DNA of 64,000 nt, from NCBI GenBank assembly GCA_018798825.1, contig CP076355.1, positions 1,585,501-1,649,500 on the forward strand, read 5' to 3'. The notes beneath the pieces were generated by a model, which was not told the origin of the DNA, did not search any database, and saw only the letters and a program-made list of their open reading frames with translations. This DNA is from Ochrobactrum sp. BTU1. GTDB taxonomy: Bacteria; Pseudomonadota; Alphaproteobacteria; Rhizobiales; Rhizobiaceae. The stretch's first letter is position 1; each line of letters begins with the position of its first letter. Position numbers and translations under genes: made by a program. Of this stretch, positions 1-64,000 are shown one piece after another.

Positions 1-72
1 ATAGCTACCATGCCCGGCTGAATGCTTATGGTCATGTGCTTTCGGCTGCTTGCTTTCAAAGAGTGTTGCCAT
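1..72 (-). CDS. start of a gene downstream of narI, cut by window edge
   Basis: The ATG overlaps the narI stop by one base (TGATG), so the gene is translationally coupled to narI. Only 24 codons are visible; they give a short hydrophilic N-terminus with several histidines (motif HDHKHSAGHG). From memory of Brucella-type nar operons, a parvulin-like peptidyl-prolyl isomerase follows narI, so that is the best guess, but nothing in these 24 residues proves it. Confidence 0.5.
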   Translation of the reverse strand, partial: MATLFESKQPKAHDHKHSAGHGSY

Positions 73-818
73 CAGTTCTGCTCCGTCCGAAAGTTGTTCT
101 GAATGCGAGCATGGGATGGTGCCCGGCTATTATTGCGCTTGCGCACAACCTGATAACCGGGACGCCAGATATAACGCACAGGTGCGCTCAGCATATGAAC
201 GAGACGTGTAAACGGGAACAACAGAAGGATCGTCAGACCCAAGCCAATATGCAGCTTGAAGATAAGCGATGCATCTGCAACGTAGCTTGAAGCCTGCGAG
301 TTGAAGGTGAAGATACCCTGTGCCCAGCTCATGAATTTCACCATTTCATGGCCATCCAGATGCTGTAGCGATACCGGAATGGTCGCAAGTCCCAAAAGCA
401 GCTGAATCCAGAGCAGAATGATGATGAGCGTATCAGTCGGGCGTGATGACGCGCGAATGCGCGGGTCAAACAGGCGACGATGCACAAGAAGCGTGGCGCC
501 GATAATTGCCATGACACCTGCAACGCCACCTGCCACAATGGCAAGTATCTGCTTGGCTTCATGGCTGATGCCGAGCGTATCAAATACCCAGATTGGCGTG
601 AGCAACCCGACAAAATGTCCGGCGAAAATCACAAGCACACCGAGATGGAACAGTACCGAACCCCACATCAGCTGCTTGCGGCGCAAAAGCTGGCTGGAAC
701 CGGAGCGCCATGTATAGGGCTCGCGGTCATAGCGGAAGATTGAACCGAGTGCCAAAACGCTCAGCGCAATATAGGGATAAATCCCGAACAGGAACGTATT
801 GATATGACTAGCCATCAT
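72..818 (-). CDS. narI: respiratory nitrate reductase gamma subunit (cytochrome b)
   Basis: Membrane cytochrome b subunit of the NarGHI nitrate reductase; it takes electrons from quinol at the periplasmic side and passes them through two b hemes to NarH. The protein shows five hydrophobic segments and the heme-ligand histidines expected in segments two and five (LFHLGVLVIFAGHF and HIGLGLTILL...RLVH). I start at the tandem ATG at 818/815, behind a GGAGAC ribosome site, rather than at the longer open frame to 935, which runs inside narJ. It lies 8 bases after narJ, last of the four structural genes. Family assignment is secure. Confidence 0.95.
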   Translation of the reverse strand: MMASHINTFLFGIYPYIALSVLALGSIFRYDREPYTWRSGSSQLLRRKQLMWGSVLFHLGVLVIFAGHFVGLLTPIWVFDTLGISHEAKQILAIVAGGVAGVMAIIGATLLVHRRLFDPRIRASSRPTDTLIIILLWIQLLLGLATIPVSLQHLDGHEMVKFMSWAQGIFTFNSQASSYVADASLIFKLHIGLGLTILLLFPFTRLVHMLSAPVRYIWRPGYQVVRKRNNSRAPSHARIQNNFRTEQN

Positions 819-825
819 CCGTCTC

Positions 826-1542
826 CTAGATTTGGCTGGCGTTTGAGGATGCCGCCGGATTACGGCGTGCAGCACGCACCTGCATACGCAACCGGTCCGG
901 ACCGCAGGCGTTGTCGCCCGCATTAGAACTGCCAAATGTTACCGCTTCTTCTTCCCAGATACGGTCGAGAGCAGCCAGATCGTCGGGATCATCCTCTTCC
1001 TGGCGCAGCAATTCACCCAGCAACTTTTCATCAGGCTTCACGCGGCCAAGATGCGAAATTGCAGCAAACGCATTGGCATAGATTGAGCGCCGCTTGCGCA
1101 GGCGTTCGCCGATGGCTGTGGTGATGTGCGCAGTCTGCGCCAGCAGATCGTGGATTTCTTCCGGCGAACGCGTCGACAAGAATTCAAGAAACAGCGGCAG
1201 ATAATCCGGCAGTTCCTTGGCATCAATGTCGAAGCCGTTTTCCTCATACATCTTCAAAAGATCAACCATTGCCTGACCACGATCGCGGCTTTCGCCATGC
1301 ACATGTTCAAACAGGTGCAGAGACAGCGCGCGGGTGCGATCAAACAGATGCACGTAACGCTCCTGTGCCTCGTAGAGATCGCCTTTGCAAAGGTCATCGA
1401 TCAAATTGTCGAGTAACTTATGGATTCCGGGCGAAAGACTGGGGTCGCTGGCGACAGCGGCTTTCAGTTCCTCACGTCCAGACTGGACGTCCTTCGAAGG
1501 ATAGGACAGCAGAAGCGATATGATTTTCAGAGCCCTGTTCAT
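826..1542 (-). CDS. narJ: nitrate reductase assembly chaperone
   Basis: About 238 residues, acidic and mostly helical, in the narH-narJ-narI order. NarJ-type (TorD-like) chaperones insert the molybdenum cofactor into NarG and hold the apo-NarGH complex until it docks on NarI; they are not part of the final enzyme. The start MNRALKIISLLLSYPS is chosen because its ATG overlaps the narH stop by one base (TAATG); the open frame extends upstream within narH but that is not a plausible start. The motif YVxLFDRTRALSLHLFEH is typical of the family. Confidence 0.93.
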   Translation of the reverse strand: MNRALKIISLLLSYPSKDVQSGREELKAAVASDPSLSPGIHKLLDNLIDDLCKGDLYEAQERYVHLFDRTRALSLHLFEHVHGESRDRGQAMVDLLKMYEENGFDIDAKELPDYLPLFLEFLSTRSPEEIHDLLAQTAHITTAIGERLRKRRSIYANAFAAISHLGRVKPDEKLLGELLRQEEDDPDDLAALDRIWEEEAVTFGSSNAGDNACGPDRLRMQVRAARRNPAASSNASQI

Positions 1543-3080
1543 TATACCTGCTCCCTGAAAATATCGGTCGGTGTCTGCACGACCTTCTGACGCTTTGAAC
1601 CGAACAGATCTTCCGTGGAAGAACCACCCGAGCAACCATTGCCAAAGGTGAAGCCACAGGAACCATGCAGATCATAGGCATCTTCCGTGACTTCACGATG
1701 CGTTGTTGGGATGACGAAGCGATCCTCATAATTGGCAATTGCCATCAGCTGGTACATCTCTTCGATCATGCCGCTGCTCATGCCGACACGATCAGCAATT
1801 GCTTCATCAATGACACCATCGATGGTCTTGGTGCGCATGTAGGAGCGCATTGCCAACATGCGTTCAAGCGCCGAGATAACCGGCTCTTCCTTACCAGCGG
1901 TCAGAAGATTGGCGAGATAGCGGACCGGAATACGCATCGAGCGAACATCCGGCAACGGACCATCCATGCCAAGCTTGCCCGCAGCAGCAGCCGACTGAAG
2001 CGGCGAAAGCGGCGGCACATACCAGACCATTGGAAGCGTTCGATATTCAGGATGCAGCGGGAATGCGATCTTCCATTCCATTGCCATCTTGTAGACCGGG
2101 GACTGCTTGGCAGCTTCCAGCCATGCATCCGGAACACCATCCTTGCGCGCCTGTTCAATCACTTTGGGATCGTTCGGATCGAGAAAGATGCTAAGCTGCT
2201 CTTCGTAAAGATCCTGCTCGTTGGCGGTTGATGCTGCTTCCGAAATCCGGTCGGCATCATAAAGAATAACACCGAGATAGCGGATGCGACCGACGCAGGT
2301 TTCCGAGCAGACTGTTGGCTGGCCTGCTTCAATACGCGGATAACAGAAAATGCACTTCTCGGACTTGCCGGAACTCCAGTTGTAATAGATCTTCTTATAA
2401 GGGCAGCCGGAGACGCACATGCGCCAACCGCGGCACTTTTCCTGATCGATCAGAACAATGCCGTCATCCTCGCGCTTGTAGATCGCACCCGAAGGACAGG
2501 CTGCAACACAGGTCGGGTTGAGGCAGTGCTCGCAGAGGCGAGGCAGATACATCATGAAGGTGTTTTCGAACTGGCCGTAGATTTCCTTTTCCACGCCCTC
2601 GAAATTGTAGTCTTTCGACCGTTTGGCGAATTCGCCACCGAGAATTTCTTCCCAGTTTGGCCCCCATTCGATCTTCTCCATTCGTTCGCCGGAAATCAGC
2701 GAGCGTGGGCGGGCGGTCGGCATGGTCCTGCTTTCGCCTGCCGTCTGCAAATGCCCATAATCGTAGTCGAACGGCTCATAATAGTCGTCGATTTCCGGCA
2801 GATCTGGATTAGCAAAGATTTTAGCAAGAATGCGCCATTTCGCACCCATCTTGGGTTCGATCTTGCCGTTCTTCTTGCGGACCCAGCCGCCATTCCACTT
2901 CTTCTGATTTTCCCACTCCTTCGGGAAACCAATACCGGGCTTTGTTTCAACATTGTTGAACCAGGCATATTCAACGCCTTCGCGGCTGGTCCAGACGTTT
3001 TTGCACGTCACAGAGCAGGTGTGACAGCCGATGCACTTATCAAGATTGAGCACCATGCCAATTTGCGCGCGGATTTTCAT
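1542..3080 (-). CDS. narH: respiratory nitrate reductase beta subunit (Fe-S)
   Basis: Electron-transfer subunit of 512 residues carrying the iron-sulfur chain between NarI heme b and the molybdenum site in NarG. The first cluster motif CIGCHTCSVTC is near residue 16. A second group, CEHCLNPTC...CP, is followed by CRGWRMCVSGCP, where Trp replaces the second Cys as expected for the 3Fe-4S cluster of this family. A final group KCIFCYPRIEAGQPTVCSETC completes four clusters. The start codon overlaps the narG stop in ATGA. No signal peptide, consistent with a cytoplasmic membrane-bound location. Confidence 0.97.
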   Translation of the reverse strand: MKIRAQIGMVLNLDKCIGCHTCSVTCKNVWTSREGVEYAWFNNVETKPGIGFPKEWENQKKWNGGWVRKKNGKIEPKMGAKWRILAKIFANPDLPEIDDYYEPFDYDYGHLQTAGESRTMPTARPRSLISGERMEKIEWGPNWEEILGGEFAKRSKDYNFEGVEKEIYGQFENTFMMYLPRLCEHCLNPTCVAACPSGAIYKREDDGIVLIDQEKCRGWRMCVSGCPYKKIYYNWSSGKSEKCIFCYPRIEAGQPTVCSETCVGRIRYLGVILYDADRISEAASTANEQDLYEEQLSIFLDPNDPKVIEQARKDGVPDAWLEAAKQSPVYKMAMEWKIAFPLHPEYRTLPMVWYVPPLSPLQSAAAAGKLGMDGPLPDVRSMRIPVRYLANLLTAGKEEPVISALERMLAMRSYMRTKTIDGVIDEAIADRVGMSSGMIEEMYQLMAIANYEDRFVIPTTHREVTEDAYDLHGSCGFTFGNGCSGGSSTEDLFGSKRQKVVQTPTDIFREQV

Positions 3081-6000
3081 TCTGCTGCCTCCTTTGCCAT
3101 TGGTGTCTGTGGCAATGTCGCTTTGCTTTCGTCGAGTGGACCTTCCATCCAGTCGACTTTGTCGAGCTTGCGCACCACGACAAATTCGTCGCGGTTCGCA
3201 CCGACGGTGCCGTAATAGTTGAAGCCATAGGACTGATGGGCGTAACCGCCGATCATGTGGGTCGGTTTGGTGATGATGCGCGTTACCGAGTTATGAATGC
3301 CGCCGCGCTGCCCCGTCAGCGGCGATCCCGGCGTATTCACTATCTTTTCCTGTGCGTGATACATGAAGATCGTGCCGTCCTTCATACGCTGAGACACAAC
3401 CGCACGCGCCACGATAGCACCGTTGGCGTTGTAAACTTCCACCCAGTCATTATCGACCAGACCTGCCTTCTTCGCATCCGGCTCCGAAATCCAGACAACC
3501 GGACCGCCACGATTGAGCGTGAGCATCAAAAGGTTGTCCGAGTAGGTCGAGTGGATGCCCCATTTCTGGTGCGGAGTAATGAAGTTCAGCACCAGATGCG
3601 GTTGACCGTCAGCCTTGTCACGAATGGCAGGATTGACCGTTTTGGTGTCGATTGGCGGACGATAGACGCAGAAACCTTCACCAAAAGCGCGCATCCACAA
3701 ATGATCCTGATAAAGCTGCTGACGGCCTGTCAGCGTGCGCCATGGGATCAGTTCATGCACATTGGTGTAACCGGCATTGTAGCACACACTTTCGGATTCA
3801 AGTCCCGACCATGTCGGCGACGAGATGATCTTGCGCGGCTGTGCCACGATATCGCGGAACCGGATTTTCTCGTCTTCCTTCGGTATCGCCAGATGGCTGT
3901 GATCGCGTCCAGTGAACTTCGACAAGGCTTCCCAGGCCTTCACCGCCACTTCGCCATTGGTCTCAGGGGCAAGCGACAGAATGACTTCCGTTGCATCAAT
4001 GTCAGTCATGATACGCGGGCGACCTTCAGTAGCACCAGGCTCATGAACCTTGCCGTTGAGCCTACCGAGGAGTTCCACCTCATGATCGGTGTTCCAACCG
4101 ATGCCCTTGCCGCCATTGCCGAGCTTTTCAAGCAATGGACCGACCGATGTATAACGCTTGTAGAGGTTGGGATAATCACGCTCGACCACAACAATATTTG
4201 GCATGGTCTTGCCGGGGATCGGTTCGACTTCGCCCTTCTTCCAGTCCTTCACGTCAAACGGCTGCGACAGCTCACCTGCCGTGTCGTGAAGGGTCGGGAC
4301 GAGAACCACGTCCTTCTCAACACCCAGCACTTCTGGTGCCACATCCGAGAATTTCTTGGCGATGCCCTTGAATATTTCCCAGTCGCTGCGTGCTTCCCAT
4401 GCAGGATCAGCAGCACTTGAAAGCGGATGAATGAAGGGATGCATGTCGGAGGTGTTGAGATCGTTCTTCTCGTACCAAGTGGCAGTCGGCAGAACGATAT
4501 CCGAATAAACACAAGTCGTGGACATGCGGAAATCCAGTGTCACCAGCAGATCGAGTTTTCCTTCCGGTGCCTGATCGTGCCAGACGGCTTCCTGAGATTC
4601 CTGCGCGCCTTCTGGACCGAGATCCTTACCAAGCAGGCCGTTCGATGTCCCGAGCAGATGCTTGAGGAAATATTCGTGGCCTTTACCCGACGAACCCAAC
4701 AGATTTGAACGCCAGACAAACATGTTGCGCGGCCAATTTGCCTCATTGTCGGGGTCCTCACAGGCCATGTTGAGACTGCCGGATTTGAGCGCTTCAGCAA
4801 CAAAATCCTTTGCCTCTTTGCCCGATACGGCCGCCTGTTTGGAGACTTCAAGCGGATTGGTTTGCAATTGCGGTGCCGATGGCAGCCAGCCCATACGTTC
4901 AGCGCGGATGTTATAATCGTGGAATGTACCGTCCCATGAACCTTCCGGTGCGGTTGGCGACAGGATGTCGTTGACCTTGACCGTCTCGTAGCGCCACTGA
5001 TCGGTATGCGCATAAAAGAACGATGTCGAGTTCATATGGCGGGGTGGTCGGTTCCAGTCGAGCGCGAAGGCAAGCGCTGTCCAGCCGGTCTGCGGACGCA
5101 GTTTTTCCTGCCCAACATAATGGCTCCAACCGCCGCCTGATTGACCGATGCAACCGCACATCACCAGCATGTTGATGATGCCGCGATAGCTCATATCCAT
5201 GTGGTACCAGTGATTGAGACCAGCACCAAGAATGACCATGGAACGTCCCTTGGTCTTCTCTGCATTATGAGCAAATTCTCGCGCAACAGCGATGATCTGA
5301 TCCTGGGGAACGCCAGTGATCTTTTCAGCCCAGGCAGGTGTGTAAGGCAGGCCTTCTTCGAAAGTTTTCGCCGAATTCTTGTCGCCAAGGCCACGATCAA
5401 GACCATAATTAGCCGCGAAGAGATCGAAAACGGTGGCGACCATCGTGTCGCCGTCTGCAAGCTTTACCTTGCGGGCTGGCACCTTGCGCACCAGAACGCT
5501 GTCGTGATCGGTACCTTCAAAGAAATCATGTTCTCGATTGCCGAAATAAGGAAACGCCACATCGGCAACCGCATCGTGATTGCTTTTGTCGATAAAGCTC
5601 TTTGCCAGCTCAACATCGTGGCCCCCGCCGTCTTTTTCTTCCAGATTCCACTTGCCGTCTTCGCCCCAGCGATAGCCGATAGAGCCACCGGGTGCGACGT
5701 AAGATGCGGTTTTCTTGTCGAAGGCCACCGTCTTCCAGTCCGGATTGTTGCTTTCACCAAGTGTATCGACAAAGTCGGAAGCGCGGATGAAGCGGTCAGG
5801 CACATAATGACCGTCCTTGTTGCTGAGGCGAACTAGCATTGGGAAGTCAGTATATTTGCGGCAATAGTCCTCGAAATACTCCACCTGTCGATCAAGATGG
5901 AACTCACGCAAGATGACATGGCCAATCGCCATGGCAAGCGCAGCATCTGTGCCCTGTTTCGGGTGCAACCACAGATCGGAGAATTTGGCGGCTTCCGAAT

Positions 6001-6853
6001 AATCTGGTGAAACCACAACTGATTTTGCGCCCTTATAACGGGCTTCGGTATAAAAATGCGCGTCAGGTGTGCGGGTCTGCGGTACGTTCGAACCCCAGAG
6101 CACCAGGAAGCCAGCATTATACCAGTCAGCGGATTCAGGAACGTCGGTCTGTTCACCCCATGTCATCGGTGAGGCAGGTGGCAAATCGCAATACCAGTCA
6201 TAAAACGACATGCAGACGCCACCAAGCAGCGATAGATAACGTGAGCCGGCTGCATAAGACACCATCGACATGGCAGGGATTGGCGAAAAGCCGATCACGC
6301 GGTCAGGACCGTAGGTCTTGGCTGTATAGGCATTGGCGGCTGCGATGATTTCATTTACTTCATCCCAGGTCGCGCGGACGAAACCGCCAAGGCCACGCAC
6401 CTTCATATAATCCGAGCGTTTGGCTGGGTCCTGCTGGATCGCAGCCCAAGCACCGATCGGGGTCTTCACCGCACGTTCCTTGCGCCAAAGTTTGAGCAGA
6501 CGGGAACGGATAAGTGGGTATTTCACGCGATTGGCCGAATAAATATACCAGCTGTAACTTGCACCACGCGGGCAGCCGCGTGGCTCATGATTGGGAAGAT
6601 CTGCCCGGGTCCGCGGATAATCGGTCTGCTGGGTCTCCCAGGTGATGATGCCGCCCTTGACATAGATCTTCCATGAGCATGACCCAGTGCAGTTCACACC
6701 ATGGGTTGAGCGGACAATTTTGTCATGCTGCCAGCGCTTGCGATAGGCATCTTCCCAGTCACGGTTTTCAACTGTGGTAACACCATGCCCTTCGGAAAAG
6801 GTGTCCACATTCTTTCTGGCAAGAAAGTTTAGCCGGTCGAGGAGTAGGCTCAT
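3077..6853 (-). CDS. narG: respiratory nitrate reductase alpha subunit (molybdenum)
   Basis: Catalytic subunit, 1258 residues, normal for NarG. It reduces nitrate to nitrite at a Mo-bis-MGD centre facing the cytoplasm. The N-terminus carries the unusual His/Cys motif for the FS0 4Fe-4S cluster (HGVNCTGSCSW followed by RGCPRGASY), and YDWYCDLPPASP with the conserved Asp that ligates Mo. A GAGAGGAC ribosome site precedes the ATG. An 82-base gap separates it from narK upstream; no separate FNR-type palindrome is visible there, so narKGHJI is probably one transcript. Confidence 0.98.
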   Translation of the reverse strand: MSLLLDRLNFLARKNVDTFSEGHGVTTVENRDWEDAYRKRWQHDKIVRSTHGVNCTGSCSWKIYVKGGIITWETQQTDYPRTRADLPNHEPRGCPRGASYSWYIYSANRVKYPLIRSRLLKLWRKERAVKTPIGAWAAIQQDPAKRSDYMKVRGLGGFVRATWDEVNEIIAAANAYTAKTYGPDRVIGFSPIPAMSMVSYAAGSRYLSLLGGVCMSFYDWYCDLPPASPMTWGEQTDVPESADWYNAGFLVLWGSNVPQTRTPDAHFYTEARYKGAKSVVVSPDYSEAAKFSDLWLHPKQGTDAALAMAIGHVILREFHLDRQVEYFEDYCRKYTDFPMLVRLSNKDGHYVPDRFIRASDFVDTLGESNNPDWKTVAFDKKTASYVAPGGSIGYRWGEDGKWNLEEKDGGGHDVELAKSFIDKSNHDAVADVAFPYFGNREHDFFEGTDHDSVLVRKVPARKVKLADGDTMVATVFDLFAANYGLDRGLGDKNSAKTFEEGLPYTPAWAEKITGVPQDQIIAVAREFAHNAEKTKGRSMVILGAGLNHWYHMDMSYRGIINMLVMCGCIGQSGGGWSHYVGQEKLRPQTGWTALAFALDWNRPPRHMNSTSFFYAHTDQWRYETVKVNDILSPTAPEGSWDGTFHDYNIRAERMGWLPSAPQLQTNPLEVSKQAAVSGKEAKDFVAEALKSGSLNMACEDPDNEANWPRNMFVWRSNLLGSSGKGHEYFLKHLLGTSNGLLGKDLGPEGAQESQEAVWHDQAPEGKLDLLVTLDFRMSTTCVYSDIVLPTATWYEKNDLNTSDMHPFIHPLSSAADPAWEARSDWEIFKGIAKKFSDVAPEVLGVEKDVVLVPTLHDTAGELSQPFDVKDWKKGEVEPIPGKTMPNIVVVERDYPNLYKRYTSVGPLLEKLGNGGKGIGWNTDHEVELLGRLNGKVHEPGATEGRPRIMTDIDATEVILSLAPETNGEVAVKAWEALSKFTGRDHSHLAIPKEDEKIRFRDIVAQPRKIISSPTWSGLESESVCYNAGYTNVHELIPWRTLTGRQQLYQDHLWMRAFGEGFCVYRPPIDTKTVNPAIRDKADGQPHLVLNFITPHQKWGIHSTYSDNLLMLTLNRGGPVVWISEPDAKKAGLVDNDWVEVYNANGAIVARAVVSQRMKDGTIFMYHAQEKIVNTPGSPLTGQRGGIHNSVTRIITKPTHMIGGYAHQSYGFNYYGTVGANRDEFVVVRKLDKVDWMEGPLDESKATLPQTPMAKEAAE

Positions 6854-6935
6854 AATATTGTCCTCTCAATCCAATTATTAAGTGGCAGGCACGAATGGAA
6901 GGAAGCTTTCCGCCTTCTCCGCGCTGCCTTTGTGG

Positions 6936-9677
6936 TCAGGCAGCAGCGGTCGCAGGTTTGCGTTTGTGCTCGACGTTATAGAGGAGGCCACCTTTTCGGG
7001 TGTAGACGGCCCAGGTGATGATGAGGCAGCTCACATAGAAGATCAGGAATGCCCACAGAGCTGCTTCCGGTCCGCCCGTCATGCTGATCGACGTGCCGTA
7101 GCCTTTCGGAATGAAGAAGGCGCCAAAAGCAGCAATTGCCGATGTGAAGCCAGTAATGGCAGCGGATTCCTTGCTGGCTTCCAGACGACGTTCTTCCGCA
7201 CTTGCTTTGGGCATCAGGCGGTCCATTTCCTTCGACATGATCGCAGGGATCATCTGGAAGGTGGAGGCATTGCCGATACCTGTGGCGAAGAACAGCAGAA
7301 CGAAGGAAGCGAAGAAGCCACTGAATGCATAGGGCTGATCCTTGATGCCGACGAACCAAAGTACACCGCTCACGCCGATCATCATAAGGACGAAAGCCCA
7401 GATGGTTACGCGTCCGCCGCCATATTTATCGGCAAGCCAGCCCGAACCCGAACGCGAAAGCGCGCCAACCAATGGTCCAAGGAATGCGTAATGCAGCGCA
7501 TTGACTTCCGGAAACAGGATGTTGGTCAGAAGTGGGAAGCCAGCCGAATAGCCGATGAAGGAGCCGAATGTGCCGGTATAGAGCCAGCACATCAGCCAGT
7601 TGTGCTTGCGGCGGAAAATGACGGCCTGATCCGCAAAGGATGCCTTTGCCGATGCAATATCATTCATGCCGAACCAGTTGGCAAAGGCAGTGATCACAAT
7701 GAAAGGCACAAAGAAGAAGCCAGCATTCTGTAACCAGAGCGGCGAGCTACCAGCCTCGGTGGCTACAAAAGCCGGATCGCCACCAAGCTTGCCGAAGATG
7801 CCAGCAGTAATAACCAGCGGGACGACAAACTGTACGACGCTGACACCGAGATTTCCGAGGCCGGCATTGAGGGCTGCCGCATTGCCTTTTTCCGCCTTGG
7901 GGAAGAAGAAGGAAATGTTTGACATGGAGGAGGCGAAGTTGCCGCCGCCAAAACCGCAGAACAGAGCAAGCAGCAGGAAGACAAAGTAAGGTGTATTCGG
8001 ATTTTGCACCGCATAGCCAATGCCGATCGCCGGAATAACCAGCGACCAGGTGGTCAGCGTAGTCCAGAGACGACCGCCGAAAATCGGCACCATGAAAGAA
8101 TAGAAGATGCGCAGCGTTGCGCCCGAAATGCCGGGAAGTGCTGCAAGCCAGAACAATTCGTCCGTGGAGAACTTGAATCCAACCAGCGGCAGCTTTGCAA
8201 CGACCACCGACCAGACCTGCCAGATCGCAAATGACAGCAAGAGCGCTGGAATGGAAAGCCACAGATTGCGCTTGGCAATACGCTTGCCTTTCTGTTCCCA
8301 GAAGGTCTTGTCTTCCGGTTCCCATTCAGTCAGCACCGCATCACTCTTGCGGGCTGGCTTGATTTCAGCCTTCTTCAAGCCCTGCAGTTCTGCAAAAGCT
8401 GGAAGTTCCTCCGTTGCCTTGCCCTGTGCTGCGCGTTCCATCTGACGGATCGAAACATGCATCCAGGCAAACGAGACTGCAACGATGACGAACAGCAGCA
8501 TGAAGCAGCTTGTCCATAGACCTGTGAGATCAAGCAGGACACCAAACAGAATTGGCAGGATGAAGCCGCCAAGACCACCAATCATGCCGACGAGACCGCC
8601 GACCGCACCAACATTGTCGGGATAATAAACCGGGATGTGCTTGAAGACCGCAGCCTTGCCCAGCGCCATGAAGAAGCCGAGGATAAACACGGAAACCGTG
8701 AAGCCAACCACGCCCATTTCTGCCGTGAAACGCAGTGGACCATTATCGCTCTGGATGATGTATTCCGTTGGTGGGTAAGAGAGAATGAAGGTGGCGACGA
8801 GAGCGACAAGGAAAGTCCAGTACATGACCTTCCGCGCACCATAAACGTCAGACAGATGACCGCCATAAGCACGGAACAGACTTGCCGGGATCGAGAAAAA
8901 AGCTGCGATCATACCGGCATAGCGAATATCGACTCCATAAACATGGATCAGATATTGCGGCAGCCACAGTGCCATCGCCACGAATGCACCGAAAACAAAG
9001 AAGTAATAAAGCGAAAAGCGCCAGACCTGAATATTCTTGAGCGGTTCGAGTTCCAGAAGCGTGCTGACGGGCTTTTCACCCGTGCGCCTGCGCTCAAGCA
9101 AAACTGGATCATCGCTGGTGGTAAAATAGAAGACCAGCGCCATGACCACCATCGCCGCTGCCCAGATTTCAGCAACTGCATGCCATCCAAACGCAACCAT
9201 GACCATCGGTGCGAAAAATTTCGTCACGGCCGAGCCGACATTACCGGCGCCAAAAATACCAAGTGCTGTGCCTTGCTTTTCCGGCGGATACCAGCGCGAG
9301 ACATAAGCAACCCCAACCGAGAATGAACCGCCTGCAACCCCAACACCAAGTGCAGCAATCAACATCTGCGGATAGGTCGTTGCATAAGTCAGGAAATAGG
9401 TGGCGACGGCTGAGATCAGCATGGTGAGCGTGAAAATCGCGCGTCCGCCATAGCGGTCCGCCCATATGCCAAGAATGACGCGGATAAGCGATCCGGTAAG
9501 GATCGGCGTACCAACCAGCAAGCCGAACTGCGTTTCACTCAGATTGAGATCAGCGCGGATTTGTATGCCAATGATTGCGAAAATGGTCCAAACGGCGAAG
9601 CAGACTGTAAAAGCAAACGTGCTCATCGTCAGAGCAGTAGTCTGCTTACGGTGGGAATCTCCCGGGACGTGTGGCAT
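6936..9677 (-). CDS. narK: nitrate/nitrite transporter, fused NarK1-NarK2 type
   Basis: A 913-residue protein made of two complete MFS transporters of 12 helices each, joined by a hydrophilic linker near residues 425-470. Both halves carry the glycine-rich nitrate signatures of the NarK family (GAGNVGSAVTKFFAP and GLVGMIGGLGGF in the first, GLGNLGVSVVQFVVP and TGIGNASTFQMIP in the second). In fused NarK proteins such as that of Paracoccus, one half acts as nitrate/proton symporter and the other as nitrate/nitrite antiporter. I start at the ATG at 9677 (GGAG 8 bases upstream); the frame extends upstream to 9812 but passes the promoter region. Confidence 0.93.
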   Translation of the reverse strand: MPHVPGDSHRKQTTALTMSTFAFTVCFAVWTIFAIIGIQIRADLNLSETQFGLLVGTPILTGSLIRVILGIWADRYGGRAIFTLTMLISAVATYFLTYATTYPQMLIAALGVGVAGGSFSVGVAYVSRWYPPEKQGTALGIFGAGNVGSAVTKFFAPMVMVAFGWHAVAEIWAAAMVVMALVFYFTTSDDPVLLERRRTGEKPVSTLLELEPLKNIQVWRFSLYYFFVFGAFVAMALWLPQYLIHVYGVDIRYAGMIAAFFSIPASLFRAYGGHLSDVYGARKVMYWTFLVALVATFILSYPPTEYIIQSDNGPLRFTAEMGVVGFTVSVFILGFFMALGKAAVFKHIPVYYPDNVGAVGGLVGMIGGLGGFILPILFGVLLDLTGLWTSCFMLLFVIVAVSFAWMHVSIRQMERAAQGKATEELPAFAELQGLKKAEIKPARKSDAVLTEWEPEDKTFWEQKGKRIAKRNLWLSIPALLLSFAIWQVWSVVVAKLPLVGFKFSTDELFWLAALPGISGATLRIFYSFMVPIFGGRLWTTLTTWSLVIPAIGIGYAVQNPNTPYFVFLLLALFCGFGGGNFASSMSNISFFFPKAEKGNAAALNAGLGNLGVSVVQFVVPLVITAGIFGKLGGDPAFVATEAGSSPLWLQNAGFFFVPFIVITAFANWFGMNDIASAKASFADQAVIFRRKHNWLMCWLYTGTFGSFIGYSAGFPLLTNILFPEVNALHYAFLGPLVGALSRSGSGWLADKYGGGRVTIWAFVLMMIGVSGVLWFVGIKDQPYAFSGFFASFVLLFFATGIGNASTFQMIPAIMSKEMDRLMPKASAEERRLEASKESAAITGFTSAIAAFGAFFIPKGYGTSISMTGGPEAALWAFLIFYVSCLIITWAVYTRKGGLLYNVEHKRKPATAAA

Positions 9678-9747
9678 AGGCGTACTCCGAATTGAATACC
9701 ATAGAAGGTTTCGTTTGCACTTATGCGGCGTCTGTATGTTGAATACA

Positions 9748-9761
9748 TTGATTAGGATCAA
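9748..9761 (-). promoter_or_regulatory. perfect FNR-type box of the narK operon
   Basis: TTGATTAGGATCAA matches the TTGAT-N4-ATCAA consensus exactly. Its centre is 77 bases before the narK ATG; a start of transcription 41.5 bases downstream (about 9713) would have CATAAG at 9725-9720 as a -10 element, the class II arrangement for FNR/NarR activation. Confidence 0.8.
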
Positions 9762-9859
9762 TAATTGATAATCAATCAAGAGTTTTTGCAGGTTTGTGAC
9801 ATGATATGACATAATTAGATTAATTTTTATATGGTAATTGATAAATTTATACTTGTTAA

Positions 9860-9873
9860 TTGATATTTATCAA
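9860..9873. promoter_or_regulatory. perfect FNR-type box before the nar-linked regulator
   Basis: TTGATATTTATCAA is a perfect palindrome match. It lies 44 bases before the preferred ATG (9917) of the regulator gene. If used as a class II activator site, transcription would start near 9908, after the alternative upstream ATG at 9899. The TAGAAT at 9883-9888 could instead be a -10 element, making the box an autorepression site. Confidence 0.7.
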
Positions 9874-9916
9874 CTTTTTTGCTAGAATATAACTAGAGAT
9901 GAAAGGTAAGGTTTTA

Positions 9917-10639
9917 ATGCGCGATGAGGATATCCTGAGCTTGAAGACAGTCCCTCTCTTCCTAGGCATGAGAGATAAGACTTTTGAATTCCTCATAGCT
10001 CCGAGCTTTGCGCAATCCTTTCCGCCGCGAACCACATTGATCGAAGAAAATCAGCCGTCTGATTTTCTCTTTGTCGTGCTCGATGGACTTGTCCTTATGT
10101 CCGCTCGTTCGGAAGAGGGTGAAACGGCATTGGAAATTCTGCGCTCAGGTGATGTTTTCATTCTGGCTGCGTCGCTAAACAACGATGTGTGTTTGCAAAG
10201 CGCACAGACATTGACCGCCGCGCGCGTATTGATGATCCCGTCATCGCTCATTCGCTCCATGATGAGCGAAGATTCAGATTTCATGCAGGCCATCGTATTC
10301 GAGCTGGCGCGGTCTTACCGCCGGCTTGTAAAAGAGCTGAAGACGCAGAAATTACGCAACAGCGTACAGCGTTTAGCCAATTGGATCGTTAAGGAATCAC
10401 TCGCCAATCACGGAACGGATGTTGTTACCATCCCCTACGAAAAACGTGTATTGGCGGCATATCTCGGCATGACGCCGGAGAACCTTTCGCGCAGCTTTGC
10501 AAATCTGGGCACACATGGTGTGAGCGTGCAGGCATCAGCCGTTAAAATAATCGATTACGAAAAACTTCTGGCATTTGCTTCACCCTCGCCCCTTATCGAT
10601 AAGGAAGAGCCGGTGCGAGGGATTGGCCAAAGCCTCTAA
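9917..10639 (+). CDS. CRP/FNR-family regulator, NarR-like
   Basis: About 240 residues: cyclic-nucleotide-binding-like sensor domain (about 1-120), long dimer helix, then a winged helix with the recognition region RVLAAYLGMTPENLSRSFANL. Only one cysteine is present, so it lacks the N-terminal Cys cluster of FNR and cannot carry that Fe-S sensor; it groups by appearance with Dnr/Nnr/NarR-type regulators. It is divergent from narK and preceded by a perfect FNR box. The ATG at 9917 has a good AAAGGTAAGG ribosome site, whereas the ATG at 9899 has a poor one. Likely controls nar and nor/nir genes; the name NarR is an inference from position. Confidence 0.85.
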   Translation: MRDEDILSLKTVPLFLGMRDKTFEFLIAPSFAQSFPPRTTLIEENQPSDFLFVVLDGLVLMSARSEEGETALEILRSGDVFILAASLNNDVCLQSAQTLTAARVLMIPSSLIRSMMSEDSDFMQAIVFELARSYRRLVKELKTQKLRNSVQRLANWIVKESLANHGTDVVTIPYEKRVLAAYLGMTPENLSRSFANLGTHGVSVQASAVKIIDYEKLLAFASPSPLIDKEEPVRGIGQSL

Positions 10640-10654
10640 CTGTCTGATCGAAAG

Positions 10655-12556
10655 CTATCCCGCCAGCATTCGATAGATTGCGGGCAAAGCAATCGGCAAT
10701 TTCGTGAGCTTTTCGACCATTGCAAAGCCCCCGTGACCGAAGAGCGCAGGCAGATAAGCATTTGCCTGGCGGTCAACCGTCACGGCAAAAACGCTGACGC
10801 CTTTCGCACGCGCTTCATTTGATGCCCGTCGGGTATCTTCCAATGCAAAGCGCCCCTCGTAGTGATCGACATCATTCGGCTTGCCATCGGTTAGAAGCAG
10901 CAGGAGTTTCTTGCGATTGTGCTGCTCGGTTAACTTTGCCGTGGCGTGACGCATGGCGGTACCCATACGCGTGTAGAAGCCCGGCTTGAGCGCTGCGATG
11001 CGATGCTCAACAATCGGGCTGAACGCCTCGTCGAAATCTTTCACCGTTTCAACACGTACCCATGAGCGTCGCCGTGAAGTGAAAGTCAGGATCGAACAGC
11101 GATCACCGCAGGCAGCGATGCCATTGGCGAGAACCAGCAACGCTTCCTTTTCCACATCAAGCACCCGACGGTTATCCACCCAGGCATCAGTGGAAAGCGA
11201 GACATCGACAAGGATCGTCACTGCCAGATCATTGGCCTGAGGACGGCTCATCAGATGCACACGTTCGCTGCCCTGCCCACCGGCTGCAAAATCACAACGC
11301 GAGCGTACCACAGCATCAAGATCGAGATCATTGCCGTCGAGTTGCGCGCGCATCATTTCGCGTCCAGGTCGCAAAACTTCAAACTGACGCCGGACCTTTC
11401 GTACAAGGCTGAGCGCCTCGTCATCCAGTTTAAGCGCATCGTCATGATCCTTCACAGGCGCTAGCAGCACACTACAGTGATCCTGCAAATAGGTCGCTCT
11501 ACGGTAATCCCATTCAGGATAGGTCAGTTTGGCGGTAAGCATACTGTGGTCCACCGCCTCTGGTGGGAGATCAAGATCAAAGCGAAAGCGTGAGGCGGGT
11601 CTGCCCTTGCGCTCGCCCAGCGTTAGATCATCGAGTTCGTCAGCCGACTTGGCATTCTGCTCGTCGCTATCATCCGAAGGTCGATCAACACTGACCATTT
11701 CAGCCATGGCGAGAATTTTCTCAAAGCGATTGAGAATGAACGGGCTTCTGTCAGCAAATCGCGGATCTTGCTTCTCGCGCTGCGCTATCTGTCGGCCTGT
11801 TTCCGAACCTTCGGCATGAGAGTCGTGCACAGGTTCATCTTCTGCGTTCCGCGATGTGGTTTCATCGCGCCGGATCAATCCCGGCCAAAGCGGCACCGGA
11901 AGAAGCGGCAAATAGCCCGCAGGTGCGCGATGAGGGAAAATCGTTGCAAGGCTGAAATCAGGCAACCCGGCCCCTTCTTTCAACGAGGAAATAACCCGCT
12001 CCTCGACAAGCTGTTCGAGTTGATTAAGCCGTCTTTTTGGCCGCGCCTCCAGCACCGCATCGCAGAGCCGCGCATAGCGATCTTCAAGCCCCGGAAACAA
12101 TTGGCAGGCTTTTGCCGCCGTTACTGCACCCATATCGAGCGACGTAAGATCGCGGCGTAACGGATCATCAGGCACAGCACTCATATCAGTGGGCATGATC
12201 GCCATATAGCCCGCGAGCCAGACATAGAGATCATAATTCAGTGTGCGATCAGGAAAGAGCGCAATCTCGGGCGGTAACATCAGCGTTGCTTCATCGCGCA
12301 AAGGGTGGCTGAGTTTTTCTTCACCCAGAGCCATACGCTGCCGCAAGCCAAGCCGATGCCCGGAAGTTCTTGCCCGCGCTGGCGCAATCTGCACCGCAAC
12401 ATCGCCGCCAAAACCACGGAAGCAGATGGCAAGCCTCTGGCGAATATCGGCAAGCCTTACCGTTTGGCCGGGATATTGCGGCCAAGATCCCGTCTTACCA
12501 ATAAGCCGATGCCAGGCCCGGCCAACGGTTTCCTCAAGCTCCAGAAAATCCAGCAT
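10655..12556 (-). CDS. norD: nitric oxide reductase activation protein NorD
   Basis: 633 residues, with a C-terminal von Willebrand A domain containing an intact MIDAS start DVSLSTD and later GTAMRHATAKL and LLTDGKPND. NorD works with the AAA+ protein NorQ in maturation of the cNOR enzyme, probably insertion of the FeB iron; the pair belongs to the MoxR/VWA class. It is the last gene of norCBQD, 11 bases after norQ, and converges with the upstream regulator gene. Confidence 0.93.
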   Translation of the reverse strand: MLDFLELEETVGRAWHRLIGKTGSWPQYPGQTVRLADIRQRLAICFRGFGGDVAVQIAPARARTSGHRLGLRQRMALGEEKLSHPLRDEATLMLPPEIALFPDRTLNYDLYVWLAGYMAIMPTDMSAVPDDPLRRDLTSLDMGAVTAAKACQLFPGLEDRYARLCDAVLEARPKRRLNQLEQLVEERVISSLKEGAGLPDFSLATIFPHRAPAGYLPLLPVPLWPGLIRRDETTSRNAEDEPVHDSHAEGSETGRQIAQREKQDPRFADRSPFILNRFEKILAMAEMVSVDRPSDDSDEQNAKSADELDDLTLGERKGRPASRFRFDLDLPPEAVDHSMLTAKLTYPEWDYRRATYLQDHCSVLLAPVKDHDDALKLDDEALSLVRKVRRQFEVLRPGREMMRAQLDGNDLDLDAVVRSRCDFAAGGQGSERVHLMSRPQANDLAVTILVDVSLSTDAWVDNRRVLDVEKEALLVLANGIAACGDRCSILTFTSRRRSWVRVETVKDFDEAFSPIVEHRIAALKPGFYTRMGTAMRHATAKLTEQHNRKKLLLLLTDGKPNDVDHYEGRFALEDTRRASNEARAKGVSVFAVTVDRQANAYLPALFGHGGFAMVEKLTKLPIALPAIYRMLAG

Positions 12557-12567
12557 GACATATCTGC

Positions 12568-13380
12568 CTATTTCAACATCGCATCGGCGATTTCAAGCAA
12601 TGCTGCCTTCACGTCCGGCTCGTCGGTGAGCGGTTCGATCATGGCGGCACGAGCAGCCTCACGCTGTGACATGCCAGCGTCTATCAATGACGCGCAGTAA
12701 ACCAGCAGACGTGTGGAAACGCCTTCTTCAAGATCATGTCCTTTCAGGCCGCGCAGACGATGAGCAAGCGCCACAAGCGGCGCAACCTGATGGGCATCAA
12801 GTCCGCTTTCCGCACTCACCACCGCAATTTCCTGATCCTTGGGCAGAAAATCAAATTCGATAGCCACAAAACGCTGGCGTGTGCTGGGCTTCAGTGACTT
12901 GAGCAAGTTCTGGTAGCCGGGATTATACGACACAACCAGCATGAAATGTTCTGGCGCTTCGAGCAGTTCGCCGGTGCGTTCAAGCGGCAGAACGCGACGA
13001 TCATCAGTCAGTGGATGCAGGACCACGGCCACATCCTTGCGTGCCTCTACAATCTCGTCGAGATAGCAAATGCCACCTTCCCGCACCGCACGGGTTAATG
13101 GCCCATCGACCCAATGCGTATCCCCGCCTTTAAGTAGAAAGCGGCCAGTCAGATCAGCTGCTGCGAGATCGTCATGGCAGGAAACGGTTGAGAGCGGCAG
13201 ACCGAGCTTCGCTGCCATATGGCTCACGAAGCGCGTCTTTCCGCAGCCGGTCGGGCCTTTAAGAAGCAGCGGTAGCTTTCGTTCCCATGCCATTTCAAAC
13301 AAGGCGCATTCACTGCCGGATGGGCTGTAAGCGGGAATCGATGAATCGATTACTTCAACGTTCTTGAGGATGCTGTTCAT
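12568..13380 (-). CDS. norQ: nitric oxide reductase AAA+ activation protein NorQ
   Basis: 270 residues from the ATG at 13380, which has AAAGGAAG just upstream; the open frame reaches 13455 without a good start. MoxR-type AAA+ ATPase with Walker A GPTGCGKT (Lys about 48), Walker B GGICYLDEI and the sensor region VVSYNPGYQN. Acts with NorD as a chaperone for NorCB. A 162-base gap with a strong hairpin separates it from norB. Confidence 0.95.
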   Translation of the reverse strand: MNSILKNVEVIDSSIPAYSPSGSECALFEMAWERKLPLLLKGPTGCGKTRFVSHMAAKLGLPLSTVSCHDDLAAADLTGRFLLKGGDTHWVDGPLTRAVREGGICYLDEIVEARKDVAVVLHPLTDDRRVLPLERTGELLEAPEHFMLVVSYNPGYQNLLKSLKPSTRQRFVAIEFDFLPKDQEIAVVSAESGLDAHQVAPLVALAHRLRGLKGHDLEEGVSTRLLVYCASLIDAGMSQREAARAAMIEPLTDEPDVKAALLEIADAMLK

Positions 13381-13509
13381 GGCCGTCTTCCTTTGGTCAA
13401 AGCATTTACAGCAAAAGTGCGAAGAGCCTTTGCGTGAGGAAATGCGAGAAAACAAATGATTAGAGGGGCTATAGCTATTCAGATATAATTGGAGCCGCTC
13501 TCAGTGAAG

Positions 13510-13533
13510 AAGCCTCGCCCGCAGGCGAGGCTT
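13510..13533 (-). terminator. strong hairpin between norB and norQ
   Basis: Perfect 10-bp stem (AAGCCTCGCC / GGCGAGGCTT) with a four-base loop, just after the norB stop. There is no T-run, so it is more likely a 3'-end protecting or partial attenuating structure that lowers norQD relative to norCB than a full terminator. Confidence 0.6.
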
Positions 13534-13542
13534 TCGTGTCAA

Positions 13543-14889
13543 TCATTCAGCGGGCTGTACAAGGCCAGATGCGTTTTCCCGGCGTTCCTTGCCTGGAACG
13601 AGCATCGCCCAAATGAACATGAAGGCAGAGATTACGACGACGACGCCCGAACCTAGACGTATCCAGTAAAACAGTGCCAGCTGGTCCTGCACGACCATGA
13701 AACTTTCGCCCAATACACGTTGCAAATGGGTCTGCACCACGCCTGCGAAAGTAAGTGCGAAGGTCATGACAGACATCGCCGTACACATCGCCCAGAAGCT
13801 CACCATGGAGAGCATCTGATTATAGGGCGCACGGCCGCGCAACTCGGGGATGGCATAGGCCATGACTGCAAGGTTGAGCATGACATAGGCCCCGAAGAAG
13901 GCGAGGTGGCCATGGGCTGCAGTCAGCTGTGTACCATGGGTGTAATAGTTGACGGAGGATAGCGTGTGCAGAAAGCCCCATACGCCTGCACCGAAGAATG
14001 CCATCACCGAGCAACCGATCGACCAGAGCAATGCGGCACGGTTTGGATGTTTGCGACCAGCCTTCCATGTCATCACGAAGGTAAAGATGACCATGGTGAA
14101 GAACGGGGCGACTTCCAGCGTCGAGAACAGCGAGCCGATCCACTGCCAATAACCAGGAGCACCAATCCAGTAATAGTGATGCCCTGTGCCCAAAATGCCT
14201 GAGAACAGGGCCAGACCAACGATCACATAGAGCCACTTTTCGACGACTTCGCGATCGATACCATTGAGCTTAATCATCAGGAAGGCCAGGATCGAAGCCA
14301 TAATCAGCTCCCACACACCTTCAACCCAGAGATGGATCACATACCACCAATAAAGCTTGTCGATGGCGAGATTGACCGGGTTATAGAAGGCAAAGAGGAA
14401 GAACAGAGACAATCCCCACAGACCGAACAGCAGAATGTTTGTGACTGTGGTCTTGCGGCCCTTCAAGGCTGTCATTGTGATGTTGAACATGAATATCAGA
14501 CAGACAACGAGGATGCCCACCTTGATGATGAAGGGCTGTTCAAGAAACTCACGGCCTTCGTGGATTTTGAAGAGATACCCCACAACGGCAACACCTGCGG
14601 CAACAAAAAACATCCAGAACTGGATGACAGCAAGCTTGGTGCTATAAAGTTCGGTTTCTGTCTCTTCGGGCAGGAGATAATAGGTTGAACCCATAAAGCC
14701 CATCAGCAACCAGACGATCAGCGCATTGGTGTGGATCATGCGGACGATGTTGAAGGGCAAAAGCTCAGAGAGCGTGTTGGGCAGGACATAGATCGTACCG
14801 GCAAGAACACCGAATGCGACCTGTGCTACGAACAGGACGAGCGCTCCATAAAAATAGAGCATCGCAACCTTTTGGCTTTCATATTTCAT
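13543..14889 (-). CDS. norB: nitric oxide reductase catalytic subunit
   Basis: 448 residues, 12 membrane helices, heme-copper oxidase superfamily. It reduces two NO to N2O at a heme b3 / non-heme FeB site. Visible ligand motifs are MIHTNALIVW for the low-spin heme, HLWVEGVWE with the FeB His and the nearby Glu, the HHYYW pair, and the THGTQLTAAHGHLAFFGAY helix. The length is that of the short cytochrome c-dependent cNOR, not the longer quinol type. It follows norC by 27 bases. Confidence 0.97.
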   Translation of the reverse strand: MKYESQKVAMLYFYGALVLFVAQVAFGVLAGTIYVLPNTLSELLPFNIVRMIHTNALIVWLLMGFMGSTYYLLPEETETELYSTKLAVIQFWMFFVAAGVAVVGYLFKIHEGREFLEQPFIIKVGILVVCLIFMFNITMTALKGRKTTVTNILLFGLWGLSLFFLFAFYNPVNLAIDKLYWWYVIHLWVEGVWELIMASILAFLMIKLNGIDREVVEKWLYVIVGLALFSGILGTGHHYYWIGAPGYWQWIGSLFSTLEVAPFFTMVIFTFVMTWKAGRKHPNRAALLWSIGCSVMAFFGAGVWGFLHTLSSVNYYTHGTQLTAAHGHLAFFGAYVMLNLAVMAYAIPELRGRAPYNQMLSMVSFWAMCTAMSVMTFALTFAGVVQTHLQRVLGESFMVVQDQLALFYWIRLGSGVVVVISAFMFIWAMLVPGKERRENASGLVQPAE

Positions 14890-14916
14890 ATCATAAAACT
14901 CCGTTCATCCCGCGCC

Positions 14917-15369
14917 TCAGCCCGCCTCATTGGGTGGCCAGTCCTGCGTCTTGATGCGGCTTGTCCATTCAAGGAAATCAGCCAGATCGTTGAGTTCCTG
15001 TTCGCTCAGGTTGAACTGCGGCATCTGACGACGCCCCTCGATTCCGGTAGGCTGCGCCTGCATCCAGGCTTTCATCGTTTCGCGAGCCCCTTCAGGGTCT
15101 TCTTCGCCGCCCCAACGCTTCCAGACATTGCCCAGTTCGGGCGCGAAATAGGCGCCCTCCCCCAGCAACGTATGGCAGTTGATGCAGGAGTTTTTCTCCC
15201 AGATGTGTTTGCCGCGCGCGACCGCATCAGTGAGCGTCGTTTCATCCGTGGATGTGGTTTTCATGTAGTAATGGCTGTGCGCCGTCAGTCCCACGAAGAT
15301 CGCGAAAAAGAAAATAGAACCGCCGTAGAAGACATTTCGGGCGCCGGTCTTGGTTAGGCGTTCTGCCAT
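14917..15369 (-). CDS. norC: nitric oxide reductase cytochrome c subunit
   Basis: 150 residues: one N-terminal membrane anchor (about 13-31), then a periplasmic cytochrome c domain with CINCH at about residues 62-66 and a likely Met ligand in RQMPQF. It receives electrons from periplasmic cytochrome c or cupredoxin and passes them to NorB. The start at 15369 is chosen for its GGACGAAGGGG ribosome site; the frame is open to 15696 but upstream codons are non-coding leader and contain the NnrR-type box. Confidence 0.96.
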   Translation of the reverse strand: MAERLTKTGARNVFYGGSIFFFAIFVGLTAHSHYYMKTTSTDETTLTDAVARGKHIWEKNSCINCHTLLGEGAYFAPELGNVWKRWGGEEDPEGARETMKAWMQAQPTGIEGRRQMPQFNLSEQELNDLADFLEWTSRIKTQDWPPNEAG

Positions 15370-15598
15370 CCCCTTCGTCCTTTCATTGGCCGAAGGCAGA
15401 GCCTCGGCATTCGAGCGCATCTCGATCCGAATGGACCAGATCGGCGCTCTAAGTATTTGTCTTAAAGCGCATCTTTGCCCAAAAGCTGTTTTATACTTAT
15501 CGGGATGCGCTCTGATCCCCCGTCGATTATGCGGCTCGTCAAACCCCTCACCAGCATCACGGGACTTCACCCTTCTATCGGGCAGGCGAAAGACGTCT

Positions 15599-15612
15599 TT
15601 GCGTTTTGGCAA
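15599..15612 (-). promoter_or_regulatory. NnrR-type box of the norCBQD operon
   Basis: TTGCGTTTTGGCAA lies in the 260-base gap between norF and norC. The same 17-base core TTTGCGTTTTGGCAAAG recurs at 16510-16526 before norE. It matches the TTG-N8-CAA form used by Dnr/NnrR-type regulators rather than the FNR form. A -41.5 placement would start transcription near 15564, leaving a leader of about 195 bases. Confidence 0.65.
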
Positions 15613-15628
15613 AGACCAGAGCTGTTCT

Positions 15629-15904
15629 TCAAAGCAGGAAGCGCACTGCGACAGTACGCACCAGCGCAAGTGTGAGCAAAGCAGCGGGCCACGCAAGCAA
15701 GGCAGGCTTGAGCGCCCCTTTCATGCCGCGCATTTCCATAAAGTCCAGGATGACGAACCAGCCTTTTGCGAAGGCGAGAATCAGCACGACCACAATCGCC
15801 ATCAACCTTCCATGGCTGAGACTGGTAATCAGTGCGCCAGTGAGCGCAAGAACAAGCAGGATGAGCAGCGTGCGATTTAAGGACATGTGGTCTTGGTTTC
15901 TCAT
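15629..15904 (-). CDS. norF: small membrane protein NorF
   Basis: About 91 residues with three hydrophobic segments; resembles the cytochrome oxidase subunit IV-like NorF proteins found with NorE. Needed for full NO reductase activity in some denitrifiers but without a defined catalytic role. I favour the ATG at 15904 (GAGG six bases upstream); an ATG at 15916 overlapping the norE stop is the alternative, and one at 15886 is also possible. Confidence 0.8.
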   Translation of the reverse strand: MRNQDHMSLNRTLLILLVLALTGALITSLSHGRLMAIVVVLILAFAKGWFVILDFMEMRGMKGALKPALLAWPAALLTLALVRTVAVRFLL

Positions 15905-15912
15905 TCGTTGCC

Positions 15913-16476
15913 TCATGCAAGATAGAGGACTGGAAACATCACCAGCCATACGAGATCAATGGCGTGCCAAAGAGTGGTGATGAGCAGAACATTGGAAGCG
16001 GTTGGCCGCCAAGCGACCAGCGCCAGAATGATCGATCCAAACTGCACATGCATGAGGTGAAAGCCGGTGAGGAGGAAATAGAGCTCAAAAAATGAGCCTG
16101 TCGCTTCATCCCCGACAAACTGGATTTCATGCGAGTATTCGATGAATTTGACGACGACAAAAGTCAGACCAAAAAACGCTGCCCACAAAAGCGGATATCG
16201 TGCCTCCTTCCCATTGTGTCGTCGCCGCACGGCAATTGCTGCCTGCCAGCCACTCATTATCAAGACAATCGTATTGGTAGCCGCCAGACCCGGACTGAGA
16301 TGCGCCCGCATGTGGGCAACACCTGAAATATTGGTGATCGACATCACCAGAAAGGCAATCAGCAAAACTGCAAAGGTGATGAGTTCACTCCAGACGAGAA
16401 TCCAAAGCAGGAGGCTTTCCTCCGGCTCATCATCCGAAATCGTTGCCGCAAAGGCTGTATTTTTCGTTCCAAGCAT
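15913..16476 (-). CDS. norE: NorE, cytochrome oxidase subunit III-like protein
   Basis: 187 residues with five membrane helices, resembling heme-copper oxidase subunit III (motif LTGFHLMHVQFGS and KFIEYSHEI). NorE is an accessory protein of NO reductase expression or activity. It is followed by norF with near-overlap. The ribosome site is weak, and the nearest NnrR-type palindrome is only 35-48 bases before the ATG. Confidence 0.9.
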   Translation of the reverse strand: MLGTKNTAFAATISDDEPEESLLLWILVWSELITFAVLLIAFLVMSITNISGVAHMRAHLSPGLAATNTIVLIMSGWQAAIAVRRRHNGKEARYPLLWAAFFGLTFVVVKFIEYSHEIQFVGDEATGSFFELYFLLTGFHLMHVQFGSIILALVAWRPTASNVLLITTLWHAIDLVWLVMFPVLYLA

Positions 16477-16510
16477 GAGTGATGCCTAGACTGAGCAGCC
16501 ACGCTGTTCT

Positions 16511-16524
16511 TTGCGTTTTGGCAA
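16511..16524. promoter_or_regulatory. NnrR-type box between norE and the small membrane gene
   Basis: TTGCGTTTTGGCAA, identical to the box before norC including one flanking base on each side (TTTGCGTTTTGGCAAAG). For the plus-strand genes the spacing works well: a start near 16559 with CATTAT at 16547-16552 as -10. For norE on the minus strand a class II start would fall at the ATG itself. Confidence 0.65.
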
Positions 16525-16579
16525 AGAAAAATCGCGACCGCAGGTGCATTATGCGTTTTCAGAGCAAAGGAATATTTCA

Positions 16580-16735
16580 ATGACAGATGCACAGATCGGG
16601 CTCATGGTGGCTACCCCCGCCATTATCGGTTTCTCGCTCGTTCTTTACCGCATGGGCGCCTTGCAGGGTGCAGGTACGTTGTCGGCCGTTGCAGCATCAA
16701 TTGTGATCGCCATCGTGCTGTTCTTCGGTCAATAG
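16580..16735 (+). CDS. 51-residue two-helix membrane protein in the nor cluster
   Basis: Starts at ATG 16580 behind AAAGGA. Two hydrophobic helices (about 8-24 and 31-49) separated by a short loop RMGALQGAG; no charged domain outside the membrane. Not a family I recognise. It is placed directly under an NnrR-type box and stops right next to the hemerythrin-like gene, so the two are probably co-expressed during NO exposure. It could be an accessory of NorE/NorF or of the hemerythrin-like protein. Confidence 0.7.
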   Translation: MTDAQIGLMVATPAIIGFSLVLYRMGALQGAGTLSAVAASIVIAIVLFFGQ

Positions 16736-16747
16736 GTGCGACCGGAC

Positions 16748-17224
16748 ATGACCGCTGGCTCCTCTCTTCAAGCAGCCGATATCAGTCGGTTGGAAACACA
16801 CCATAATGCCTTGCTTAGATTGTGCCTACAGCTCGAAGAAGCTGGGGAAGATGTGGCGACCGGTGCCGCGGCAGCATTCGATTATCAGGCACTCGCCAAA
16901 GAAATTCCTGCGCTTCTTTCAGAAGCCCACTTGCTGGAGGAGACAATTCTATTTCCGGCTTTCGACCACCATGGCGGATCAGGCTTTGCAACGGTGGTTA
17001 TTGAGCGACTGAAGGCTGAACACCGGTGCGACCGGCTTGCAGTCGAAGAACTTGCAGAAACTCTGCAAGCCGTGACTGAAGGCCGATGCCTGCTCGCAGC
17101 CGATACGGTGGCCTATATGATCTGCGGCTTTCTGGAGAGCCTTCGCCGCCACATCCTCTCTGAAGACCTAATGCTGGAAGCCTTGCTTGCCGCCGAATCT
17201 GAACAACGGAAAGTTTTTGGATAA
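16748..17224 (+). CDS. hemerythrin-like (HHE domain) protein
   Basis: About 158 residues, an all-helical bundle with the HHE pattern of a di-iron site: ETHHNAL, SEAHLLEE, AEHRCDR and RRHILSED. Such proteins in denitrification clusters may bind NO or oxygen or help repair iron centres; the exact role here is not known. It follows the 51-residue membrane gene by 12 bases, or immediately if the GTG at 16736 is used. The ribosome site is poor for either start, suggesting coupling. Confidence 0.8.
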   Translation: MTAGSSLQAADISRLETHHNALLRLCLQLEEAGEDVATGAAAAFDYQALAKEIPALLSEAHLLEETILFPAFDHHGGSGFATVVIERLKAEHRCDRLAVEELAETLQAVTEGRCLLAADTVAYMICGFLESLRRHILSEDLMLEALLAAESEQRKVFG

Positions 17225-17242
17225 GCCCCCGCTTAGATTGTC

Positions 17243-17875
17243 TTAACTGTCTGCATCCGTACAGGGCAATTGACCATCGGGGCCGGTACAATTGCAGCCA
17301 AGATCACGCAGCAATCCGTCTTTAAGGCCGTAAATCCAACCATGAATAGCAACACTCTTTCCCTCCTTCCATGCCGATTGCAAAACGGGGGTTCGGGAAA
17401 GGCTTTGCACTTGAGAAACGACCGTCAGCTCACAAAGTCTGTTTAACCGCTCTTCCTGCTCCGTTATGGACTCCAGTTCAGTTTTTGATGCCTGCGCAAT
17501 ATCGCGAACAGGCTGCAGCCAATGATCGATTATCCCGTGACGATACCCATCCATTGCTGCACGGACGCCACCGCACCCATAATGGCCGCAAACTATAATG
17601 TGTTTGATCTCCAGCGCTTCCACCGCAAATTCAAGCACGGAAAGCAGATTGAGATCAGCACGATGGACTAGGTTGGCGACGTTGCGATGGACGAAAACTT
17701 CGCCCGGCTGCAAGCCCGTTACTACGTTGGCGGGTACACGGCTATCGGAGCAGCCGATCCAGAGATATTCCGGTCGCTGCATGGCAGACAGTCGCCTGAA
17801 ATAGCCAGGGTCTTCCCGCTCTCTTTCCGCAGCCCATTGCCGGTTATGATCGAAGAGATCTGATATCATCCGCAA
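17243..17875 (-). CDS. beta-class carbonic anhydrase
   Basis: 210 residues. Zinc ligands Cys42 and Asp44 in GCSDSR, then His98 and Cys101 in CGHYGCGG, all intact; the following Arg and the HGWIYGLKDG motif are typical of bacterial beta-CAs. It hydrates CO2 to bicarbonate in the cytoplasm. It sits inside the denitrification island, convergent with the hemerythrin-like gene, and has an FNR/NnrR-type box with a matching -10 in front, so it seems to be part of the anaerobic regulon rather than a passenger. Confidence 0.95.
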   Translation of the reverse strand: MRMISDLFDHNRQWAAEREREDPGYFRRLSAMQRPEYLWIGCSDSRVPANVVTGLQPGEVFVHRNVANLVHRADLNLLSVLEFAVEALEIKHIIVCGHYGCGGVRAAMDGYRHGIIDHWLQPVRDIAQASKTELESITEQEERLNRLCELTVVSQVQSLSRTPVLQSAWKEGKSVAIHGWIYGLKDGLLRDLGCNCTGPDGQLPCTDADS

Positions 17876-17921
17876 GTTTCACCTCAGAAATCGTTTTTCA
17901 GTCAACATTTCCAGGATCTGC

Positions 17922-17963
17922 ATCATAGTGGAGCACGAACATATCATAATTGATCCAGAACAA
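17922..17963 (-). promoter_or_regulatory. FNR/NnrR-type promoter of the carbonic anhydrase
   Basis: TTGATCCAGAACAA at 17950-17963 differs from the FNR consensus by one base. On the minus strand TATGAT at 17927-17922 lies where a -10 should be if transcription starts near 17915, 41.5 bases from the box centre. Confidence 0.6.
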
Positions 17964-18000
17964 GGCTGTTCTGCCTGAGAGCCATTATTTGTCATCTTGT

Positions 18001-18014
18001 TTGAGATGCAACAA
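18001..18014 (+). promoter_or_regulatory. FNR/NnrR-type box of the DUF2249 operon
   Basis: TTGAGATGCAACAA keeps the TTG-N8-CAA frame with near-consensus flanks. A class II start would fall near 18049, with TAGAAA at about 18037 as a modest -10. It is back to back with the carbonic anhydrase box 37 bases away. Confidence 0.5.
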
Positions 18015-18106
18015 AGCAGCTTCTCATTAATCAGATTAGAAAAGCTCTCATGATGGCGCTGGCTGTCGTCATCATCTTTCGACAATGACGGCCTGGGAAA
18101 ATTATA

Positions 18107-18391
18107 ATGCCAATCGAACCAGTTTCGGCAATTCCAGTCATCGACGTGCGCACCATTCCGCCCAACACGCGACATGCGACGATCTTTTCCATGATCGATA
18201 CGCTGGAGCCGGGTGATGCGCTGGAGATCGTCAACGATCACGATCCGGTACCCTTGCGCCGCCAGCTGGAAACGCGGAATCCCGATGAATTTTTATGGGT
18301 TTATAAAGAGAACGGTCCTATCTGGCGTGTCGAAATTGCACGGCGCAAGATCCATGGTTCAGACCATGAATGCACTTGCGGCCATCACTAA
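18107..18391 (+). CDS. DUF2249 protein
   Basis: 94 residues, a single DUF2249 domain (pattern VIDVRTIPPNTRHATIF, then HDPVPLRRQLE, ending in WRVEIARRK) followed by a short Cys/His tail ECTCGHH that could bind a metal. DUF2249 proteins resemble TusA/SirA folds and cluster with NO-related genes, but their role is not established. First gene of a four-gene operon. Confidence 0.8.
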   Translation: MPIEPVSAIPVIDVRTIPPNTRHATIFSMIDTLEPGDALEIVNDHDPVPLRRQLETRNPDEFLWVYKENGPIWRVEIARRKIHGSDHECTCGHH

Positions 18392-18414
18392 GCTGTTCTT
18401 CATCAAGGTTTGAG

Positions 18415-19809
18415 ATGATCGGTGCCGCGCTTTCCCGCTGGACTTTGTCCTATTTTGCAGCTTCCCTCTCCTTCCTCATAATCGGGGTCGGAATGATGGC
18501 AGGCGGCTTTGGTTTTCCGTTCCACGGAATTCGGGCACCAGAAACTCTCATTCTCGTCCATATCATCGCTATCGGCTGGCTGGCACTGCTGATGAGCGGC
18601 GCGCTGCTACAGTTTGTGCCGGTTCTGGTTGCAAAGCCGCTTTGGGGCAGTTCCGCTCAACTGCCAGCCCTGCTGCTGCTGCTTGCTGGTTTGATCGGAC
18701 TGCTTTTGGGCTTCGCCGGAATGGCCGGATTGCTTGAAGATACAATTGCGCTGCTTCCCATATCCGGGCTACTTTTGATGGCAGGCTTTTCGCTGATCGT
18801 TCTAATGCTTGGTGTGACCATCTGGAAAGCACGGCCGATTTCGATACCAACGCGCTTTGTGGCCGTCGGCATTAGCTGCCTGCTGATCGTTGCCAGTCTT
18901 GGTGGGCTTTATACTTTTGTCCTGTCCGGTGCGGCGGAGCAGATCATGGCTCTTGAAATCGCCGGATCAACTGTCTCTATCCATGCAGCGCTTGCACTTG
19001 GCGGCTGGATGACTTTCACCGCGATGGGTGTAAGCTATCGATTGCTCACCATGTTCATGCTTTCGCCAGACAGCAACACGAAACGAACCAGGTTTCTATG
19101 GTGGCTCGGTGTTACCGCACTGACGACCCTCGGCCTTAGCGTCACAGTTTTTGCATTCGGCATCGGTCAGCCAGCGATTGTCCTATCTATCGCACTTGTT
19201 CCGGCTATTGCCTGCATTGCTCTTTATGCTCTTGACGTGCGTGCGATCTATCTGCAGCGCAAACGCAAAGCGATCGAACTAAACAGCATGGCCAGTATTT
19301 CAGCCTTTGCTGCATTGCTGATTTCCATGGTGCTTGCCCTGACGATGCTCTCGACCGGTGTGACCGACCAGATGGTCGCAGCACTCGTTTATCTCTTCGT
19401 CTTCGGCTGGCTTTCAGGCCTCAGCCTGGCACAGCTTTATAAAATCGTTCCGTTTCTCACCTGGCTCGAATGCTATGGCCCTGTCATGGGCCGCGTGCAG
19501 ACGCCGCGTGTTCAGGACTTGGTGCGCGAGGAGAATGCACGGCACTGGTTCATCCTTTATTATGGGAGCGTTTGGTTCTGCACATTGGCCCTGATCTTCA
19601 ACCATCTGACTATTTTCAGACTGTCATCCGGACTCAGCCTTATCGCCATTCTGGCTTTGAGCGTTCACTTCTTCCGCGCCCGGCGGCTTCTTGACGTACC
19701 AACCAATCTGCGCCTGCCCAATGGCGTGATCCTGCCCAACCTTATTCATGCCGGTGCGCCCGTGCTTAAAGCGCGCCGCGTTTTATCACAGCCTGGCGAC
19801 ACGCTTTAG
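18415..19809 (+). CDS. 12-helix membrane protein, NnrS/heme-copper-oxidase-like
   Basis: 464 residues from the ATG at 18415 (AAGG seven bases upstream), about 12 membrane helices. It has motifs like those of NnrS and oxidase subunit I relatives: HIIAIGWLALLMSGALLQFV, IHAALALGGWMTF and YKIVPFLTWLE. Conserved histidines in the helices suggest heme binding. It resembles NnrS-type proteins that protect against NO and iron-nitrosyl stress, but I cannot tell whether it is NnrS proper or a related family; no gene symbol is given. Confidence 0.7.
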   Translation: MIGAALSRWTLSYFAASLSFLIIGVGMMAGGFGFPFHGIRAPETLILVHIIAIGWLALLMSGALLQFVPVLVAKPLWGSSAQLPALLLLLAGLIGLLLGFAGMAGLLEDTIALLPISGLLLMAGFSLIVLMLGVTIWKARPISIPTRFVAVGISCLLIVASLGGLYTFVLSGAAEQIMALEIAGSTVSIHAALALGGWMTFTAMGVSYRLLTMFMLSPDSNTKRTRFLWWLGVTALTTLGLSVTVFAFGIGQPAIVLSIALVPAIACIALYALDVRAIYLQRKRKAIELNSMASISAFAALLISMVLALTMLSTGVTDQMVAALVYLFVFGWLSGLSLAQLYKIVPFLTWLECYGPVMGRVQTPRVQDLVREENARHWFILYYGSVWFCTLALIFNHLTIFRLSSGLSLIAILALSVHFFRARRLLDVPTNLRLPNGVILPNLIHAGAPVLKARRVLSQPGDTL

Positions 19810-19818
19810 GAGGTTAAA

Positions 19819-20349
19819 ATGACATCATCCATTCAGGAAATCACCCATCGTGAGCTGGACGTGCGTCCCTTGCTCAAGAGTGGCGTAGAGCCGTTTCAGG
19901 CAATCATGGATGCCGCGGAAAATCTGCTGCCCGGCCAGAGTCTTCTGCTTGTAACACCCTTCAAACCGGTTCCGCTTTTTGCCGTCATGGAACGCAAAGG
20001 GTTTCGTGCAGAGCCGCAATCGATCGGTGACGGCGACTGGCAAACGCTGTTTTCTCCAACGCAAGACGCGGTGCCGGAAATCCAGCTTTCCAACAATGTG
20101 AGTTCGCCCGATATCTGGCCTGACCCTTCGCATTATCTCGATTGCTCAGACATGCAACCACCTGAGCCAATGGTTCATATACTGGCAGAACTCGAAGGTA
20201 TGACACGCGGCGACGTTTTGTTTGCTTTGCTGCACCGCGAACCACTCTTCCTATTTCCAGAGCTTGAACGGCGAGGCCACGAATGGGTCGGCAACTTCGA
20301 TGAAACAGGCAGCGCCTATCGCATCATGATCCGTGTTGGTGAAGCGTGA
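19819..20349 (+). CDS. tandem DUF2249 protein
   Basis: 176 residues containing two DUF2249 domains. The first runs from ELDVRPLLKSG to about residue 75, the second from YLDCSDMQPPEPM to the end (about 105-176). Each keeps the LDxxxL...P and HREPLFL/FKPVPLF strands. An AGGAGGT ribosome site gives strong translation. It overlaps the upstream end of the next open frame and stops 10 bases before the preferred ATG of the DUF59 gene. Confidence 0.75.
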   Translation: MTSSIQEITHRELDVRPLLKSGVEPFQAIMDAAENLLPGQSLLLVTPFKPVPLFAVMERKGFRAEPQSIGDGDWQTLFSPTQDAVPEIQLSNNVSSPDIWPDPSHYLDCSDMQPPEPMVHILAELEGMTRGDVLFALLHREPLFLFPELERRGHEWVGNFDETGSAYRIMIRVGEA

Positions 20350-20359
20350 GGAAAAAACC

Positions 20360-20686
20360 ATGCACAGCGAAAAAGATGCTCAACTCGAATATGCGATCCT
20401 TAATGCACTGCGGCTGATCCTCGATCCGGAGCTGGGCTTTAATCTGGTTGATCTGGGGATGATCTATCACATCGAAATCGTATCCGGCGGCCTGGTCAAC
20501 GTTCAGATGACTACGACCACACCCGGCTGTCCTGCTGCAGGATTTCTCCTTGAGGCCGTGCAAACTTGCGTGGAAGCGGTCGAGGGCGTCTCACGCGCCA
20601 ATGTCGAGCTGACATATGAACCCATATGGATGCCGGAGATGGCACTGCCGGAAATACAAGCTCGTTTCACCGGCCTGTCTTTATAG
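20360..20686 (+). CDS. DUF59/MIP18-family protein (SufT/PaaD-like)
   Basis: 108 residues. Typical DUF59 motifs: DPELGFNLVDLGMIY and TTTTPGCPAAGFL with the conserved Cys. Family members (SufT, PaaD, eukaryotic MIP18) assist iron-sulfur cluster maturation. The start at 20360 follows GAGGAAAAAACC. As last gene of the DUF2249 operon it suggests that the operon deals with Fe-S protein assembly or repair during NO stress; this is inference. Confidence 0.82.
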   Translation: MHSEKDAQLEYAILNALRLILDPELGFNLVDLGMIYHIEIVSGGLVNVQMTTTTPGCPAAGFLLEAVQTCVEAVEGVSRANVELTYEPIWMPEMALPEIQARFTGLSL

Positions 20687-20715
20687 AAAGCATGGCTACG
20701 ACCGTTTCGCGAAGG

Positions 20716-20753
20716 CCAGCGATTGAAATTTATCAATCGCTGGTTTTACTTTT
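20716..20753 (+). terminator. Rho-independent terminator of the DUF2249 operon
   Basis: Perfect 10-bp stem CCAGCGATTG / CAATCGCTGG with an 8-base loop, followed by TTTTACTTTT. It separates the operon from nirK. Confidence 0.9.
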
Positions 20754-20875
20754 AACAACACGCTCAGGCTGTAATCGTCCTTTGTGCTATCGCAAATAAG
20801 CCTTTAAAAACTTGGTTGATTTCACGTAAATCATTGTAAATACAAGATAATTATTTCCTCGATTTATGACCCATG

Positions 20876-20917
20876 TTGATTGCGGTCAAGGAAGGAACCT
20901 CCCGGATCTCCTATACA
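20876..20917 (+). promoter_or_regulatory. FNR/NnrR-regulated promoter of nirK
   Basis: Box TTGATTGCGGTCAA at 20876-20889 differs from the consensus by one base; TATACA at 20912-20917 is a good -10. The predicted start near 20924 is 41.5 bases from the box centre, the class II geometry. Confidence 0.8.
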
Positions 20918-20967
20918 TAAAACGACAGAGCAAAGAGCGCTCGGTCCTATCGTATAGGAGAGAATCG

Positions 20968-22098
20968 ATGGCAGACCAGATGCAGATCAACCGCCGCACG
21001 ATACTGGCAGGAGCAGCACTCGCTGGTGCGCTAGCCCCGGTGCTTGCGACAACATCCGCCTGGGGTAATGGCGCAATTCGGAAGGCCAGTGCAGCGGAAA
21101 TTGCAGCACTACCCCGGCAGAAAGTGGAACTGGTGAACCCGCCATTCGTCCACGCTCACAGCCAGGCCGCAGAGGGTGGGCCGAAGGTTGTCGAATTTAC
21201 GATGGTGATCGAAGAAAAGAAAATCGTCATTGATGATGCGGGGACTGAAGTTCATGCCATGGCTTTCAATGGCACCGTTCCCGGTCCGCTGATGGTCGTG
21301 CATCAGGACGATTATGTTGAACTGACACTCATTAATCCTGAAACCAACACGCTGATGCACAATATCGATTTCCATGCGGCAACCGGTGCATTGGGTGGCG
21401 GTGGACTGACGGAAATCAACCCCGGTGAGAAGACGGTCCTTCGTTTCAAGGCCACCAAGCCCGGCGTTTTCGTCTACCACTGCGCACCTCCCGGAATGGT
21501 TCCTTGGCACGTTGTCTCGGGCATGAATGGGGCGATCATGGTGTTGCCACGCGATGGACTGCACGATGGCAAGGGTAACAAGCTTTCTTATGACAAGATC
21601 TATTATGTCGGCGAGCAGGACTTCTATGTGCCTCGCGATGAAGCTGGTCAGTATAAGAAATACGACGCTCCAGGTGATGCATATGAAGACACTGTGAAGG
21701 TGATGCGTACACTGACACCGACGCATGTTGTCTTTAACGGTGCAGTCGGTGCATTGACCGGCGACAAGGCAATGACCGCCAAGGTCGGCGAGAAGGTGTT
21801 GATCGTTCACTCGCAAGCCAATCGCGATACGAGACCTCACCTCATCGGCGGACATGGTGACTATGTCTGGGCAACTGGCAAGTTCAACACACCGCCAGAT
21901 CTCGATCAGGAAACCTGGTTCATTCCGGGCGGAGCTGCGGCAGCAGCCTTCTACACATTCCAGCAACCCGGCATCTATGCCTATGTGAACCACAATCTGA
22001 TCGAAGCCTTTGAACTGGGTGCAGCCGCGCATTTCAAAGTCACCGGCGAATGGAATGACGATCTGATGACGTCGGTTCTGGCGCCGTCTGGGATGTAA
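20968..22098 (+). CDS. nirK: copper-containing nitrite reductase
   Basis: 376 residues from ATG 20968 (ATAGGAGAG upstream). A Tat signal peptide begins [13 protein letters not shown], so the enzyme is exported folded. Two cupredoxin domains follow: type 1 and type 2 copper ligands appear in [24 protein letters not shown] and, in domain 2, [19 protein letters not shown]. It reduces nitrite to NO in the periplasm. The frame is open upstream to 20866 but those codons lie in the promoter leader. Length and motifs are those of class I NirK. Confidence 0.98.
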
Positions 22099-22143
22099 CG
22101 AAAGACGGACACTTCTTTGGTGATTGTCGAATAAGGAAAGGCT

Positions 22144-22175
22144 CGGAGCCGTATCTATTGAAGGACGCGGCTCCG
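22144..22175 (+). other. hairpin between nirK and nirV
   Basis: 8-bp perfect stem CGGAGCCG / CGGCTCCG with a 16-base loop that contains AAGGA, ending 10 bases before the nirV ATG. No T-run follows. It may reduce nirV expression relative to nirK or hold a distant ribosome site in its loop. Confidence 0.5.
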
Positions 22176-22184
22176 TGACACCAA

Positions 22185-23105
22185 ATGACCAAAGGTAATA
22201 AGAAGAAGCGCCTTCGGGAGTTGGCCGTGGCTGTACCGGCTGTCTTGCTGGCGGTGGTTGCGGGTCTGTTTGTGGTCGATGCAGCAGGACGCGCAGAACG
22301 CAGCTCTCGGGATACCCAATTTGAGCGCCCGCAGACCATTGTCGTTGCACCGCGCAGCATGACCTATCGCGCTGATGGCGACTTTCAAAAGAACAATTAT
22401 CCGGTGGATGCACCGCTGACGACGCGCAAACTCGCGCAATCCTTTGAGATTATGAAATATCAGGTCAGCGCATCCGACTATGAGCGTTGCATCGCCGATG
22501 GTTTCTGCCAACCGGCGGAAACGTTACCGCATAATCGAAACGGATTGGGCGCCAATGCACCCATTGTCGGCGTGAGCTACGATGATGCGGAAAACTATGC
22601 CAAATGGTTATCGCAAAAGACTGGTGAAATCTGGCATTTGCCGACCGACGAGCAATGGGCTTTTGCTGCCGGTTCACGCTTTACCGATACAGCTCTGGGC
22701 ATTGAGGACGATGCCGCAGCCAACCCCGCTTTAAGGTGGCTCAAGGACTATGAGCAGCAGAGCGCGCGCAAGCTCGAGCGCAGTCCTGAAGTCCGTTCCG
22801 CAGGTGCATTTGGTGAAAACGAACTTGGCATCGCAGACGTTGCCGGCAATGTATGGGAATGGACACAGACCTGTCATCGCCGCGTGAATATCGATGCGTA
22901 TGGCAAAATCGTTGCCGAAACACCTGTTTGCGGTGTCTATGTGGTCAATGGTAAGCACCGTGCCGCCATGAGCTCTTTCATCCGCAACCCCAAGACAGGC
23001 GGCTGTAGCGTTGGTGTGCCACCCGACAATCTGGGCTTTCGTCTGGTTCGCGACGGTCGCTGGTATGCGGTCGTGCTGAAACGGCTGAAAGAATTCTCAA
23101 TATGA
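22185..23105 (+). CDS. nirV: NirV, formylglycine-generating-enzyme-like protein
   Basis: 306 residues. An N-terminal membrane anchor (about 12-33) is followed by an FGE-sulfatase (SUMF1-like) domain ending NPKTGGCSVGVPPDNLGFRL, with GVSYDDAENYAKWL and LPTDEQWAFAAG as core motifs. NirV follows nirK in many denitrifiers; its precise function is not settled, perhaps in NirK maturation. No good ribosome site precedes the ATG; see the hairpin upstream. Confidence 0.9.
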   Translation: MTKGNKKKRLRELAVAVPAVLLAVVAGLFVVDAAGRAERSSRDTQFERPQTIVVAPRSMTYRADGDFQKNNYPVDAPLTTRKLAQSFEIMKYQVSASDYERCIADGFCQPAETLPHNRNGLGANAPIVGVSYDDAENYAKWLSQKTGEIWHLPTDEQWAFAAGSRFTDTALGIEDDAAANPALRWLKDYEQQSARKLERSPEVRSAGAFGENELGIADVAGNVWEWTQTCHRRVNIDAYGKIVAETPVCGVYVVNGKHRAAMSSFIRNPKTGGCSVGVPPDNLGFRLVRDGRWYAVVLKRLKEFSI

Positions 23106-23205
23106 TGGTTTATGCTTGAATGCCCCATTTTATGCCCCCGAGACTATCCCTTATTCCTCTTGCTGTGCTAAAGCGACAACGGGGATTTTTAGTAGGGGAT
23201 GCGTG

Positions 23206-23901
23206 ATGGCCACGATAGATCGCGGGCTTGTCAGAAAACTATCGTTGTTCGCAAAGATGAGCGATGACGAGCTGGACAAGCTTGTGTCTTACGCCTCAAC
23301 GCGGCGTGTCGTTCCGGGCGAAACCATTTTTGAACAGGGCGATGATGCCGTCCTGTTCTTTTTGCTGCTTCACGGCCGCCTCAAGGTTAATCAGGTAACT
23401 CCAGACGGACAGCAAATCATCGTTCGCATGGTCCATCCCGGTGACCTATTCGGCTTCGCCAAGGCTTTGCAAAGGAGCGACTATCCCGGCACGGCAATGG
23501 CTGTTGCCGAAAGCATTGTTCTGGCATGGCCAACAGAACTTTGGGACTATTTCGTCGAACAGAATCCTGGCCTGGCAATGAATGCAATCCAAACCATCGG
23601 CAAGCGGCTTGAAGAAGCCCATACCCGAATCCGCGAGATGTCGACCGAGGAAGTTGAGCGTCGCGTTGCACACGCCGTACTGCGTCTTGCCCGGCAAGCC
23701 GGTAAAAAGGAAGAGGATGGTATCCGTATTGACTTCCCCATCACCCGCCAGGATATCGCCGAAATGACGGGCACAACGCTGCATACTGTATCGCGTATCC
23801 TCAGCAACTGGGAAGGTCAGGGTTTCGTTCGCGGCGGCCGTCAGAAACTAACCGTCATCAGTATGGCTGGCATAAAGCGTCTTGCCGACGGCAACCCATA
23901 A
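23206..23901 (+). CDS. nnrR: CRP/FNR-family regulator, NnrR-like
   Basis: 231 residues from ATG 23206 (AGGGGAT upstream); the upstream open frame from 23116 is not needed. CRP-like sensor domain followed by a winged helix with recognition sequence ITRQDIAEMTGTTLHTVSRIL. It has no FNR-type cysteines, which fits NO-responsive Dnr/NnrR regulators that probably sense NO with heme. Located just after nirKV, the place where nnrR/nnrA is found in related bacteria. Likely activates the TTG-N8-CAA boxes of nor and nirK. Confidence 0.85.
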   Translation: MATIDRGLVRKLSLFAKMSDDELDKLVSYASTRRVVPGETIFEQGDDAVLFFLLLHGRLKVNQVTPDGQQIIVRMVHPGDLFGFAKALQRSDYPGTAMAVAESIVLAWPTELWDYFVEQNPGLAMNAIQTIGKRLEEAHTRIREMSTEEVERRVAHAVLRLARQAGKKEEDGIRIDFPITRQDIAEMTGTTLHTVSRILSNWEGQGFVRGGRQKLTVISMAGIKRLADGNP

Positions 23902-24114
23902 GCTGCAGACTGCTCGATTTTTCATGCGAATGCTCGTTGCGAGCGGTCATTCGTATCTTTTGCTTTGACGATCCCGCAATTGTCCAAACACCCGGCAAAT
24001 CATCAAGACCCTCGGCGCGCACGCCTGTAGATCGGATGGCAGATCAGAGCTTCAAAGCGAATGCATTTGAAGCCGGGTCCAGTCCTCTCCTCCCAAGCAA
24101 AAGGATCTACGGCC

Positions 24115-24942
24115 ATGACGACGAATTTCATCGAAACCAAAGACGGCACCAAGATTTTCTACAAGGACTGGGGCACAGGTCAACCAATCCTGTTCTCGCA
24201 TGGCTGGCCGCTTTCGGGCGACGCCTGGAGCGTGCAGATGCTATTTTTCGCTGAGAAAGGCTATCGCGTTATCGCGCATGACCGTCGCGGTCATGGTCGT
24301 TCCGATCAGCCATGGAATGGCAACAACATGGATCAATATGCCGATGATCTGTCAGAGCTGATCGAAAAGCTCGACTTAAAGGATGTGATCCTTGTCGGAC
24401 ATTCGACCGGCGGCGGCGAAGTCGCTCACTATATTGGCCGCCACGGCAATAGCCGCGTCGCCAAAGCCGTGCTGGTTGGTGCCGTTCCGCCACTGATGCT
24501 CAAGACTGCAAACAATCCCGAAGGCACGCCGATTGAAGTCTTCGACGGCATTCGCAAGGGCACCCGCTCCGACAGATCGCAGTTCTTCAAGGATTTGACG
24601 CTGCCATTTTACGGCTTCAACCGCGAAGGCGCCAAGGTCAATGAAGGCCTGCGCGAGAACTTCTGGCTGCAGGGCATGGTCGGTTCGATCAAGGGGCTCT
24701 ACGACTGCGTTCGCGAGTTCTCGGAAGTCGATTACACGGATGATCTGAAAAAGATCGAAGTGCCGACGCTGGTGATCCACGGCGATGACGATCAGATCGT
24801 GCCAATTGCAGCCGCGGGCGAAAAGACCGCCAAGATCGTGAAAAATGCAACGCTCAAGGTTTATCCTGGCGCGCCGCATGGTTTGGCGGAGACCGAAGCC
24901 GACAAGTTCAACGCCGACGTTCTGGAATTCATCCAGTCGTAA
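24115..24942 (+). CDS. alpha/beta hydrolase, cofactor-free haloperoxidase/arylesterase type
   Basis: 275 residues. Nucleophile elbow GHSTGGG with Ser97, oxyanion HGWPLSG, acid in HGDDDQIVP and His in GAPHGL near the end. These are the marks of the non-heme chloroperoxidase/arylesterase subfamily; real substrate unknown. Start at 24115 follows AAGGATCTACGGCC; the frame is open upstream to 24061. Stands alone between nnrR and dps. Confidence 0.9.
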
Positions 24943-25101
24943 ATTCGGCTCGATATCGAAGCGGGACGGCGAGCGGACCTTCTCTTGCCGTTTTCGCTTT
25001 TGTGATCGCGATGACATATCCAAATGGCATCGAAATATGCAAGATTACGGCTCGTGGCCCATACAGTATGCATTTGTGCAACGCTATAAAGGCAATCCGT
25101 C

Positions 25102-25305
25102 ATGACTGAGAAACCTCGCTTGTTTGAAGAGCGCGTGCGTGACGGTCTTGATATGCTGCCTGAACCCGTCGACCTGCCGGTTGACTGGCTGAGCTGCCAT
25201 GATTTTCCACGCCCTTCATTGAAGTCTGCCTCAGGGCGCGCGCCAGAATCCTCCTGCTCTCAAACCGACAACACGCATTTACGAACGAAAGGACCATCAT
25301 CATGA
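25102..25305 (+). CDS. possible 67-residue protein before dps
   Basis: Opens with ATG behind AAAGG and overlaps the dps start by 4 bases. The first 35 residues (RVRDGLDMLPEPVDLPVDWL) look like plausible protein; the rest is low complexity. No family recognised. It may be a leader peptide or a chance frame. Confidence 0.25.
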   Translation: MTEKPRLFEERVRDGLDMLPEPVDLPVDWLSCHDFPRPSLKSASGRAPESSCSQTDNTHLRTKGPSS

Positions 25306-25820
25306 CTGATAATGTAAAATCCCGTCGCTCTGCCTCTCTCAAGACACCAAGCGGTTTTTCGGAAGAAGCCGTGAAGGAAATTTCCGGCGGTATCACTGCT
25401 CTGCTCGCAGATGTGTTTGCCATTTATCTTAAGACCAAGAATTTCCATTGGCACATGTCTGGCGCGCATTTCCGCGATTATCATCTACTGCTGGACGAAC
25501 AGGGCGATCAGATTTTTGCGATCACCGACGATCTGGCAGAACGCGCACGCAAGCTTGGTGGAAACACGCTGCGCTCCATCGGCGATATTTCGCGCCACCA
25601 GCGCATTCTCGATAATGATGCGGAGTTTGTGCATCCGCATGAAATGCTCGCCGAGCTGCGCGACGACAACAAGGCGCTTGTTGAAAGTATGCGCGTGCTG
25701 CACGAGCTTTGCGACGAATATGGCGATGTGGCAACCGCAAGCCTGCTCGAAAACTGGATCGACGAAGGCGAACGCCGCGTTTGGTTCCTGTTTGAAACGC
25801 TGCGCGGTACAAACGGCTGA
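25302..25820 (+). CDS. dps: Dps-family ferritin-like protein
   Basis: 172 residues, four-helix bundle. The inter-subunit ferroxidase residues are present: KTKNFHWHMSG (His) and then LLLDEQGDQIF (Asp, Glu). Dps dodecamers bind iron and hydrogen peroxide and shield DNA under stress. The ATG follows AAAGGACCATCATC. A strong terminator follows directly. Neighbour genes do not point to a shared operon. Confidence 0.93.
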   Translation: MTDNVKSRRSASLKTPSGFSEEAVKEISGGITALLADVFAIYLKTKNFHWHMSGAHFRDYHLLLDEQGDQIFAITDDLAERARKLGGNTLRSIGDISRHQRILDNDAEFVHPHEMLAELRDDNKALVESMRVLHELCDEYGDVATASLLENWIDEGERRVWFLFETLRGTNG

Positions 25821-25845
25821 TCGCAAGATCAGTCACACAAAAGAA

Positions 25846-25866
25846 GGGGCCGTCGGCCCCTTTTTT
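25846..25866 (+). terminator. Rho-independent terminator after dps
   Basis: GGGGCC-GTC-GGCCCC stem-loop followed by six T. Confidence 0.93.
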
Positions 25867-26035
25867 CGTTTGTGCGCGAGGTGATGCACAATCCCGCTCA
25901 CCCTATACACAAGTATAGAGTAGCAAAAACTCAGGTGTATGGTTTTGCGCTCATAGTACGATTTCGTACAGCGCCGCATCATCCCAAAATCCTCCCATAT
26001 CCAACGCAGTTCAACGATTTTACGGGAGATCGATG

Positions 26036-26626
26036 ATGTCACATTTCGCAACACCAGTTGACCACAAGCAGCCACGCCTTCCCCTCGACAAGTTCGCAAC
26101 CGAGACATCAATCAAGGTCTCTACCCTGTTGTTGAATGCCGTACAGCTTCTCGAAGAAGATGAAACAATCGCTATCGATCTGGTCAATCAGGCTTCAAGC
26201 CTGCTCGGCACACGCATGGTTGACGGCAATGATGTAGCGGATCGGATCGTTGTCGGCGGACTGGCGCCCTGGCAGATCAAGCGTGTGTGCCGCTTTATCG
26301 ATGAGCGCATTTCCTACACGATTTCGCTTGATGAAATGGCGCGTCAGGTCAAGCTCAGCACCAGCTATTTCTCGGCAGCCTTCAAGAACAGCATTGGCGT
26401 TTCACCACATAATTATGTGATCCAACGCCGTGTCAAATTTGCCAAGGACAAGATGCTCAACTCCAATGCGCCTCTTTGTGAAATCGCACTTGATTGTGGC
26501 CTTTCCGATCAGGCTCACCTGTCGCGCGTGTTCCGCCGTATCACCGGTACCACACCAAGCGCCTGGCGCCGTTATCAGACACGTCCCAATGTCAAAGCAA
26601 ATCTCGCAGTCGCGGAAATCTACTGA
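26036..26626 (+). CDS. AraC-family transcriptional regulator
   Basis: 196 residues. The C-terminal half (about 85-185) has two helix-turn-helix motifs: ISLDEMARQVKLSTSYFSAAF and LCEIALDCGLSDQAHLSRVF, the usual AraC arrangement. The N-terminal part is short and of no recognised sensor fold. The ATG at 26036 is seven bases from GGGAG; a second ATG at 26033 is possible. Convergent with the LysR gene next to it. Confidence 0.9.
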   Translation: MSHFATPVDHKQPRLPLDKFATETSIKVSTLLLNAVQLLEEDETIAIDLVNQASSLLGTRMVDGNDVADRIVVGGLAPWQIKRVCRFIDERISYTISLDEMARQVKLSTSYFSAAFKNSIGVSPHNYVIQRRVKFAKDKMLNSNAPLCEIALDCGLSDQAHLSRVFRRITGTTPSAWRRYQTRPNVKANLAVAEIY

Positions 26627-26630
26627 CGTT

Positions 26631-27527
26631 TCACGCGTGAAAGTTTTCAGCCGATGCCGTAATGGCCTCCCTCAAGGCAGCAATGAAAACCCGGACCTTC
26701 GGCAAGACCAGTCTGGTGGTCGGATAGACCGCCCAGATATTGAGTGTTTCAGGTCTTGCCTCACCGAAATTGAGCCGGACCAGACGCCCGGTCTTCACAT
26801 CGTCACTCACATACCAGGTCGATAGAAGCGCAAGCCCACCGCCCGCAAGGCAGGTGGCATAACAGCCCTCCATCGTGTTGGCGGAAAAGCGGGCGTTAAG
26901 ACGAATGTGCTTTTCGCCTTCGGGCGTCGAGAAAGTCCAGTGTGTTGCAGAGCCGAGCGGCAGGCAGTCATGCTCTGCAATCTCATCAGTCGCGTGCGGT
27001 ATGCCGCGTCTTGCCAGATAGTCCGGGCTTGCAACGATGCAACGAAGATTGTCGCTGAGCTTCTGCGCAATCAGGCTGCTGTCGCGCAGTCGGGCAATGC
27101 GGATCGCGAGATCCGTCCCGCTCGCAACCAGATCGGGCAAGTGATCCGTGAGATCAAGCGCGATACGCAATTCTGGATTCTGCTCAAGTAGCTGGGGCAC
27201 AAACGGCGTGACATAGCGAAGGCCAAAGGCAACGGGAACCGAAACACGCAAAAGACCTGCAGCACCTCTGGATTCCGCCCGCAGCAGCGCTTTGGCTTCG
27301 GTTTCATTTTCAATCATGGCGCGCGCAAAAGGCAGGAAGGTTTCACCTTCAGGCGTCAGCGAAAGCGAACGTGTCGTGCGATGCAGCAGCCGGACACCAA
27401 GCATTGTTTCAAGAGCAGCTAGACGGCGTGTGGCAACCATCGGCTGAAGACCAAGCCTCCGGGCCGCTTCAGCCAGGCTTCCCGCATTCACTGCCGCCAG
27501 AAATACAACAACGTCATCCGTATTCAT
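26631..27527 (-). CDS. LysR-family transcriptional regulator
   Basis: 298 residues. N-terminal winged HTH (SLAEAARRLGLQPMVATRRL, about 16-35) and a C-terminal LysR substrate-binding domain. It is divergent from an MFS exporter gene across about 208 bases, so it probably controls that gene. Ligand unknown. Confidence 0.92.
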   Translation of the reverse strand: MNTDDVVVFLAAVNAGSLAEAARRLGLQPMVATRRLAALETMLGVRLLHRTTRSLSLTPEGETFLPFARAMIENETEAKALLRAESRGAAGLLRVSVPVAFGLRYVTPFVPQLLEQNPELRIALDLTDHLPDLVASGTDLAIRIARLRDSSLIAQKLSDNLRCIVASPDYLARRGIPHATDEIAEHDCLPLGSATHWTFSTPEGEKHIRLNARFSANTMEGCYATCLAGGGLALLSTWYVSDDVKTGRLVRLNFGEARPETLNIWAVYPTTRLVLPKVRVFIAALREAITASAENFHA

Positions 27528-27735
27528 TATATCATTTTTCGTTATGCAGGCAGATCGTTCAAGATCACTAAAACGAAAATCGATAAAAAGCTAGATAGTC
27601 ATGCGCCGATTGCGATAGAGCGGCTCTTGCTTCAAGGTGCCTTTGATAGCCGCCCTATCCAAAAGTTTTTCACGCATCGTTCCGCCGGAAAGCGCCTCCC
27701 ACTTTCCTCGGGACCAACCACAAGAGGGCAGCAAA

Positions 27736-28953
27736 ATGGACGATAAAAGCCAATCTTCAACGCAAGCCGGGCAAGCCAACGCTGGTATCGGCAAAGGGGC
27801 TCTGTTCGCAATGGCCGTAGCCAGCGGCGTGGCAGTTGCAAATATCTATTACAATCAGCCAATGCTTGGAATCATGGAAGCCGATTTTCCAAACGATCCG
27901 GTGACGGGCCTAATCCCGACCGCCACGCAGCTTGGCTATGCCGCTGGTTTGTTCTTCCTGCTTCCGTTGGGGGATATCGTTCACCGGCGCAAGCTGATTA
28001 TCGGCCAGTTCATCATTCTGGCAGTAGCACTTGCCATTGCGGCTGTAGCACCCTCGGCGCTTGCTCTCGTGATTGCATCGCTTATCGTGGGTGCAAGCTC
28101 GACCGTCGCACAGCAGATCGTACCTTTTGCGGCTTCGCTTGCTGTGCCTGAAAAGCGCGGCGCGACCATCGGCACGGTGATGGCGGGCGTCCTTTCGGGC
28201 ATTCTGTTCAGCCGTACGCTTTCCGGCTTTGTCGGTGAACATGCTGGCTGGCGCGAAATGTTCTGGATCGGTGTGCCGCTGGCGCTCTTTGCGGGTTTGT
28301 TGATGTTTTTCGCGCTGCCTAACCATCGTTCAACATCGCATATGCGCTATCACACAGCGATCCGTTCGCTGGCTAGAATCTGGAAAACGCACAGCGCCCT
28401 TCGCATTGCAGCACTGACGCAGGCAGCACTTTTTGCAGCCTTCACGGCTTTCTGGACCATTCTCGCGCTTTACCTGCAAACACCTGAATTTGGCTTGGGC
28501 GCAGATGTTGCCGGTCTCTTCGGTATTGTGGGCGCAGTTGGTGTTTTTGCAGCGCCATTTGCAGGCCGGATTGCCGACCGCAAAGGTCCGCACTTTGTCG
28601 TGCTTATGGGGGCCATCCTCACGCTGATTTCATGGATGATCTTCGGCCTCTGGTCTTCGCTTATCGCGTTGGTCGTTGGCGTGATCGTGCTTGATTTCGG
28701 CATCCAAGGCGCTCTCGTTTCCAATCAGCACATTATCTATGCACTTGACCCTGAAGCTCGGAGCCGCCTTAATACCATCTTCATGACAGCTATGTTCCTC
28801 GGTGGTGCGGCAGGTGCTGCACTCTCAACACTTGCGTGGAAGCATGGCGGTTGGCTTGATGTAAGCCTGCTCGGCGGTTCGCTCGCCATCATAGCGCTGG
28901 TCATCCAATTCGTGGCTTTTCGTGTTCGCAGCTCTATCGCTGCCCTACATTAA
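27736..28953 (+). CDS. MFS transporter, drug-efflux type
   Basis: 405 residues with 12 membrane helices. After the short N-terminus the motif ANIYYNQPMLGIMEADF and the inter-helix DIVHRRKLI place it among MFS exporters of the 12-helix DHA1-like group common next to LysR genes. The ATG at 27736 follows GAGGGCAG; the frame is open to 27637. Substrate not predictable. Confidence 0.9.
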   Translation: MDDKSQSSTQAGQANAGIGKGALFAMAVASGVAVANIYYNQPMLGIMEADFPNDPVTGLIPTATQLGYAAGLFFLLPLGDIVHRRKLIIGQFIILAVALAIAAVAPSALALVIASLIVGASSTVAQQIVPFAASLAVPEKRGATIGTVMAGVLSGILFSRTLSGFVGEHAGWREMFWIGVPLALFAGLLMFFALPNHRSTSHMRYHTAIRSLARIWKTHSALRIAALTQAALFAAFTAFWTILALYLQTPEFGLGADVAGLFGIVGAVGVFAAPFAGRIADRKGPHFVVLMGAILTLISWMIFGLWSSLIALVVGVIVLDFGIQGALVSNQHIIYALDPEARSRLNTIFMTAMFLGGAAGAALSTLAWKHGGWLDVSLLGGSLAIIALVIQFVAFRVRSSIAALH

Positions 28954-28957
28954 AGAG

Positions 28958-29012
28958 AATCGAAAGCTTTGCTTTCGATTACAAAAAAGGCGGCCCACTG
29001 GCCGCCTTTTTT
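28958..29012. terminator. two hairpins between convergent genes
   Basis: A 10-bp stem (AATCGAAAGC / GCTTTCGATT) at 28958-28980 is followed by a second hairpin AAAAAAGGCGGCC-CACT-GGCCGCCTTTTTT at 28983-29012. The second has A and T runs on both sides and should terminate in both directions, serving the MFS gene and the bicupin gene. Confidence 0.93.
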
Positions 29013-29026
29013 GCTGGTTGGTTTCA

Positions 29027-30244
29027 TCAACGAGGCACCATGCCCGGCTGGTCGGAAGGCAACTTCCGCAAATCGACAACATCAATATTGAGGTGCTGTG
29101 CAACAAGATCCGCTGGCGTATGCGTCAGCCATGAAGAAAGCGACACTTCCTGATATTCCGCCGTCCTGAACACGGCGACGAATTGAAGATCGGTGGTGCC
29201 GGTGTTTTCGATAACGTGGCCCTGACTGCGCTTCACATAGCCGACATCACCAGCCCTGAAATCAGCAGTCTGGGCGCGTGGGCCTGCATCGAAAACGGTC
29301 ATGCGGCCTTCGCCCTTGATCCAGTATTGCCATTCGTCGGCATTTGGATGCCAGTGCAGCTCGCGGACACCACCGGGCTTAATCGTCTCGATTGCGGAAG
29401 CAATTGTAGTCGAAGCCTTGAAGATCGAACTGTCAGCCATGCGGATGGTGCCGGAACGGTTTTCTTTCAATGGCTTTGCAGAGCTGAGCTTGTAGGTGAA
29501 GGGAAACGGAGGCAGGCCAGCCGATGAAACCTCTTCCTGGTCGTTAGAAAGTTCCCCCGGCTCGCGACCCTGAAAAATCCAGAGATTGTTAAGCGGGATC
29601 GACTTCATCGCGTCTTCATCGATACCGAAATTCTTGGCAAGAATGCTGGGCGGTGTATGCGCCAGCCAATCTGTTACCAGCAGCGTATTGTATTCGGACT
29701 GATCACCTTCATCAAATGCCAGAACAAATTCGCAGCCATCAGGACCGAGCCCCTGCAAGGAATGCGGAAAGCCTGCTGGAAAGTACCAAAGATCGCCGGC
29801 TTCAACGTCCTGCACATAAGCGCGGCCTGCAGTGTCCAGAACAGTAATGCGGCAGCGACCATTGGTCATGATTGCCCATTCGGCCGCCCGATGCCAGTGC
29901 ATCTCGCGAACACCCCCTGCATTCAGGCGCATGTTGACGCCGGATATTTCCGCGGAAATTGCAAAGTCGGATTGTGTCAACTGACGCGCCCAGCCACCAT
30001 TCTGAATGCGCTTTGGCGCATTGTTGAATGAACCCCAGAAGAGCTGCATATCGCCAATATCGGTTGCCGGCGGATTCTGGAAAGATGGGAATTGTGCGTT
30101 GAGCGCCGGGTTCTTTGGGCCGGGATCGGTCAGACTTCCGGCATTGGCGTTGATTGCGCCTTCCGGCGGCAGATCAGGATTGCCGAATGTCGGCTTGCTG
30201 GAATGATCGTCGGCGCTCTTTGTCTCTATGCGATGGGTGGTCAT
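29027..30244 (-). CDS. bicupin, oxalate decarboxylase family
   Basis: 405 residues with two cupin domains. Each has the manganese motif HWHxxxEW or HWHPNADEWQYW followed by a second His (PAGFPHSLQ; SQGHVIENT). In place of the SENST lid of Bacillus OxdC, which carries the proton donor Glu, this protein has SEYNT; the Glu is kept and the neighbours change. It should convert oxalate to formate and CO2, though oxalate oxidase or another acid is possible. No signal peptide; start at 30244 follows GGAG. The two-component genes that follow probably control it. Confidence 0.88.
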   Translation of the reverse strand: MTTHRIETKSADDHSSKPTFGNPDLPPEGAINANAGSLTDPGPKNPALNAQFPSFQNPPATDIGDMQLFWGSFNNAPKRIQNGGWARQLTQSDFAISAEISGVNMRLNAGGVREMHWHRAAEWAIMTNGRCRITVLDTAGRAYVQDVEAGDLWYFPAGFPHSLQGLGPDGCEFVLAFDEGDQSEYNTLLVTDWLAHTPPSILAKNFGIDEDAMKSIPLNNLWIFQGREPGELSNDQEEVSSAGLPPFPFTYKLSSAKPLKENRSGTIRMADSSIFKASTTIASAIETIKPGGVRELHWHPNADEWQYWIKGEGRMTVFDAGPRAQTADFRAGDVGYVKRSQGHVIENTGTTDLQFVAVFRTAEYQEVSLSSWLTHTPADLVAQHLNIDVVDLRKLPSDQPGMVPR

Positions 30245-30320
30245 GGCGGCTTCTCCTCTCGTTGCCAGCGGCAACAATTTCTGATGCAGGAGAAGTTTAC
30301 GAGAGAAGGGAAAGGGCCAC

Positions 30321-30334
30321 ATCTATACCGAGGT
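30321..30334 (-). promoter_or_regulatory. putative regulator-binding motif before the bicupin gene
   Basis: On the minus strand ACCTCGGTATAGAT, 77 bases before the ATG. It shares 12 of 14 positions with ACCTAGGTATAGGT in front of the nearby histidine kinase. Confidence 0.5.
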
Positions 30335-30372
30335 CTATCTATCCCCGGCGATTGGTATGTTGTTCCCCAAGC

Positions 30373-30747
30373 CTATGATCGGAGTGCGTGCTCAAGATGG
30401 TCGAGCAGCTTAGTCACGTCGACCGGCTTGCCCAGAAAAGCGAAAGCGCCGCCTTCCATGGCCGCATTACGGGTACGGTCGTCTTCAAAGGATGTCATAA
30501 AGATCATCGGCGGATGAGCCGTCTGTTTGTTCAGTTCGGCCTGAAGTTCAATCCCGCTTAATCCAGGCATCTTCACATCAACCAGCATACAATCGATATC
30601 CGATTGCGCCTCATAGGCGAGATATTCTTCGGCTGAGGCGAAAAGTCGGCTTTCATAACCGCAAGATTTGACGAGATCGTCGAGAGCTTCCCGGATGCCC
30701 TGATCATCATCAACGATGGCTATGGTATGAATTTGCGCTGCGGACAA
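30373..30747 (-). CDS. single-domain response regulator
   Basis: 124 residues, a REC domain only, with IVDDDQG acidic pocket, phospho-acceptor Asp in MLVDVKMPG and Lys in FLGKPVD. No DNA-binding output, so it likely acts in a phosphorelay or by protein contact. The start is a TTG at 30747 behind AAGG; no ATG is available. Orphan-like but lies between the bicupin and the FixLJ-like pair. Confidence 0.85.
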   Translation of the reverse strand: MSAAQIHTIAIVDDDQGIREALDDLVKSCGYESRLFASAEEYLAYEAQSDIDCMLVDVKMPGLSGIELQAELNKQTAHPPMIFMTSFEDDRTRNAAMEGGAFAFLGKPVDVTKLLDHLEHALRS

Positions 30748-30854
30748 GATATTGGACCTTGAATTGCTAGAATCTGATCGCGCATCCTGAAAACGATTCC
30801 TGTTTTTAGAGATGAGCTTAAGGCCCTTTATGCGCTCTGGCAGAGCACAAATAT

Positions 30855-30867
30855 ACCATACTTAGAT
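30855..30867 (-). promoter_or_regulatory. putative regulator-binding motif before the single-domain regulator
   Basis: Minus-strand ATCTAAGTATGGT, a shorter match to the ACCTAGGTATAGGT motif. It lies about 108 bases before the start codon. Confidence 0.35.
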
Positions 30868-30872
30868 ACAGG

Positions 30873-31532
30873 TCACTTTGACGTTTCGCTGAGAAACTCT
30901 GCCTTGCGAACCAGATCGGCAAGAGAACGCACATCCATCTTGCGCATGACATTGCCACGATGAAGCTTAACCGTCACTTCACTGATGCCAAGATCAAAGG
31001 CGATCTGCTTGTTCATTTTGCCGGTGACAACAGCGTCCATCACCTCCCGCTCGCGCGGGGTCAATGTTTGCACCAGTTCGACGACAGCCTGATTTTGCGC
31101 TGCCTCCTGTCTGCGCACGCTATCGCGCTGCACAGCCGAACTCACCGCATCCAGCACATCCTGTTCCTTGAAGGGCTTGGTGAGAAAATCGACGGCGCCT
31201 GCCTTCATCGCACGCACCGTCATCGGAATATCGCCAAAGCCCGTCATGAAAACCACCGGCAGGCGAATTCCCGATTTTTCAAGCTGGCTCTGGAAATCAA
31301 GGCCACTGATGCCCGGCAAACGAACGTCGAGGAGAATGCAGCCCGGTCTTTCCATTCGCGATTGATCCTGGAATTTGGCCATGAAGGCTGCCGCTGTTTC
31401 AAATGCTTCCGCATCAAACTGCATGGATAAAAACAGATCCGCCAGCGATTCCCGCATCGACGGATCATCATCGATGATGAAGACCACAGGCTTGTCGTTT
31501 AGTTGTTTTTGAGGCTTGCGTATCTCAGGCAT
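30873..31532 (-). CDS. FixJ/NodW-type response regulator
   Basis: 219 residues: REC domain (IIDDDPSMRESL, Asp in ILLDVRLPG, Lys in LTKPFKE) followed by a LuxR-type helix-turn-helix (TPREREVMDAVVTGKMNKQI...SEVTVKLHRG). Its start overlaps the kinase stop by 8 bases, so the two are co-translated as a pair. Likely activates the genes preceded by the ACCTAGGTATAGGT-like motif; inference. Confidence 0.93.
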   Translation of the reverse strand: MPEIRKPQKQLNDKPVVFIIDDDPSMRESLADLFLSMQFDAEAFETAAAFMAKFQDQSRMERPGCILLDVRLPGISGLDFQSQLEKSGIRLPVVFMTGFGDIPMTVRAMKAGAVDFLTKPFKEQDVLDAVSSAVQRDSVRRQEAAQNQAVVELVQTLTPREREVMDAVVTGKMNKQIAFDLGISEVTVKLHRGNVMRKMDVRSLADLVRKAEFLSETSK

Positions 31533-33093
31533 CCTGCACTTCCCAATTGATCGGCAGGCGCATTTCAAATTCCGCGCCACCTGTTTCGTGATTGGTCCCG
31601 GTCAGAGTTCCACCGCTTGCTTCAACCGTGCTGCGGCAGATCGAAAGCCCCATGCCCATACCGGAAGCCTTGGTTGTATGAAAGGGCATGAACAGCCGCT
31701 TGAGCGTATCCTGATCTATTCCCGGTCCGCTGTCACGAATGCTGATCACCGCATGATCATTGTCGATGCGGCCAATGGTGATCACAATGGAACGCGAGCG
31801 GGTTCTGGATGCTTCCATCGCTTGAATGGCGTTGGTTACAAGATTGATAATCACCTGCTGAAGCTCAATCCGCACGCCCTCAATTACCGGCGAACGCCAA
31901 GTCTGTGCCATGCGAACCTGGGTACTGCTGCGTTGCAGCTCATGTTCCATGAGCGCAATGGTTTCGCGAACCAACATGGTAAGGTCGATGGGTTCCACCC
32001 GCCGTTTGGCCTGGCTCAGCATATTGCGCGTGTTCTGGATAATCTCGCTTGCGCGGTCACTATCGCGAATGATCCGTTCGGCAGAGCGCCGCACAGCGGT
32101 CAGGTCCGGGGGCTCGCGGTCGAGCCATCGCAGCACCGTCTGCGCATTGAGCATGATGGCGCCAAGCGGCTGGTTAAGTTCATGGGCAAGCGAGGCTGAC
32201 AAGGCACCGACGGTTGCGGCCCTCGAAGCTTTGGTCAATTCAGCCTGTGCTTCCACCAGCGCCTTCTGCGCCAGTTCACGCTGCGTAATATCGACCATGC
32301 TCAGCACAACGCGGTTGAAAGCGGCAGGATCGCTGGGGAAACTGATGCTGAGCAGCGCCAGCCGCTCTTCACCACTTTGGGTGTGAAATTCGACCTTGCT
32401 CTCAAAATAGCGCTGTTCATCGAGCAGCGCCTGCAACACATGCGCAAATTGGTCATCACGTGGTACGAAGAGACTGCCGAGTTGATGCGCCTGCCCCAGA
32501 TCAACCCCTAGAAGTTCATAGGCTGCTTCATTGGCAGCAACCGTATCGGTCATGCCAATACATTGCCGGACGAAATCCGGATGCGTGCGGGCATAGTCTT
32601 CAATATCAGTGACGCCTTGCGCCTTAAGCTGGATCAGATGCTGGCGAAGCCGCGAGTAATCACGCTCGCAAAGGGCAACGCGTGTGCGATCAAAAATTGA
32701 ACGATAGCGTGCTTCGCTATCTTTGAGCGCTGCGTGGGAGGCGAGCAATTCCTGCTGTCCCATTTTGTTTCTCAAAATGAGAACGGCTGTAACTACAACC
32801 GCAGCAACAGCGACCGCTAGACGGATCGTTGTCTGGAAATCCGGCTCCGGGCCATGGGTTGCATAATAGGATGTGATGGTGAGGATGAAACAGCCAATGC
32901 CGCTCAGGATAATGCCTGTGCGCCCTGTTACTTCGGCTGCCAGCAGCAGCACAATGGCATAGAGAACGGCAATAGCGCCTTCAATATCGGTGAAGGTATC
33001 AACGTAAAAGACACCAAGCGCCAGCGCCAGGGCGACAAAGCCCACCGCCAGTTCACTGCCTCGTTTGTGCACGCCCTCTGCATATTTAGACAT
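31525..33093 (-). CDS. FixL-type sensor histidine kinase
   Basis: 522 residues. About three to four N-terminal membrane helices (to about residue 110), a PAS-like region (about 130-270), a HisKA domain with the phospho-acceptor SLAHELNQPLGAI and an HATPase domain (NLVTNAIQAM, SGPGID, GMGMGLSI). The ELNQPL form is that of FixL/NodV-type kinases. No heme-PAS motif is evident, so the signal is unknown. Partner is the downstream regulator. Confidence 0.93.
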   Translation of the reverse strand: MSKYAEGVHKRGSELAVGFVALALALGVFYVDTFTDIEGAIAVLYAIVLLLAAEVTGRTGIILSGIGCFILTITSYYATHGPEPDFQTTIRLAVAVAAVVVTAVLILRNKMGQQELLASHAALKDSEARYRSIFDRTRVALCERDYSRLRQHLIQLKAQGVTDIEDYARTHPDFVRQCIGMTDTVAANEAAYELLGVDLGQAHQLGSLFVPRDDQFAHVLQALLDEQRYFESKVEFHTQSGEERLALLSISFPSDPAAFNRVVLSMVDITQRELAQKALVEAQAELTKASRAATVGALSASLAHELNQPLGAIMLNAQTVLRWLDREPPDLTAVRRSAERIIRDSDRASEIIQNTRNMLSQAKRRVEPIDLTMLVRETIALMEHELQRSSTQVRMAQTWRSPVIEGVRIELQQVIINLVTNAIQAMEASRTRSRSIVITIGRIDNDHAVISIRDSGPGIDQDTLKRLFMPFHTTKASGMGMGLSICRSTVEASGGTLTGTNHETGGAEFEMRLPINWEVQDA

Positions 33094-33969
33094 CTTTTGT
33101 CGTTCCCCAGATTCGACTGCGCGAAACCATAGAGCAATTTATGTGGTTGCGAACCTATACCTAGGTTTGGGTGCTAACCAGATCATCTAACGAACCTTAT
33201 CCGCGATCCGAAATCGACGATTGGTGAGACGAAACCGCATCAAGTACCTGCTTCTTTGAGGTTTTCTTTACGCAGAGGTAAAGGCGCGCGCCCGTAACTC
33301 CTTTCGGATTGCAAGCCTGGATGCGTGCTTCAATACCTCAAACCTTTGCCAGCACTTTGAAGTAACAACAACTCGCGGCGTTCCGTAAGCAGGAATTGTA
33401 GCCTCTTTCAGAACAAGCAAAGAGTGGAGCAAGCGAAACATCAGCGGCACCGTCACCGTAATAGCGCCTTTCATACGAACCGCTCGTGCCGCAGACTGCT
33501 TGAAAAACATCTGATGCTTAAGATTGACTGTACCCGTTAGCTCATCCACCACCGCACTTCAGAATGTGCACAATTGTTTCCTAGAGTGTTGCTGTATCTC
33601 AATGTTCGCCGGACCGTTCGTTAAGGTGGTCCATAGCGCCGTTCACAACACACAAGTCTTTTAATACTCAACGCCATGGCGAGCGCCTCATCCGCTCTTC
33701 GTACCCACCATAACGTTCTGGTTATTTAGCCTCTATCTTTTGCTGTGGATGATTTGTTCAAACCTGACAAAGTGCGATGGTCGTTTTGATGACGCAGTTT
33801 TATCTTCGATAGCGTGAGGTTATTTTCGCACCAACATGTAATTTCGTGTGGACATCCATAATAATTGCAAGCAAAATTCCTCAATAAAAGCATGTTTTCC
33901 GCCTTTTCCTGATCATGTAATATTTCTTCTTAGTGTGAGTTTCTTGAGCATTTGCAGGGGGGATTTGAA
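33094..33969. other. 876-base stretch without a convincing gene
   Basis: Contains the kinase promoter motif at 33153-33166. The longest frame (33268-33552, minus) has no proper ribosome site and no family. The right half is AT-rich and probably holds the promoter of the Mur-ligase fusion gene. Confidence 0.6.
33153..33166 (-). promoter_or_regulatory. putative regulator-binding motif before the histidine kinase
   Basis: Plus-strand ACCTATACCTAGGT, i.e. ACCTAGGTATAGGT in the sense of the gene, 60 bases before the ATG. It contains two ACCTA half-sites. Confidence 0.5.
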
Positions 33970-36099
33970 GTGAAAGATGATCTTGCCTGGACACTACACG
34001 AAGTTGCCAAAGCAACCAGTGGTCGCTGGTTGATTGAACCGCAGTTCGGGTGGCGTGCGACGGGTCTGGCAATCGCGGCTCAGACCTTCAAGGCCGGAGA
34101 TATGATTGCGGTCGCAAGGCACAATGAGGAACGAGGCCTCAGTCTTCAAAGCCTGCAAAGGCTTGCGACTAGGCCATCAGCGATAATCACATCTGCAGAC
34201 GTTGCCGAACTCCGAAAATTCGAAACTCCTTTGTTGCTGGTAGAAGATACCGGAAAAGCAATTCTCAATCTCGGACACAACGCTCGAGACAGATTTCGTG
34301 GTCGTGTCTTTGGCGTAACCGGCAGTGCCGGCAAAACGACATGCGTTGCAATGCTTTCGCATGCATTATCACCTTACGGCAAAACACAACATTCCGCACA
34401 TAATGCCAATCTACCACATGGCATCGCATGGAATCTGGCTTCTTTGGATTTGACAGCCTCAAACATTGTTTTGGAGATGGCCATCGGACGCATGGGTGTA
34501 AGTTCCCGAATGGCGCGGCCACATGTTGCGATATTCACAAACATTCAGCCTGTGCATCTCACCGAAACCAATACAACAAAAGATATTGCCAATACAAAAA
34601 GCGCGATCTTCTGGGGTATGAAGCCGGGCGATATTGCGATTATTAACCGCGACATGCTCGAATGGGATACAGTTTTTGCGGCAGCCACGAAGGCGAAGCT
34701 GCGGGTTGTCCATTTTGGACAGAGTGATGCATGCGACTATCAGATACTGAAATATGATGCGCAGGAAAACCTCGTCCGGGTAAAAACCCCTTACGGAATT
34801 AGAGAATATAAACTCGGCGCAGCTGGGCACCATATGGCGCTAAACAGCATCGCCGTACTGGCCGCTTTGGAGAGCGCAGGACTAGATCCGGGTGCCGCGC
34901 TCGCCTCCTTTTCGACATTTGGGGCATTGGCAGGCAGAGGCGAAAGCCTGCAGATCTGCATCGGAGGCAAAAATATAACTGTTATCGACGACGCATATAA
35001 CGCCAATCCCGGGTCGATGGCTGCTGCGTTGAACCGCCTAAGTGAAGAAAAGACAAAGGGACGTCGGATCGCTGTACTCGGACAAATGGCGGAACTGGGC
35101 AAAGATGCCGAACGGTACCACACCGAACTTGCGACACTGATTAACAAGCTTCCGATCGATAAAGTTTATATCTACGGAAAGCTTTATACAAAATTCTGGG
35201 AAGCGCTGGCAGATCATCGCCGCGGGCATTTTGCGCAGAGTTTAACTGATCTTCGTGAGTATCTTCTAGACGAGACCCGGTCTGATGATACGATCTTGCT
35301 GAAAGGGTCTAACAGCACGCGCGTGCACGAAATCGTCGAAAGTCTCAAGGCAAAAGCGACGATCCGAAGTGCACTTAATGTTTCGAACGAGACAAGTGCT
35401 CTTCTGCTGCGGTGGAGCGACGGACAGATATTATTCAATCAGGGCGCAGATTTAAAACACCCACCTGCATCAATCGCAAAGATCGTTACATTATGTCTCG
35501 TGCAGCGGCGCATGGAAGAGCTTCAGATCAACGGTGAGACGACAGTTCCCGTATCAGAAGCTGCCACTGATATTCAAAGCCTGTGGGGTTTTAGGGCAGG
35601 AACTCCTCAAACACTCGCCACACTAATCAAAGCCAACGCCATCATCAGTGCGAACGAGGCCAGCAATGCGCTTGCAGAATGGCACAGTGGTTCAATCGCC
35701 GCTTTTGTAGAGGAAATGAACTCTTATGCGCGATCTGTTGGAATGCGGGAAACGCTTTTTTGTTCTCCCAGTGGCCTCGGCATCAGACAGAAAACAACGA
35801 CGGGGGATCTGGCGATACTTGCGGGTCATGTCCACGCCAATTTTCCGGCACTGCTTCAGATTTTTGCTCAAAAGGATTTTCACTTTGAGGGAAAGACATA
35901 TCTGAACATCAACCCATTTCTCGGACACAGTGGCATAACCGGACTTAAAACAGGCTCTCTGGGTCCCTCACGACACCACGTCGTGCTTACACGGACGGTA
36001 AAGGGTGAGTTGTTCATCTGCGTCATCCTGAGTGCTCAGAGCAAGCAGGAACGCCAACGTATCGGGTATGAGCTTCTGAAAGCATGTTTGCCTCTGTGA
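33970..36099 (+). CDS. Mur ligase (MurF-like) fused to a D,D-peptidase S11 domain
   Basis: 709 residues from a GTG at 33970 behind AGGGGGG; the frame opens 18 bases earlier with TTG. Residues about 1-450 are a Mur ligase of MurF type: N-terminal substrate domain, P-loop GVTGSAGKTT (Lys122), NATP-binding and C-terminal ligase domain (DDAYNANPGSMAAAL, AVLGQMAELG). Residues about 470-709 are a penicillin-binding S11 domain with SxxK (Ser501, Lys504), SAN (560-562) and KTG (660-662). No signal peptide or membrane segment is seen, so the peptidase domain should be cytoplasmic, unlike normal DacA proteins. MurF joins D-Ala-D-Ala to UDP-MurNAc-tripeptide and S11 enzymes cleave D-Ala-D-Ala ends, so ligation and hydrolysis chemistry are joined in one chain. 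The true substrate is unknown. Confidence 0.85.
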   Translation: MKDDLAWTLHEVAKATSGRWLIEPQFGWRATGLAIAAQTFKAGDMIAVARHNEERGLSLQSLQRLATRPSAIITSADVAELRKFETPLLLVEDTGKAILNLGHNARDRFRGRVFGVTGSAGKTTCVAMLSHALSPYGKTQHSAHNANLPHGIAWNLASLDLTASNIVLEMAIGRMGVSSRMARPHVAIFTNIQPVHLTETNTTKDIANTKSAIFWGMKPGDIAIINRDMLEWDTVFAAATKAKLRVVHFGQSDACDYQILKYDAQENLVRVKTPYGIREYKLGAAGHHMALNSIAVLAALESAGLDPGAALASFSTFGALAGRGESLQICIGGKNITVIDDAYNANPGSMAAALNRLSEEKTKGRRIAVLGQMAELGKDAERYHTELATLINKLPIDKVYIYGKLYTKFWEALADHRRGHFAQSLTDLREYLLDETRSDDTILLKGSNSTRVHEIVESLKAKATIRSALNVSNETSALLLRWSDGQILFNQGADLKHPPASIAKIVTLCLVQRRMEELQINGETTVPVSEAATDIQSLWGFRAGTPQTLATLIKANAIISANEASNALAEWHSGSIAAFVEEMNSYARSVGMRETLFCSPSGLGIRQKTTTGDLAILAGHVHANFPALLQIFAQKDFHFEGKTYLNINPFLGHSGITGLKTGSLGPSRHHVVLTRTVKGELFICVILSAQSKQERQRIGYELLKACLPL

Positions 36100-36231
36100 C
36101 AGGCTCAGTTCAAATCAATAGGCTCTGAATGCTGAGCAGGGTTTTCTTCTCTGCATTTCGACCTCGGACTGCATTGAGGCGAAGGGTTCCCTCTCTGCAA
36201 CGTCGCCATTCAGAAACAAGTAAAGGACCCC

Positions 36232-38166
36232 ATGACCATGAGCGCAATATATTCCGCTGTCCTTACAACTCTGAAACGCTCGTGGTCGTTGTTAAAATGG
36301 CGCTTTCTAAAGAGCGCATTCGTGCTCGCTGGTATTCCACTACTGATCGGGGCGAGAGCGGACGAGCGGGAAAAACTCGGCCCATTTACTGCAACAAATC
36401 CGCAGGTATTGCAGGAGCCAAAGGATGCAGAGCATTTCGATATACGTGAGGCCCTGCATGGCTCCACCGCAAGCTCTGAGCAATGTTCCGCAATAGCGAA
36501 TTCGCTTTGGGTAAATGCCGCGGGGCCTGGCGAATGCATTCGCTATTATGGCTCGGGCCTTCAGCACCGCGCTAACCCCTTGGTAATGGTTTATTTCAGT
36601 GGCGATGTGCTGTTACGCAACGCCGACGGGCAAAGAAGCGTGGTTCCGTCTTACGGAAAACAATCACCTTCTTCGATTACTGAAGAAATGACGGAATGGT
36701 CGGAGGCCGCCGGTGTCCCGGCGATATTTCTAGCCCGTCCCGGTCTTTTTGGATCCTCAGGAGATCACAATAAACGTCGACAAAATCGGGAAATCGAGCT
36801 TATGCAACACGCGATTTCTCTCCTCAAGGATCGCTACCAGATCCAATCTTTCATCTTCGCAGGTCATTCGGGCGGCGGACAAATAGTTGCAGGTCTTCTC
36901 AACAAACGCGACGATATAAGGGCAGCGGTCATATCTTCCGGCCTTGTTTCCGTAAAGCAGGTCACAGATTACTGGGAGTTTCGCCGCAACATCCCAGGAC
37001 GTCTTCTTTACGATTCCCGCGAGTTTTACGATCCCATTGACCATTTAAAGAATGTTGCGAAATCTGACCGTCCGGACGTATACGTTATCTCGGATCCGGA
37101 AGACCAGACAATCCCTTTCTTTACGCAGTTGCGCTATGTACGCCGGCTCAAAACAACTGGCTTCGATCCGCACCATATATTTGCGCATGCACCAGATCCG
37201 TCACACCATTTACTTTCCAATTACGCGAAAATTGCTGCTGCTATGATTGCACAGGGTAACAGTTCTGCCGAAATACGACGAACGCTTGCGCTACATGATG
37301 CCAGTCAGATCGCATCGAGGGAAGAGCGAAACAAATCACCAGAAGTTCTGACAATACCCCCGCCCTATGTTAGTGCCGAGAGCGCTTTATCCGTGTTGAT
37401 ACCGGATGCTACCGATAACACGCAGAAAATCCTGTTCTCTAAAGCGGGCGAAAAGCAGCTCCCGCCTGCATCCGTGACCAAACTGATGACTGCAATCGTC
37501 GCAATTGACATCAGCAGAAAGTTACGACTGGGCCTATCGCATAAAATAGTGGTTCATGCGGACGATCTGGTGGGTGGATCAGGAAACAATCTGAAGGTCG
37601 GCGATGTATTATCGCTTGAGGCTGCAATCGCCAACTTGATGCTGTCTTCGTCGAATGTGACGGCGAATGCTGTCGCCCGAAGCATGGGCGCTGTAATGAG
37701 AAGAGAGGAGCATCACAAAGAAAGCGACCCAGACGTTTTCGTACGCCAGATGAACAATAGAGCCCAGACGCTTGGCATGACGCGAACTGTCTTCATGAAC
37801 CCATCAGGGCTTTCAGCTTCGGGACAGGTAACAACAGCCAAGGATCTCGCGAAGCTCGCGGTCGAAGCACTGAAATATTCTGAAGTATCAAGAGTGTGGG
37901 GAGACAAACAATATACTATAGTAGTCGAGGGGCCTCACGCGCGCAAATTAGCACTATCGAACCCAAATCCCCTCTATAAGGACTATGATATCATTGGCGG
38001 TAAAACGGGGGCACTCGTTCCAGGTCTTTTCAATATCGTGGTCGTTTCCCAGGCGCCAGGAGATAGATTGCTTGTCACTGTCAGTTTGAAGTCTCCCTCG
38101 GAAAACGAGCGGACGAGAGACGTGCGCACGTTGATTGACTGGGCGAAGCGCAATCAAGCAAAGTGA
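36232..38166 (+). CDS. alpha/beta hydrolase fused to a D,D-peptidase S11 domain
   Basis: 644 residues. An N-terminal hydrophobic segment (about 25-41) ends in a signal-like GARADE, so the protein is exported or membrane-anchored. Residues about 90-345 form an alpha/beta hydrolase with nucleophile GHSGGG (Ser213), an acid in SDPEDQ and His in PSHHLL. Residues about 375-644 are an S11 D-Ala-D-Ala carboxypeptidase-like domain with Ser414-x-x-Lys417, SSN (473-475) and Lys591-Thr-Gly. It follows the Mur-ligase fusion by 132 bases and both share an S11 domain, which suggests one pathway acting on D-amino-acid peptides on both sides of the membrane. AAAGGA precedes the ATG. Confidence 0.85.
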   Translation: MTMSAIYSAVLTTLKRSWSLLKWRFLKSAFVLAGIPLLIGARADEREKLGPFTATNPQVLQEPKDAEHFDIREALHGSTASSEQCSAIANSLWVNAAGPGECIRYYGSGLQHRANPLVMVYFSGDVLLRNADGQRSVVPSYGKQSPSSITEEMTEWSEAAGVPAIFLARPGLFGSSGDHNKRRQNREIELMQHAISLLKDRYQIQSFIFAGHSGGGQIVAGLLNKRDDIRAAVISSGLVSVKQVTDYWEFRRNIPGRLLYDSREFYDPIDHLKNVAKSDRPDVYVISDPEDQTIPFFTQLRYVRRLKTTGFDPHHIFAHAPDPSHHLLSNYAKIAAAMIAQGNSSAEIRRTLALHDASQIASREERNKSPEVLTIPPPYVSAESALSVLIPDATDNTQKILFSKAGEKQLPPASVTKLMTAIVAIDISRKLRLGLSHKIVVHADDLVGGSGNNLKVGDVLSLEAAIANLMLSSSNVTANAVARSMGAVMRREEHHKESDPDVFVRQMNNRAQTLGMTRTVFMNPSGLSASGQVTTAKDLAKLAVEALKYSEVSRVWGDKQYTIVVEGPHARKLALSNPNPLYKDYDIIGGKTGALVPGLFNIVVVSQAPGDRLLVTVSLKSPSENERTRDVRTLIDWAKRNQAK

Positions 38167-38237
38167 AAACATAAAATCTTCACCCTACAGTTGTGCCATT
38201 TGAGGTTCTGACCCTCATTCAGATCAGGCAGCCATTT

Positions 38238-38313
38238 GCGCCAGGCGACTGGTTGAGTTCTTGGGCAAGCGAGGCAGACAAGGCACCGCCAGTTGCGAAC
38301 CTATACCTAAGGT
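38238..38313 (-). repeat. decayed copy of kinase gene and promoter fragments
   Basis: Bases 38238-38296 match 32159-32217, inside the histidine kinase HisKA region, at about 52 of 59 positions. They are followed at once by 38297-38313, which matches the kinase upstream region at 33151-33168 (ACCTATACCTAAGGT versus ACCTATACCTAGGT). The roughly 935 bases between these parts in the intact gene are missing here. This marks a duplicated and then deleted kinase copy on the right side of the Mur-ligase cassette. Confidence 0.75.
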
Positions 38314-38340
38314 TTAGGCCCCAACTCTGTGGCCCAATAG

Positions 38341-38354
38341 ACCTAAGTATCTGA
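38341..38354 (+). promoter_or_regulatory. putative regulator-binding motif before the peroxiredoxin gene
   Basis: ACCTAAGTATCTGA in the sense of the downstream gene, 95 bases before its ATG; the first ten bases fit the motif seen before the bicupin and kinase genes. Confidence 0.35.
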
Positions 38355-38435
38355 ACACTATCCGTTCATCTGATTGAGCTGCCCTGCTTCGCTGCCTAAG
38401 CTGGGAGCATATCGACGTTGCAAAGGAGTTCGATC

Positions 38436-38948
38436 ATGCCGGGCGATAATCCTCTTTCACACGCACTCGCTGCAGGCACCGTTGCGCCTGCGTTCACTTT
38501 ACCTGCTACGGCGGATCAGACGGTATCGCTCAGCGATCTGCGTGGCGCTCCGGTGATACTCGCATTTTACCCGGCTGACTGGAGCCCGGTCTGCAGCGAT
38601 CAGATGGGACTTTATAACGAAATACTGCCGGAATTTCATCATTCGAAGGCACAGCTGCTCGGCATATCAGTGGATGGTGTGTGGTGCCATGCCGCCTTTG
38701 AAGCAGAGCGTAAATTGCATTTCCCGCTTCTCGCAGATTTTGAGCCCAAAGGTGAAGTCGCCCGGAACTATGGCGTTTATCGCCAGAAAGATGGCGTTGC
38801 AGAGCGTGCGCTCTTCGTCATCGATGCCGATGGCATTATCCGATGGAGCTATGTTTCGCCCCTCGGCATCAACCCGGGAGCCGATGGCATTCTTGAAGCA
38901 CTCGACATGCTTGAGGCCAAACCAACCGCTACGGAGCTGCAACCATGA
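38436..38948 (+). CDS. peroxiredoxin (AhpC/TSA family, BCP/AhpE-like)
   Basis: 170 residues. Peroxidatic Cys in FYPADWSPVCSDQ; typical thioredoxin-fold regions LLGISVDGVWCHAAF and FPLLADFEPKGEVARNYGVY. Reduces hydroperoxides in the cytoplasm. It has a second Cys in the DGVWCHAAF segment that could act as a resolving Cys. AAAGGAG gives a strong ribosome site. Its stop overlaps the next gene by four bases (ATGA), so the DsbA-like protein may be its reductant. Confidence 0.92.
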   Translation: MPGDNPLSHALAAGTVAPAFTLPATADQTVSLSDLRGAPVILAFYPADWSPVCSDQMGLYNEILPEFHHSKAQLLGISVDGVWCHAAFEAERKLHFPLLADFEPKGEVARNYGVYRQKDGVAERALFVIDADGIIRWSYVSPLGINPGADGILEALDMLEAKPTATELQP

Positions 38949-39490
38949 GCAAGTTGAGCATTCCTGTCAGTAAACAGGATCACATCCAGGGTTATGAGAG
39001 AGCCGCTGTAACCCTTGTCGAATATGGCGACTATGAATGCCCTTATTGCGGCGAAGCTTATTACGTTCTGAAAGCAGTGCAGAAGGCAATGGGTGAGGAT
39101 CTACGCTTCGTGTTCCGTAATTTCCCGCTCGCAGAAATACATCCCCATGCGCTTCACGCTGCGGAATTTGCTGAAATGGCAGCTACACAAGGCCTGTTCT
39201 GGCAAGCCCATGATCTTCTCTACAAAAACCAAAACGCGCTGACCGATCATGATCTCCTCGCATATGCGACAGCTCTCGGCATAGCGCCAGCGACCGTCGC
39301 AACCGCCTTCGACGGCCGTTTTCAGGAGCGCATTGAAACAGATTTCCGCGGTGGATTGCGAAGTGGCGTCAATGGCACACCAACGCTTTTCATCAACGGC
39401 ACGCGATATGATGGTGCTCGCGACGCGGCTAGTCTGGTTACTGTTCTGCGAGAAGTGAAGAATTTGCTTGTCTCAAATCAAAGCAGATAG
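38945..39490 (+). CDS. DsbA-family thioredoxin-fold oxidoreductase
   Basis: 181 residues. Active site ECPYCGEAYYVL near residue 33, cis-Pro motif in NGTPTLFINGTRYDG. No signal peptide, so it is a cytoplasmic DsbA-like (Thioredoxin_4) protein. Translational overlap with the peroxiredoxin gene suggests a redox pair that detoxifies peroxides. Confidence 0.92.
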   Translation: MSKLSIPVSKQDHIQGYERAAVTLVEYGDYECPYCGEAYYVLKAVQKAMGEDLRFVFRNFPLAEIHPHALHAAEFAEMAATQGLFWQAHDLLYKNQNALTDHDLLAYATALGIAPATVATAFDGRFQERIETDFRGGLRSGVNGTPTLFINGTRYDGARDAASLVTVLREVKNLLVSNQSR

Positions 39491-39534
39491 ATGCACAATC
39501 GCCTCGGGGACCAGCGCCCCGAAGCGCCACCTTT

Positions 39535-40329
39535 TTAAGGTATGATATCGGTCTTTGCCGTTCTGATATCTGGCTCTTCTGCCTTCATGTAAAAGGCCCT
39601 GTCGCCACCCACGTCAAACATCAAACTCCGCTCAATTGCGGCCAAGTAATCCGTAGATGATGCGACCTGCAAATGTCTGCCCGATCCTTGATTGTGCAGG
39701 CAATCCTTCTGCACTGTAATGATGTTGGTTGCATCGGCGTTTGTGTGGGCAACCCCCACAGGCTTGTCGTCAAAAATCGAAAGATTTACAATGAGCCTGT
39801 TTGCGCTCCAGGTCGCCATTTTCACTTCATCCAAGGCCGCATTGATTGCCATCAGCATGGAGCCTGCCTCGCCTTTGTGATCATCAGGGCGATAAAGTGC
39901 TATTGCTGTAGCCGCTGCTTCAGCATCGCCTTCATCGCAGATGCGCGTCCATGGCAGAACGGTTTCGGATTGGCTGTCGTCCAACCACTCGATATAGGCA
40001 ATTGCCACACACTGGTTCGGGCCGCTGGTCATAACGTGGTACAAAGAACGCAGGGCCGCTATATGCCCCTCGCGAACCATCTGAACATCGTCGATATCTG
40101 GCAACGATGACCGATCGACAGCAAAAACAACCGCTGCATCAACTCTATCTGAGCGTAAAGCCTCCCCCGCTCGTGCTTTCTCGTTCGCAAGCAAAAGCGA
40201 CCCCAGCAATAGCGCCAGAATTGAGATCAGAACCGACCGCCTTTCCTCACCAAAATTTGCGTATTTGCGAAACATGGTCGCCGCCCCATTATACCGCCGA
40301 CGATCTATCAGCGGATTAGTCGGGAGCAT
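39535..40329 (-). CDS. DUF1194 protein with degenerate metal-binding motif
   Basis: 264 residues from ATG 40329 (CAGGAG upstream); ATG 40275 is an alternative. An N-terminal hydrophobic segment (about 33-50) indicates export. The body fits DUF1194, a VWA-like family: AAVVFAVDRSSL where a MIDAS DxSxS would be, REGHIAALRS, VAIAYIEW and VLPWTRI. The MIDAS is altered (DRSSL), so metal-dependent ligand binding is doubtful. Lies alone on the minus strand between two unrelated gene pairs. Confidence 0.75.
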   Translation of the reverse strand: MLPTNPLIDRRRYNGAATMFRKYANFGEERRSVLISILALLLGSLLLANEKARAGEALRSDRVDAAVVFAVDRSSLPDIDDVQMVREGHIAALRSLYHVMTSGPNQCVAIAYIEWLDDSQSETVLPWTRICDEGDAEAAATAIALYRPDDHKGEAGSMLMAINAALDEVKMATWSANRLIVNLSIFDDKPVGVAHTNADATNIITVQKDCLHNQGSGRHLQVASSTDYLAAIERSLMFDVGGDRAFYMKAEEPDIRTAKTDIIP

Positions 40330-40496
40330 ATTCTCCTGATGTACCTGCTAAAATACGACAGGTGCCGTATTTCATGCCTTAGGCCATCTTGGTAGCTTCT
40401 GGCTAACAGAGGCATATAGGCTTTCATTCAAGCAAATCCTTGCTTGAATGGCGGTTCTGGCAGTTGGGGGCTTCTGCCAGAGCCGCGACCGGAAGA

Positions 40497-41153
40497 TTAA
40501 GCCGATGGCAATCCAAGACGCACCGCATAAGCTGTCAGTTCAGCGCTACTATGGAGGTCCAGTTTGCGCATGAGGTTTTCGCGATGCTTACGGGCGGTGA
40601 AAACGCTGATGCCGAGCCGATCTGCTATTTCCCTGGTCGTCGCACCCTGTGGGATCAATGCCAAAAACTGTAACTCACGCCTTGTGAGCGGGACAGGCGA
40701 CACGACATCGATATTGGGTCCAGGCTCATGACCATTTGGACGGTTGATCGAGGAACCAATGTGAATTGCGCCGTTGCTGCGACCGTTTTTCAAATTGGCG
40801 ATGGTGGCAAGCAGTTCGCTCGGATCGCCATCTTTCGTCAGATAACCACTAGCACCAGCGTCGAGTGCTGCACGGATCGAACGGGATTCACTGTTTGCAG
40901 ACAGAATAAGAATTTTTAACTTTGGATGGGTCGCTCGTAATTGTTCTATGAACTGAAAGCCGTGAAATCCCGGCATCCCAAGATCAAGCAGGACCATATC
41001 GCAAGGCGTCTGAGCCAAAAGCCTCAACAAAGACGAGCAATCACCCACTTCACCAACCACAACCGTTTCGCTTAACGTGGAAAGAAGTAGTTTAAGCCCC
41101 TCGCGGACGATATTGTGATCGTCAGCCAAGACTACCCGGTAGTTTTCCCTCAT
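40497..41153 (-). CDS. NarL/LuxR-type response regulator
   Basis: 218 residues: REC domain (LADDHNIVREGL, Asp in MVLLDLGMPG, Lys in YLTKDGD) and a LuxR HTH (TRRELQFLALIPQGATTREIADRLGISVFTARKHRENL, cited in part). It is divergent from the hybrid kinase across only 45 bases, so the two very likely form a system. Start at 41153; the GTG at 41177 lacks a ribosome site. Confidence 0.93.
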   Translation of the reverse strand: MRENYRVVLADDHNIVREGLKLLLSTLSETVVVGEVGDCSSLLRLLAQTPCDMVLLDLGMPGFHGFQFIEQLRATHPKLKILILSANSESRSIRAALDAGASGYLTKDGDPSELLATIANLKNGRSNGAIHIGSSINRPNGHEPGPNIDVVSPVPLTRRELQFLALIPQGATTREIADRLGISVFTARKHRENLMRKLDLHSSAELTAYAVRLGLPSA

Positions 41154-41198
41154 CGATAAGATGCCCCTCAAGCCCACAAGCGAATACAGGATAGCATT

Positions 41199-42986
41199 AT
41201 GGTGGCATTAGCGCTCCCTGAAAAACACAAAAAATCGACGAGAGTTAATCCCATAGACGAGACGCGTATAAAGCAGGCGTTGGTCAATACGCTTTACAAG
41301 CATTCGGCCGGCGTACTGCTGACAAACATTTTCGTGCCGATCCCCTCGCTTCTGATCTTCTGGGGCAAGGTACCCAATACCTGGCTCGTTGCATGGTGCG
41401 TTTCTGTCTATTTGCTGACAATCCTCCGTATGATCGGCACCCGCGCTTTTTTTCGCCATACGAAAACACCGAACAACTATCCGAAATGGGCATGGACGGC
41501 GGCTGGCTTCTCGTGGTTGTCGGGTATGAACTGGGGATTATTGGGCTTGATCGGTTTTCTTTCGGGCGAACCACACCTTCTTTCATTCGCAATGATCGTC
41601 ATGACGGGTCTGACCTGCGGGTCCGTGCCCACTTCATCAGCATTTCTGCCGGTCCTCGTCGGATCGTTATTCACGACCGTTCTCCCAAGCACGATCTATT
41701 GCCTCATGAGTGAGGGGGAGATTTATAACGCCTATCTGTTTTTGATCGCCTGTCTGGTTATCATCAACGTGCATCATGGACGTGTGACCCACCGGGATCT
41801 GGCCGAGACGATTCGATTGCGCTTTGAAAACGAAACACTCGTTGATCAGCTCAAAAGTGAACGGGACAGGGTGGCAGCGGCCGATCGCGCAAAGACACGT
41901 TTCCTTGCAGCTGCAAGTCACGATCTCCGGCAACCAGTACACGCACTTGGTCTCTTCAATTCGACCTTGGCAGCACTCGCAGGCAGAGGGAATGTCAATG
42001 GCGCCGACGCGGCTAATATTTCTGGAAAGATCAGAAGCGTCGTTGCCAATCTGAGCTATCTGCTCAACGCATTGCTCGATGTTTCACGTCTCGACGCTCA
42101 GATCGTGACGCCCAATCGCGAAACCATCTCGATAGGTGAATTACAGGATGATCTTCGCAACGAATTTGCGAGCCTCGCTGAAAGCAAAGGTCTTCGATGG
42201 AGAATGGTCCCATGTGACCTTCATACAGACAGCGACCCCATGATGCTGCGGCAGATAATTGCCAATCTGATTGCCAACGCGATCCGCTACACGACAAGCG
42301 GAGGCATACTCTTTGGCTGTCGTCTCAGAGGCAGTAATATCGAAATTCAGGTCTATGACACCGGGATCGGTATCGCCGAAAACCAGCACAAAACAGTGTT
42401 TGAAGAATTCGTGCAGCTGCATAATCCTGAACGCGATCGCGACAAAGGACTGGGACTTGGCTTGTCGATTGTGAAACGAACAGCAGAATTGCTCAATCAT
42501 CCGATCCGGCTTTGCTCGCAAGCCGGTACGGGATCGATGTTTTCAATCGTCGTACCGCTTGTCGTTGATCAGCGCCAACCGAAGAAGGCCACCAGAAGCC
42601 CGCTTCAGACAGGTGGAAACATTTTCATTATTGATGATGAAAGCACCGTTCTTGAAGCTCTCACAGGGCTTGTCGACGTTTGGGGTTACCAAGCCTTTTC
42701 GGGGCGCAACGCTGTCGAAACATATGCCGCCTGGAAAGCTGATAAAACAGCGAAGCCCTCTCAAGCCGACCTTGTCATCGTGGACTACCGCCTTGAAGGG
42801 GGCATGATTGGAACACAAGCTGCACGCAGATTGTTCGATCAACTTGGTTACGAGCTGCCCGTGATCATCCTGACGGGCGATACATCGCCTGAAAGACTGC
42901 GTGAAGCGTCCGCGAGCGGTTATATGCTGCTTCACAAGCCGATTGACCCCGCCGAATTGCTGCAGGCGATCCAGAAGGCCATTTAA
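41199..42986 (+). CDS. hybrid histidine kinase with C-terminal receiver
   Basis: 595 residues. Five to six membrane helices (about 40-195), a short coiled coil, HisKA with ASHDLRQPVHAL, HATPase with NLIANAIRY, DTGIGI and GLGLGLSIV, and a C-terminal REC domain (IIDDESTVLEAL; Asp in VIVDYRLEGG). No periplasmic sensor domain of any size, so the helices themselves probably sense the signal. The REC may pass phosphate to the divergent NarL-type regulator through an unseen HPt protein or act as a brake. Confidence 0.93.
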   Translation: MVALALPEKHKKSTRVNPIDETRIKQALVNTLYKHSAGVLLTNIFVPIPSLLIFWGKVPNTWLVAWCVSVYLLTILRMIGTRAFFRHTKTPNNYPKWAWTAAGFSWLSGMNWGLLGLIGFLSGEPHLLSFAMIVMTGLTCGSVPTSSAFLPVLVGSLFTTVLPSTIYCLMSEGEIYNAYLFLIACLVIINVHHGRVTHRDLAETIRLRFENETLVDQLKSERDRVAAADRAKTRFLAAASHDLRQPVHALGLFNSTLAALAGRGNVNGADAANISGKIRSVVANLSYLLNALLDVSRLDAQIVTPNRETISIGELQDDLRNEFASLAESKGLRWRMVPCDLHTDSDPMMLRQIIANLIANAIRYTTSGGILFGCRLRGSNIEIQVYDTGIGIAENQHKTVFEEFVQLHNPERDRDKGLGLGLSIVKRTAELLNHPIRLCSQAGTGSMFSIVVPLVVDQRQPKKATRSPLQTGGNIFIIDDESTVLEALTGLVDVWGYQAFSGRNAVETYAAWKADKTAKPSQADLVIVDYRLEGGMIGTQAARRLFDQLGYELPVIILTGDTSPERLREASASGYMLLHKPIDPAELLQAIQKAI

Positions 42987-43083
42987 GAAAGCGTGGGTTC
43001 AGTCCAGAATCTGTAAATCTGCTCTATTGCGTAAAAATAAGCAGAGCCCGGCTTGAAACTGCAAAATCGCTTCCTACGTGATA

Positions 43084-43115
43084 GCCAGTGGACCGGGCCC
43101 CTCTGGCGGTTTTTA
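43084..43115 (+). terminator. hairpin with T-run between the hybrid kinase and terC
   Basis: Stem GCCAGTGG / CCTCTGGC (one mismatch) followed by GGTTTTT. It can be the terminator of the kinase gene or an attenuator in the terC leader. Confidence 0.55.
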
Positions 43116-43125
43116 CAAACCGTGA

Positions 43126-43203
43126 TGTCGGACACTTCGAGCAAGCTCGAGGTCAGCCCGGTAACCCGAAGCCGACCTTGTTAGATTTGAACAGAGGTCG
43201 GAT
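43126..43203 (+). promoter_or_regulatory. structured terC leader that hides the ribosome site
   Basis: CCGACCT (43172-43178) pairs perfectly with AGGTCGG (43195-43201), covering the GAGG ribosome site of terC. Upstream GTCGG (43127-43131) could pair with the same CCGAC and free the site; a hairpin CTTCGAGC/GCTCGAGG (43135-43152) lies between. The mutually exclusive pairings look like a riboswitch or thermosensor. It does not match the yybP-ykoY (manganese) consensus often linked to TerC/Alx genes. Confidence 0.5.
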
Positions 43204-44199
43204 ATGGAAATATTTACTTCACTCTTCATGGGAACGCCGGTCTGGATGTGGCTGGTGTTTATCGGCATCGTTCTGGCATTGCTGGTGCTCGATCTTGGCG
43301 TCTTCAATAAGGAAGACCATGAGATCGAAATCGGTGAGAGCCTGAAAATGTCGGCTTTCTACATCACACTTGGACTGGCTTTTTCCGGCTTTGTCTGGTG
43401 GCAGATGAGCAGCGAGGCGACGGCGCAATATCTCACTGCATTCGTGGTTGAGAAAACGCTGGCTCTCGACAATATCTTCGTTATCGCACTGATATTCAGC
43501 TTCTTCGCAATCCCGCGCAAATATCAGCACCGCGTCCTATTTTGGGGTATTCTCGGTGTGATCGTGTTGCGCGGCATCATGATCGGCCTTGGCGCTACAA
43601 TCGTGGCAAACTACCACTGGGTCCTGTATCTGTTTGCGGTCTTCCTCATAATCACCGGCATTAAGATGCTGTTTTCTGGAGAAGATGACGAACCGGATAT
43701 GAGCCGAAATCCGCTGCTGCGCTTTGCCCGTAAACACATGCGTGTCACGGATGAACTGCACGGCAATGCCTTCTTTGTACGGTTGAAAGACAGCGCGACC
43801 GGCAAGATGGTACGCTTCGCGACGCCACTATTCCTGGCGCTTATCATGATCGAAGTTGCGGATCTGATCTTCGCTGTAGACTCCGTACCGGCAGTCTTCA
43901 CGATCACCACCGATCCCTTCATCGTTTACACATCGAATATCTTTGCAATTCTTGGCCTAAGAGCGCTTTTCTTTGCCCTGTCGGCCATCCTACATCGCTT
44001 CGCCTATCTTAAGTACGCGCTTTCGATCCTGTTGATCTTCATCGGCTCCAAGATGTTCATTGCGGATCTGATGGGTTGGGAAAAATTCCCGCCTTCTTGG
44101 TCGCTCGGCATTACCTTTGCGATCCTTGGTGCGGGCGTTGTCATATCGCTTGTAAAGACCAAAGACGCGGAAAAGTCTGTCAGCCATCATCAGTCATAA
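43204..44199 (+). CDS. TerC/Alx-family integral membrane protein
   Basis: 331 residues, seven to nine membrane helices. Family motifs: VLDLGVF, VVEKTLALDNIFVIALIF and MIEVADLIFAVDSVPAVF, with conserved acidic residues inside helices that could pass metal ions. TerC/Alx proteins export manganese or calcium in several bacteria; tellurite resistance is another reported trait. The leader shows strong potential for translational control. Ribosome site GAGG six bases before the ATG. Confidence 0.92.
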   Translation: MEIFTSLFMGTPVWMWLVFIGIVLALLVLDLGVFNKEDHEIEIGESLKMSAFYITLGLAFSGFVWWQMSSEATAQYLTAFVVEKTLALDNIFVIALIFSFFAIPRKYQHRVLFWGILGVIVLRGIMIGLGATIVANYHWVLYLFAVFLIITGIKMLFSGEDDEPDMSRNPLLRFARKHMRVTDELHGNAFFVRLKDSATGKMVRFATPLFLALIMIEVADLIFAVDSVPAVFTITTDPFIVYTSNIFAILGLRALFFALSAILHRFAYLKYALSILLIFIGSKMFIADLMGWEKFPPSWSLGITFAILGAGVVISLVKTKDAEKSVSHHQS

Positions 44200-44206
44200 G
44201 ACTGCC

Positions 44207-44244
44207 AAAAAAACATCGGTCCGGCCCATCTGGTCCGGACCGAT
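44207..44244 (-). terminator. terminator after the DeoR pseudogene
   Basis: Perfect 10-bp stem ATCGGTCCGG / CCGGACCGAT; on the minus strand it is followed by seven T. It lies 8 bases beyond the end of the deoR-like gene. On the plus strand only three T follow. Confidence 0.9.
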
Positions 44245-44251
44245 TTGAAGA

Positions 44252-45016
44252 TCAGTAAATGATCTCCACCCCTGCTCTTTCCAACGTTGCATAAACCGCA
44301 CTTGGCGGCGGCTGATCTGTGATCACCAGATCAATGCCCGATGTTGGCAGGATCGAAAACTTGTCCGATCTTTGCAGAGCCGTGTGGCTTGCCAGCACGA
44401 CGAACTTTCTTGTTTGCCGCCGCACCACCTGCGCAAGCTGGAGATGCCTGTCCGACGGCCCAAGCAATCCACGCTGCACATCAAACCCGCTTGCTCAGGC
44501 GACATCAAAAACACGGCGCGAGATGATTTCCATCGCCTCAAAACCGAAGGAAGCACGGGAGCGCTTGTCGAATTGCCCACCGCAAACCGTAAGATCAGTC
44601 TGCCCGCCCATAGACAGGTCGATCATGATATCGACCATCAGCGATGTGGCGATGATGGGTGGTTCGTGACGCGCCTCCCACGCTGTTGCCAGAGCGGTTG
44701 AACCGCCACTGAAAAATACCGACATACCCGGTTAGAGCAATCCATGGGCAATCCGGGCAATTCGCTCCTTGGCTTCACGATCTGCTCCGATACGCAAGTC
44801 AATATGCGGCAGTCCCTTTGCCGTGACGGCACGCGCACCGCCATGCACGCGCATCGCTTGCCCTCTTTCTTCCAAAGAGGCGAGGTCTCGTCTGATCGTT
44901 TCTTCTGAAACCGCGAATATACCGGCGAGCTGCGCGCAAGTGGTATCGCCCTGTCTGATCAGACGATCGCGGATCCGATCCTGCCGATCCGATGGTCGAA
45001 GAGGTCGTTGTGCCAT
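44252..45016 (-). pseudogene. DeoR-family sugar-phosphate regulator with two in-frame stops
   Basis: One frame of 255 codons encodes a DeoR protein: an N-terminal HTH (CAQLAGIFAVSEETIRRDLA), then the sugar-phosphate sensor (GMSVFFSGGSTALATA, VCGGQFD...SFGFEA, ITDQPPP). It is interrupted by TAA at 44734-44732, between HGLL and PGMSVF, and TGA at 44497-44495, between VFDVA and AGGFDV. All three pieces share a frame, so two point mutations have inactivated it. Its N-terminus overlaps the HlyD remnant. With the UgpC fragment at 47 kb it suggests a former glycerol-phosphate or sugar uptake locus. Confidence 0.85.
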
Positions 45017-45099
45017 TTTAAGGTCATGCCATTGTTACGTCGCGGCAGACCTAACGAACTTACCTCACAGGAATACGACAAAATCTCGCCAAGACGGTC

Positions 45100-45348
45100 A
45101 TCAAACGGGCAATTAGCGAGCAAACGGCCCGTCTGGGGTGTGAAGACATGGAGAACACCTGCGCTTGGTACCACAGCGCCGAACACCCGGACGCGCCGTG
45201 TGTATTCACCAAAGATCAAAACAGCCAGAATGAGCGCGACGATTATTATTCCCATTATGGTGGCGAGCTGCACAGAAACCGGCTGGATCAAGCGGGGACT
45301 GCCAAGCCACGCAGTCTGCTGGGAAGCCACGGAATGGGTTCTAAATAG
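45100..45348 (-). pseudogene. N-terminal remnant of an HlyD-type secretion accessory protein
   Basis: The frame encodes LFRTHSVASQQTAWLG, a membrane helix, GEYTRRVRVFGAVVPSAGVL and FTPQTGRLLAN. That is the beginning of the membrane fusion proteins that work with bacteriocin ABC exporters (HlyD/CvaA-like). After about 75 residues the similarity ends and the frame runs into the start of the deoR gene; the remaining 300 or so residues are missing. There is no ATG; a GTG at 45330 or an upstream ATT would have to serve. Probably cut by the rearrangement that joined it to deoR. Confidence 0.75.
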
Positions 45349-45524
45349 TGAATTGTTAATATTGTAACTTTCAATTTCTTAAGTGAAGCCAGAAAAAAAG
45401 TAGTGTTTAATTCACCTCTATTGTCTTTTTCAGAAAATCACTCAAACAACGAATGGATTTCGATGTCTTCCTGCCTGTTGAGCTTGTGCAGCGGTTTAGA
45501 TACTGGTGTTGATTTCGAATCCCG

Positions 45525-46418
45525 TCAGCACTTCCTCGGAAAAATATCATTAAAATCTGGTCTGAAATATACTTCTCGTGAGATTTTTTCTATTTCATTG
45601 AATTTATTTCTTATATAATCCAGATGATAATCCATCTCCATCGGAACTATGTTCTCTTTTTGTTTTGGCCTATAAAGAGAATAAAGAAACATAACATCTA
45701 GCAGACACAGGTTCGGTGACTGACGTTTATGCTTCAACACGAAATCCCCGCTTAATTCGGGGGGAAGAGTAGTAAGAGGAGACTTCAATGAAGTTGGATA
45801 TTTTTGAAGATGCTCAGTATTACTCACACCTGTGAGCATCTGAAATACACTTTTTTCAATAAGCTCATTACGTAAATTTCCTGCGAACATATCCATCTCA
45901 GGGCCTAAGCTTGGCAGATCAATAAATATGTAATCCGTTCCCTGACCACCAATTTTGAACTTCATAAAAGCGAGTGGGTTTGGGCTTGATAGAGCCGTAG
46001 CGCTGTATCCTTGAATGCGATCAACAAAATCCAATTTATCTTGCAGGCTCTGATGACTGTCGTCTGCTTTACTGCGAAAATTTAGGTAAATAAGGCTGTC
46101 GTTTGGACAATCCTGGACTGTCTTTCTAAAGAAAGTTCTTACATTTAGATTCGTAATTCTATTGATCGCGTATGTAAAAAGCGAAACTTTATCAAAGTCT
46201 GACGCTGTAGCGCTCCCAGCGACGCACATTATTCTGTTGGATGTCCACCTGAGGACGAGCTCGCGACCCTTTACCGTTTGCGTGTAAACAGCCGACTTAA
46301 AAAACGAGACCAATTCCGATTTGGATAGCCCCTCTTGAGCTGCTGCTCCAATCGTTGAGCATAAAAGTGATATCCCAACTAAAATGCAGGTAAGGGTGCT
46401 TTTGCTAATTTTTAACAT
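45525..46418 (-). CDS. secreted protein of unknown function in the GG-peptide locus
   Basis: 297 residues with a clear signal peptide (cleavage near IGAAAQEG, residue 28). The mature part contains VLRWTSNRIMCVAG and IYLNFRSKAD and a C-terminal region with two Cys; the pattern faintly recalls DUF2927, but I do not claim that. AT-rich compared with most of the window. It lies 58 bases after the double-glycine peptide gene, same strand, separated by a hairpin. Could be an immunity, processing or accessory protein of the peptide; unproven. Confidence 0.75.
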   Translation of the reverse strand: MLKISKSTLTCILVGISLLCSTIGAAAQEGLSKSELVSFFKSAVYTQTVKGRELVLRWTSNRIMCVAGSATASDFDKVSLFTYAINRITNLNVRTFFRKTVQDCPNDSLIYLNFRSKADDSHQSLQDKLDFVDRIQGYSATALSSPNPLAFMKFKIGGQGTDYIFIDLPSLGPEMDMFAGNLRNELIEKSVFQMLTGVSNTEHLQKYPTSLKSPLTTLPPELSGDFVLKHKRQSPNLCLLDVMFLYSLYRPKQKENIVPMEMDYHLDYIRNKFNEIEKISREVYFRPDFNDIFPRKC

Positions 46419-46438
46419 TCGCCATCGCTTTAATTATA

Positions 46439-46462
46439 CAGCCTCGTTCTTTAAAGAGGCTG
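46439..46462 (-). other. hairpin between peptide gene and secreted-protein gene
   Basis: 7-bp stem CAGCCTC / GAGGCTG with a ten-base loop. Minus-strand transcripts continue with TATAATT, not a T-run, so it is more likely an attenuator that gives more peptide mRNA than downstream mRNA. Confidence 0.5.
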
Positions 46463-46476
46463 CAATCATCCTGCCG

Positions 46477-46818
46477 TCAGTTATGGCTGCTGCCGCCGTG
46501 CGCTTCACGTGGTTTAACACTTATGCTTCCACTGATCCCCGGCACCCCAACCTGAACACCCACGCTATCAACCACCCAACCATCTTTCGATAGACGTGGT
46601 TTTTTATCAGCTTCTCCACTAGGAAGAACTACATAGCCAGTGACGCCATCGCGATTAGTCTGATAAGCAACCGAATGGCCTCGATCACCACCCGCACTGT
46701 CAGATCTGCCACCGCCATCTCGGCTGATGCTAATTGTATCAAGATGCGTGGACCCATCTTTGTCGGTGTAATGTCCGCCAGACACCATCATCATTTCTTC
46801 AATTGTCAACACACGCAT
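46477..46818 (-). CDS. double-glycine-leader peptide, bacteriocin-like
   Basis: 113 residues from ATG 46818 (GGAG seven bases upstream). The first 15 residues, MRVLTIEEMMMVSGG, fit the leader of peptides exported and cut by peptidase-C39 ABC transporters: hydrophobic positions, E at -8/-9 and GG at the cleavage site. The 98-residue mature part is rich in Gly, Ser and Asp (DGGGRSDSAGGDRG) and ends KPREAHGGSSHN. Longer than most class II microcins. The HlyD remnant next door supports export by that route, but no ABC exporter is present in the window. Confidence 0.75.
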   Translation of the reverse strand: MRVLTIEEMMMVSGGHYTDKDGSTHLDTISISRDGGGRSDSAGGDRGHSVAYQTNRDGVTGYVVLPSGEADKKPRLSKDGWVVDSVGVQVGVPGISGSISVKPREAHGGSSHN

Positions 46819-46960
46819 TTTTTTCTCCAATTAATTAAACAACGACCAAATTTAGTTAAAATAGCCCCGGGGAAATAGGCCAACATATTGCGTGCAATTT
46901 ACTCTGATGACTTGCGTCAAGCTCAGAAGATGATGCCCTGAAAAATTTTAAACCGACAAC

Positions 46961-46992
46961 AAAAAAAAGCCCCGACGCCGAAGCGCCGGGGC
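46961..46992 (-). terminator. terminator upstream of the GG-peptide gene
   Basis: Stem GCCCCGACGC / GCGCCGGGGC (one mismatch) with loop CGAA; on the minus strand it is followed by eight T. It would end transcripts arriving from the right, so it may be the terminator of a gene now lost between here and the UgpC fragment. Confidence 0.88.
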
Positions 46993-47051
46993 AAGTTTCC
47001 AACGTATGCCAAGCGCTTTGGCCAACCGCTTTGCCCACATTGACGTGGAGC

Positions 47052-47561
47052 CTGACCCTCGCGCATCGTCTTGTCGTGTTAAACAAGGGCAGTATCGAGC
47101 AGATCGGAACTCCGCTTGAGTTTTATCACAATCCAGCCTCGACTTTTGTTGCGAGCTTTATCGGTTCACCAGCCATGAACCTCCTCAACGCCCGGCTCGA
47201 CGGCAACCGTCTGATGATCGATGAAGCGGTTCTGCAGCTTTCAGGCAGTCTTCCCTCATACGATTCTCTCACAGTGGGCATCAGGCCGGAGGATCTTGTC
47301 TTGGCCCAGAATGGTGAGAACCCACTTAGTTTCATGCTCGATCATGTTGAAGAACTCGGCGCCCAGCGCCTCGTTCATGGTATGGTTGGCGAGCAGCGGA
47401 TAACTGCAGCCTTTCCGCCTCAGCTCCCGATCAGCGACCATATGCAATTGACGGCAGCCGTCGATAAGCTGCATTTTTTCAGTGCGGACACCGGCAAGCG
47501 GCTGATTACAGCCGCAAGTCAGGTTGTTTCGCAGAATATATCAAGCCTGTCGCTCGTATGA
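47052..47561 (+). pseudogene. 3' fragment of a UgpC/MalK-type ABC ATPase
   Basis: About 170 codons starting at LTLAHRLVVLNKGSIEQIGTP, which in the full protein follows the Walker B and DQVEAMT region; the N-terminal 200 residues with Walker A, signature and Walker B are absent. The C-terminal part keeps the FIGSPAMNLL and VGIRPEDLVL motifs and the OB-fold domain. Upstream bases do not resemble the family. The break near 47050 marks the right end of the rearrangement. The stop overlaps the LysR 3' end by 21 bases. Confidence 0.88.
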
Positions 47562-48434
47562 GGTCAGATGTGCAAACAGGCTCCTTGCCAGAGGCGCCAA
47601 CGTGGTTTCATCTCGCACACAAACTGCCAGTTGGCGCGTTGCCCAACTGTCGGAAAGCTTGATGATCGCTATCGAAGAAGATCGCCGGAAACGCCGCGCC
47701 GCCGTTTCCGGTATGATGGCAACGCCCACGCCCTCGCCTGCCACCCGGCAAATACCCTCAAAGGTCGGCAACTTGATACGCGTCTTAAGTCGCAGTCCGA
47801 TTTTCAGAGCCTGCGCATCGATGTGATCCTGTAATGCGCCTGTGCTTAGCGCGATAAAATGCTGGTCGAGCAATTCGTCGAGCCGAACGCTGTTGCGTAC
47901 GGCGAGCGGATGATCTCTCGCGCTGACCAGCACCAAACGATCAATAGCAAAGGGCTGTAAATGCAAGCCGCCGATATCGACGGTATCGGATAGAACACCG
48001 ATCTCCGCAAAACCTCCTGCGATACTTCTGGCAATCTGAATGCTCTGTCGCTCCTTCAGGTCGATATCGGCCTGAGAGTTGCGCGCGAGCCAGGGAGCAA
48101 GCCGCGCCGGAAGAAATTCGGTCATCGCAGCGGTATTGGCCAGAACGCGGATTGTCCCGCGCAGACCTTTTGCATATTCGCCAAGCTCACCCCGCATCTG
48201 CGCGATCTGCTGGAGGATCGCACGAGCATGATGCACCAGCGCGTCGCCAGCCTCGGTTGTTGTTACGCCGCGTCGTCCACGTTCAAGCAACATCACTTCG
48301 CTGAGTGTTTCCATATCACGCAGCCTCTCACTCGCAGCCGCCAGTGAAAGTCCAACATCCGCCGCTCCATGGGTGATACTGCCAGCATCTACCACAGCAA
48401 GAAACAAGCGAAGGTCAGTCAGGTCAAAGCGCAT
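47541..48434 (-). CDS. LysR-family transcriptional regulator
   Basis: 297 residues with winged HTH SITHGAADVGLSLAAASERL (about 18-37) and a LysR effector domain. Divergent from a TSUP transporter gene across about 100 bases, the common arrangement for LysR control of the neighbour. Ligand not predictable. Confidence 0.92.
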   Translation of the reverse strand: MRFDLTDLRLFLAVVDAGSITHGAADVGLSLAAASERLRDMETLSEVMLLERGRRGVTTTEAGDALVHHARAILQQIAQMRGELGEYAKGLRGTIRVLANTAAMTEFLPARLAPWLARNSQADIDLKERQSIQIARSIAGGFAEIGVLSDTVDIGGLHLQPFAIDRLVLVSARDHPLAVRNSVRLDELLDQHFIALSTGALQDHIDAQALKIGLRLKTRIKLPTFEGICRVAGEGVGVAIIPETAARRFRRSSSIAIIKLSDSWATRQLAVCVRDETTLAPLARSLFAHLTSYERQA

Positions 48435-48531
48435 CAGCCAAGACTATCGCATAATTAGGCTTCGGGCCAGCCGAAGCCATGATGCGGAACTTCCACATTG
48501 TTCCAGTATTTGAGATGGTCCATGCAAGGCC

Positions 48532-49281
48532 ATGTTCGATTTATCAACGACACTGGTATTCACGATTGCGGCTACGTTCTTTGCTGCCGGTATTGTCAAA
48601 GGCATCACTGGCATGGGCTTGCCCACATTGGCAATGGGCGTGCTTGGCAGCTTCATTTCACCACTGGCAGCGGCAAGCCTCCTGCTGGTACCGTCTTTCA
48701 CAACCAATGTTTGGCAGATGATTGCAGGACCAAATTCGCTCGCGCTGGTCAGACGGCTATGGCCGATGATGCTCGCAATCATTGCCGGAACCATGCTCGG
48801 CGTTTCCTGGCTGGCGAAGAGTGATGCCACCATCACGACCAGTACATTGGGCGCCTGTCTCAGCCTCTATGCAGCCTTCACACTGCTGGCGCATCCCTTC
48901 AAGGTGCCTGCGGGACTTGAGACCTGGCTGTCACCGATCGTGGGAGCGATCACAGGCCTTATTGCGGGAGCGACTGGCGTGTTCGTAATTCCGGCAGTGC
49001 CTTACCTGCAAGCACTTGGACTTGAGAAAGAGGAACTTGTTCAAGCGCTGGGCCTGTCCTTCACTATATCGACAATCGCTTTGGCTTTAGGTCTCGGGGT
49101 TCAAGGAGTGCTGGTTCTTGATCAACTCGCAATCTCCACCATGGCAATTGTTCCAGCCCTTGCTGGAATGTGGGCCGGACAAGTCATTCGCAGGAAAATC
49201 AGTCCCGTCATATTCAGGCGCGGCTTTCTGATCTCTTTGCTGCTGCTAGGTTTGGAAATGATGCTGCGGCCACTTTTTTAG
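48532..49281 (+). CDS. TauE/SafE (TSUP) family permease
   Basis: 249 residues, about eight membrane helices. The two repeated half-motifs GIVKGITGMGLPTLAMG and GLIAGATGVFVIPAVPYLQ are those of TSUP proteins, which export sulfite, sulfoacetate or related anions. Starts at ATG 48532; AAGG lies close upstream. Divergent LysR gene is the likely regulator. Confidence 0.92.
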   Translation: MFDLSTTLVFTIAATFFAAGIVKGITGMGLPTLAMGVLGSFISPLAAASLLLVPSFTTNVWQMIAGPNSLALVRRLWPMMLAIIAGTMLGVSWLAKSDATITTSTLGACLSLYAAFTLLAHPFKVPAGLETWLSPIVGAITGLIAGATGVFVIPAVPYLQALGLEKEELVQALGLSFTISTIALALGLGVQGVLVLDQLAISTMAIVPALAGMWAGQVIRRKISPVIFRRGFLISLLLLGLEMMLRPLF

Positions 49282-49282
49282 A

Positions 49283-50560
49283 TCATGAACGTAAAGCAGA
49301 CGCCGGACTCATCCGCAGTGTCATCAACGCCGGAACGAGCGAAACCACTGCCGCAACCGCGATAAAGCCAATAACAAGCCAGACATCGCTCATTGCAAAT
49401 TCCACCGGCATCCTGACTGCTGTTGTTGCTGTGAGCCATGATGTGATGGCACGCGCTGCCGCATAACCGATTGCCAGTCCAAGAAAGATTCCAAGCATCA
49501 GCAGAAAAAACAACTCACCCCAGACAATCGCCATGATGGAGCGAACCGGCGCACCAAGCGCCCGCAGCGCACCGATTTGACGCTTTCGCACGCCTATATG
49601 CATGACCGCAACCAACAACAAAGCAAAAACCACAATCACCTGCGTACCGATTGCGATACCAAGCAGCAGGCGGCGTGCATCTCCCAATGTCGAATAGAGC
49701 CGGGTGAGAACCTCTGCCGGGAAGATCGCCAATGTGCGATCAGAACGATATTCCTGCCGCAGCCGATAGGCATCCGCAATGGTCTTTGGCTTTACAAGAA
49801 TAGCCGGAACACCAGGGCTATCAGCATCGAAAGCCTCATCAAGCGGCGCATTGACGTCGATTTCGTGATCATGGTCATGCCTCTTTTCATTGATTAGCAC
49901 ACCAAATCCGTTACCCAGCTTTTCAGCATGGTCGCCATGCTCGTGCTCTTCGTAAGCTTCCATGCCATGTAGCTGCCAGACAGTGCGAATGGGAACCAGA
50001 ATAGACCGATCCCATGCAGTGCCGGTCGCAGCCATTTTGCCAGCTACATGATAGCTCAGCTCCGTATGTGCATGTCCGCCAGTTTCAACAGTTCCATGCA
50101 TTGGATTGACTTTAGCGCCGACAGCTAGATCGACTGCCGAACCAATAACCGCCTCCCCCAGACGTGCGAACATCGTGCCTTCGGCGAGCTGTGGTGACAG
50201 GGCGGAAATAAGCTCGGTTGTCGTGCCAACAATGGGAAAGCCCATCGCGCTGTCGCCAAAGCCGATTGGAGCCGCGAAGGCCACGCGCTTGTCATTTGCA
50301 AGTTTGCCCAGCATCGCACCCGACATAAGCGGCAGAGGCGATGGCTGCAAAAAGACCGACGAAAGTGTGAGTTGCGTGTCACTTCCTGCGGCACCGATCA
50401 CAAGGTCAAACTTGTCAGATGCCCGCGCCGTGCCAAGCCGCACAGCCCGTTCCTGCACGGTCACGACCGAACTTAATGCAACCGACAATGCCAGCAAAAC
50501 GATGATGGCGACAGCACCACTCCAGAAGCGGCGCAGATCCGCAAGAATGAATGCGATCAT
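49283..50560 (-). CDS. FtsX/MacB-type ABC permease with histidine-rich loop
   Basis: 425 residues: one N-terminal helix, a periplasmic domain of about 230 residues, then three helices ending [19 protein letters not shown], the FtsX fold. The periplasmic part contains a His-rich segment, EEHEHGDHAEK and EKRHDHDHE, which suggests transition-metal (zinc or similar) binding. The start overlaps the ATPase stop (ATGA). Forms a transporter with the two genes upstream in the operon; direction of transport unknown. Confidence 0.85.
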   Translation of the reverse strand: MIAFILADLRRFWSGAVAIIVLLALSVALSSVVTVQERAVRLGTARASDKFDLVIGAAGSDTQLTLSSVFLQPSPLPLMSGAMLGKLANDKRVAFAAPIGFGDSAMGFPIVGTTTELISALSPQLAEGTMFARLGEAVIGSAVDLAVGAKVNPMHGTVETGGHAHTELSYHVAGKMAATGTAWDRSILVPIRTVWQLHGMEAYEEHEHGDHAEKLGNGFGVLINEKRHDHDHEIDVNAPLDEAFDADSPGVPAILVKPKTIADAYRLRQEYRSDRTLAIFPAEVLTRLYSTLGDARRLLLGIAIGTQVIVVFALLLVAVMHIGVRKRQIGALRALGAPVRSIMAIVWGELFFLLMLGIFLGLAIGYAAARAITSWLTATTAVRMPVEFAMSDVWLVIGFIAVAAVVSLVPALMTLRMSPASALRS

Positions 50561-51264
50561 GACAATTCCATCTCCACGCTGTCGCTTACAATCTTTCCGC
50601 CCTCAAGGCGGATGCGGCGCTGCAAATATTGCATCAACTGCGGATCATGCGTGACGACCACCAATGTCGCCTTTTCTTCGGTGGCAAGCCGAACCAGAAG
50701 CTCAGCGACATCCGCCCCAGTTTTCTGATCAAGGCTTGCTGTCGGCTCATCGGCCACGATCACGCCGGGCTTAGAAAGAAGCGCACGCGCGATAGCCACG
50801 CGCTGCATCTCACCGCGCGACAGCGTTTCGATATGTTGGTCGGGGCGAGCTATTCCGACTGTTTGAAGCAATTGAAGAGCGCGCGTGCGATCGTCAGCTT
50901 TCACCCCAAAACTCAATTTGAGTGGCAATAGCACATTGGACAGTGCCGAAAGGCCGGGAAACAAGTGAAAATCCTGCATCACCAGACCGATGTTGCGCGC
51001 ACGAAATGCATCACGCCTGAAGGAAGACAGGCTGCTGATTTGCGTTTCGCCCCACACCACTTTGCCGGATTTCACAGGTTCGAGCCCCGTTATGGCGTTG
51101 ACCATCGTGCTTTTGCCCGAGCCGGAGGCACCGGTAATTGCCAGATGACCACCAGCAGCCAGATTAAACTTTTCAATGGAAAGCACGGGGAGAGCCAAAC
51201 CTTGAAAGCGCACTTCCAGATCGGCAATATCGAGCGACAGGCCCGATGGCTTGGCAAGCATCAT
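50557..51264 (-). CDS. ABC transporter ATP-binding protein (LolD/MacB type)
   Basis: 235 residues with Walker A GASGSGKST, Q-loop VMQDFHLF, signature LSRGEMQRVAIARAL and Walker B VIVADEPTAS. The signature is of the short LolD/FtsE class that partners with FtsX-like permeases. Tandem ATGs at 51264 and 51261; starts two bases after the DUF3299-type gene. Confidence 0.93.
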   Translation of the reverse strand: MMLAKPSGLSLDIADLEVRFQGLALPVLSIEKFNLAAGGHLAITGASGSGKSTMVNAITGLEPVKSGKVVWGETQISSLSSFRRDAFRARNIGLVMQDFHLFPGLSALSNVLLPLKLSFGVKADDRTRALQLLQTVGIARPDQHIETLSRGEMQRVAIARALLSKPGVIVADEPTASLDQKTGADVAELLVRLATEEKATLVVVTHDPQLMQYLQRRIRLEGGKIVSDSVEMELS

Positions 51265-51266
51265 CG

Positions 51267-51728
51267 TCAGACCGTTTCGAAAGAAGCATCACGCAGACGA
51301 AGCTGACTGACGAAACCCGTTTCAGGATCTGTCCATGAACCATATTCCAACGTACCGCGCGTCAGAATCGGCGCGTTGAACTGTACGAACGTCTGTTTGG
51401 ATGCCAGATAGACGACCATAATATTATCGGGCCAATCCGAATCTGACGAGCAGAATGGGCAGATCGACATCGGAATTTCGGTCAGTACGAAGAAATTGGC
51501 TTCAGCCTTGAGTGGCGGTGCCATGAACCCGCTGATTGCCACTTCCTTGCCGGAAGCATTTTTGACCTGATCGGAAAATTCCAGACCAAGAACGCCAAAG
51601 CTTTTATACAGATTGTCAAAGCCAAGCTGCTCTGCGGCTTGTACCCTGTTTGCAACGCACATCAAAGGCGCAGTTGCCAATGCACCAAGCATGAGTTGCC
51701 TGCGATTGAAATGCGGTCCTGTGCGCAT
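51267..51728 (-). CDS. Tat-exported DUF3299-like protein of the ABC operon
   Basis: 153 residues from ATG 51728 behind a perfect GGAGG; the long upstream frame is a shadow of phoA. Tat signal NRRQLMLGALATAP. Mature part resembles DUF3299: GFMAPPLKAEANFFVLTEIP followed by MSICPFCSSDSDWPDN with a CPFC motif that could bind metal or be redox active. With the ABC genes it looks like a periplasmic partner in metal handling; inference. Confidence 0.8.
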   Translation of the reverse strand: MRTGPHFNRRQLMLGALATAPLMCVANRVQAAEQLGFDNLYKSFGVLGLEFSDQVKNASGKEVAISGFMAPPLKAEANFFVLTEIPMSICPFCSSDSDWPDNIMVVYLASKQTFVQFNAPILTRGTLEYGSWTDPETGFVSQLRLRDASFETV

Positions 51729-51789
51729 CCTATCCTCCTGAAGGTACGTGGACAGGCGGAAAACCCGCCTGCCCTTACTCAAACGAAGA

Positions 51790-53547
51790 TTACTCAGACT
51801 TTGCCTTGCCGAGCGCAAAGGTGTCAGCAAGCACACGGTAAACATCGCTCTGTTCCATATAGCCGCGAAGACCCTCGGAACCTGGACCCGTTGCCTGAAG
51901 AACAACGTCATCGACAGCGTGAACGCCGGTGTCATCTTCCTTAGGGATGTTGCCCTGAACGAAGACTGCGCCCGGAACATCCTTGTAAGCCTCATTGGCT
52001 ACATATTCGCCCTTCTCGTTCTTAACGGCCGGCACGAAGGCGCCATCCATCTTTGGACGGAAGGTTTCGTAATGATCCGGGCCGTTATTGGCGGCGAGGA
52101 ACAGACGACGCGAAACATCAATGCGATCCGGGTAACCGTCGCCATTGGTGTCTTCGTAATTCGGGAATCCGGCGGCATCGTAAGTGCCAACCTTTTCGCG
52201 CATTTCATCGCCCGGCTTTTCATCATCAACTGTTCCAATGATGGCAACGCCATGGGTATGATCGCCGGTGACGATAATCATCGTGTCCGGGTTCTTTTCT
52301 GCAAATTCGCGGGCAACGCCAACGGCCTTGTCGAACTCGATGGTTTCGACAAGTGCGCGATCCCAATCAAGCGGATGGCTCATCTTATCAACCGATGCGC
52401 CTTCAACCATCAGGAAAAAGCCTTCTGGGTTCTTGGAGAGCTTTTCAAGAGCCGTCTTGGTCATTTCCACCAGACCTGGCTGGTTGGGGAATTTGTCGAC
52501 CGTACCCTTCTTGAGGAATTCGCGATCAAGCGTAACGTCGAGGTTGCCGGTATGGAAAAGACCGAGGAGCTTGTCCTGGTTTGACTCACCCGATGCAGCA
52601 AGCTCGTCCTTACTTGTGACCAGTGCGTATCCGGCATCCTTGAACAACTGGATATAATCCTTGTCGTCCTTGCGCTTGGAACCTGGAACATCCTTTGCAA
52701 GGAAGTAAGCAGAACCACCACCAAGAATGACGTCAGGCTTCACATCATACATCATTCCAACAATATCAGCCTTGTCGGAACGCTTGCGCGTATGTGCGAC
52801 CAGCGCGGCTGGTGTGGCGTCCTGAAGTTCGGATGTCGAAACAATGCCGATGGACTTCTTGGTTTCACGACGCATTGCTTCTGCAATGGTTTCAACCTTC
52901 GGGTCGTCCTGGCTGTCAGGCGTACGGTCGGCATAAACGCCAAGTGCATTCACGCGTGACTTATGGCCGGTCATATAAGCAGACATGGTGTTGGCACTGT
53001 CAGTCGCAATCGAATGGGTAGAAGACGTTCCGATGAAAGCAACAGGCGGAATATCATCCATGTTGAGGCGACCATTGGCCTTACCCTCACTCATGCCCTT
53101 CGACATGATGCGCGCGCCTGTACGGTGAGCAACCGATAGACCGTCAGCAATCAAGAAGATGATGTTCTTGGCTTTGGCTTCATTGCCGGTCGCATAGACA
53201 TCCCAATTGACCGACTTGGTCTCGTCGCCTGCAGAAACTTCAACCTTGTAGTCACCGGCCTTGCCGATTTTCAGTCCGCGAAGAATGAGAGCGGAACCCA
53301 AAACCTTGTCTTCTTCGCCTTTTTCTTCAGCGGTAAACTCGGCTTTGCTGCCAAATACAGCTTCATAGTCCTGGCCATTAACGGTAACTTTCACGTCCTC
53401 TGGCTTAACGACCTTATCGAACTCAACCTTGAAGTCGAAGGGCGAATTGACAAGGATTGTCGCCCGGTCAATTGGATAGACGGTTGCAGCACCAGCCGCA
53501 GTCGTCAGCATGGTTGCTGAGGCGAGAGCAAGAAGCAGTTTGCGCAT
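51790..53547 (-). CDS. alkaline phosphatase
   Basis: 585 residues with a signal peptide (ends near TTAAGAAT). Metal and active-site motifs of the alkaline phosphatase superfamily: FLIADGLSVAHRTG, catalytic Ser in HSIATDSANTMSAYM, VEGASVDKMSHPLDWDRAL and VTGDHTHG. An N-terminal Ig-like domain (about 25-115) precedes the catalytic domain. It releases phosphate from organic esters in the periplasm. A Pho-box-like sequence lies 52 bases upstream. Start at 53547; the frame to 53670 runs through the promoter. Confidence 0.92.
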   Translation of the reverse strand: MRKLLLALASATMLTTAAGAATVYPIDRATILVNSPFDFKVEFDKVVKPEDVKVTVNGQDYEAVFGSKAEFTAEEKGEEDKVLGSALILRGLKIGKAGDYKVEVSAGDETKSVNWDVYATGNEAKAKNIIFLIADGLSVAHRTGARIMSKGMSEGKANGRLNMDDIPPVAFIGTSSTHSIATDSANTMSAYMTGHKSRVNALGVYADRTPDSQDDPKVETIAEAMRRETKKSIGIVSTSELQDATPAALVAHTRKRSDKADIVGMMYDVKPDVILGGGSAYFLAKDVPGSKRKDDKDYIQLFKDAGYALVTSKDELAASGESNQDKLLGLFHTGNLDVTLDREFLKKGTVDKFPNQPGLVEMTKTALEKLSKNPEGFFLMVEGASVDKMSHPLDWDRALVETIEFDKAVGVAREFAEKNPDTMIIVTGDHTHGVAIIGTVDDEKPGDEMREKVGTYDAAGFPNYEDTNGDGYPDRIDVSRRLFLAANNGPDHYETFRPKMDGAFVPAVKNEKGEYVANEAYKDVPGAVFVQGNIPKEDDTGVHAVDDVVLQATGPGSEGLRGYMEQSDVYRVLADTFALGKAKSE

Positions 53548-53598
53548 ATCAGAAATCCCCACTGTGTAATGCGTGTGAGGGTCAGATAAGAAAGCTAG

Positions 53599-53616
53599 AT
53601 GACGCTGGTATAACAG
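53599..53616 (-). promoter_or_regulatory. Pho-box-like site before alkaline phosphatase
   Basis: Minus-strand CTGTTATACCAGCGTCAT against the PhoB consensus of two CTGTCAT-like repeats 11 bases apart. It keeps CTGT, ATA and GTCA. Two mismatches in each half. Confidence 0.5.
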
Positions 53617-53817
53617 TTTGCCGATTAATTGGTAAAACTTGCTTTGCCGGCTATTGAGAGGGCAACTCACCCACTAAACAAGGAGTCTGCCGCCCACAAG
53701 AACAGGTTATTTAATCCAACTATTTGTTTTTAAATAATAATTTTTCAAAGTCTCTCGTATTCATGCAGGTGTAAAAAACTTGGGCTAATTGTCTGCGATC
53801 AATCAGACAGGTGACAT

Positions 53818-54897
53818 ATGATACACAAAACGCTCTCGATCATTCCATTGACGGCACTTCTTCTCAGCACAGTCCTTCCTGTCTTTGCGCAAGAAAAAGT
53901 GTCCGCGTTGGTCGGCGAGTTTGTTCTGCCTACGGGCCTGAAACTCAATGGCGTTGAGTTTGGCGGCATTTCCGGTCTTGATTACGATCCGGCCCAAAAT
54001 ATCTATTATGCAATTTCTGATGACCGTTCAGAGAAGGCACCTGCCCGTTTCTACAAACTAAAACTCGATATTGACGCATCCGGCATTCACGGATTGGATA
54101 TTCTGGAAACCAACACCCTGCTTGATGCCGAGGGAAAGCCTTTTGCAATCAAGGATGTCGATGCGGAAAGCATTCGCTTCAACGCTCAAAGCCAGACGCT
54201 TTACTGGTCCAGCGAAGGCGACCGCAAAGGCAAGCCTTCTGTTCGTGAAATGAAGCTCGATGGAAGCTTTGTTCGTGAATTCAAACTGCCGGAAGCGTAT
54301 TTGCCAGATGAGAATAAAACGCGTGGCACGCGAAACAATCTGGCTTTTGAAAGTCTCGCCATCACAGCCGACGGCAAGACGCTGCTTGCAGGCACTGAAA
54401 ATGCTCTCGCTCAGGATGGCGAGATTGCCACGCTTGATAAAGGCAGCAAGTCGCGCATCATCTCCTTCGATATCGCATCGGGTCAAGCAACCGCCGAGCA
54501 TGTCTATGAAACTGATCCGGTTTTCGCAAAGGCAACGCTACCGCCTTTCTGGAACGACAATGGATTAAGCGAGTTCATGACGGATGGGTCGAATCTTCTC
54601 ACTGTGGAGCGAAGCTACGCTCACGGTGTGGGCAATCGCATCAGCATTTATCGCGCATCCTTCGAAGGTGCGACTGATGTGAACAGCAAAGCATCGCTTG
54701 AGGGGATCGCAGCCAGACCGTTGAAGAAAGAACTCTTGCTGCGTCTTGATGAAGGTAGGTTCGGCCTCGATATCGACAATATCGAATCCGTCACATGGGG
54801 TCCGGAAATCGATGGTGCGAAAACGCTGGTGATCGCGTCCGACAATAATTTCAATGCCGACCAGTTTACCCAGTTCGTCGTGGTCAAGCTTCCTTAG
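53818..54897 (+). CDS. secreted phytase-like esterase, first copy
   Basis: 359 residues with a signal peptide (ends VLPVFAQE). Belongs by appearance to the esterase-like activity of phytase family, a beta-propeller: FGGISGLDYDPAQNIYYAISDD, FESLAITADGKTLLAGTENAL and IDNIESVTWGP. Likely periplasmic; enzymatic activity and substrate uncertain. AGGTGAC precedes the ATG. Lies divergent from alkaline phosphatase, suggesting a phosphate-scavenging set. Confidence 0.82.
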   Translation: MIHKTLSIIPLTALLLSTVLPVFAQEKVSALVGEFVLPTGLKLNGVEFGGISGLDYDPAQNIYYAISDDRSEKAPARFYKLKLDIDASGIHGLDILETNTLLDAEGKPFAIKDVDAESIRFNAQSQTLYWSSEGDRKGKPSVREMKLDGSFVREFKLPEAYLPDENKTRGTRNNLAFESLAITADGKTLLAGTENALAQDGEIATLDKGSKSRIISFDIASGQATAEHVYETDPVFAKATLPPFWNDNGLSEFMTDGSNLLTVERSYAHGVGNRISIYRASFEGATDVNSKASLEGIAARPLKKELLLRLDEGRFGLDIDNIESVTWGPEIDGAKTLVIASDNNFNADQFTQFVVVKLP

Positions 54898-54900
54898 CAG

Positions 54901-54940
54901 CTGTCATCAAACCTTAATCGTGATGATAATCACCCGTCAC
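54901..54940 (+). promoter_or_regulatory. possible Pho-like half-sites before the second phytase-like gene
   Basis: CTGTCAT at 54901-54907 and CCGTCAC at 54934-54940 are good PhoB half-sites but 33 bases apart, exactly three 11-base turns; the two in between (CCTTAAT, ATGATAA) are poor. Tentative. Confidence 0.25.
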
Positions 54941-54950
54941 AGGGCCCCTT

Positions 54951-54993
54951 TAAGGACCATTGCGTTTGTTTTCGCAATTTAGGGGGTCCCTTA
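54951..54993 (+). other. hairpin enclosing ribosome site and start codon
   Basis: Inner stem ATTGCG / CGCAAT (54959-54964 with 54973-54978) and outer stem TAAGG-ACC / GGTCCCTTA (54951-54958 with 54985-54993). The outer stem includes the A of the start codon and part of the AGGGGG ribosome site, so translation should depend on opening it. Confidence 0.55.
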
Positions 54994-56348
54994 TGCGCCT
55001 TGGTTATCTTCTCGCTTCCATTGCCACGATTGCTATGACGTCTTCGGCCATGGCTGAAGAGACATTCACCGCTAAACTGGCAGGTCACGCCTATCTGCCA
55101 GCTTTGACGCTGATAACACCGCCTGCCGATGCCCCTCGCGACGCCTGGGTTTCCGGCAAGTTCACCGGCAAGGCACGCAATGACAAGCCAATGAGCGTCA
55201 TGGGCGATGTCGGCAAAGCCTATGGCAGCCACACCACCGGCATCTCGCTTCCCTTCATCGGCCAGCCGGTACAGGGCATGTCAGGCTTTGCTATGAATCG
55301 TGCAGCCGATGGCAGCATTTTCACACTGACCGACAACGGTTTTGGCACCAAGGCCAACAGCCCGGATGCACTGCTGTTCTTCCACCGCATGAAGCCTGAT
55401 TTTGAAACCGGCAAGGTTGAGCGCGTGGAGTCGGTATTTTTGCGCGATCCCGACAAGAAAGTGCCGTTCCGCATCGCTTATGAAGGCACCGATGGCCGTT
55501 ACCTGACGGGTGCGGATTTTGACCCGGAAAGCATTCAGTATCTCAATGACGAGATCTGGATTGGTGATGAGTTTGGCCCTTACATCATTCGCGCTGGTCT
55601 CGATGGCCGCGTGAAAGCCGTCTATCCAACCATGCTCGATGGTAAGCAGCTGACCGGGCCAGATACACCGGGCGTCGTCGTGCCAGCGGTTGCCGGCAAG
55701 GATTATCGCGTTCAGCGTTCGGGCGGCTATGAAGGCATGGCATTGCAGCCAAAGACCAACCAGCTCTGGGCCATGCTTGAAAAGCCGCTTTATGACGACA
55801 GCGGCAAGCCGGAAGGCGATTTCCTGCGCGTCATCACTTTTGACACCGGCAAAGGCGAATGGACTGGCAACAGCTACCGCTTCCGTCTGGCTGAAGGCGC
55901 AACTGCTATTGGTGACTTCAACTTCATCGACGACACCCGTGCGCTGGTCATCGAGCGTGACAATGGCGAAGGTGATCCGAGCCTTGAGTGCAAGACCGAC
56001 GATCTTTCAGCCTGCTATCCCCTACCGGCCAAGGTCAAGAATATCGTTCTCGTCGATACATCAAAGATCGACGCTGACGGTTACATCCACCGTATCGGTC
56101 ATATCAATCTGATGGACATTCAGGACCCGGACAACAAGGCAATCTTGAGCACCGCAGCAGCACGCGACCTCAAGGGCAAGTTTACCTTCCCGTTCTTCAC
56201 CATCGAAGACGTGATGCGCGTAGACGATACTCATATCCTGATCGCCAATGATAACAATCTGCCGTTCTCGGGCGGTCGCCAGATCGGCGAAGCTGCAAAT
56301 AACGAGTTTATCCTGCTCGAAGTCGCAGATTTCCTGAACGCCAAGTAA
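54993..56348 (+). CDS. secreted phytase-like esterase, second copy
   Basis: 451 residues with a signal peptide (ends SSAMAEET). Same beta-propeller family as the gene before it but longer: GMSGFAMNRAADGSIFTLTDNG, DFDPESIQYLNDEIWIGDEFG and YEGMALQPKTNQLWAMLE. Frames like this are annotated esterase-like activity of phytase. Start at 54993; an in-frame ATG at 54960 exists but has no ribosome site. The two copies differ too much to be a recent duplication. Confidence 0.85.
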   Translation: MRLGYLLASIATIAMTSSAMAEETFTAKLAGHAYLPALTLITPPADAPRDAWVSGKFTGKARNDKPMSVMGDVGKAYGSHTTGISLPFIGQPVQGMSGFAMNRAADGSIFTLTDNGFGTKANSPDALLFFHRMKPDFETGKVERVESVFLRDPDKKVPFRIAYEGTDGRYLTGADFDPESIQYLNDEIWIGDEFGPYIIRAGLDGRVKAVYPTMLDGKQLTGPDTPGVVVPAVAGKDYRVQRSGGYEGMALQPKTNQLWAMLEKPLYDDSGKPEGDFLRVITFDTGKGEWTGNSYRFRLAEGATAIGDFNFIDDTRALVIERDNGEGDPSLECKTDDLSACYPLPAKVKNIVLVDTSKIDADGYIHRIGHINLMDIQDPDNKAILSTAAARDLKGKFTFPFFTIEDVMRVDDTHILIANDNNLPFSGGRQIGEAANNEFILLEVADFLNAK

Positions 56349-56459
56349 GTCTCGTTCTGAACCAATGACGGGCACTGCATATTGCAGTGCCCGCTTGCGC
56401 ATTCTGCAAAATAAAGACATTGCTCAGCTCGATAGTCGGCAGACAGCGAAGAGCAGAGA

Positions 56460-56954
56460 ATGACCGTTAGAGAAATCGTCAAATTTCCGGATGCAGCCTT
56501 GCGTGCAGTAGCAGCACCCATCACCGCTTTTGATAGTGATCTGCGTGTTCTTGCACAGGATCTGCTCGACACGCTGCGCGCAGCACCTGGCATCGGCATC
56601 ACAGCTCCACATATCGGCGTTCTGACGCGCGTCGTGGTGCTGGAGCTTTCCGGCCCCGGCAGCGCCAAGACCTACATCAATCCTGAAATCACCTGGGCTT
56701 CCGATGAGAAAATTCGCCATCAGGAAGGAAGTATCTCAATGCCAGGTGTGGTGGACGATGTTGAAAGAAGCGCCCGCATTCATTTGCGTTATCAGGATAT
56801 CAATGGCACGGGGCAAACTGAAGAATCCGATGGCTTTCTAGCTGTATGCCATCAACACGAGATCGATCAGCTCGACGGCATTTTCTGGCTTCAACGTCTT
56901 TCAAAGCTCAAGCGCGATCGCCTCATCAAGCGGTACCAAAAGCTTTCGAAGTAA
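56460..56954 (+). CDS. peptide-deformylase-like protein lacking metal ligands
   Basis: 164 residues, normal PDF length and fold. The three PDF motifs are altered: GIGITAPHIG for GxGLAAxQ, EGSISMPG for EGCLSxP with Ser in place of the metal-binding Cys, and HQHEIDQLDG for HExDHLxG with Gln in place of the second His ligand. Two of three metal ligands are therefore missing while the catalytic Glu remains. It can hardly be a normal deformylase and may have a binding or regulatory role. Stands alone between a phytase-like gene and a hypothetical gene. Confidence 0.85.
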   Translation: MTVREIVKFPDAALRAVAAPITAFDSDLRVLAQDLLDTLRAAPGIGITAPHIGVLTRVVVLELSGPGSAKTYINPEITWASDEKIRHQEGSISMPGVVDDVERSARIHLRYQDINGTGQTEESDGFLAVCHQHEIDQLDGIFWLQRLSKLKRDRLIKRYQKLSK

Positions 56955-57168
56955 CTGCCAGAACAGCAATTCGGTGAAACGTTTCGCAGCTGTCTGGCCG
57001 GGATAGGTGCAGTTCTCTGCAACTCCGTCCAAAAAAACACTTGTAGGTAAGCCCAAGCATATCATTCGGACTAGGGCTTTTGCAGTGTTGGTGTTGCCGG
57101 AGTTTTCTTAAATCGAACTGCACCCGGATTTTTAGCAAGCCCATAGCTCGCGAAGGGATTACGCAGTG

Positions 57169-57549
57169 TTAGCCACCCGGCTGGCAGTTCATGTTCGTGA
57201 ATGCCGCAAGTTCGTTCTTGTTCTCACTGAAGCCGAAAGCTTTGATGGTCAGTTTGCCAATCATCGTATCGTTGCACAGCATGATCGACGTTGGCTTTTT
57301 ACCTGCTAGCGTCATATCGCAAATCCCGCCGAAGCTTTCTTGTCCGGTTTCGTTTTGCGTCCCGATTAATAGACCGCATTTCAGCTTCGCTTCAATGCCG
57401 AGCGCTTTGAGATCGTTCGCAAACTCATTGCTACGTTCTGAGATTTCGTTTGCGCCAGTGATATCACGCACCTTTGAAGGTTCGTCAGCCAGTGCTGCAT
57501 TCAAAAAAATCAAACCGGCAGTCACAAAGCTCGCCAATCGGACATACAT
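57169..57549 (-). CDS. small secreted protein of unknown function
   Basis: 126 residues from ATG 57549 (GGAG eight bases upstream). A signal peptide is clear (cleavage near NAALADEP). The mature part has four Cys (KCGLLIG, GGICDMTL, SIMLCNDT, NMNCQPGG), likely two disulfides. No family recognised. Lies alone. Confidence 0.75.
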   Translation of the reverse strand: MYVRLASFVTAGLIFLNAALADEPSKVRDITGANEISERSNEFANDLKALGIEAKLKCGLLIGTQNETGQESFGGICDMTLAGKKPTSIMLCNDTMIGKLTIKAFGFSENKNELAAFTNMNCQPGG

Positions 57550-57722
57550 GTCTTCGTCTCCTAAACTATAATCAGAACTAAAATCGCCGAACAGTCGATC
57601 AATACAAAACATTCGCCTGCGTCCAGTCCCTATATGAGTTAAGGTGAACACATTGGGCAAGTTTACATCCATCTACTTTTGCCAGACCCTGTAGGCAAGC
57701 GGGATATTCTAAATCTCCGCCA

Positions 57723-57941
57723 TTAACGCATGTGTCGGTATTTGACCAAGCGGCTCGTCACAAAATCCAGAAGTCCAGCGCACAAGCATGCCACCCCGGT
57801 CTCAGTTTTTGCTAGTTGCGTTGCGATCAACGCGTTGTAAGGATCATCAATGATGATCCCTGTTCCTGCGTAATAGTGGGCAGTCAGTAGTGGTACCGCT
57901 TCAGGGGCGACATCCCAGTACCCAAAAATTAGCTTCGCGTT
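57723..57941 (-). pseudogene. C-terminal remnant of an unrecognised gene
   Basis: An open frame of about 73 codons without a start codon ends at TAA 57725-57723. Its product (APEAVPLLTAHYYAGTGI, DPYNALIATQLAKTETG) reads like real protein, not random codons, but I do not recognise a family. It overlaps the MFS gene end by 13 bases on the same strand. Probably the tail of a gene displaced by the MFS/MerR insertion. Confidence 0.4.
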
Positions 57942-59140
57942 TCACGAGCTCCGTACCGGATGGCTGCACACACGATAATCGCCATACTTGCCAGAAGAAC
58001 CGTCACACACTCAAATAGTCCGTCGTAGCCCGCAGTCATGATCACTGGGGTACTGAGCAGTGGCGATATGAATTGGCCTGCAAAAACCGAGGAGGTCAGT
58101 ATTCCCCCGGCCAATCCCCGTCGATGCTGCGGTGCCATTGCGAGTGTCAGCGCGACGAACGTCGGCGAAACTGCAGCATAACCAGCACCGATTAATGCCG
58201 CGCCAGCCAAAATGAACAAAGCCTCGCCCGAATTCAACAACAGCAGAAAACCAGATGCCATAGCAGCATAGCCAAATGCATAGACACCGGCATAGCCTAT
58301 GGTGCGCTGTATCCGCGAGTAGGCCAATGCTACTGTGCCTCCGCTCAGCATCAAAAGACTGAGCGTCATACCCGTCATGCTGGCACTGCTGTAACCTTGG
58401 GCATCGAGGAAGAACGGCAACTGCGTAGGCATAATGAAGAAGAACATGTTGGTTACCGACTGCAGGATGACCAACCCAAAAAAAAGCAGCGCCCATTTCG
58501 GCTTCCCCTCCGATCCCGGCAAATGGGAAGCCCGGCCAACGTCTAATGACCGCCGCGGCTCCACGATCGCCGCCCATGCAAGCGGCAGCACCAGGAGTGC
58601 CAGCCCGTACACACCAAAGACCCATCGGGGCGACACTGTAGCGACCAAGCCCGCTAATAGGATGAGAACCAAACCGCCAAAATTTCGTGCGGAGATTTGC
58701 AGTCCTGTCAGTGTACTCCTAATCTCACCCGAAAAATAATCGCCGATCAGTGCTGTCTGCGCTGTCATGATAAATGCGACGGCAACCCCCAATACAATTC
58801 GACTAAGGAATATGGTCAGCAAGTCAGGGAGATACAATCCGGCGCTGCCCGCGATTACAAAAAGAATAATGCCGACAAGTAGCGGAACGCGCCGTCCAAT
58901 CCGATCCACGACGAGCCCTACCAAAGGCGCTAGAAGCGCAATGCTTAATGAGGGGGCCGTCACCAAAAGCCGCGTCAGCAATTCAGAATGGGGTTCATCT
59001 ACGAATAAGTGCTGCAATCCGGGCAGCGCCGGGCTGATCGTTGCGTTGGCCATCACCGTTAACGTCGCCGCCATCAACAGCGCAACAGCGCGATTGTCTC
59101 GCCAGATAGCCACTTCAGCCGCCTTTGGCATATTATCCAT
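57929..59140 (-). CDS. MFS transporter next to a MerR regulator
   Basis: 403 residues, 12 membrane helices. LVVDRIGRRVPLLVG is the conserved loop 2-3 motif, and VVDRIGRR with GLQISARNFGG resembles drug/metabolite exporters of the DHA1 group. GGGAA precedes the ATG at 59140. Divergent from the MerR gene with a SoxR-like operator between, so the exporter is likely under its control. Confidence 0.92.
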   Translation of the reverse strand: MDNMPKAAEVAIWRDNRAVALLMAATLTVMANATISPALPGLQHLFVDEPHSELLTRLLVTAPSLSIALLAPLVGLVVDRIGRRVPLLVGIILFVIAGSAGLYLPDLLTIFLSRIVLGVAVAFIMTAQTALIGDYFSGEIRSTLTGLQISARNFGGLVLILLAGLVATVSPRWVFGVYGLALLVLPLAWAAIVEPRRSLDVGRASHLPGSEGKPKWALLFFGLVILQSVTNMFFFIMPTQLPFFLDAQGYSSASMTGMTLSLLMLSGGTVALAYSRIQRTIGYAGVYAFGYAAMASGFLLLLNSGEALFILAGAALIGAGYAAVSPTFVALTLAMAPQHRRGLAGGILTSSVFAGQFISPLLSTPVIMTAGYDGLFECVTVLLASMAIIVCAAIRYGARETRS

Positions 59141-59183
59141 CTTATTTCCCTTGCCATATTCTTTGCTTCAAGAGATCGTACGA

Positions 59184-59201
59184 CTTTAAGTCAACTTGAG
59201 G
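59184..59201. promoter_or_regulatory. SoxR/MerR-type operator between MFS and MerR genes
   Basis: CTTTAAGTCAACTTGAGG closely matches the CCTCAAGTTAACTTGAGG dyad bound by SoxR-type MerR regulators. It ends six bases before the merR ATG, so it also overlaps the merR ribosome site. Confidence 0.65.
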
Positions 59202-59207
59202 TCAAGT

Positions 59208-59648
59208 ATGAAAACGATGGATATTGGTGAAGTAGCTGAACGCGCTGGCGTACAGCCGTCTACCCTTAGATACTATGAGGAAATTGGATTAATCCGATCG
59301 GTGGGAAGGCATGGATTGCGGCGGCAGTTCGATAAAGATGTTTTGTTGAAGCTATCCCTGATCGCGCTTGGCAGAGCGGCAGGTTTCTCACTCACCGAGA
59401 TTGCTACAATTCTTGGACAAGAAGGCCGTTTAGAACTTCCGAGGGAAGAGTTGCGTGCGAAGGCCGATGACTTAGACAGACAGATGGCTGGGCTGCGCGT
59501 TTTGCGTGATACACTTCGGCATGTTGCTGACTGCAGCGCAACGAGCCATCTCGAATGTCCAACCTTTCGTAAGCTCCTGGATTCAGCCTCTAAAATTGCG
59601 GTACCACGAAAAGCACCTTCTAATGGACGAACCCATCTTAGATCGTAG
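59208..59648 (+). CDS. MerR-family transcriptional regulator
   Basis: 146 residues from ATG 59208. N-terminal MerR winged helix (DIGEVAERAGVQPSTLRYYEEIGLI), dimer helix about 80-115, and C-terminal Cys pair in DCSATSHLECPTF. This C-x7-C pattern differs from the four-Cys 2Fe-2S motif of SoxR and from the metal loops of MerR or CueR. It may sense redox state or a metal through two Cys. GAGG precedes the ATG. Confidence 0.9.
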   Translation: MKTMDIGEVAERAGVQPSTLRYYEEIGLIRSVGRHGLRRQFDKDVLLKLSLIALGRAAGFSLTEIATILGQEGRLELPREELRAKADDLDRQMAGLRVLRDTLRHVADCSATSHLECPTFRKLLDSASKIAVPRKAPSNGRTHLRS

Positions 59649-60032
59649 GACCACCATGTGAATTTGGTTTGGCGGGATGACAGAAAGGATTGAGCGGTTG
59701 AGACTGAAGAATGCGTGTCAAAAGAGTTTTCTGTAAGGTAGAACAAGCCATATCAAACCTTGCCTTTTATCAAAGCAAGGGTCGCGGCTTTCGGTAAATT
59801 CTAATGTGGGTACAGCTGCAGAATTGAAAGCTCAATGCCCACCGGAAGCTGACATTCAAGCCCGATACTGATAATGGCTGCCTTGTGCCAAAAGCAGGCG
59901 TGTGCACGAAGGGCCGTTCCCGCACCATGGATGGCCACTTAAAACTGGCGAGAGTCATTTCCTTCAATTATAAGACAGTCGCTTCCGCATATGGCGAAAG
60001 CGTCGTGGCAAGATCAATCCTACAGGTCTCGA
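59649..60032. other. gap without convincing gene
   Basis: About 384 bases. One hairpin CCTTGC/GCAAGG near 59760-59785. The minus-strand frame 59770-59967 has no ribosome site or recognised product. Confidence 0.5.
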
Positions 60033-60791
60033 ATGAACAATCGTTACGGAACACTGGCTTCTTGGGTCTATAATCTGGATAAGCCGGTCGGACGTTCATT
60101 TGGCGATGTGGAGTATTATCAGCAACGCCTTGGGGAACTCGAAGGTCCGATCCTGGAACCTGCGGTCGGTAACGGTCGAGTTTATGTGCCGTTGCTCGAG
60201 TCCGGATTCTCAATAGAGGGATTTGACGCGTCTAACGAGATGCTCGGTTACTGCCAGGAGGAATGCAGGAAGAGGAACCTCTCTGCGAGGGTGACACGAC
60301 AGACATTCGAAGGGTTCTCCTACAGCCAACGCTTTGCAGCCGTCATCATCCCCGCGGGATCGTTTCAGCTGGTCACGGATACCACCTCGGCGATCACTGT
60401 ACTGAGGCGGTTTTATGATTATCTCATCCCCGGCGCGAAATTGTTCCTGGACCTCGATGCAATAGGCAGTTTCTTTGGGCCAACAGGGTCAGTTCGAAGC
60501 TGGAAAACGGAAAACGGCGATCTGCTCACTCTCTCGGATCATCGGGTGGAAACAGATTATATCGCGCAGACCACCCTAGCCCATCTCCGCTATGAGCTTT
60601 GGCAGGATGGAAATCTTGTGAAATCCGAACTCGTTTTTTTTAAGTTGCGGTGGTGGGGCGTCGAAGAGTTGTCGATGGCTCTTCAGCGCACCGGCTTTGT
60701 CGATGTGGTTGTATCAGGCAACTACCTGCACGGAAAAGCCCCACGCAAGGACGATGAAATCATCAGTTTCGAAGCGCGACGACCCGAGTAA
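60033..60791 (+). CDS. class I SAM-dependent methyltransferase
   Basis: 252 residues from ATG 60033 (CAGG upstream); an in-frame ATG at 59991 is the alternative. SAM-binding motif I is ILEPAVGNGRVYVPLL, then an acidic residue in GFDASNEML and the post-motif AAVIIPAGSFQLV. Substrate unknown; GxG is altered to VGNGR, as in many rhizobial methyltransferases. Lies alone. Confidence 0.88.
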   Translation: MNNRYGTLASWVYNLDKPVGRSFGDVEYYQQRLGELEGPILEPAVGNGRVYVPLLESGFSIEGFDASNEMLGYCQEECRKRNLSARVTRQTFEGFSYSQRFAAVIIPAGSFQLVTDTTSAITVLRRFYDYLIPGAKLFLDLDAIGSFFGPTGSVRSWKTENGDLLTLSDHRVETDYIAQTTLAHLRYELWQDGNLVKSELVFFKLRWWGVEELSMALQRTGFVDVVVSGNYLHGKAPRKDDEIISFEARRPE

Positions 60792-61203
60792 GCCGAGATG
60801 CGCTTTCTAATGGCCGCGGAATCGAGTGGCCTGAATAGGCGATCAAGTCTGCCGCAACCACTCACGGTGAAAGGTCCACACCTGATCCCCCGCACCCGCT
60901 TCCTTCGTGGACGCTGAAAGCGTCATAAATCGAGCGACCGGTTTGTGGCAGGTGTGAAATGCCAAGCGAATTTGCGGGATTGGGCGCCTTCCTGGCGACT
61001 GCTAACAACGTCAAGAATAGCGCGCGAACCCGGACCTCGCACATGAGCGCGGCCACAAGCAGTAAGGGTGTAAAGCTATGCGCCGAATTATCGCAGTGAT
61101 CGAATTCCAGCGAGTTAACAGACAATCTGCGAGCGGCATAGTCCTTAGCGATGCGCAGATTGGACGAACGATCGATCCGCCCAATCGGTGATATATAGCT
61201 CGT
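60792..61203. other. gap without convincing gene
   Basis: 412 bases. The frame 60862-61125 (minus) has no ribosome site and no familiar motif. No repeat or tRNA seen. Confidence 0.5.
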
Positions 61204-61641
61204 TTATTGTCGCGTGAGCGTAAGGACGCCGTTGTCAAGGTAATGTAGCTTGACGGTTTTGTGATCGACAGGAACTATTGTTCCCCAAACATCGTCTCGG
61301 CAAACCACGCTAAATCCGCCCTTAATGGGCTGTTGATCCGCGTCATCCGGATCAGCCTTCCACGGTGCCAAGCTGGGGGAAGTTGAACAATTGTCGATCG
61401 AAGGATCAATCGGCCGAATTTTCGTACCCTTGGTCCAGGTAATATCGTTTGGGCCAAAATGGATGATTGCGCCCATATATTGAGGGTCATTATCTACGAG
61501 GGCCTGGACGCCCTCTTTCGGTACTGAAACGGCCTTGACTTGCCAGCTTCCATTCAGGCTGGAGTAGTTGAAGTCAGCGGCGAGAGCGGGAACGCCCAAG
61601 CTGGCCATACCAACCGCGATGGAAATAATGTGAGATTTCAT
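61204..61641 (-). CDS. small secreted protein of unknown function
   Basis: 145 residues from ATG 61641 (GGGAGAG upstream). Signal peptide ends at PALAADFN. Mature part FNYSSLNGSWQVKAVSV, then IIHFGPNDITWTKGTK; two Cys. Lipocalin-like strands are possible but no family is certain. Upstream codons of the long frame to 61881 are probably non-coding. Confidence 0.7.
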   Translation of the reverse strand: MKSHIISIAVGMASLGVPALAADFNYSSLNGSWQVKAVSVPKEGVQALVDNDPQYMGAIIHFGPNDITWTKGTKIRPIDPSIDNCSTSPSLAPWKADPDDADQQPIKGGFSVVCRDDVWGTIVPVDHKTVKLHYLDNGVLTLTRQ

Positions 61642-61999
61642 CACTCTGCTCTCCCTTTTGTGTCTGATACTAAAATACATTTCGCAAAAGACATAACTCG
61701 ATCTGATAACTCCGAACGTTGGGTCCAACAGATCAAAGCGACTGATTGCTCCAGCATCTCTGCTCGCGGTGGCGACAAGTTTTTTCACTGCCCTGATATT
61801 AGCTGCATGTGCACGCATTGCAAATTGCCGTTCACGCAGTTGCGGTATGTCTGCGCCAGCCAGGCAGCTTCCGATCCTCAACTCAGACGATCAGGCCCAT
61901 CATGCGTGTCCGAAGCTGCCGTTATTTTCTATTCCCAGGGTAACACTCGAAAACCGAGTAGTCTTGTTTCCCAATGCAAATTGCTTGCAGTAGAAACCC
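61642..61999. other. gap without convincing gene
   Basis: 358 bases between two minus-strand genes. Only the leader of the secreted protein and possible remnants; a minus-strand frame across it reads GADIPQLRERQFAMRAHAAN, without start signals or known family. Confidence 0.5.
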
Positions 62000-62779
62000 T
62001 CACGCAGTCGGGATGGTGCCACCATCCACCACATGCTCGGTCCCGCTAATGGCCGACGCCCGATCGGATGCCAGAAAAGCGATGAGATTTGCTACTTCTT
62101 CCGGCTCGGCGGGCCGACCCAGAGGAATGCCACCAAGCGACTTCATGATCATTTGCACACCGCCGGCATAGTCGATGCCGGCTTCTTTCGCCAATCGCAG
62201 TGCCAGGCCATTGGATTTTGGGCTGGCGATCCATCCGGGGGAAACCCGGACCACCCGTACTCCTCTGGGTGTGACCTCCTTAGATAGGCTTTTGCTGTAA
62301 GTGTTCAGAGCTGCCTTTGCGGAAGCGTAGGCGGTTGTTGCTTCGGGGAGCGGCAGCCGGCTCTGGATAGAAGTGACATGAACAACAACCCCGCCGCCTT
62401 GCGCGATCATGAGGGGGATCAGGGAACGATCGAGCCTGATTGCAGGGTAAAAATTGAGGGCAAACTCCTTTTGCCAATCCTCGTCACCAAGTGCTGCATA
62501 ACCGCCTGCCGGCGCGGATGAACCACCCAGAACGTTGACGAGAATGTCCACCCCGCCAAGTTGCCTATGCACCGCCTCGATGACGGTCTGCGCACCTGCG
62601 TTGGTGGTGAGGTCGGCCGCAACGAAAGGCTCATCGGAAAAGTCCTCAGGTTTGTTGCGTGCAGTTGTCAACACGCGGGCACCTAATTCTCGGAAGAGAG
62701 CGACAGTTGCGGCTCCCGTGCCGAGCGTCCCGCCGGTAATCAGCGCGCGGCGGCCTTCCAGTGTGAGAAACGATGTCAT
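62000..62779 (-). CDS. short-chain dehydrogenase/reductase
   Basis: 259 residues. NAD(P) motif [13 protein letters not shown] in place of NNAG, catalytic Ser in VTSIQS and YASAK (Tyr, Lys). A classical SDR; substrate unknown. Its ATG overlaps the stop of the NTF2-like gene (ATGA), so the two form an operon under the divergent LysR gene. Confidence 0.93.
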
Positions 62780-63105
62780 ATCGTGATCTCCAGCTCGGTG
62801 ATCTTTTCGTTCACCAAGACAAAGAAGTAGCGCAAGTCGACCGGGCTTCCCGGAAAATTCCCAACAAGGTGACTGATTACCAATGTCTTGCCGTTCTCAG
62901 TCGCGATGAAGAAGGGCTCGACCGTATAGCTGTATTTTTTGACCGAACCTTCCTTCCAGGCGCGGATAGCATCCAGACCGATATGGGTCTTGCCCTCGTC
63001 CTTGACGATCGCGTCTTCGGTAAAGCACGCGGTGACAGCGTCGGTACCGTCATCGCGGTCGGCGGCAAAATAATCTTCGATGCTTTTGGGAAGTTTGACA
63101 GCCAT
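62776..63105 (-). CDS. NTF2/SnoaL-like small protein
   Basis: 109 residues from ATG 63105 (GGAGAG upstream). Cone-shaped NTF2 fold pattern: [30 protein letters not shown] and [10 protein letters not shown]. Often a binding or isomerase partner of SDR enzymes. Co-transcribed with the SDR gene and divergent from a LysR gene. Confidence 0.88.
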
Positions 63106-63243
63106 TTGGGCTCTCCAGGTCAAGTGTGTAGCCTTGCTGACTACTCGCCGGTTCTTCCAAGAACCGCAATTGTCAGTTTAGACCTGGACGACTGATGTGA
63201 TAATTAGGATAAAGCGGGACGACGAATTTCGAAAGTAGGGATA

Positions 63244-64000
63244 ATGGCGCGATCTATTTTCATCGAGTTCGATGCCGTTCTTGCCATCGCGAGGCGAGGA
63301 TCCTTTCGCGCCGCCGCACTCGAGTTAGGCATGTCCACGACGGCTTTGAGTAACGCGATTGCCAAGCTCGAAGAACGCCTCGGAATTCGCCTGTTCAATC
63401 GCACGACGCGAAGCGTGTCACTGACTGATGCCGGACAGACCCTTGTTGAGCGGGTGGGACCAGCGCTGACTGACATTCATGACGCAATGCATGCGGTGCA
63501 ATCGCTTCAGGAGACACCGATGGGCACCTTGCGCATCAATGCTTTTGCTTCCGCTGCTCGAGAAATCATCGCTCCACTTATTTTGTCCTTTCTTAGGCGG
63601 CACCCGCAGGTTCATATTGATCTGGTCACTGAAGGGAGGCTGGTCGACATCGTTGCCGATGGCTTCGACATGGGACTAAGACCGATCGACCTCGTTCCAA
63701 GCGACATGATCGCTGTTTCTCTGGGTGGCGCGCGCAGCAATGCGGTGGTTGCGTCGCCCGAATTTGTGCGTGCACACGGCAAGCCAATCGTTCCCACCGA
63801 CCTCTATCGCTTCCGCTGTATACCCGCGCGCTTGCCAAATAACGCGCTCTTCCGATGGCGCTTTGAGAAGAACGGCGAGGCCGTGCAGATTGACGTGCAA
63901 GGCTCCATAACCCTGGATGAACCAAGCCTCGTTCGAATTGCCGCTCAAAATGGAATTGGCCTTGGCTATGTCATGGAAGCAGATGTGCGTGAGGACATAG
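63244..64000 (+). CDS. LysR-family regulator, cut by window end
   Basis: 252 codons visible without a stop. N-terminal [23 protein letters not shown], dimer helix, and LysR effector domain up to [13 protein letters not shown], so only about 40-50 residues should be missing. AGGGA precedes the ATG. Divergent from the NTF2/SDR pair across 138 bases and probably their regulator. Confidence 0.93.

What the first reader, a model, noticed from the sequence alone, without database searches (positions are those of the whole stretch)
33970..36099. Cytoplasmic MurF-like ligase fused to a D,D-peptidase domain
One chain joins a complete Mur ligase (P-loop Lys122) to a penicillin-binding S11 domain (SxxK 501/504, SAN 560, KTG 660) with no signal peptide. 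Normal S11 enzymes act outside the membrane, so here an amide-forming and an amide-cleaving module of D-Ala-D-Ala chemistry share the cytoplasm. That suggests a dedicated D-amino-acid peptide pathway, a salvage route or a self-protection enzyme rather than house-keeping wall synthesis. I know of no described system with this architecture, though I cannot search.
Basis: partly seen in the sequence, partly recalled or inferred. Interest (0 to 1): 0.85.

Follow-up and report, generated by a model that had tools for sequence, protein, structure and literature searches.

The report
D-Ala ligase-trimmer for repeat-tract adhesins
The fused ligase-and-peptidase is real, and it belongs to an apparently undescribed enzyme kit that seems to decorate long Asp-Ala repeat stretches of giant bacterial adhesins with D-alanine before export; the link between kit and repeat is shown by sequence comparison, the chemistry is inferred.

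Summary
In detail: one intact 709-aa frame (33970-36099) joins a MurF-like ligase to an S11 D,D-peptidase domain without a signal peptide. It is no artefact: 16 database proteins share the fusion, 13 of them as toroid-MurF-S11. The family keeps MurF's ATP site and C-terminal amine-donor domain but has lost conserved acceptor-side residues. In Alpha- and Gammaproteobacteria its neighbours are an (alpha/alpha)6 toroid domain, an exported alpha/beta hydrolase, a type I secretion system and a BapA-type adhesin with an (Asp-x)n tract, x mostly Ala, up to 500 pairs. In a phylum sample, 2 of 28 BapA-bearing genomes have the toroid, one being this genome, and exactly those 2 have the tract. Beside Asp-Ser tracts the toroid can carry an SdgA/SdgB-like glycosyltransferase, elsewhere ATP-grasp ligases. 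A Vreelandella relative fuses the ligase to VanY, an unrelated D,D-carboxypeptidase. Best reading: in the cytosol the ligase puts D-Ala-D-Ala on Asp side chains of the tract and the fused peptidase trims or transfers it, before export. In this genome toroid and adhesin lie elsewhere on the same replicon. Tract targeting is well supported; donor, bond and trimming are inferred. No description was found in the papers searched.

The parts
33970..36099 (+). MurF-like ligase / S11 D,D-peptidase fusion, 709 aa (GTG start; alternative TTG at 33952 gives 715 aa as in P0001)
33970..34299 (+). N-terminal (acceptor-side) Mur domain, residues 1-110; at 12 of 23 positions conserved in canonical MurF the family's commonest residue differs
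34318..34341 (+). P-loop TGSAGKTT, residues 117-124 (Lys122)
34987..35016 (+). DDAYNANPGS, residues 340-349, C-terminal domain motif kept from canonical MurF
35392..36039 (+). S11 domain, residues 475-690; SxxK 501-504 (35470-35481), SAN 560-562 (35647-35655), KTG 660-662 (35947-35955)
36232..38166 (+). alpha/beta hydrolase with signal-like N-terminus, fused to a second S11 domain, 644 aa; its hydrolase family is the ligase's partner elsewhere
36304..36348 (+). N-terminal hydrophobic segment of the hydrolase (residues 25-39), signal peptide or anchor
   Evidence: simple hydropathy only
36280..37299 (+). alpha/beta hydrolase part, 51% identical to the hydrolase beside the toroid-Mur gene of an Agrobacterium plasmid
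37396..38019 (+). second S11 domain (residues 389-596); SVTK, SSN and KTG intact; only 29% identical to the first

Best explanation
The protein is a tailoring enzyme for a giant adhesin whose sequence contains a long (Asp-Ala)n tract. In the cytosol, before type I secretion, a toroid domain (fused in many relatives, a separate gene on the same replicon here) engages the tract. The MurF-like ligase activates Asp side-chain carboxylates with ATP and couples D-Ala-D-Ala to them. The fused S11 domain then removes the terminal D-Ala, or uses it as leaving group for a transfer, so that a D-amino-acid-capped adhesin is exported. An exported alpha/beta hydrolase, here with its own S11 domain, acts on the product outside the cytosol. 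Shown by sequence: domain content, intact catalytic motifs, changed acceptor-side motifs, recurrent fusion, gene neighbourhood, toroid-tract co-occurrence, interchange of the toroid-borne enzyme. Inferred: Asp as acceptor, D-Ala-D-Ala as donor, trimming as the S11 step, the toroid as the tract-binding part, the hydrolase's role.
For: Fusion recurs: 16 of 24 proteins. Family distinct from MurF (100/100 support, three MurF rows); conserved canonical MurF positions whose commonest family residue differs: 12 of 23 (N-terminal), 21 of 59 (central), 3 of 32 (C-terminal, amine-donor side). Neighbourhood in 31 loci (L027-L029, L031-L058): T1SS ABC at 42% identity or more in 20, alpha/beta hydrolase in 13, Asp-x tract of ten pairs or more in 23. 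Longest pure DA runs are 10 to 342 copies; nine tracts examined use six to eight of the eight synonymous hexamers, so protein-level selection. Asp is the constant residue while the partner is mostly Ala, also Ser or Gly. Phylum sample of 398 genomes, which includes this one: 28 with BapA_N over the cut-off, toroid in 2, tract in the same 2; Fisher 0.0026, or 1 in 27 (0.037) without this genome. Toroid-first: the three other strong toroid hits in genome samples (G358, G595, G894) each lie beside an Asp-x tract protein (DG, DS, DA). Enzyme and tract agree in kind: beside Asp-Ser tracts of G595 and K. aerogenes the toroid carries a GT4 glycosyltransferase, for G595 closest to SdgA/SdgB (138 and 134 bits, under the cut-off of 800), enzymes shown to glycosylate Ser-Asp repeats (PMC3794999, abstract); beside DA tracts MurF-like or ATP-grasp ligases. 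A second, unrelated D,D-carboxypeptidase (VanY, PF02557) is fused to a family member. S11 motifs intact in 17 of 19 fused rows, 14 of 16 without near-duplicates. A D-Ala-D-Ala ligase fragment lies beside one module. Two Gram-positive plasmid records, with other adhesin types, have toroid and tract. Precedent: the Mur-like domain of cyanophycin synthetase adds Arg to Asp side chains (PMC9262961, passages).
Against: No biochemistry. Donor and bond are inferred from homology and fusion partners. Most family members seen lack S11 (3 of the 120 listed have it, though that search could not return proteins over 1,240 aa). Two of 19 fused S11 domains have degenerate motifs (P0004, P0139). Variovorax L169 has toroid and Mur without a tract within 18 kb, and the BapA adhesins of the two Variovorax records, which both hold a toroid, have none. 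L037 and L041 have toroid-Mur with no adhesin within 10 kb. Two toroids beside tracts, in L131 and E. gilvus L172, have no Mur match nearby. Ignatzschineria has ligases beside a DS as well as a DA adhesin, so enzyme and tract are not strictly paired. In this genome toroid, adhesin and ligase genes are far apart (159 kb arc if the replicon is circular). The SdgA/B-like case rests on two very similar loci. A cytosolic D,D-peptidase might also attack wall precursors; how that is avoided is unknown.
Confidence: 0.58

Rival explanations
1. The toroid-Mur module does act on the Asp-x tract, but with another donor (another amino acid, amine or sugar-amine), and S11 is a binding or regulatory remnant.
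For: ATP-grasp ligases and a glycosyltransferase replace the Mur ligase in other loci, so donors can vary; 117 of the 120 relatives listed have no S11; P0004 and P0139 have degenerate S11 motifs.
Against: The donor-side domain is almost unchanged from MurF (29 of 32 conserved positions); S11 motifs are intact in 17 of 19 rows; VanY was fused independently.
Confidence: 0.18
2. S11 is a cytosolic transpeptidase: the ligase installs D-Ala-D-Ala on Asp as an activated donor, and S11 swaps the terminal D-Ala for an amine, cross-linking tracts or attaching them to another molecule.
For: S11 enzymes work through an acyl-enzyme (recalled family knowledge); two S11 domains occur in the two-gene window module, one apparently cytosolic and one apparently exported.
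Against: VanY, which takes the place of S11 in one relative, is a metallo-carboxypeptidase without an acyl-enzyme (recalled); no acceptor amine is evident.
Confidence: 0.12
3. The module builds or edits a peptidoglycan-like or small D-peptide that anchors the adhesin or serves another purpose; the tract is incidental.
For: MurF and S11 are wall enzymes by origin. Variovorax has toroid and Mur without a tract nearby.
Against: Conserved acceptor-side MurF motifs are changed; 26 of 26 BapA genomes without toroid show no tract behind the best hit; two Gram-positive systems share toroid and tract, and none of the secretion genes sought, with the Gram-negative ones.
Confidence: 0.09
4. Salvage or self-protection enzyme.
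For: No signal peptide and intact D,D-peptidase motifs.
Against: The gene families shared by ten or more of the 30 loci are ligase, secretion, adhesin and hydrolase genes; four smaller clusters (3 or 4 loci) were not identified.
Confidence: 0.02
5. Assembly error or chance fusion.
For: The same-genus copy in B. cytisi has interrupted frames.
Against: 98% identical copy in other data (P0001); 16 fusions, in Hyphomicrobiales and Sphingomonadales among others (orders recalled from the genus names); continuous model.
Confidence: 0.01

Closest known systems
MurF, UDP-MurNAc-tripeptide:D-Ala-D-Ala ligase
   Same: Fold (TM 0.85), P-loop, catalytic core, C-terminal amine-donor motif
   Different: Acceptor-side motifs changed; separate clade from the three MurFs in the tree (100/100); 29-32% identity to housekeeping MurFs of the genus; fused to S11 and, in relatives, to a toroid
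S11 D,D-carboxypeptidases (PBP5/DacA)
   Same: SxxK, SxN, KTG; PBP5-type fold
   Different: No signal-like N-terminus; no PBP5 C-terminal domain reported by Pfam; fused behind a ligase
SdgA/SdgB glycosyltransferases of staphylococcal Ser-Asp repeat adhesins
   Same: Enzymes dedicated to a dipeptide-repeat tract of surface adhesins; an enzyme closest to them occurs on the toroid where the tract is Asp-Ser (G595)
   Different: Here the enzyme is a carboxylate-amine ligase, so the acceptor would be Asp, not Ser; toroid domain; T1SS adhesin
Cyanophycin synthetase CphA1 (Mur-like M domain, ATP-grasp G domain)
   Same: Mur-like domain amidates Asp side chains along a repetitive chain; the ATP-grasp modules in L130 match cyanophycin synthetase models best (373 bits, under the cut-off of 877)
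   Different: Here the chain is a ribosomal, exported adhesin; donor thought to be D-Ala-D-Ala; no Asp polymerisation
Paracoccus denitrificans BapABCD adhesin system
   Same: T1SS adhesin with 891 Asp-Ala repeats
   Different: No tailoring enzyme in the passages read; the authors noted a gel mass above the true one and did not exclude modification

Membership tests
MurF | Mur ligase central and C-terminal domains with P-loop | tested here: met
MurF | Acceptor-side residues conserved in canonical MurF (S-I-D-x-R, D-G-H-x-F, N-N-H-W-G) | tested here: not met
   12 of 23 N-terminal and 21 of 59 central positions differ. That these contact UDP-MurNAc-tripeptide is recalled, not tested.
MurF | Curated MurF cut-off (TIGR01143, 288.6 bits; NF010693, 544 bits) | tested here: not met
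   256.7 and 287.9 bits
MurF | Ligates D-Ala-D-Ala to UDP-MurNAc-tripeptide | not testable with these tools
   assay needed; the likely housekeeping MurF is separate (G000:C1:1464826-1466217)
Peptidase S11 | SxxK, SxN, KTG and Pfam PF00768 above cut-off | tested here: met
Peptidase S11 | Exported (signal peptide) | tested here: not met
   hydropathy only. The hydrolase-S11 in the next gene has a hydrophobic N-terminus.
Dipeptide-repeat adhesin tailoring (SdgA/SdgB kind) | Association with an adhesin that carries a dipeptide tract | tested here: met
   in this genome the (DA)229 adhesin is at C2:104674-109695, not beside the fusion
Dipeptide-repeat adhesin tailoring (SdgA/SdgB kind) | Glycosyltransferase domain | tested here: not met
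   none in this protein; present on the toroid of K. aerogenes and G595
Cyanophycin synthetase | ATP-grasp G domain plus Mur-like M domain in one chain, above the curated cut-off | tested here: not met
   25.0 bits against 850; no ATP-grasp domain
AGE / GH76 / GH88 toroid enzymes (for the partner toroid domain) | (alpha/alpha)6 toroid fold | tested here: met
AGE / GH76 / GH88 toroid enzymes (for the partner toroid domain) | Family sequence score above Pfam cut-off | tested here: not met
   GH88 17.5 (P0017), 15.9 (L029) and 19.8 (this genome's toroid) bits against 26.6

The most novel reading that the evidence does not exclude
The toroid is the core of a modular machine for ribosomal Asp-x tracts found in Gram-negative and Gram-positive bacteria: it guides the repeat past interchangeable enzymes (MurF-like ligase, ATP-grasp ligase, glycosyltransferase). 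In the MurF-S11 and VanY-MurF versions each Asp side chain receives D-Ala-D-Ala and is trimmed to D-Ala, turning a polyanionic repeat into a gene-templated, cyanophycin-like brush of D-amino-acid isopeptides on an exported adhesin.
Probability: 0.38. Interest if true: 0.95.

Novelty: categorically new. Interest (0 to 1): 0.87.

Why it matters
It would be a new kind of protein modification, D-amino-acid capping of Asp side chains in a ribosomal repeat by a repurposed wall ligase, and it would give a function to long pure Asp-Ala tracts whose role is unknown. It makes one published puzzle testable: BapA of P. denitrificans (891 Asp-Ala repeats) runs above its true mass on gels, and its authors did not exclude modification (PMC5588039, passages). 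A genome reached through the genus of an uncultured Paracoccus, with the same ABC-HlyD-TolC order, has the toroid right behind the secretion genes. It also points to a rare but taxonomically scattered domain for which Pfam gave no match above cut-off, and which in some plasmid records is annotated as a teichoic-acid glucosyltransferase.

Tried and rejected
Rejected: ordinary MurF (below curated cut-offs; separate clade); assembly join; salvage or self-protection (neighbourhood). The idea that S11-less members keep a free-standing copy of this S11 elsewhere: no match above 37% identity in the 14 such genomes searched. The idea that the hydrolase-S11 fusion is common: no plasmid record covers 80% of it at one place (0 of 215). 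The idea that every exported gene in the hydrolase's place is a hydrolase: the 318-aa K. aerogenes protein, its G595 counterpart and the 314-aa Vreelandella protein show no significant match to it. S11 gain versus loss was not resolved: S11 rows are scattered in the tree, and the tree tool's one-change figure ignores the 34 unlabelled rows (58 rows, the S11-less ones a sample of every fourth listed protein).

Limits. Protein search scored 7998 candidates, listed 120 of 995 and could not return proteins over 1,240 aa. The phylum sample includes the window's own genome. There, tracts were looked for up to about 500 aa behind the best BapA_N hit of each genome, less at contig edges; further hits over the cut-off in G000, G694, G712, G777, G577, G744 and G791 were checked. 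The hits of G674 on contig C55 and hits below the cut-off in G730 were not. In the order sample the toroid is rare: 3 of 397 by the tally, two of them strong (G000, G358), the third at E 9e-4; a weak Paracoccus-group hit (G827, E 6e-4) was not followed either. BapA_N is in 7 of 397, strong only in G000. Of 51 BapA_N plasmid records, 23 also appear among the 54 toroid records, by comparing the two lists; tracts were actually looked at in 9 of the 51: present in L027, L028, L130, L131 and L170, absent in L132, L133, L134 and L135. Of the 23 staphylococcal, enterococcal and listerial toroid records, two were looked at (L172, L173). The 22 reference MurFs are presumed canonical from their loci; one of 23 was dropped for a stop. 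Pfam does not name the toroid; the word is mine, from the fold search.

Papers: ten searches in open PMC text only, several with capped lists; no listed title or abstract start describes this module. Subscription papers and preprints outside the library are not covered.
Full report
1. Observation. The frame 33970-36099 is intact. Pfam gives Mur_ligase_M, Mur_ligase_C and Peptidase_S11 above cut-off. The genome has six S11 domains; two are in this window, in adjacent genes. The second gene, 36232-38166, is an alpha/beta hydrolase with a signal-like N-terminus and a C-terminal S11 with intact motifs.

3. Not an ordinary MurF. Against 22 presumed canonical MurFs, the conserved positions (85% or more) whose commonest family residue differs (28 rows) are 12 of 23 in the N-terminal domain, 21 of 59 in the central domain and 3 of 32 in the C-terminal domain. 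The motifs S-I-D-x-R, D-G-H-x-F and N-N-H-W-G are gone; the ATP site, K210, H288, N292, D340, YNANP and K445 stay. In Mur ligases the N-terminal domain holds the UDP part and the C-terminal domain the incoming amine (family knowledge, recalled). So the donor side looks like MurF and the acceptor is probably something else. Curated MurF cut-offs are missed. The tree separates family and MurF with 100/100 support, with three MurF rows.

4. Neighbours. In 31 loci (L027-L029 and L031-L058) the family sits beside T1SS ABC genes (42% identity or more in 20), and the alpha/beta hydrolase (13). In gene clustering of 30 of them, an ABC cluster is in 23, a large-adhesin cluster in 21, TolC in 19 and HlyD in 13 (the ABC cluster also holds unrelated transporters). 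The hydrolase of an Agrobacterium plasmid is 51% identical to the window's. Four of four adhesins scanned from their start have the BapA_N prefix domain; a 290-aa piece from L048 does not. These adhesins hold pure (Asp-Ala)n runs of 10 to 342 copies, starting at residue 142-163 in nine of nine checked and using six to eight different hexamers in nine of nine, so the protein sequence is under selection. Counting any Asp-x alternation of ten or more, 23 of the 31 loci have a tract. Of the eight without, three have an adhesin-like frame that runs off the locus before its start (L039, L040, L046), L043 runs off within the T1SS, L032 and L057 are short contigs of Paraburkholderia with toroid, Mur and hydrolase only, and L037 and L041 have no adhesin within 10 kb. 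Partners vary (L033: 489 Ala, 10 Gly, 1 Ser; L051: 139 Ala, 41 Ser; L056: 291 Ser), Asp does not.

5. The window's genome. An adhesin with (DA)229, then TolC, ABC and HlyD, lies at C2:104674-114674; ABC and HlyD are 59% and 66% identical to the Agrobacterium ones, TolC 23% to the Nitratireductor one. The BapA_N adhesin on C3 has no tract in the stretches read; a short BapA_N frame on C1 lies by 35 Asp-x pairs. Ligase, toroid and adhesin are thus scattered on one replicon, within 159 kb if it is circular.

6. Sample tests. In a 398-genome phylum sample that includes this genome, 28 genomes have BapA_N over the cut-off. The toroid is in 2 of 28. Those two have tracts: G000 (DA)229 and G595 Asp-Ser, 142 pure copies within 952 Asp-x pairs. 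The other 26 have none behind the best hit, and further hits in six of those genomes have none either. Fisher p = 0.0026; leaving out this genome, from which the idea came, it is 1 chance in 27. Going the other way, the three other strong toroid hits from genome samples lie beside tracts: G358 with (DG)88, G595, G894 with at least 49 Asp-Ala pairs at a contig edge. Among all loci of 8 kb or more held: toroid and tract 28, toroid only 12, neither 58, tract only 4. The four are L166 and L119 (toroid elsewhere in the genome), L051 (family Mur in the locus) and L055 (Mur plus a 25% toroid); of the twelve, L111 and L121 are the same place in G000 and L165 is the other half of L166. Most of these loci were fetched through the family, so the table is not unselected. 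BapA adhesins of Sphingomonas, Pantoea and Variovorax records have no tract. Sphingomonas and Pantoea are not among the toroid records; Variovorax is, so Variovorax is a counterexample.

7. Interchangeable enzymes. In A. tumefaciens Tul002 the toroid is fused to ATP-grasp modules (YheC/D-type and two stretches matching cyanophycin synthetase best, under its cut-off) beside a (DA)249 adhesin and the hydrolase. In Ignatzschineria it carries a YheC/D ATP-grasp with a Mur gene next door and two adhesins, DA and DS. In G595 and K. aerogenes it carries a GT4 glycosyltransferase; the G595 one matches SdgA/SdgB best, under their cut-off, and the tracts are Asp-Ser. SdgA and SdgB glycosylate Ser-Asp repeats of staphylococcal adhesins (PMC3794999, abstract). 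So the toroid-borne enzyme fits the side chains on offer: hydroxyl and carboxylate in Asp-Ser, only carboxylate in Asp-Ala. Two toroids next to tracts (L131; E. gilvus L172) have no Mur match nearby. In S. haemolyticus (toroid, Mur, tract of 290 Ala and 86 Ser) and E. gilvus the tract proteins have a YSIRK signal or an LPXTG anchor, no BapA_N was reported, and no T1SS gene was found in the stretch.

8. Why D-Ala-D-Ala and why a peptidase. The donor side is MurF-like. Two unrelated D,D-carboxypeptidases are fused to the family: S11, and VanY (PF02557) in Vreelandella L043, whose stretch holds no tract. S11 motifs are intact in 17 of 19 fused rows. In G894 the module is followed by a PGA_cap-Mur fusion and the end of a D-Ala-D-Ala ligase gene at the contig edge; whether that ligase is the housekeeping copy is not known. 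The peptidase would trim the added dipeptide to one D-Ala or transfer it.

9. Known neighbours in print. CphA1's Mur-like domain adds Arg to Asp side chains of poly-Asp (PMC9262961, passages). P. denitrificans BapA has 891 Asp-Ala repeats, migrates above its mass, and modification was not excluded (PMC5588039, passages). G894 has the same ABC-HlyD-TolC order as the published bapBCD, with the toroid next; that it is P. denitrificans or a close relative is a guess from order and genome size. In the genus sample 1 of 101 genomes has a strong toroid hit, so most Paracoccus lack it; their adhesins were not examined. The word ligase does not occur in the text of PMC5588039, PMC3426421 or PMC13235738. 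No title or abstract start listed in the ten searches describes the module.

10. Verdict. Architecture and association with tract adhesins are strong (about 0.8 that the module acts on the tract). The chemistry is a specific inference (0.58 for the combined best explanation). I rate it categorically new because amide ligases with D,D-peptidases acting on a ribosomal repeat match no described system I could find, though tract tailoring as such has the SdgA/SdgB precedent.

Noticed in passing
window 29027-30322: Bicupin of the oxalate decarboxylase family (TIGR03404, 538 bits); response-regulator-like frames and a sensor kinase (31525-33093) lie between it and the fusion.
   Followed up: no
window 38418-39490: Peroxiredoxin and DsbA-like thioredoxin genes follow the two S11 genes on the same strand; not among the shared clusters.
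   Followed up: no
L173:443-2059 and several staphylococcal, listerial and Acinetobacter plasmid records: The toroid is annotated as poly(glycerol-phosphate) alpha-glucosyltransferase; in L173 the 538-aa gene is covered by the toroid match.
   Followed up: partly
L170:23179-24135 and L043:14467-15411: Exported-looking 314-318 aa proteins with an HExxH motif (HEFFH, HELFH) stand beside the tailoring module, without Pfam match; candidate metallopeptidases.
   Followed up: partly
L176:10492-13611: MurF-like ligase fused to a PGA_cap (CapA) domain in G894; the CapA part also matches the lasso-peptide epimerase MslH (61 bits, under its cut-off of 700).
   Followed up: partly
L167:2787-5957 (G358): Protein with an (Asp-Gly)88 tract directly upstream of a 39% identical toroid gene; BapA_N was not found in that genome.
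   Followed up: partly
L171:24661-32349: In Sulfitobacter the toroid-Mur and (DA)158 BapA genes stand beside polyketide synthase and condensation-domain genes.
   Followed up: no
L058:13033-13704: In Ectorhizobium the S11 lies just behind toroid-Mur in another reading frame: a separate gene or a frameshift, not resolved.
   Followed up: no
G007:C13 and G026:C2: Frames of over 2,000 aa with two Mur-ligase stretches in two same-genus genomes; not studied.
   Followed up: no
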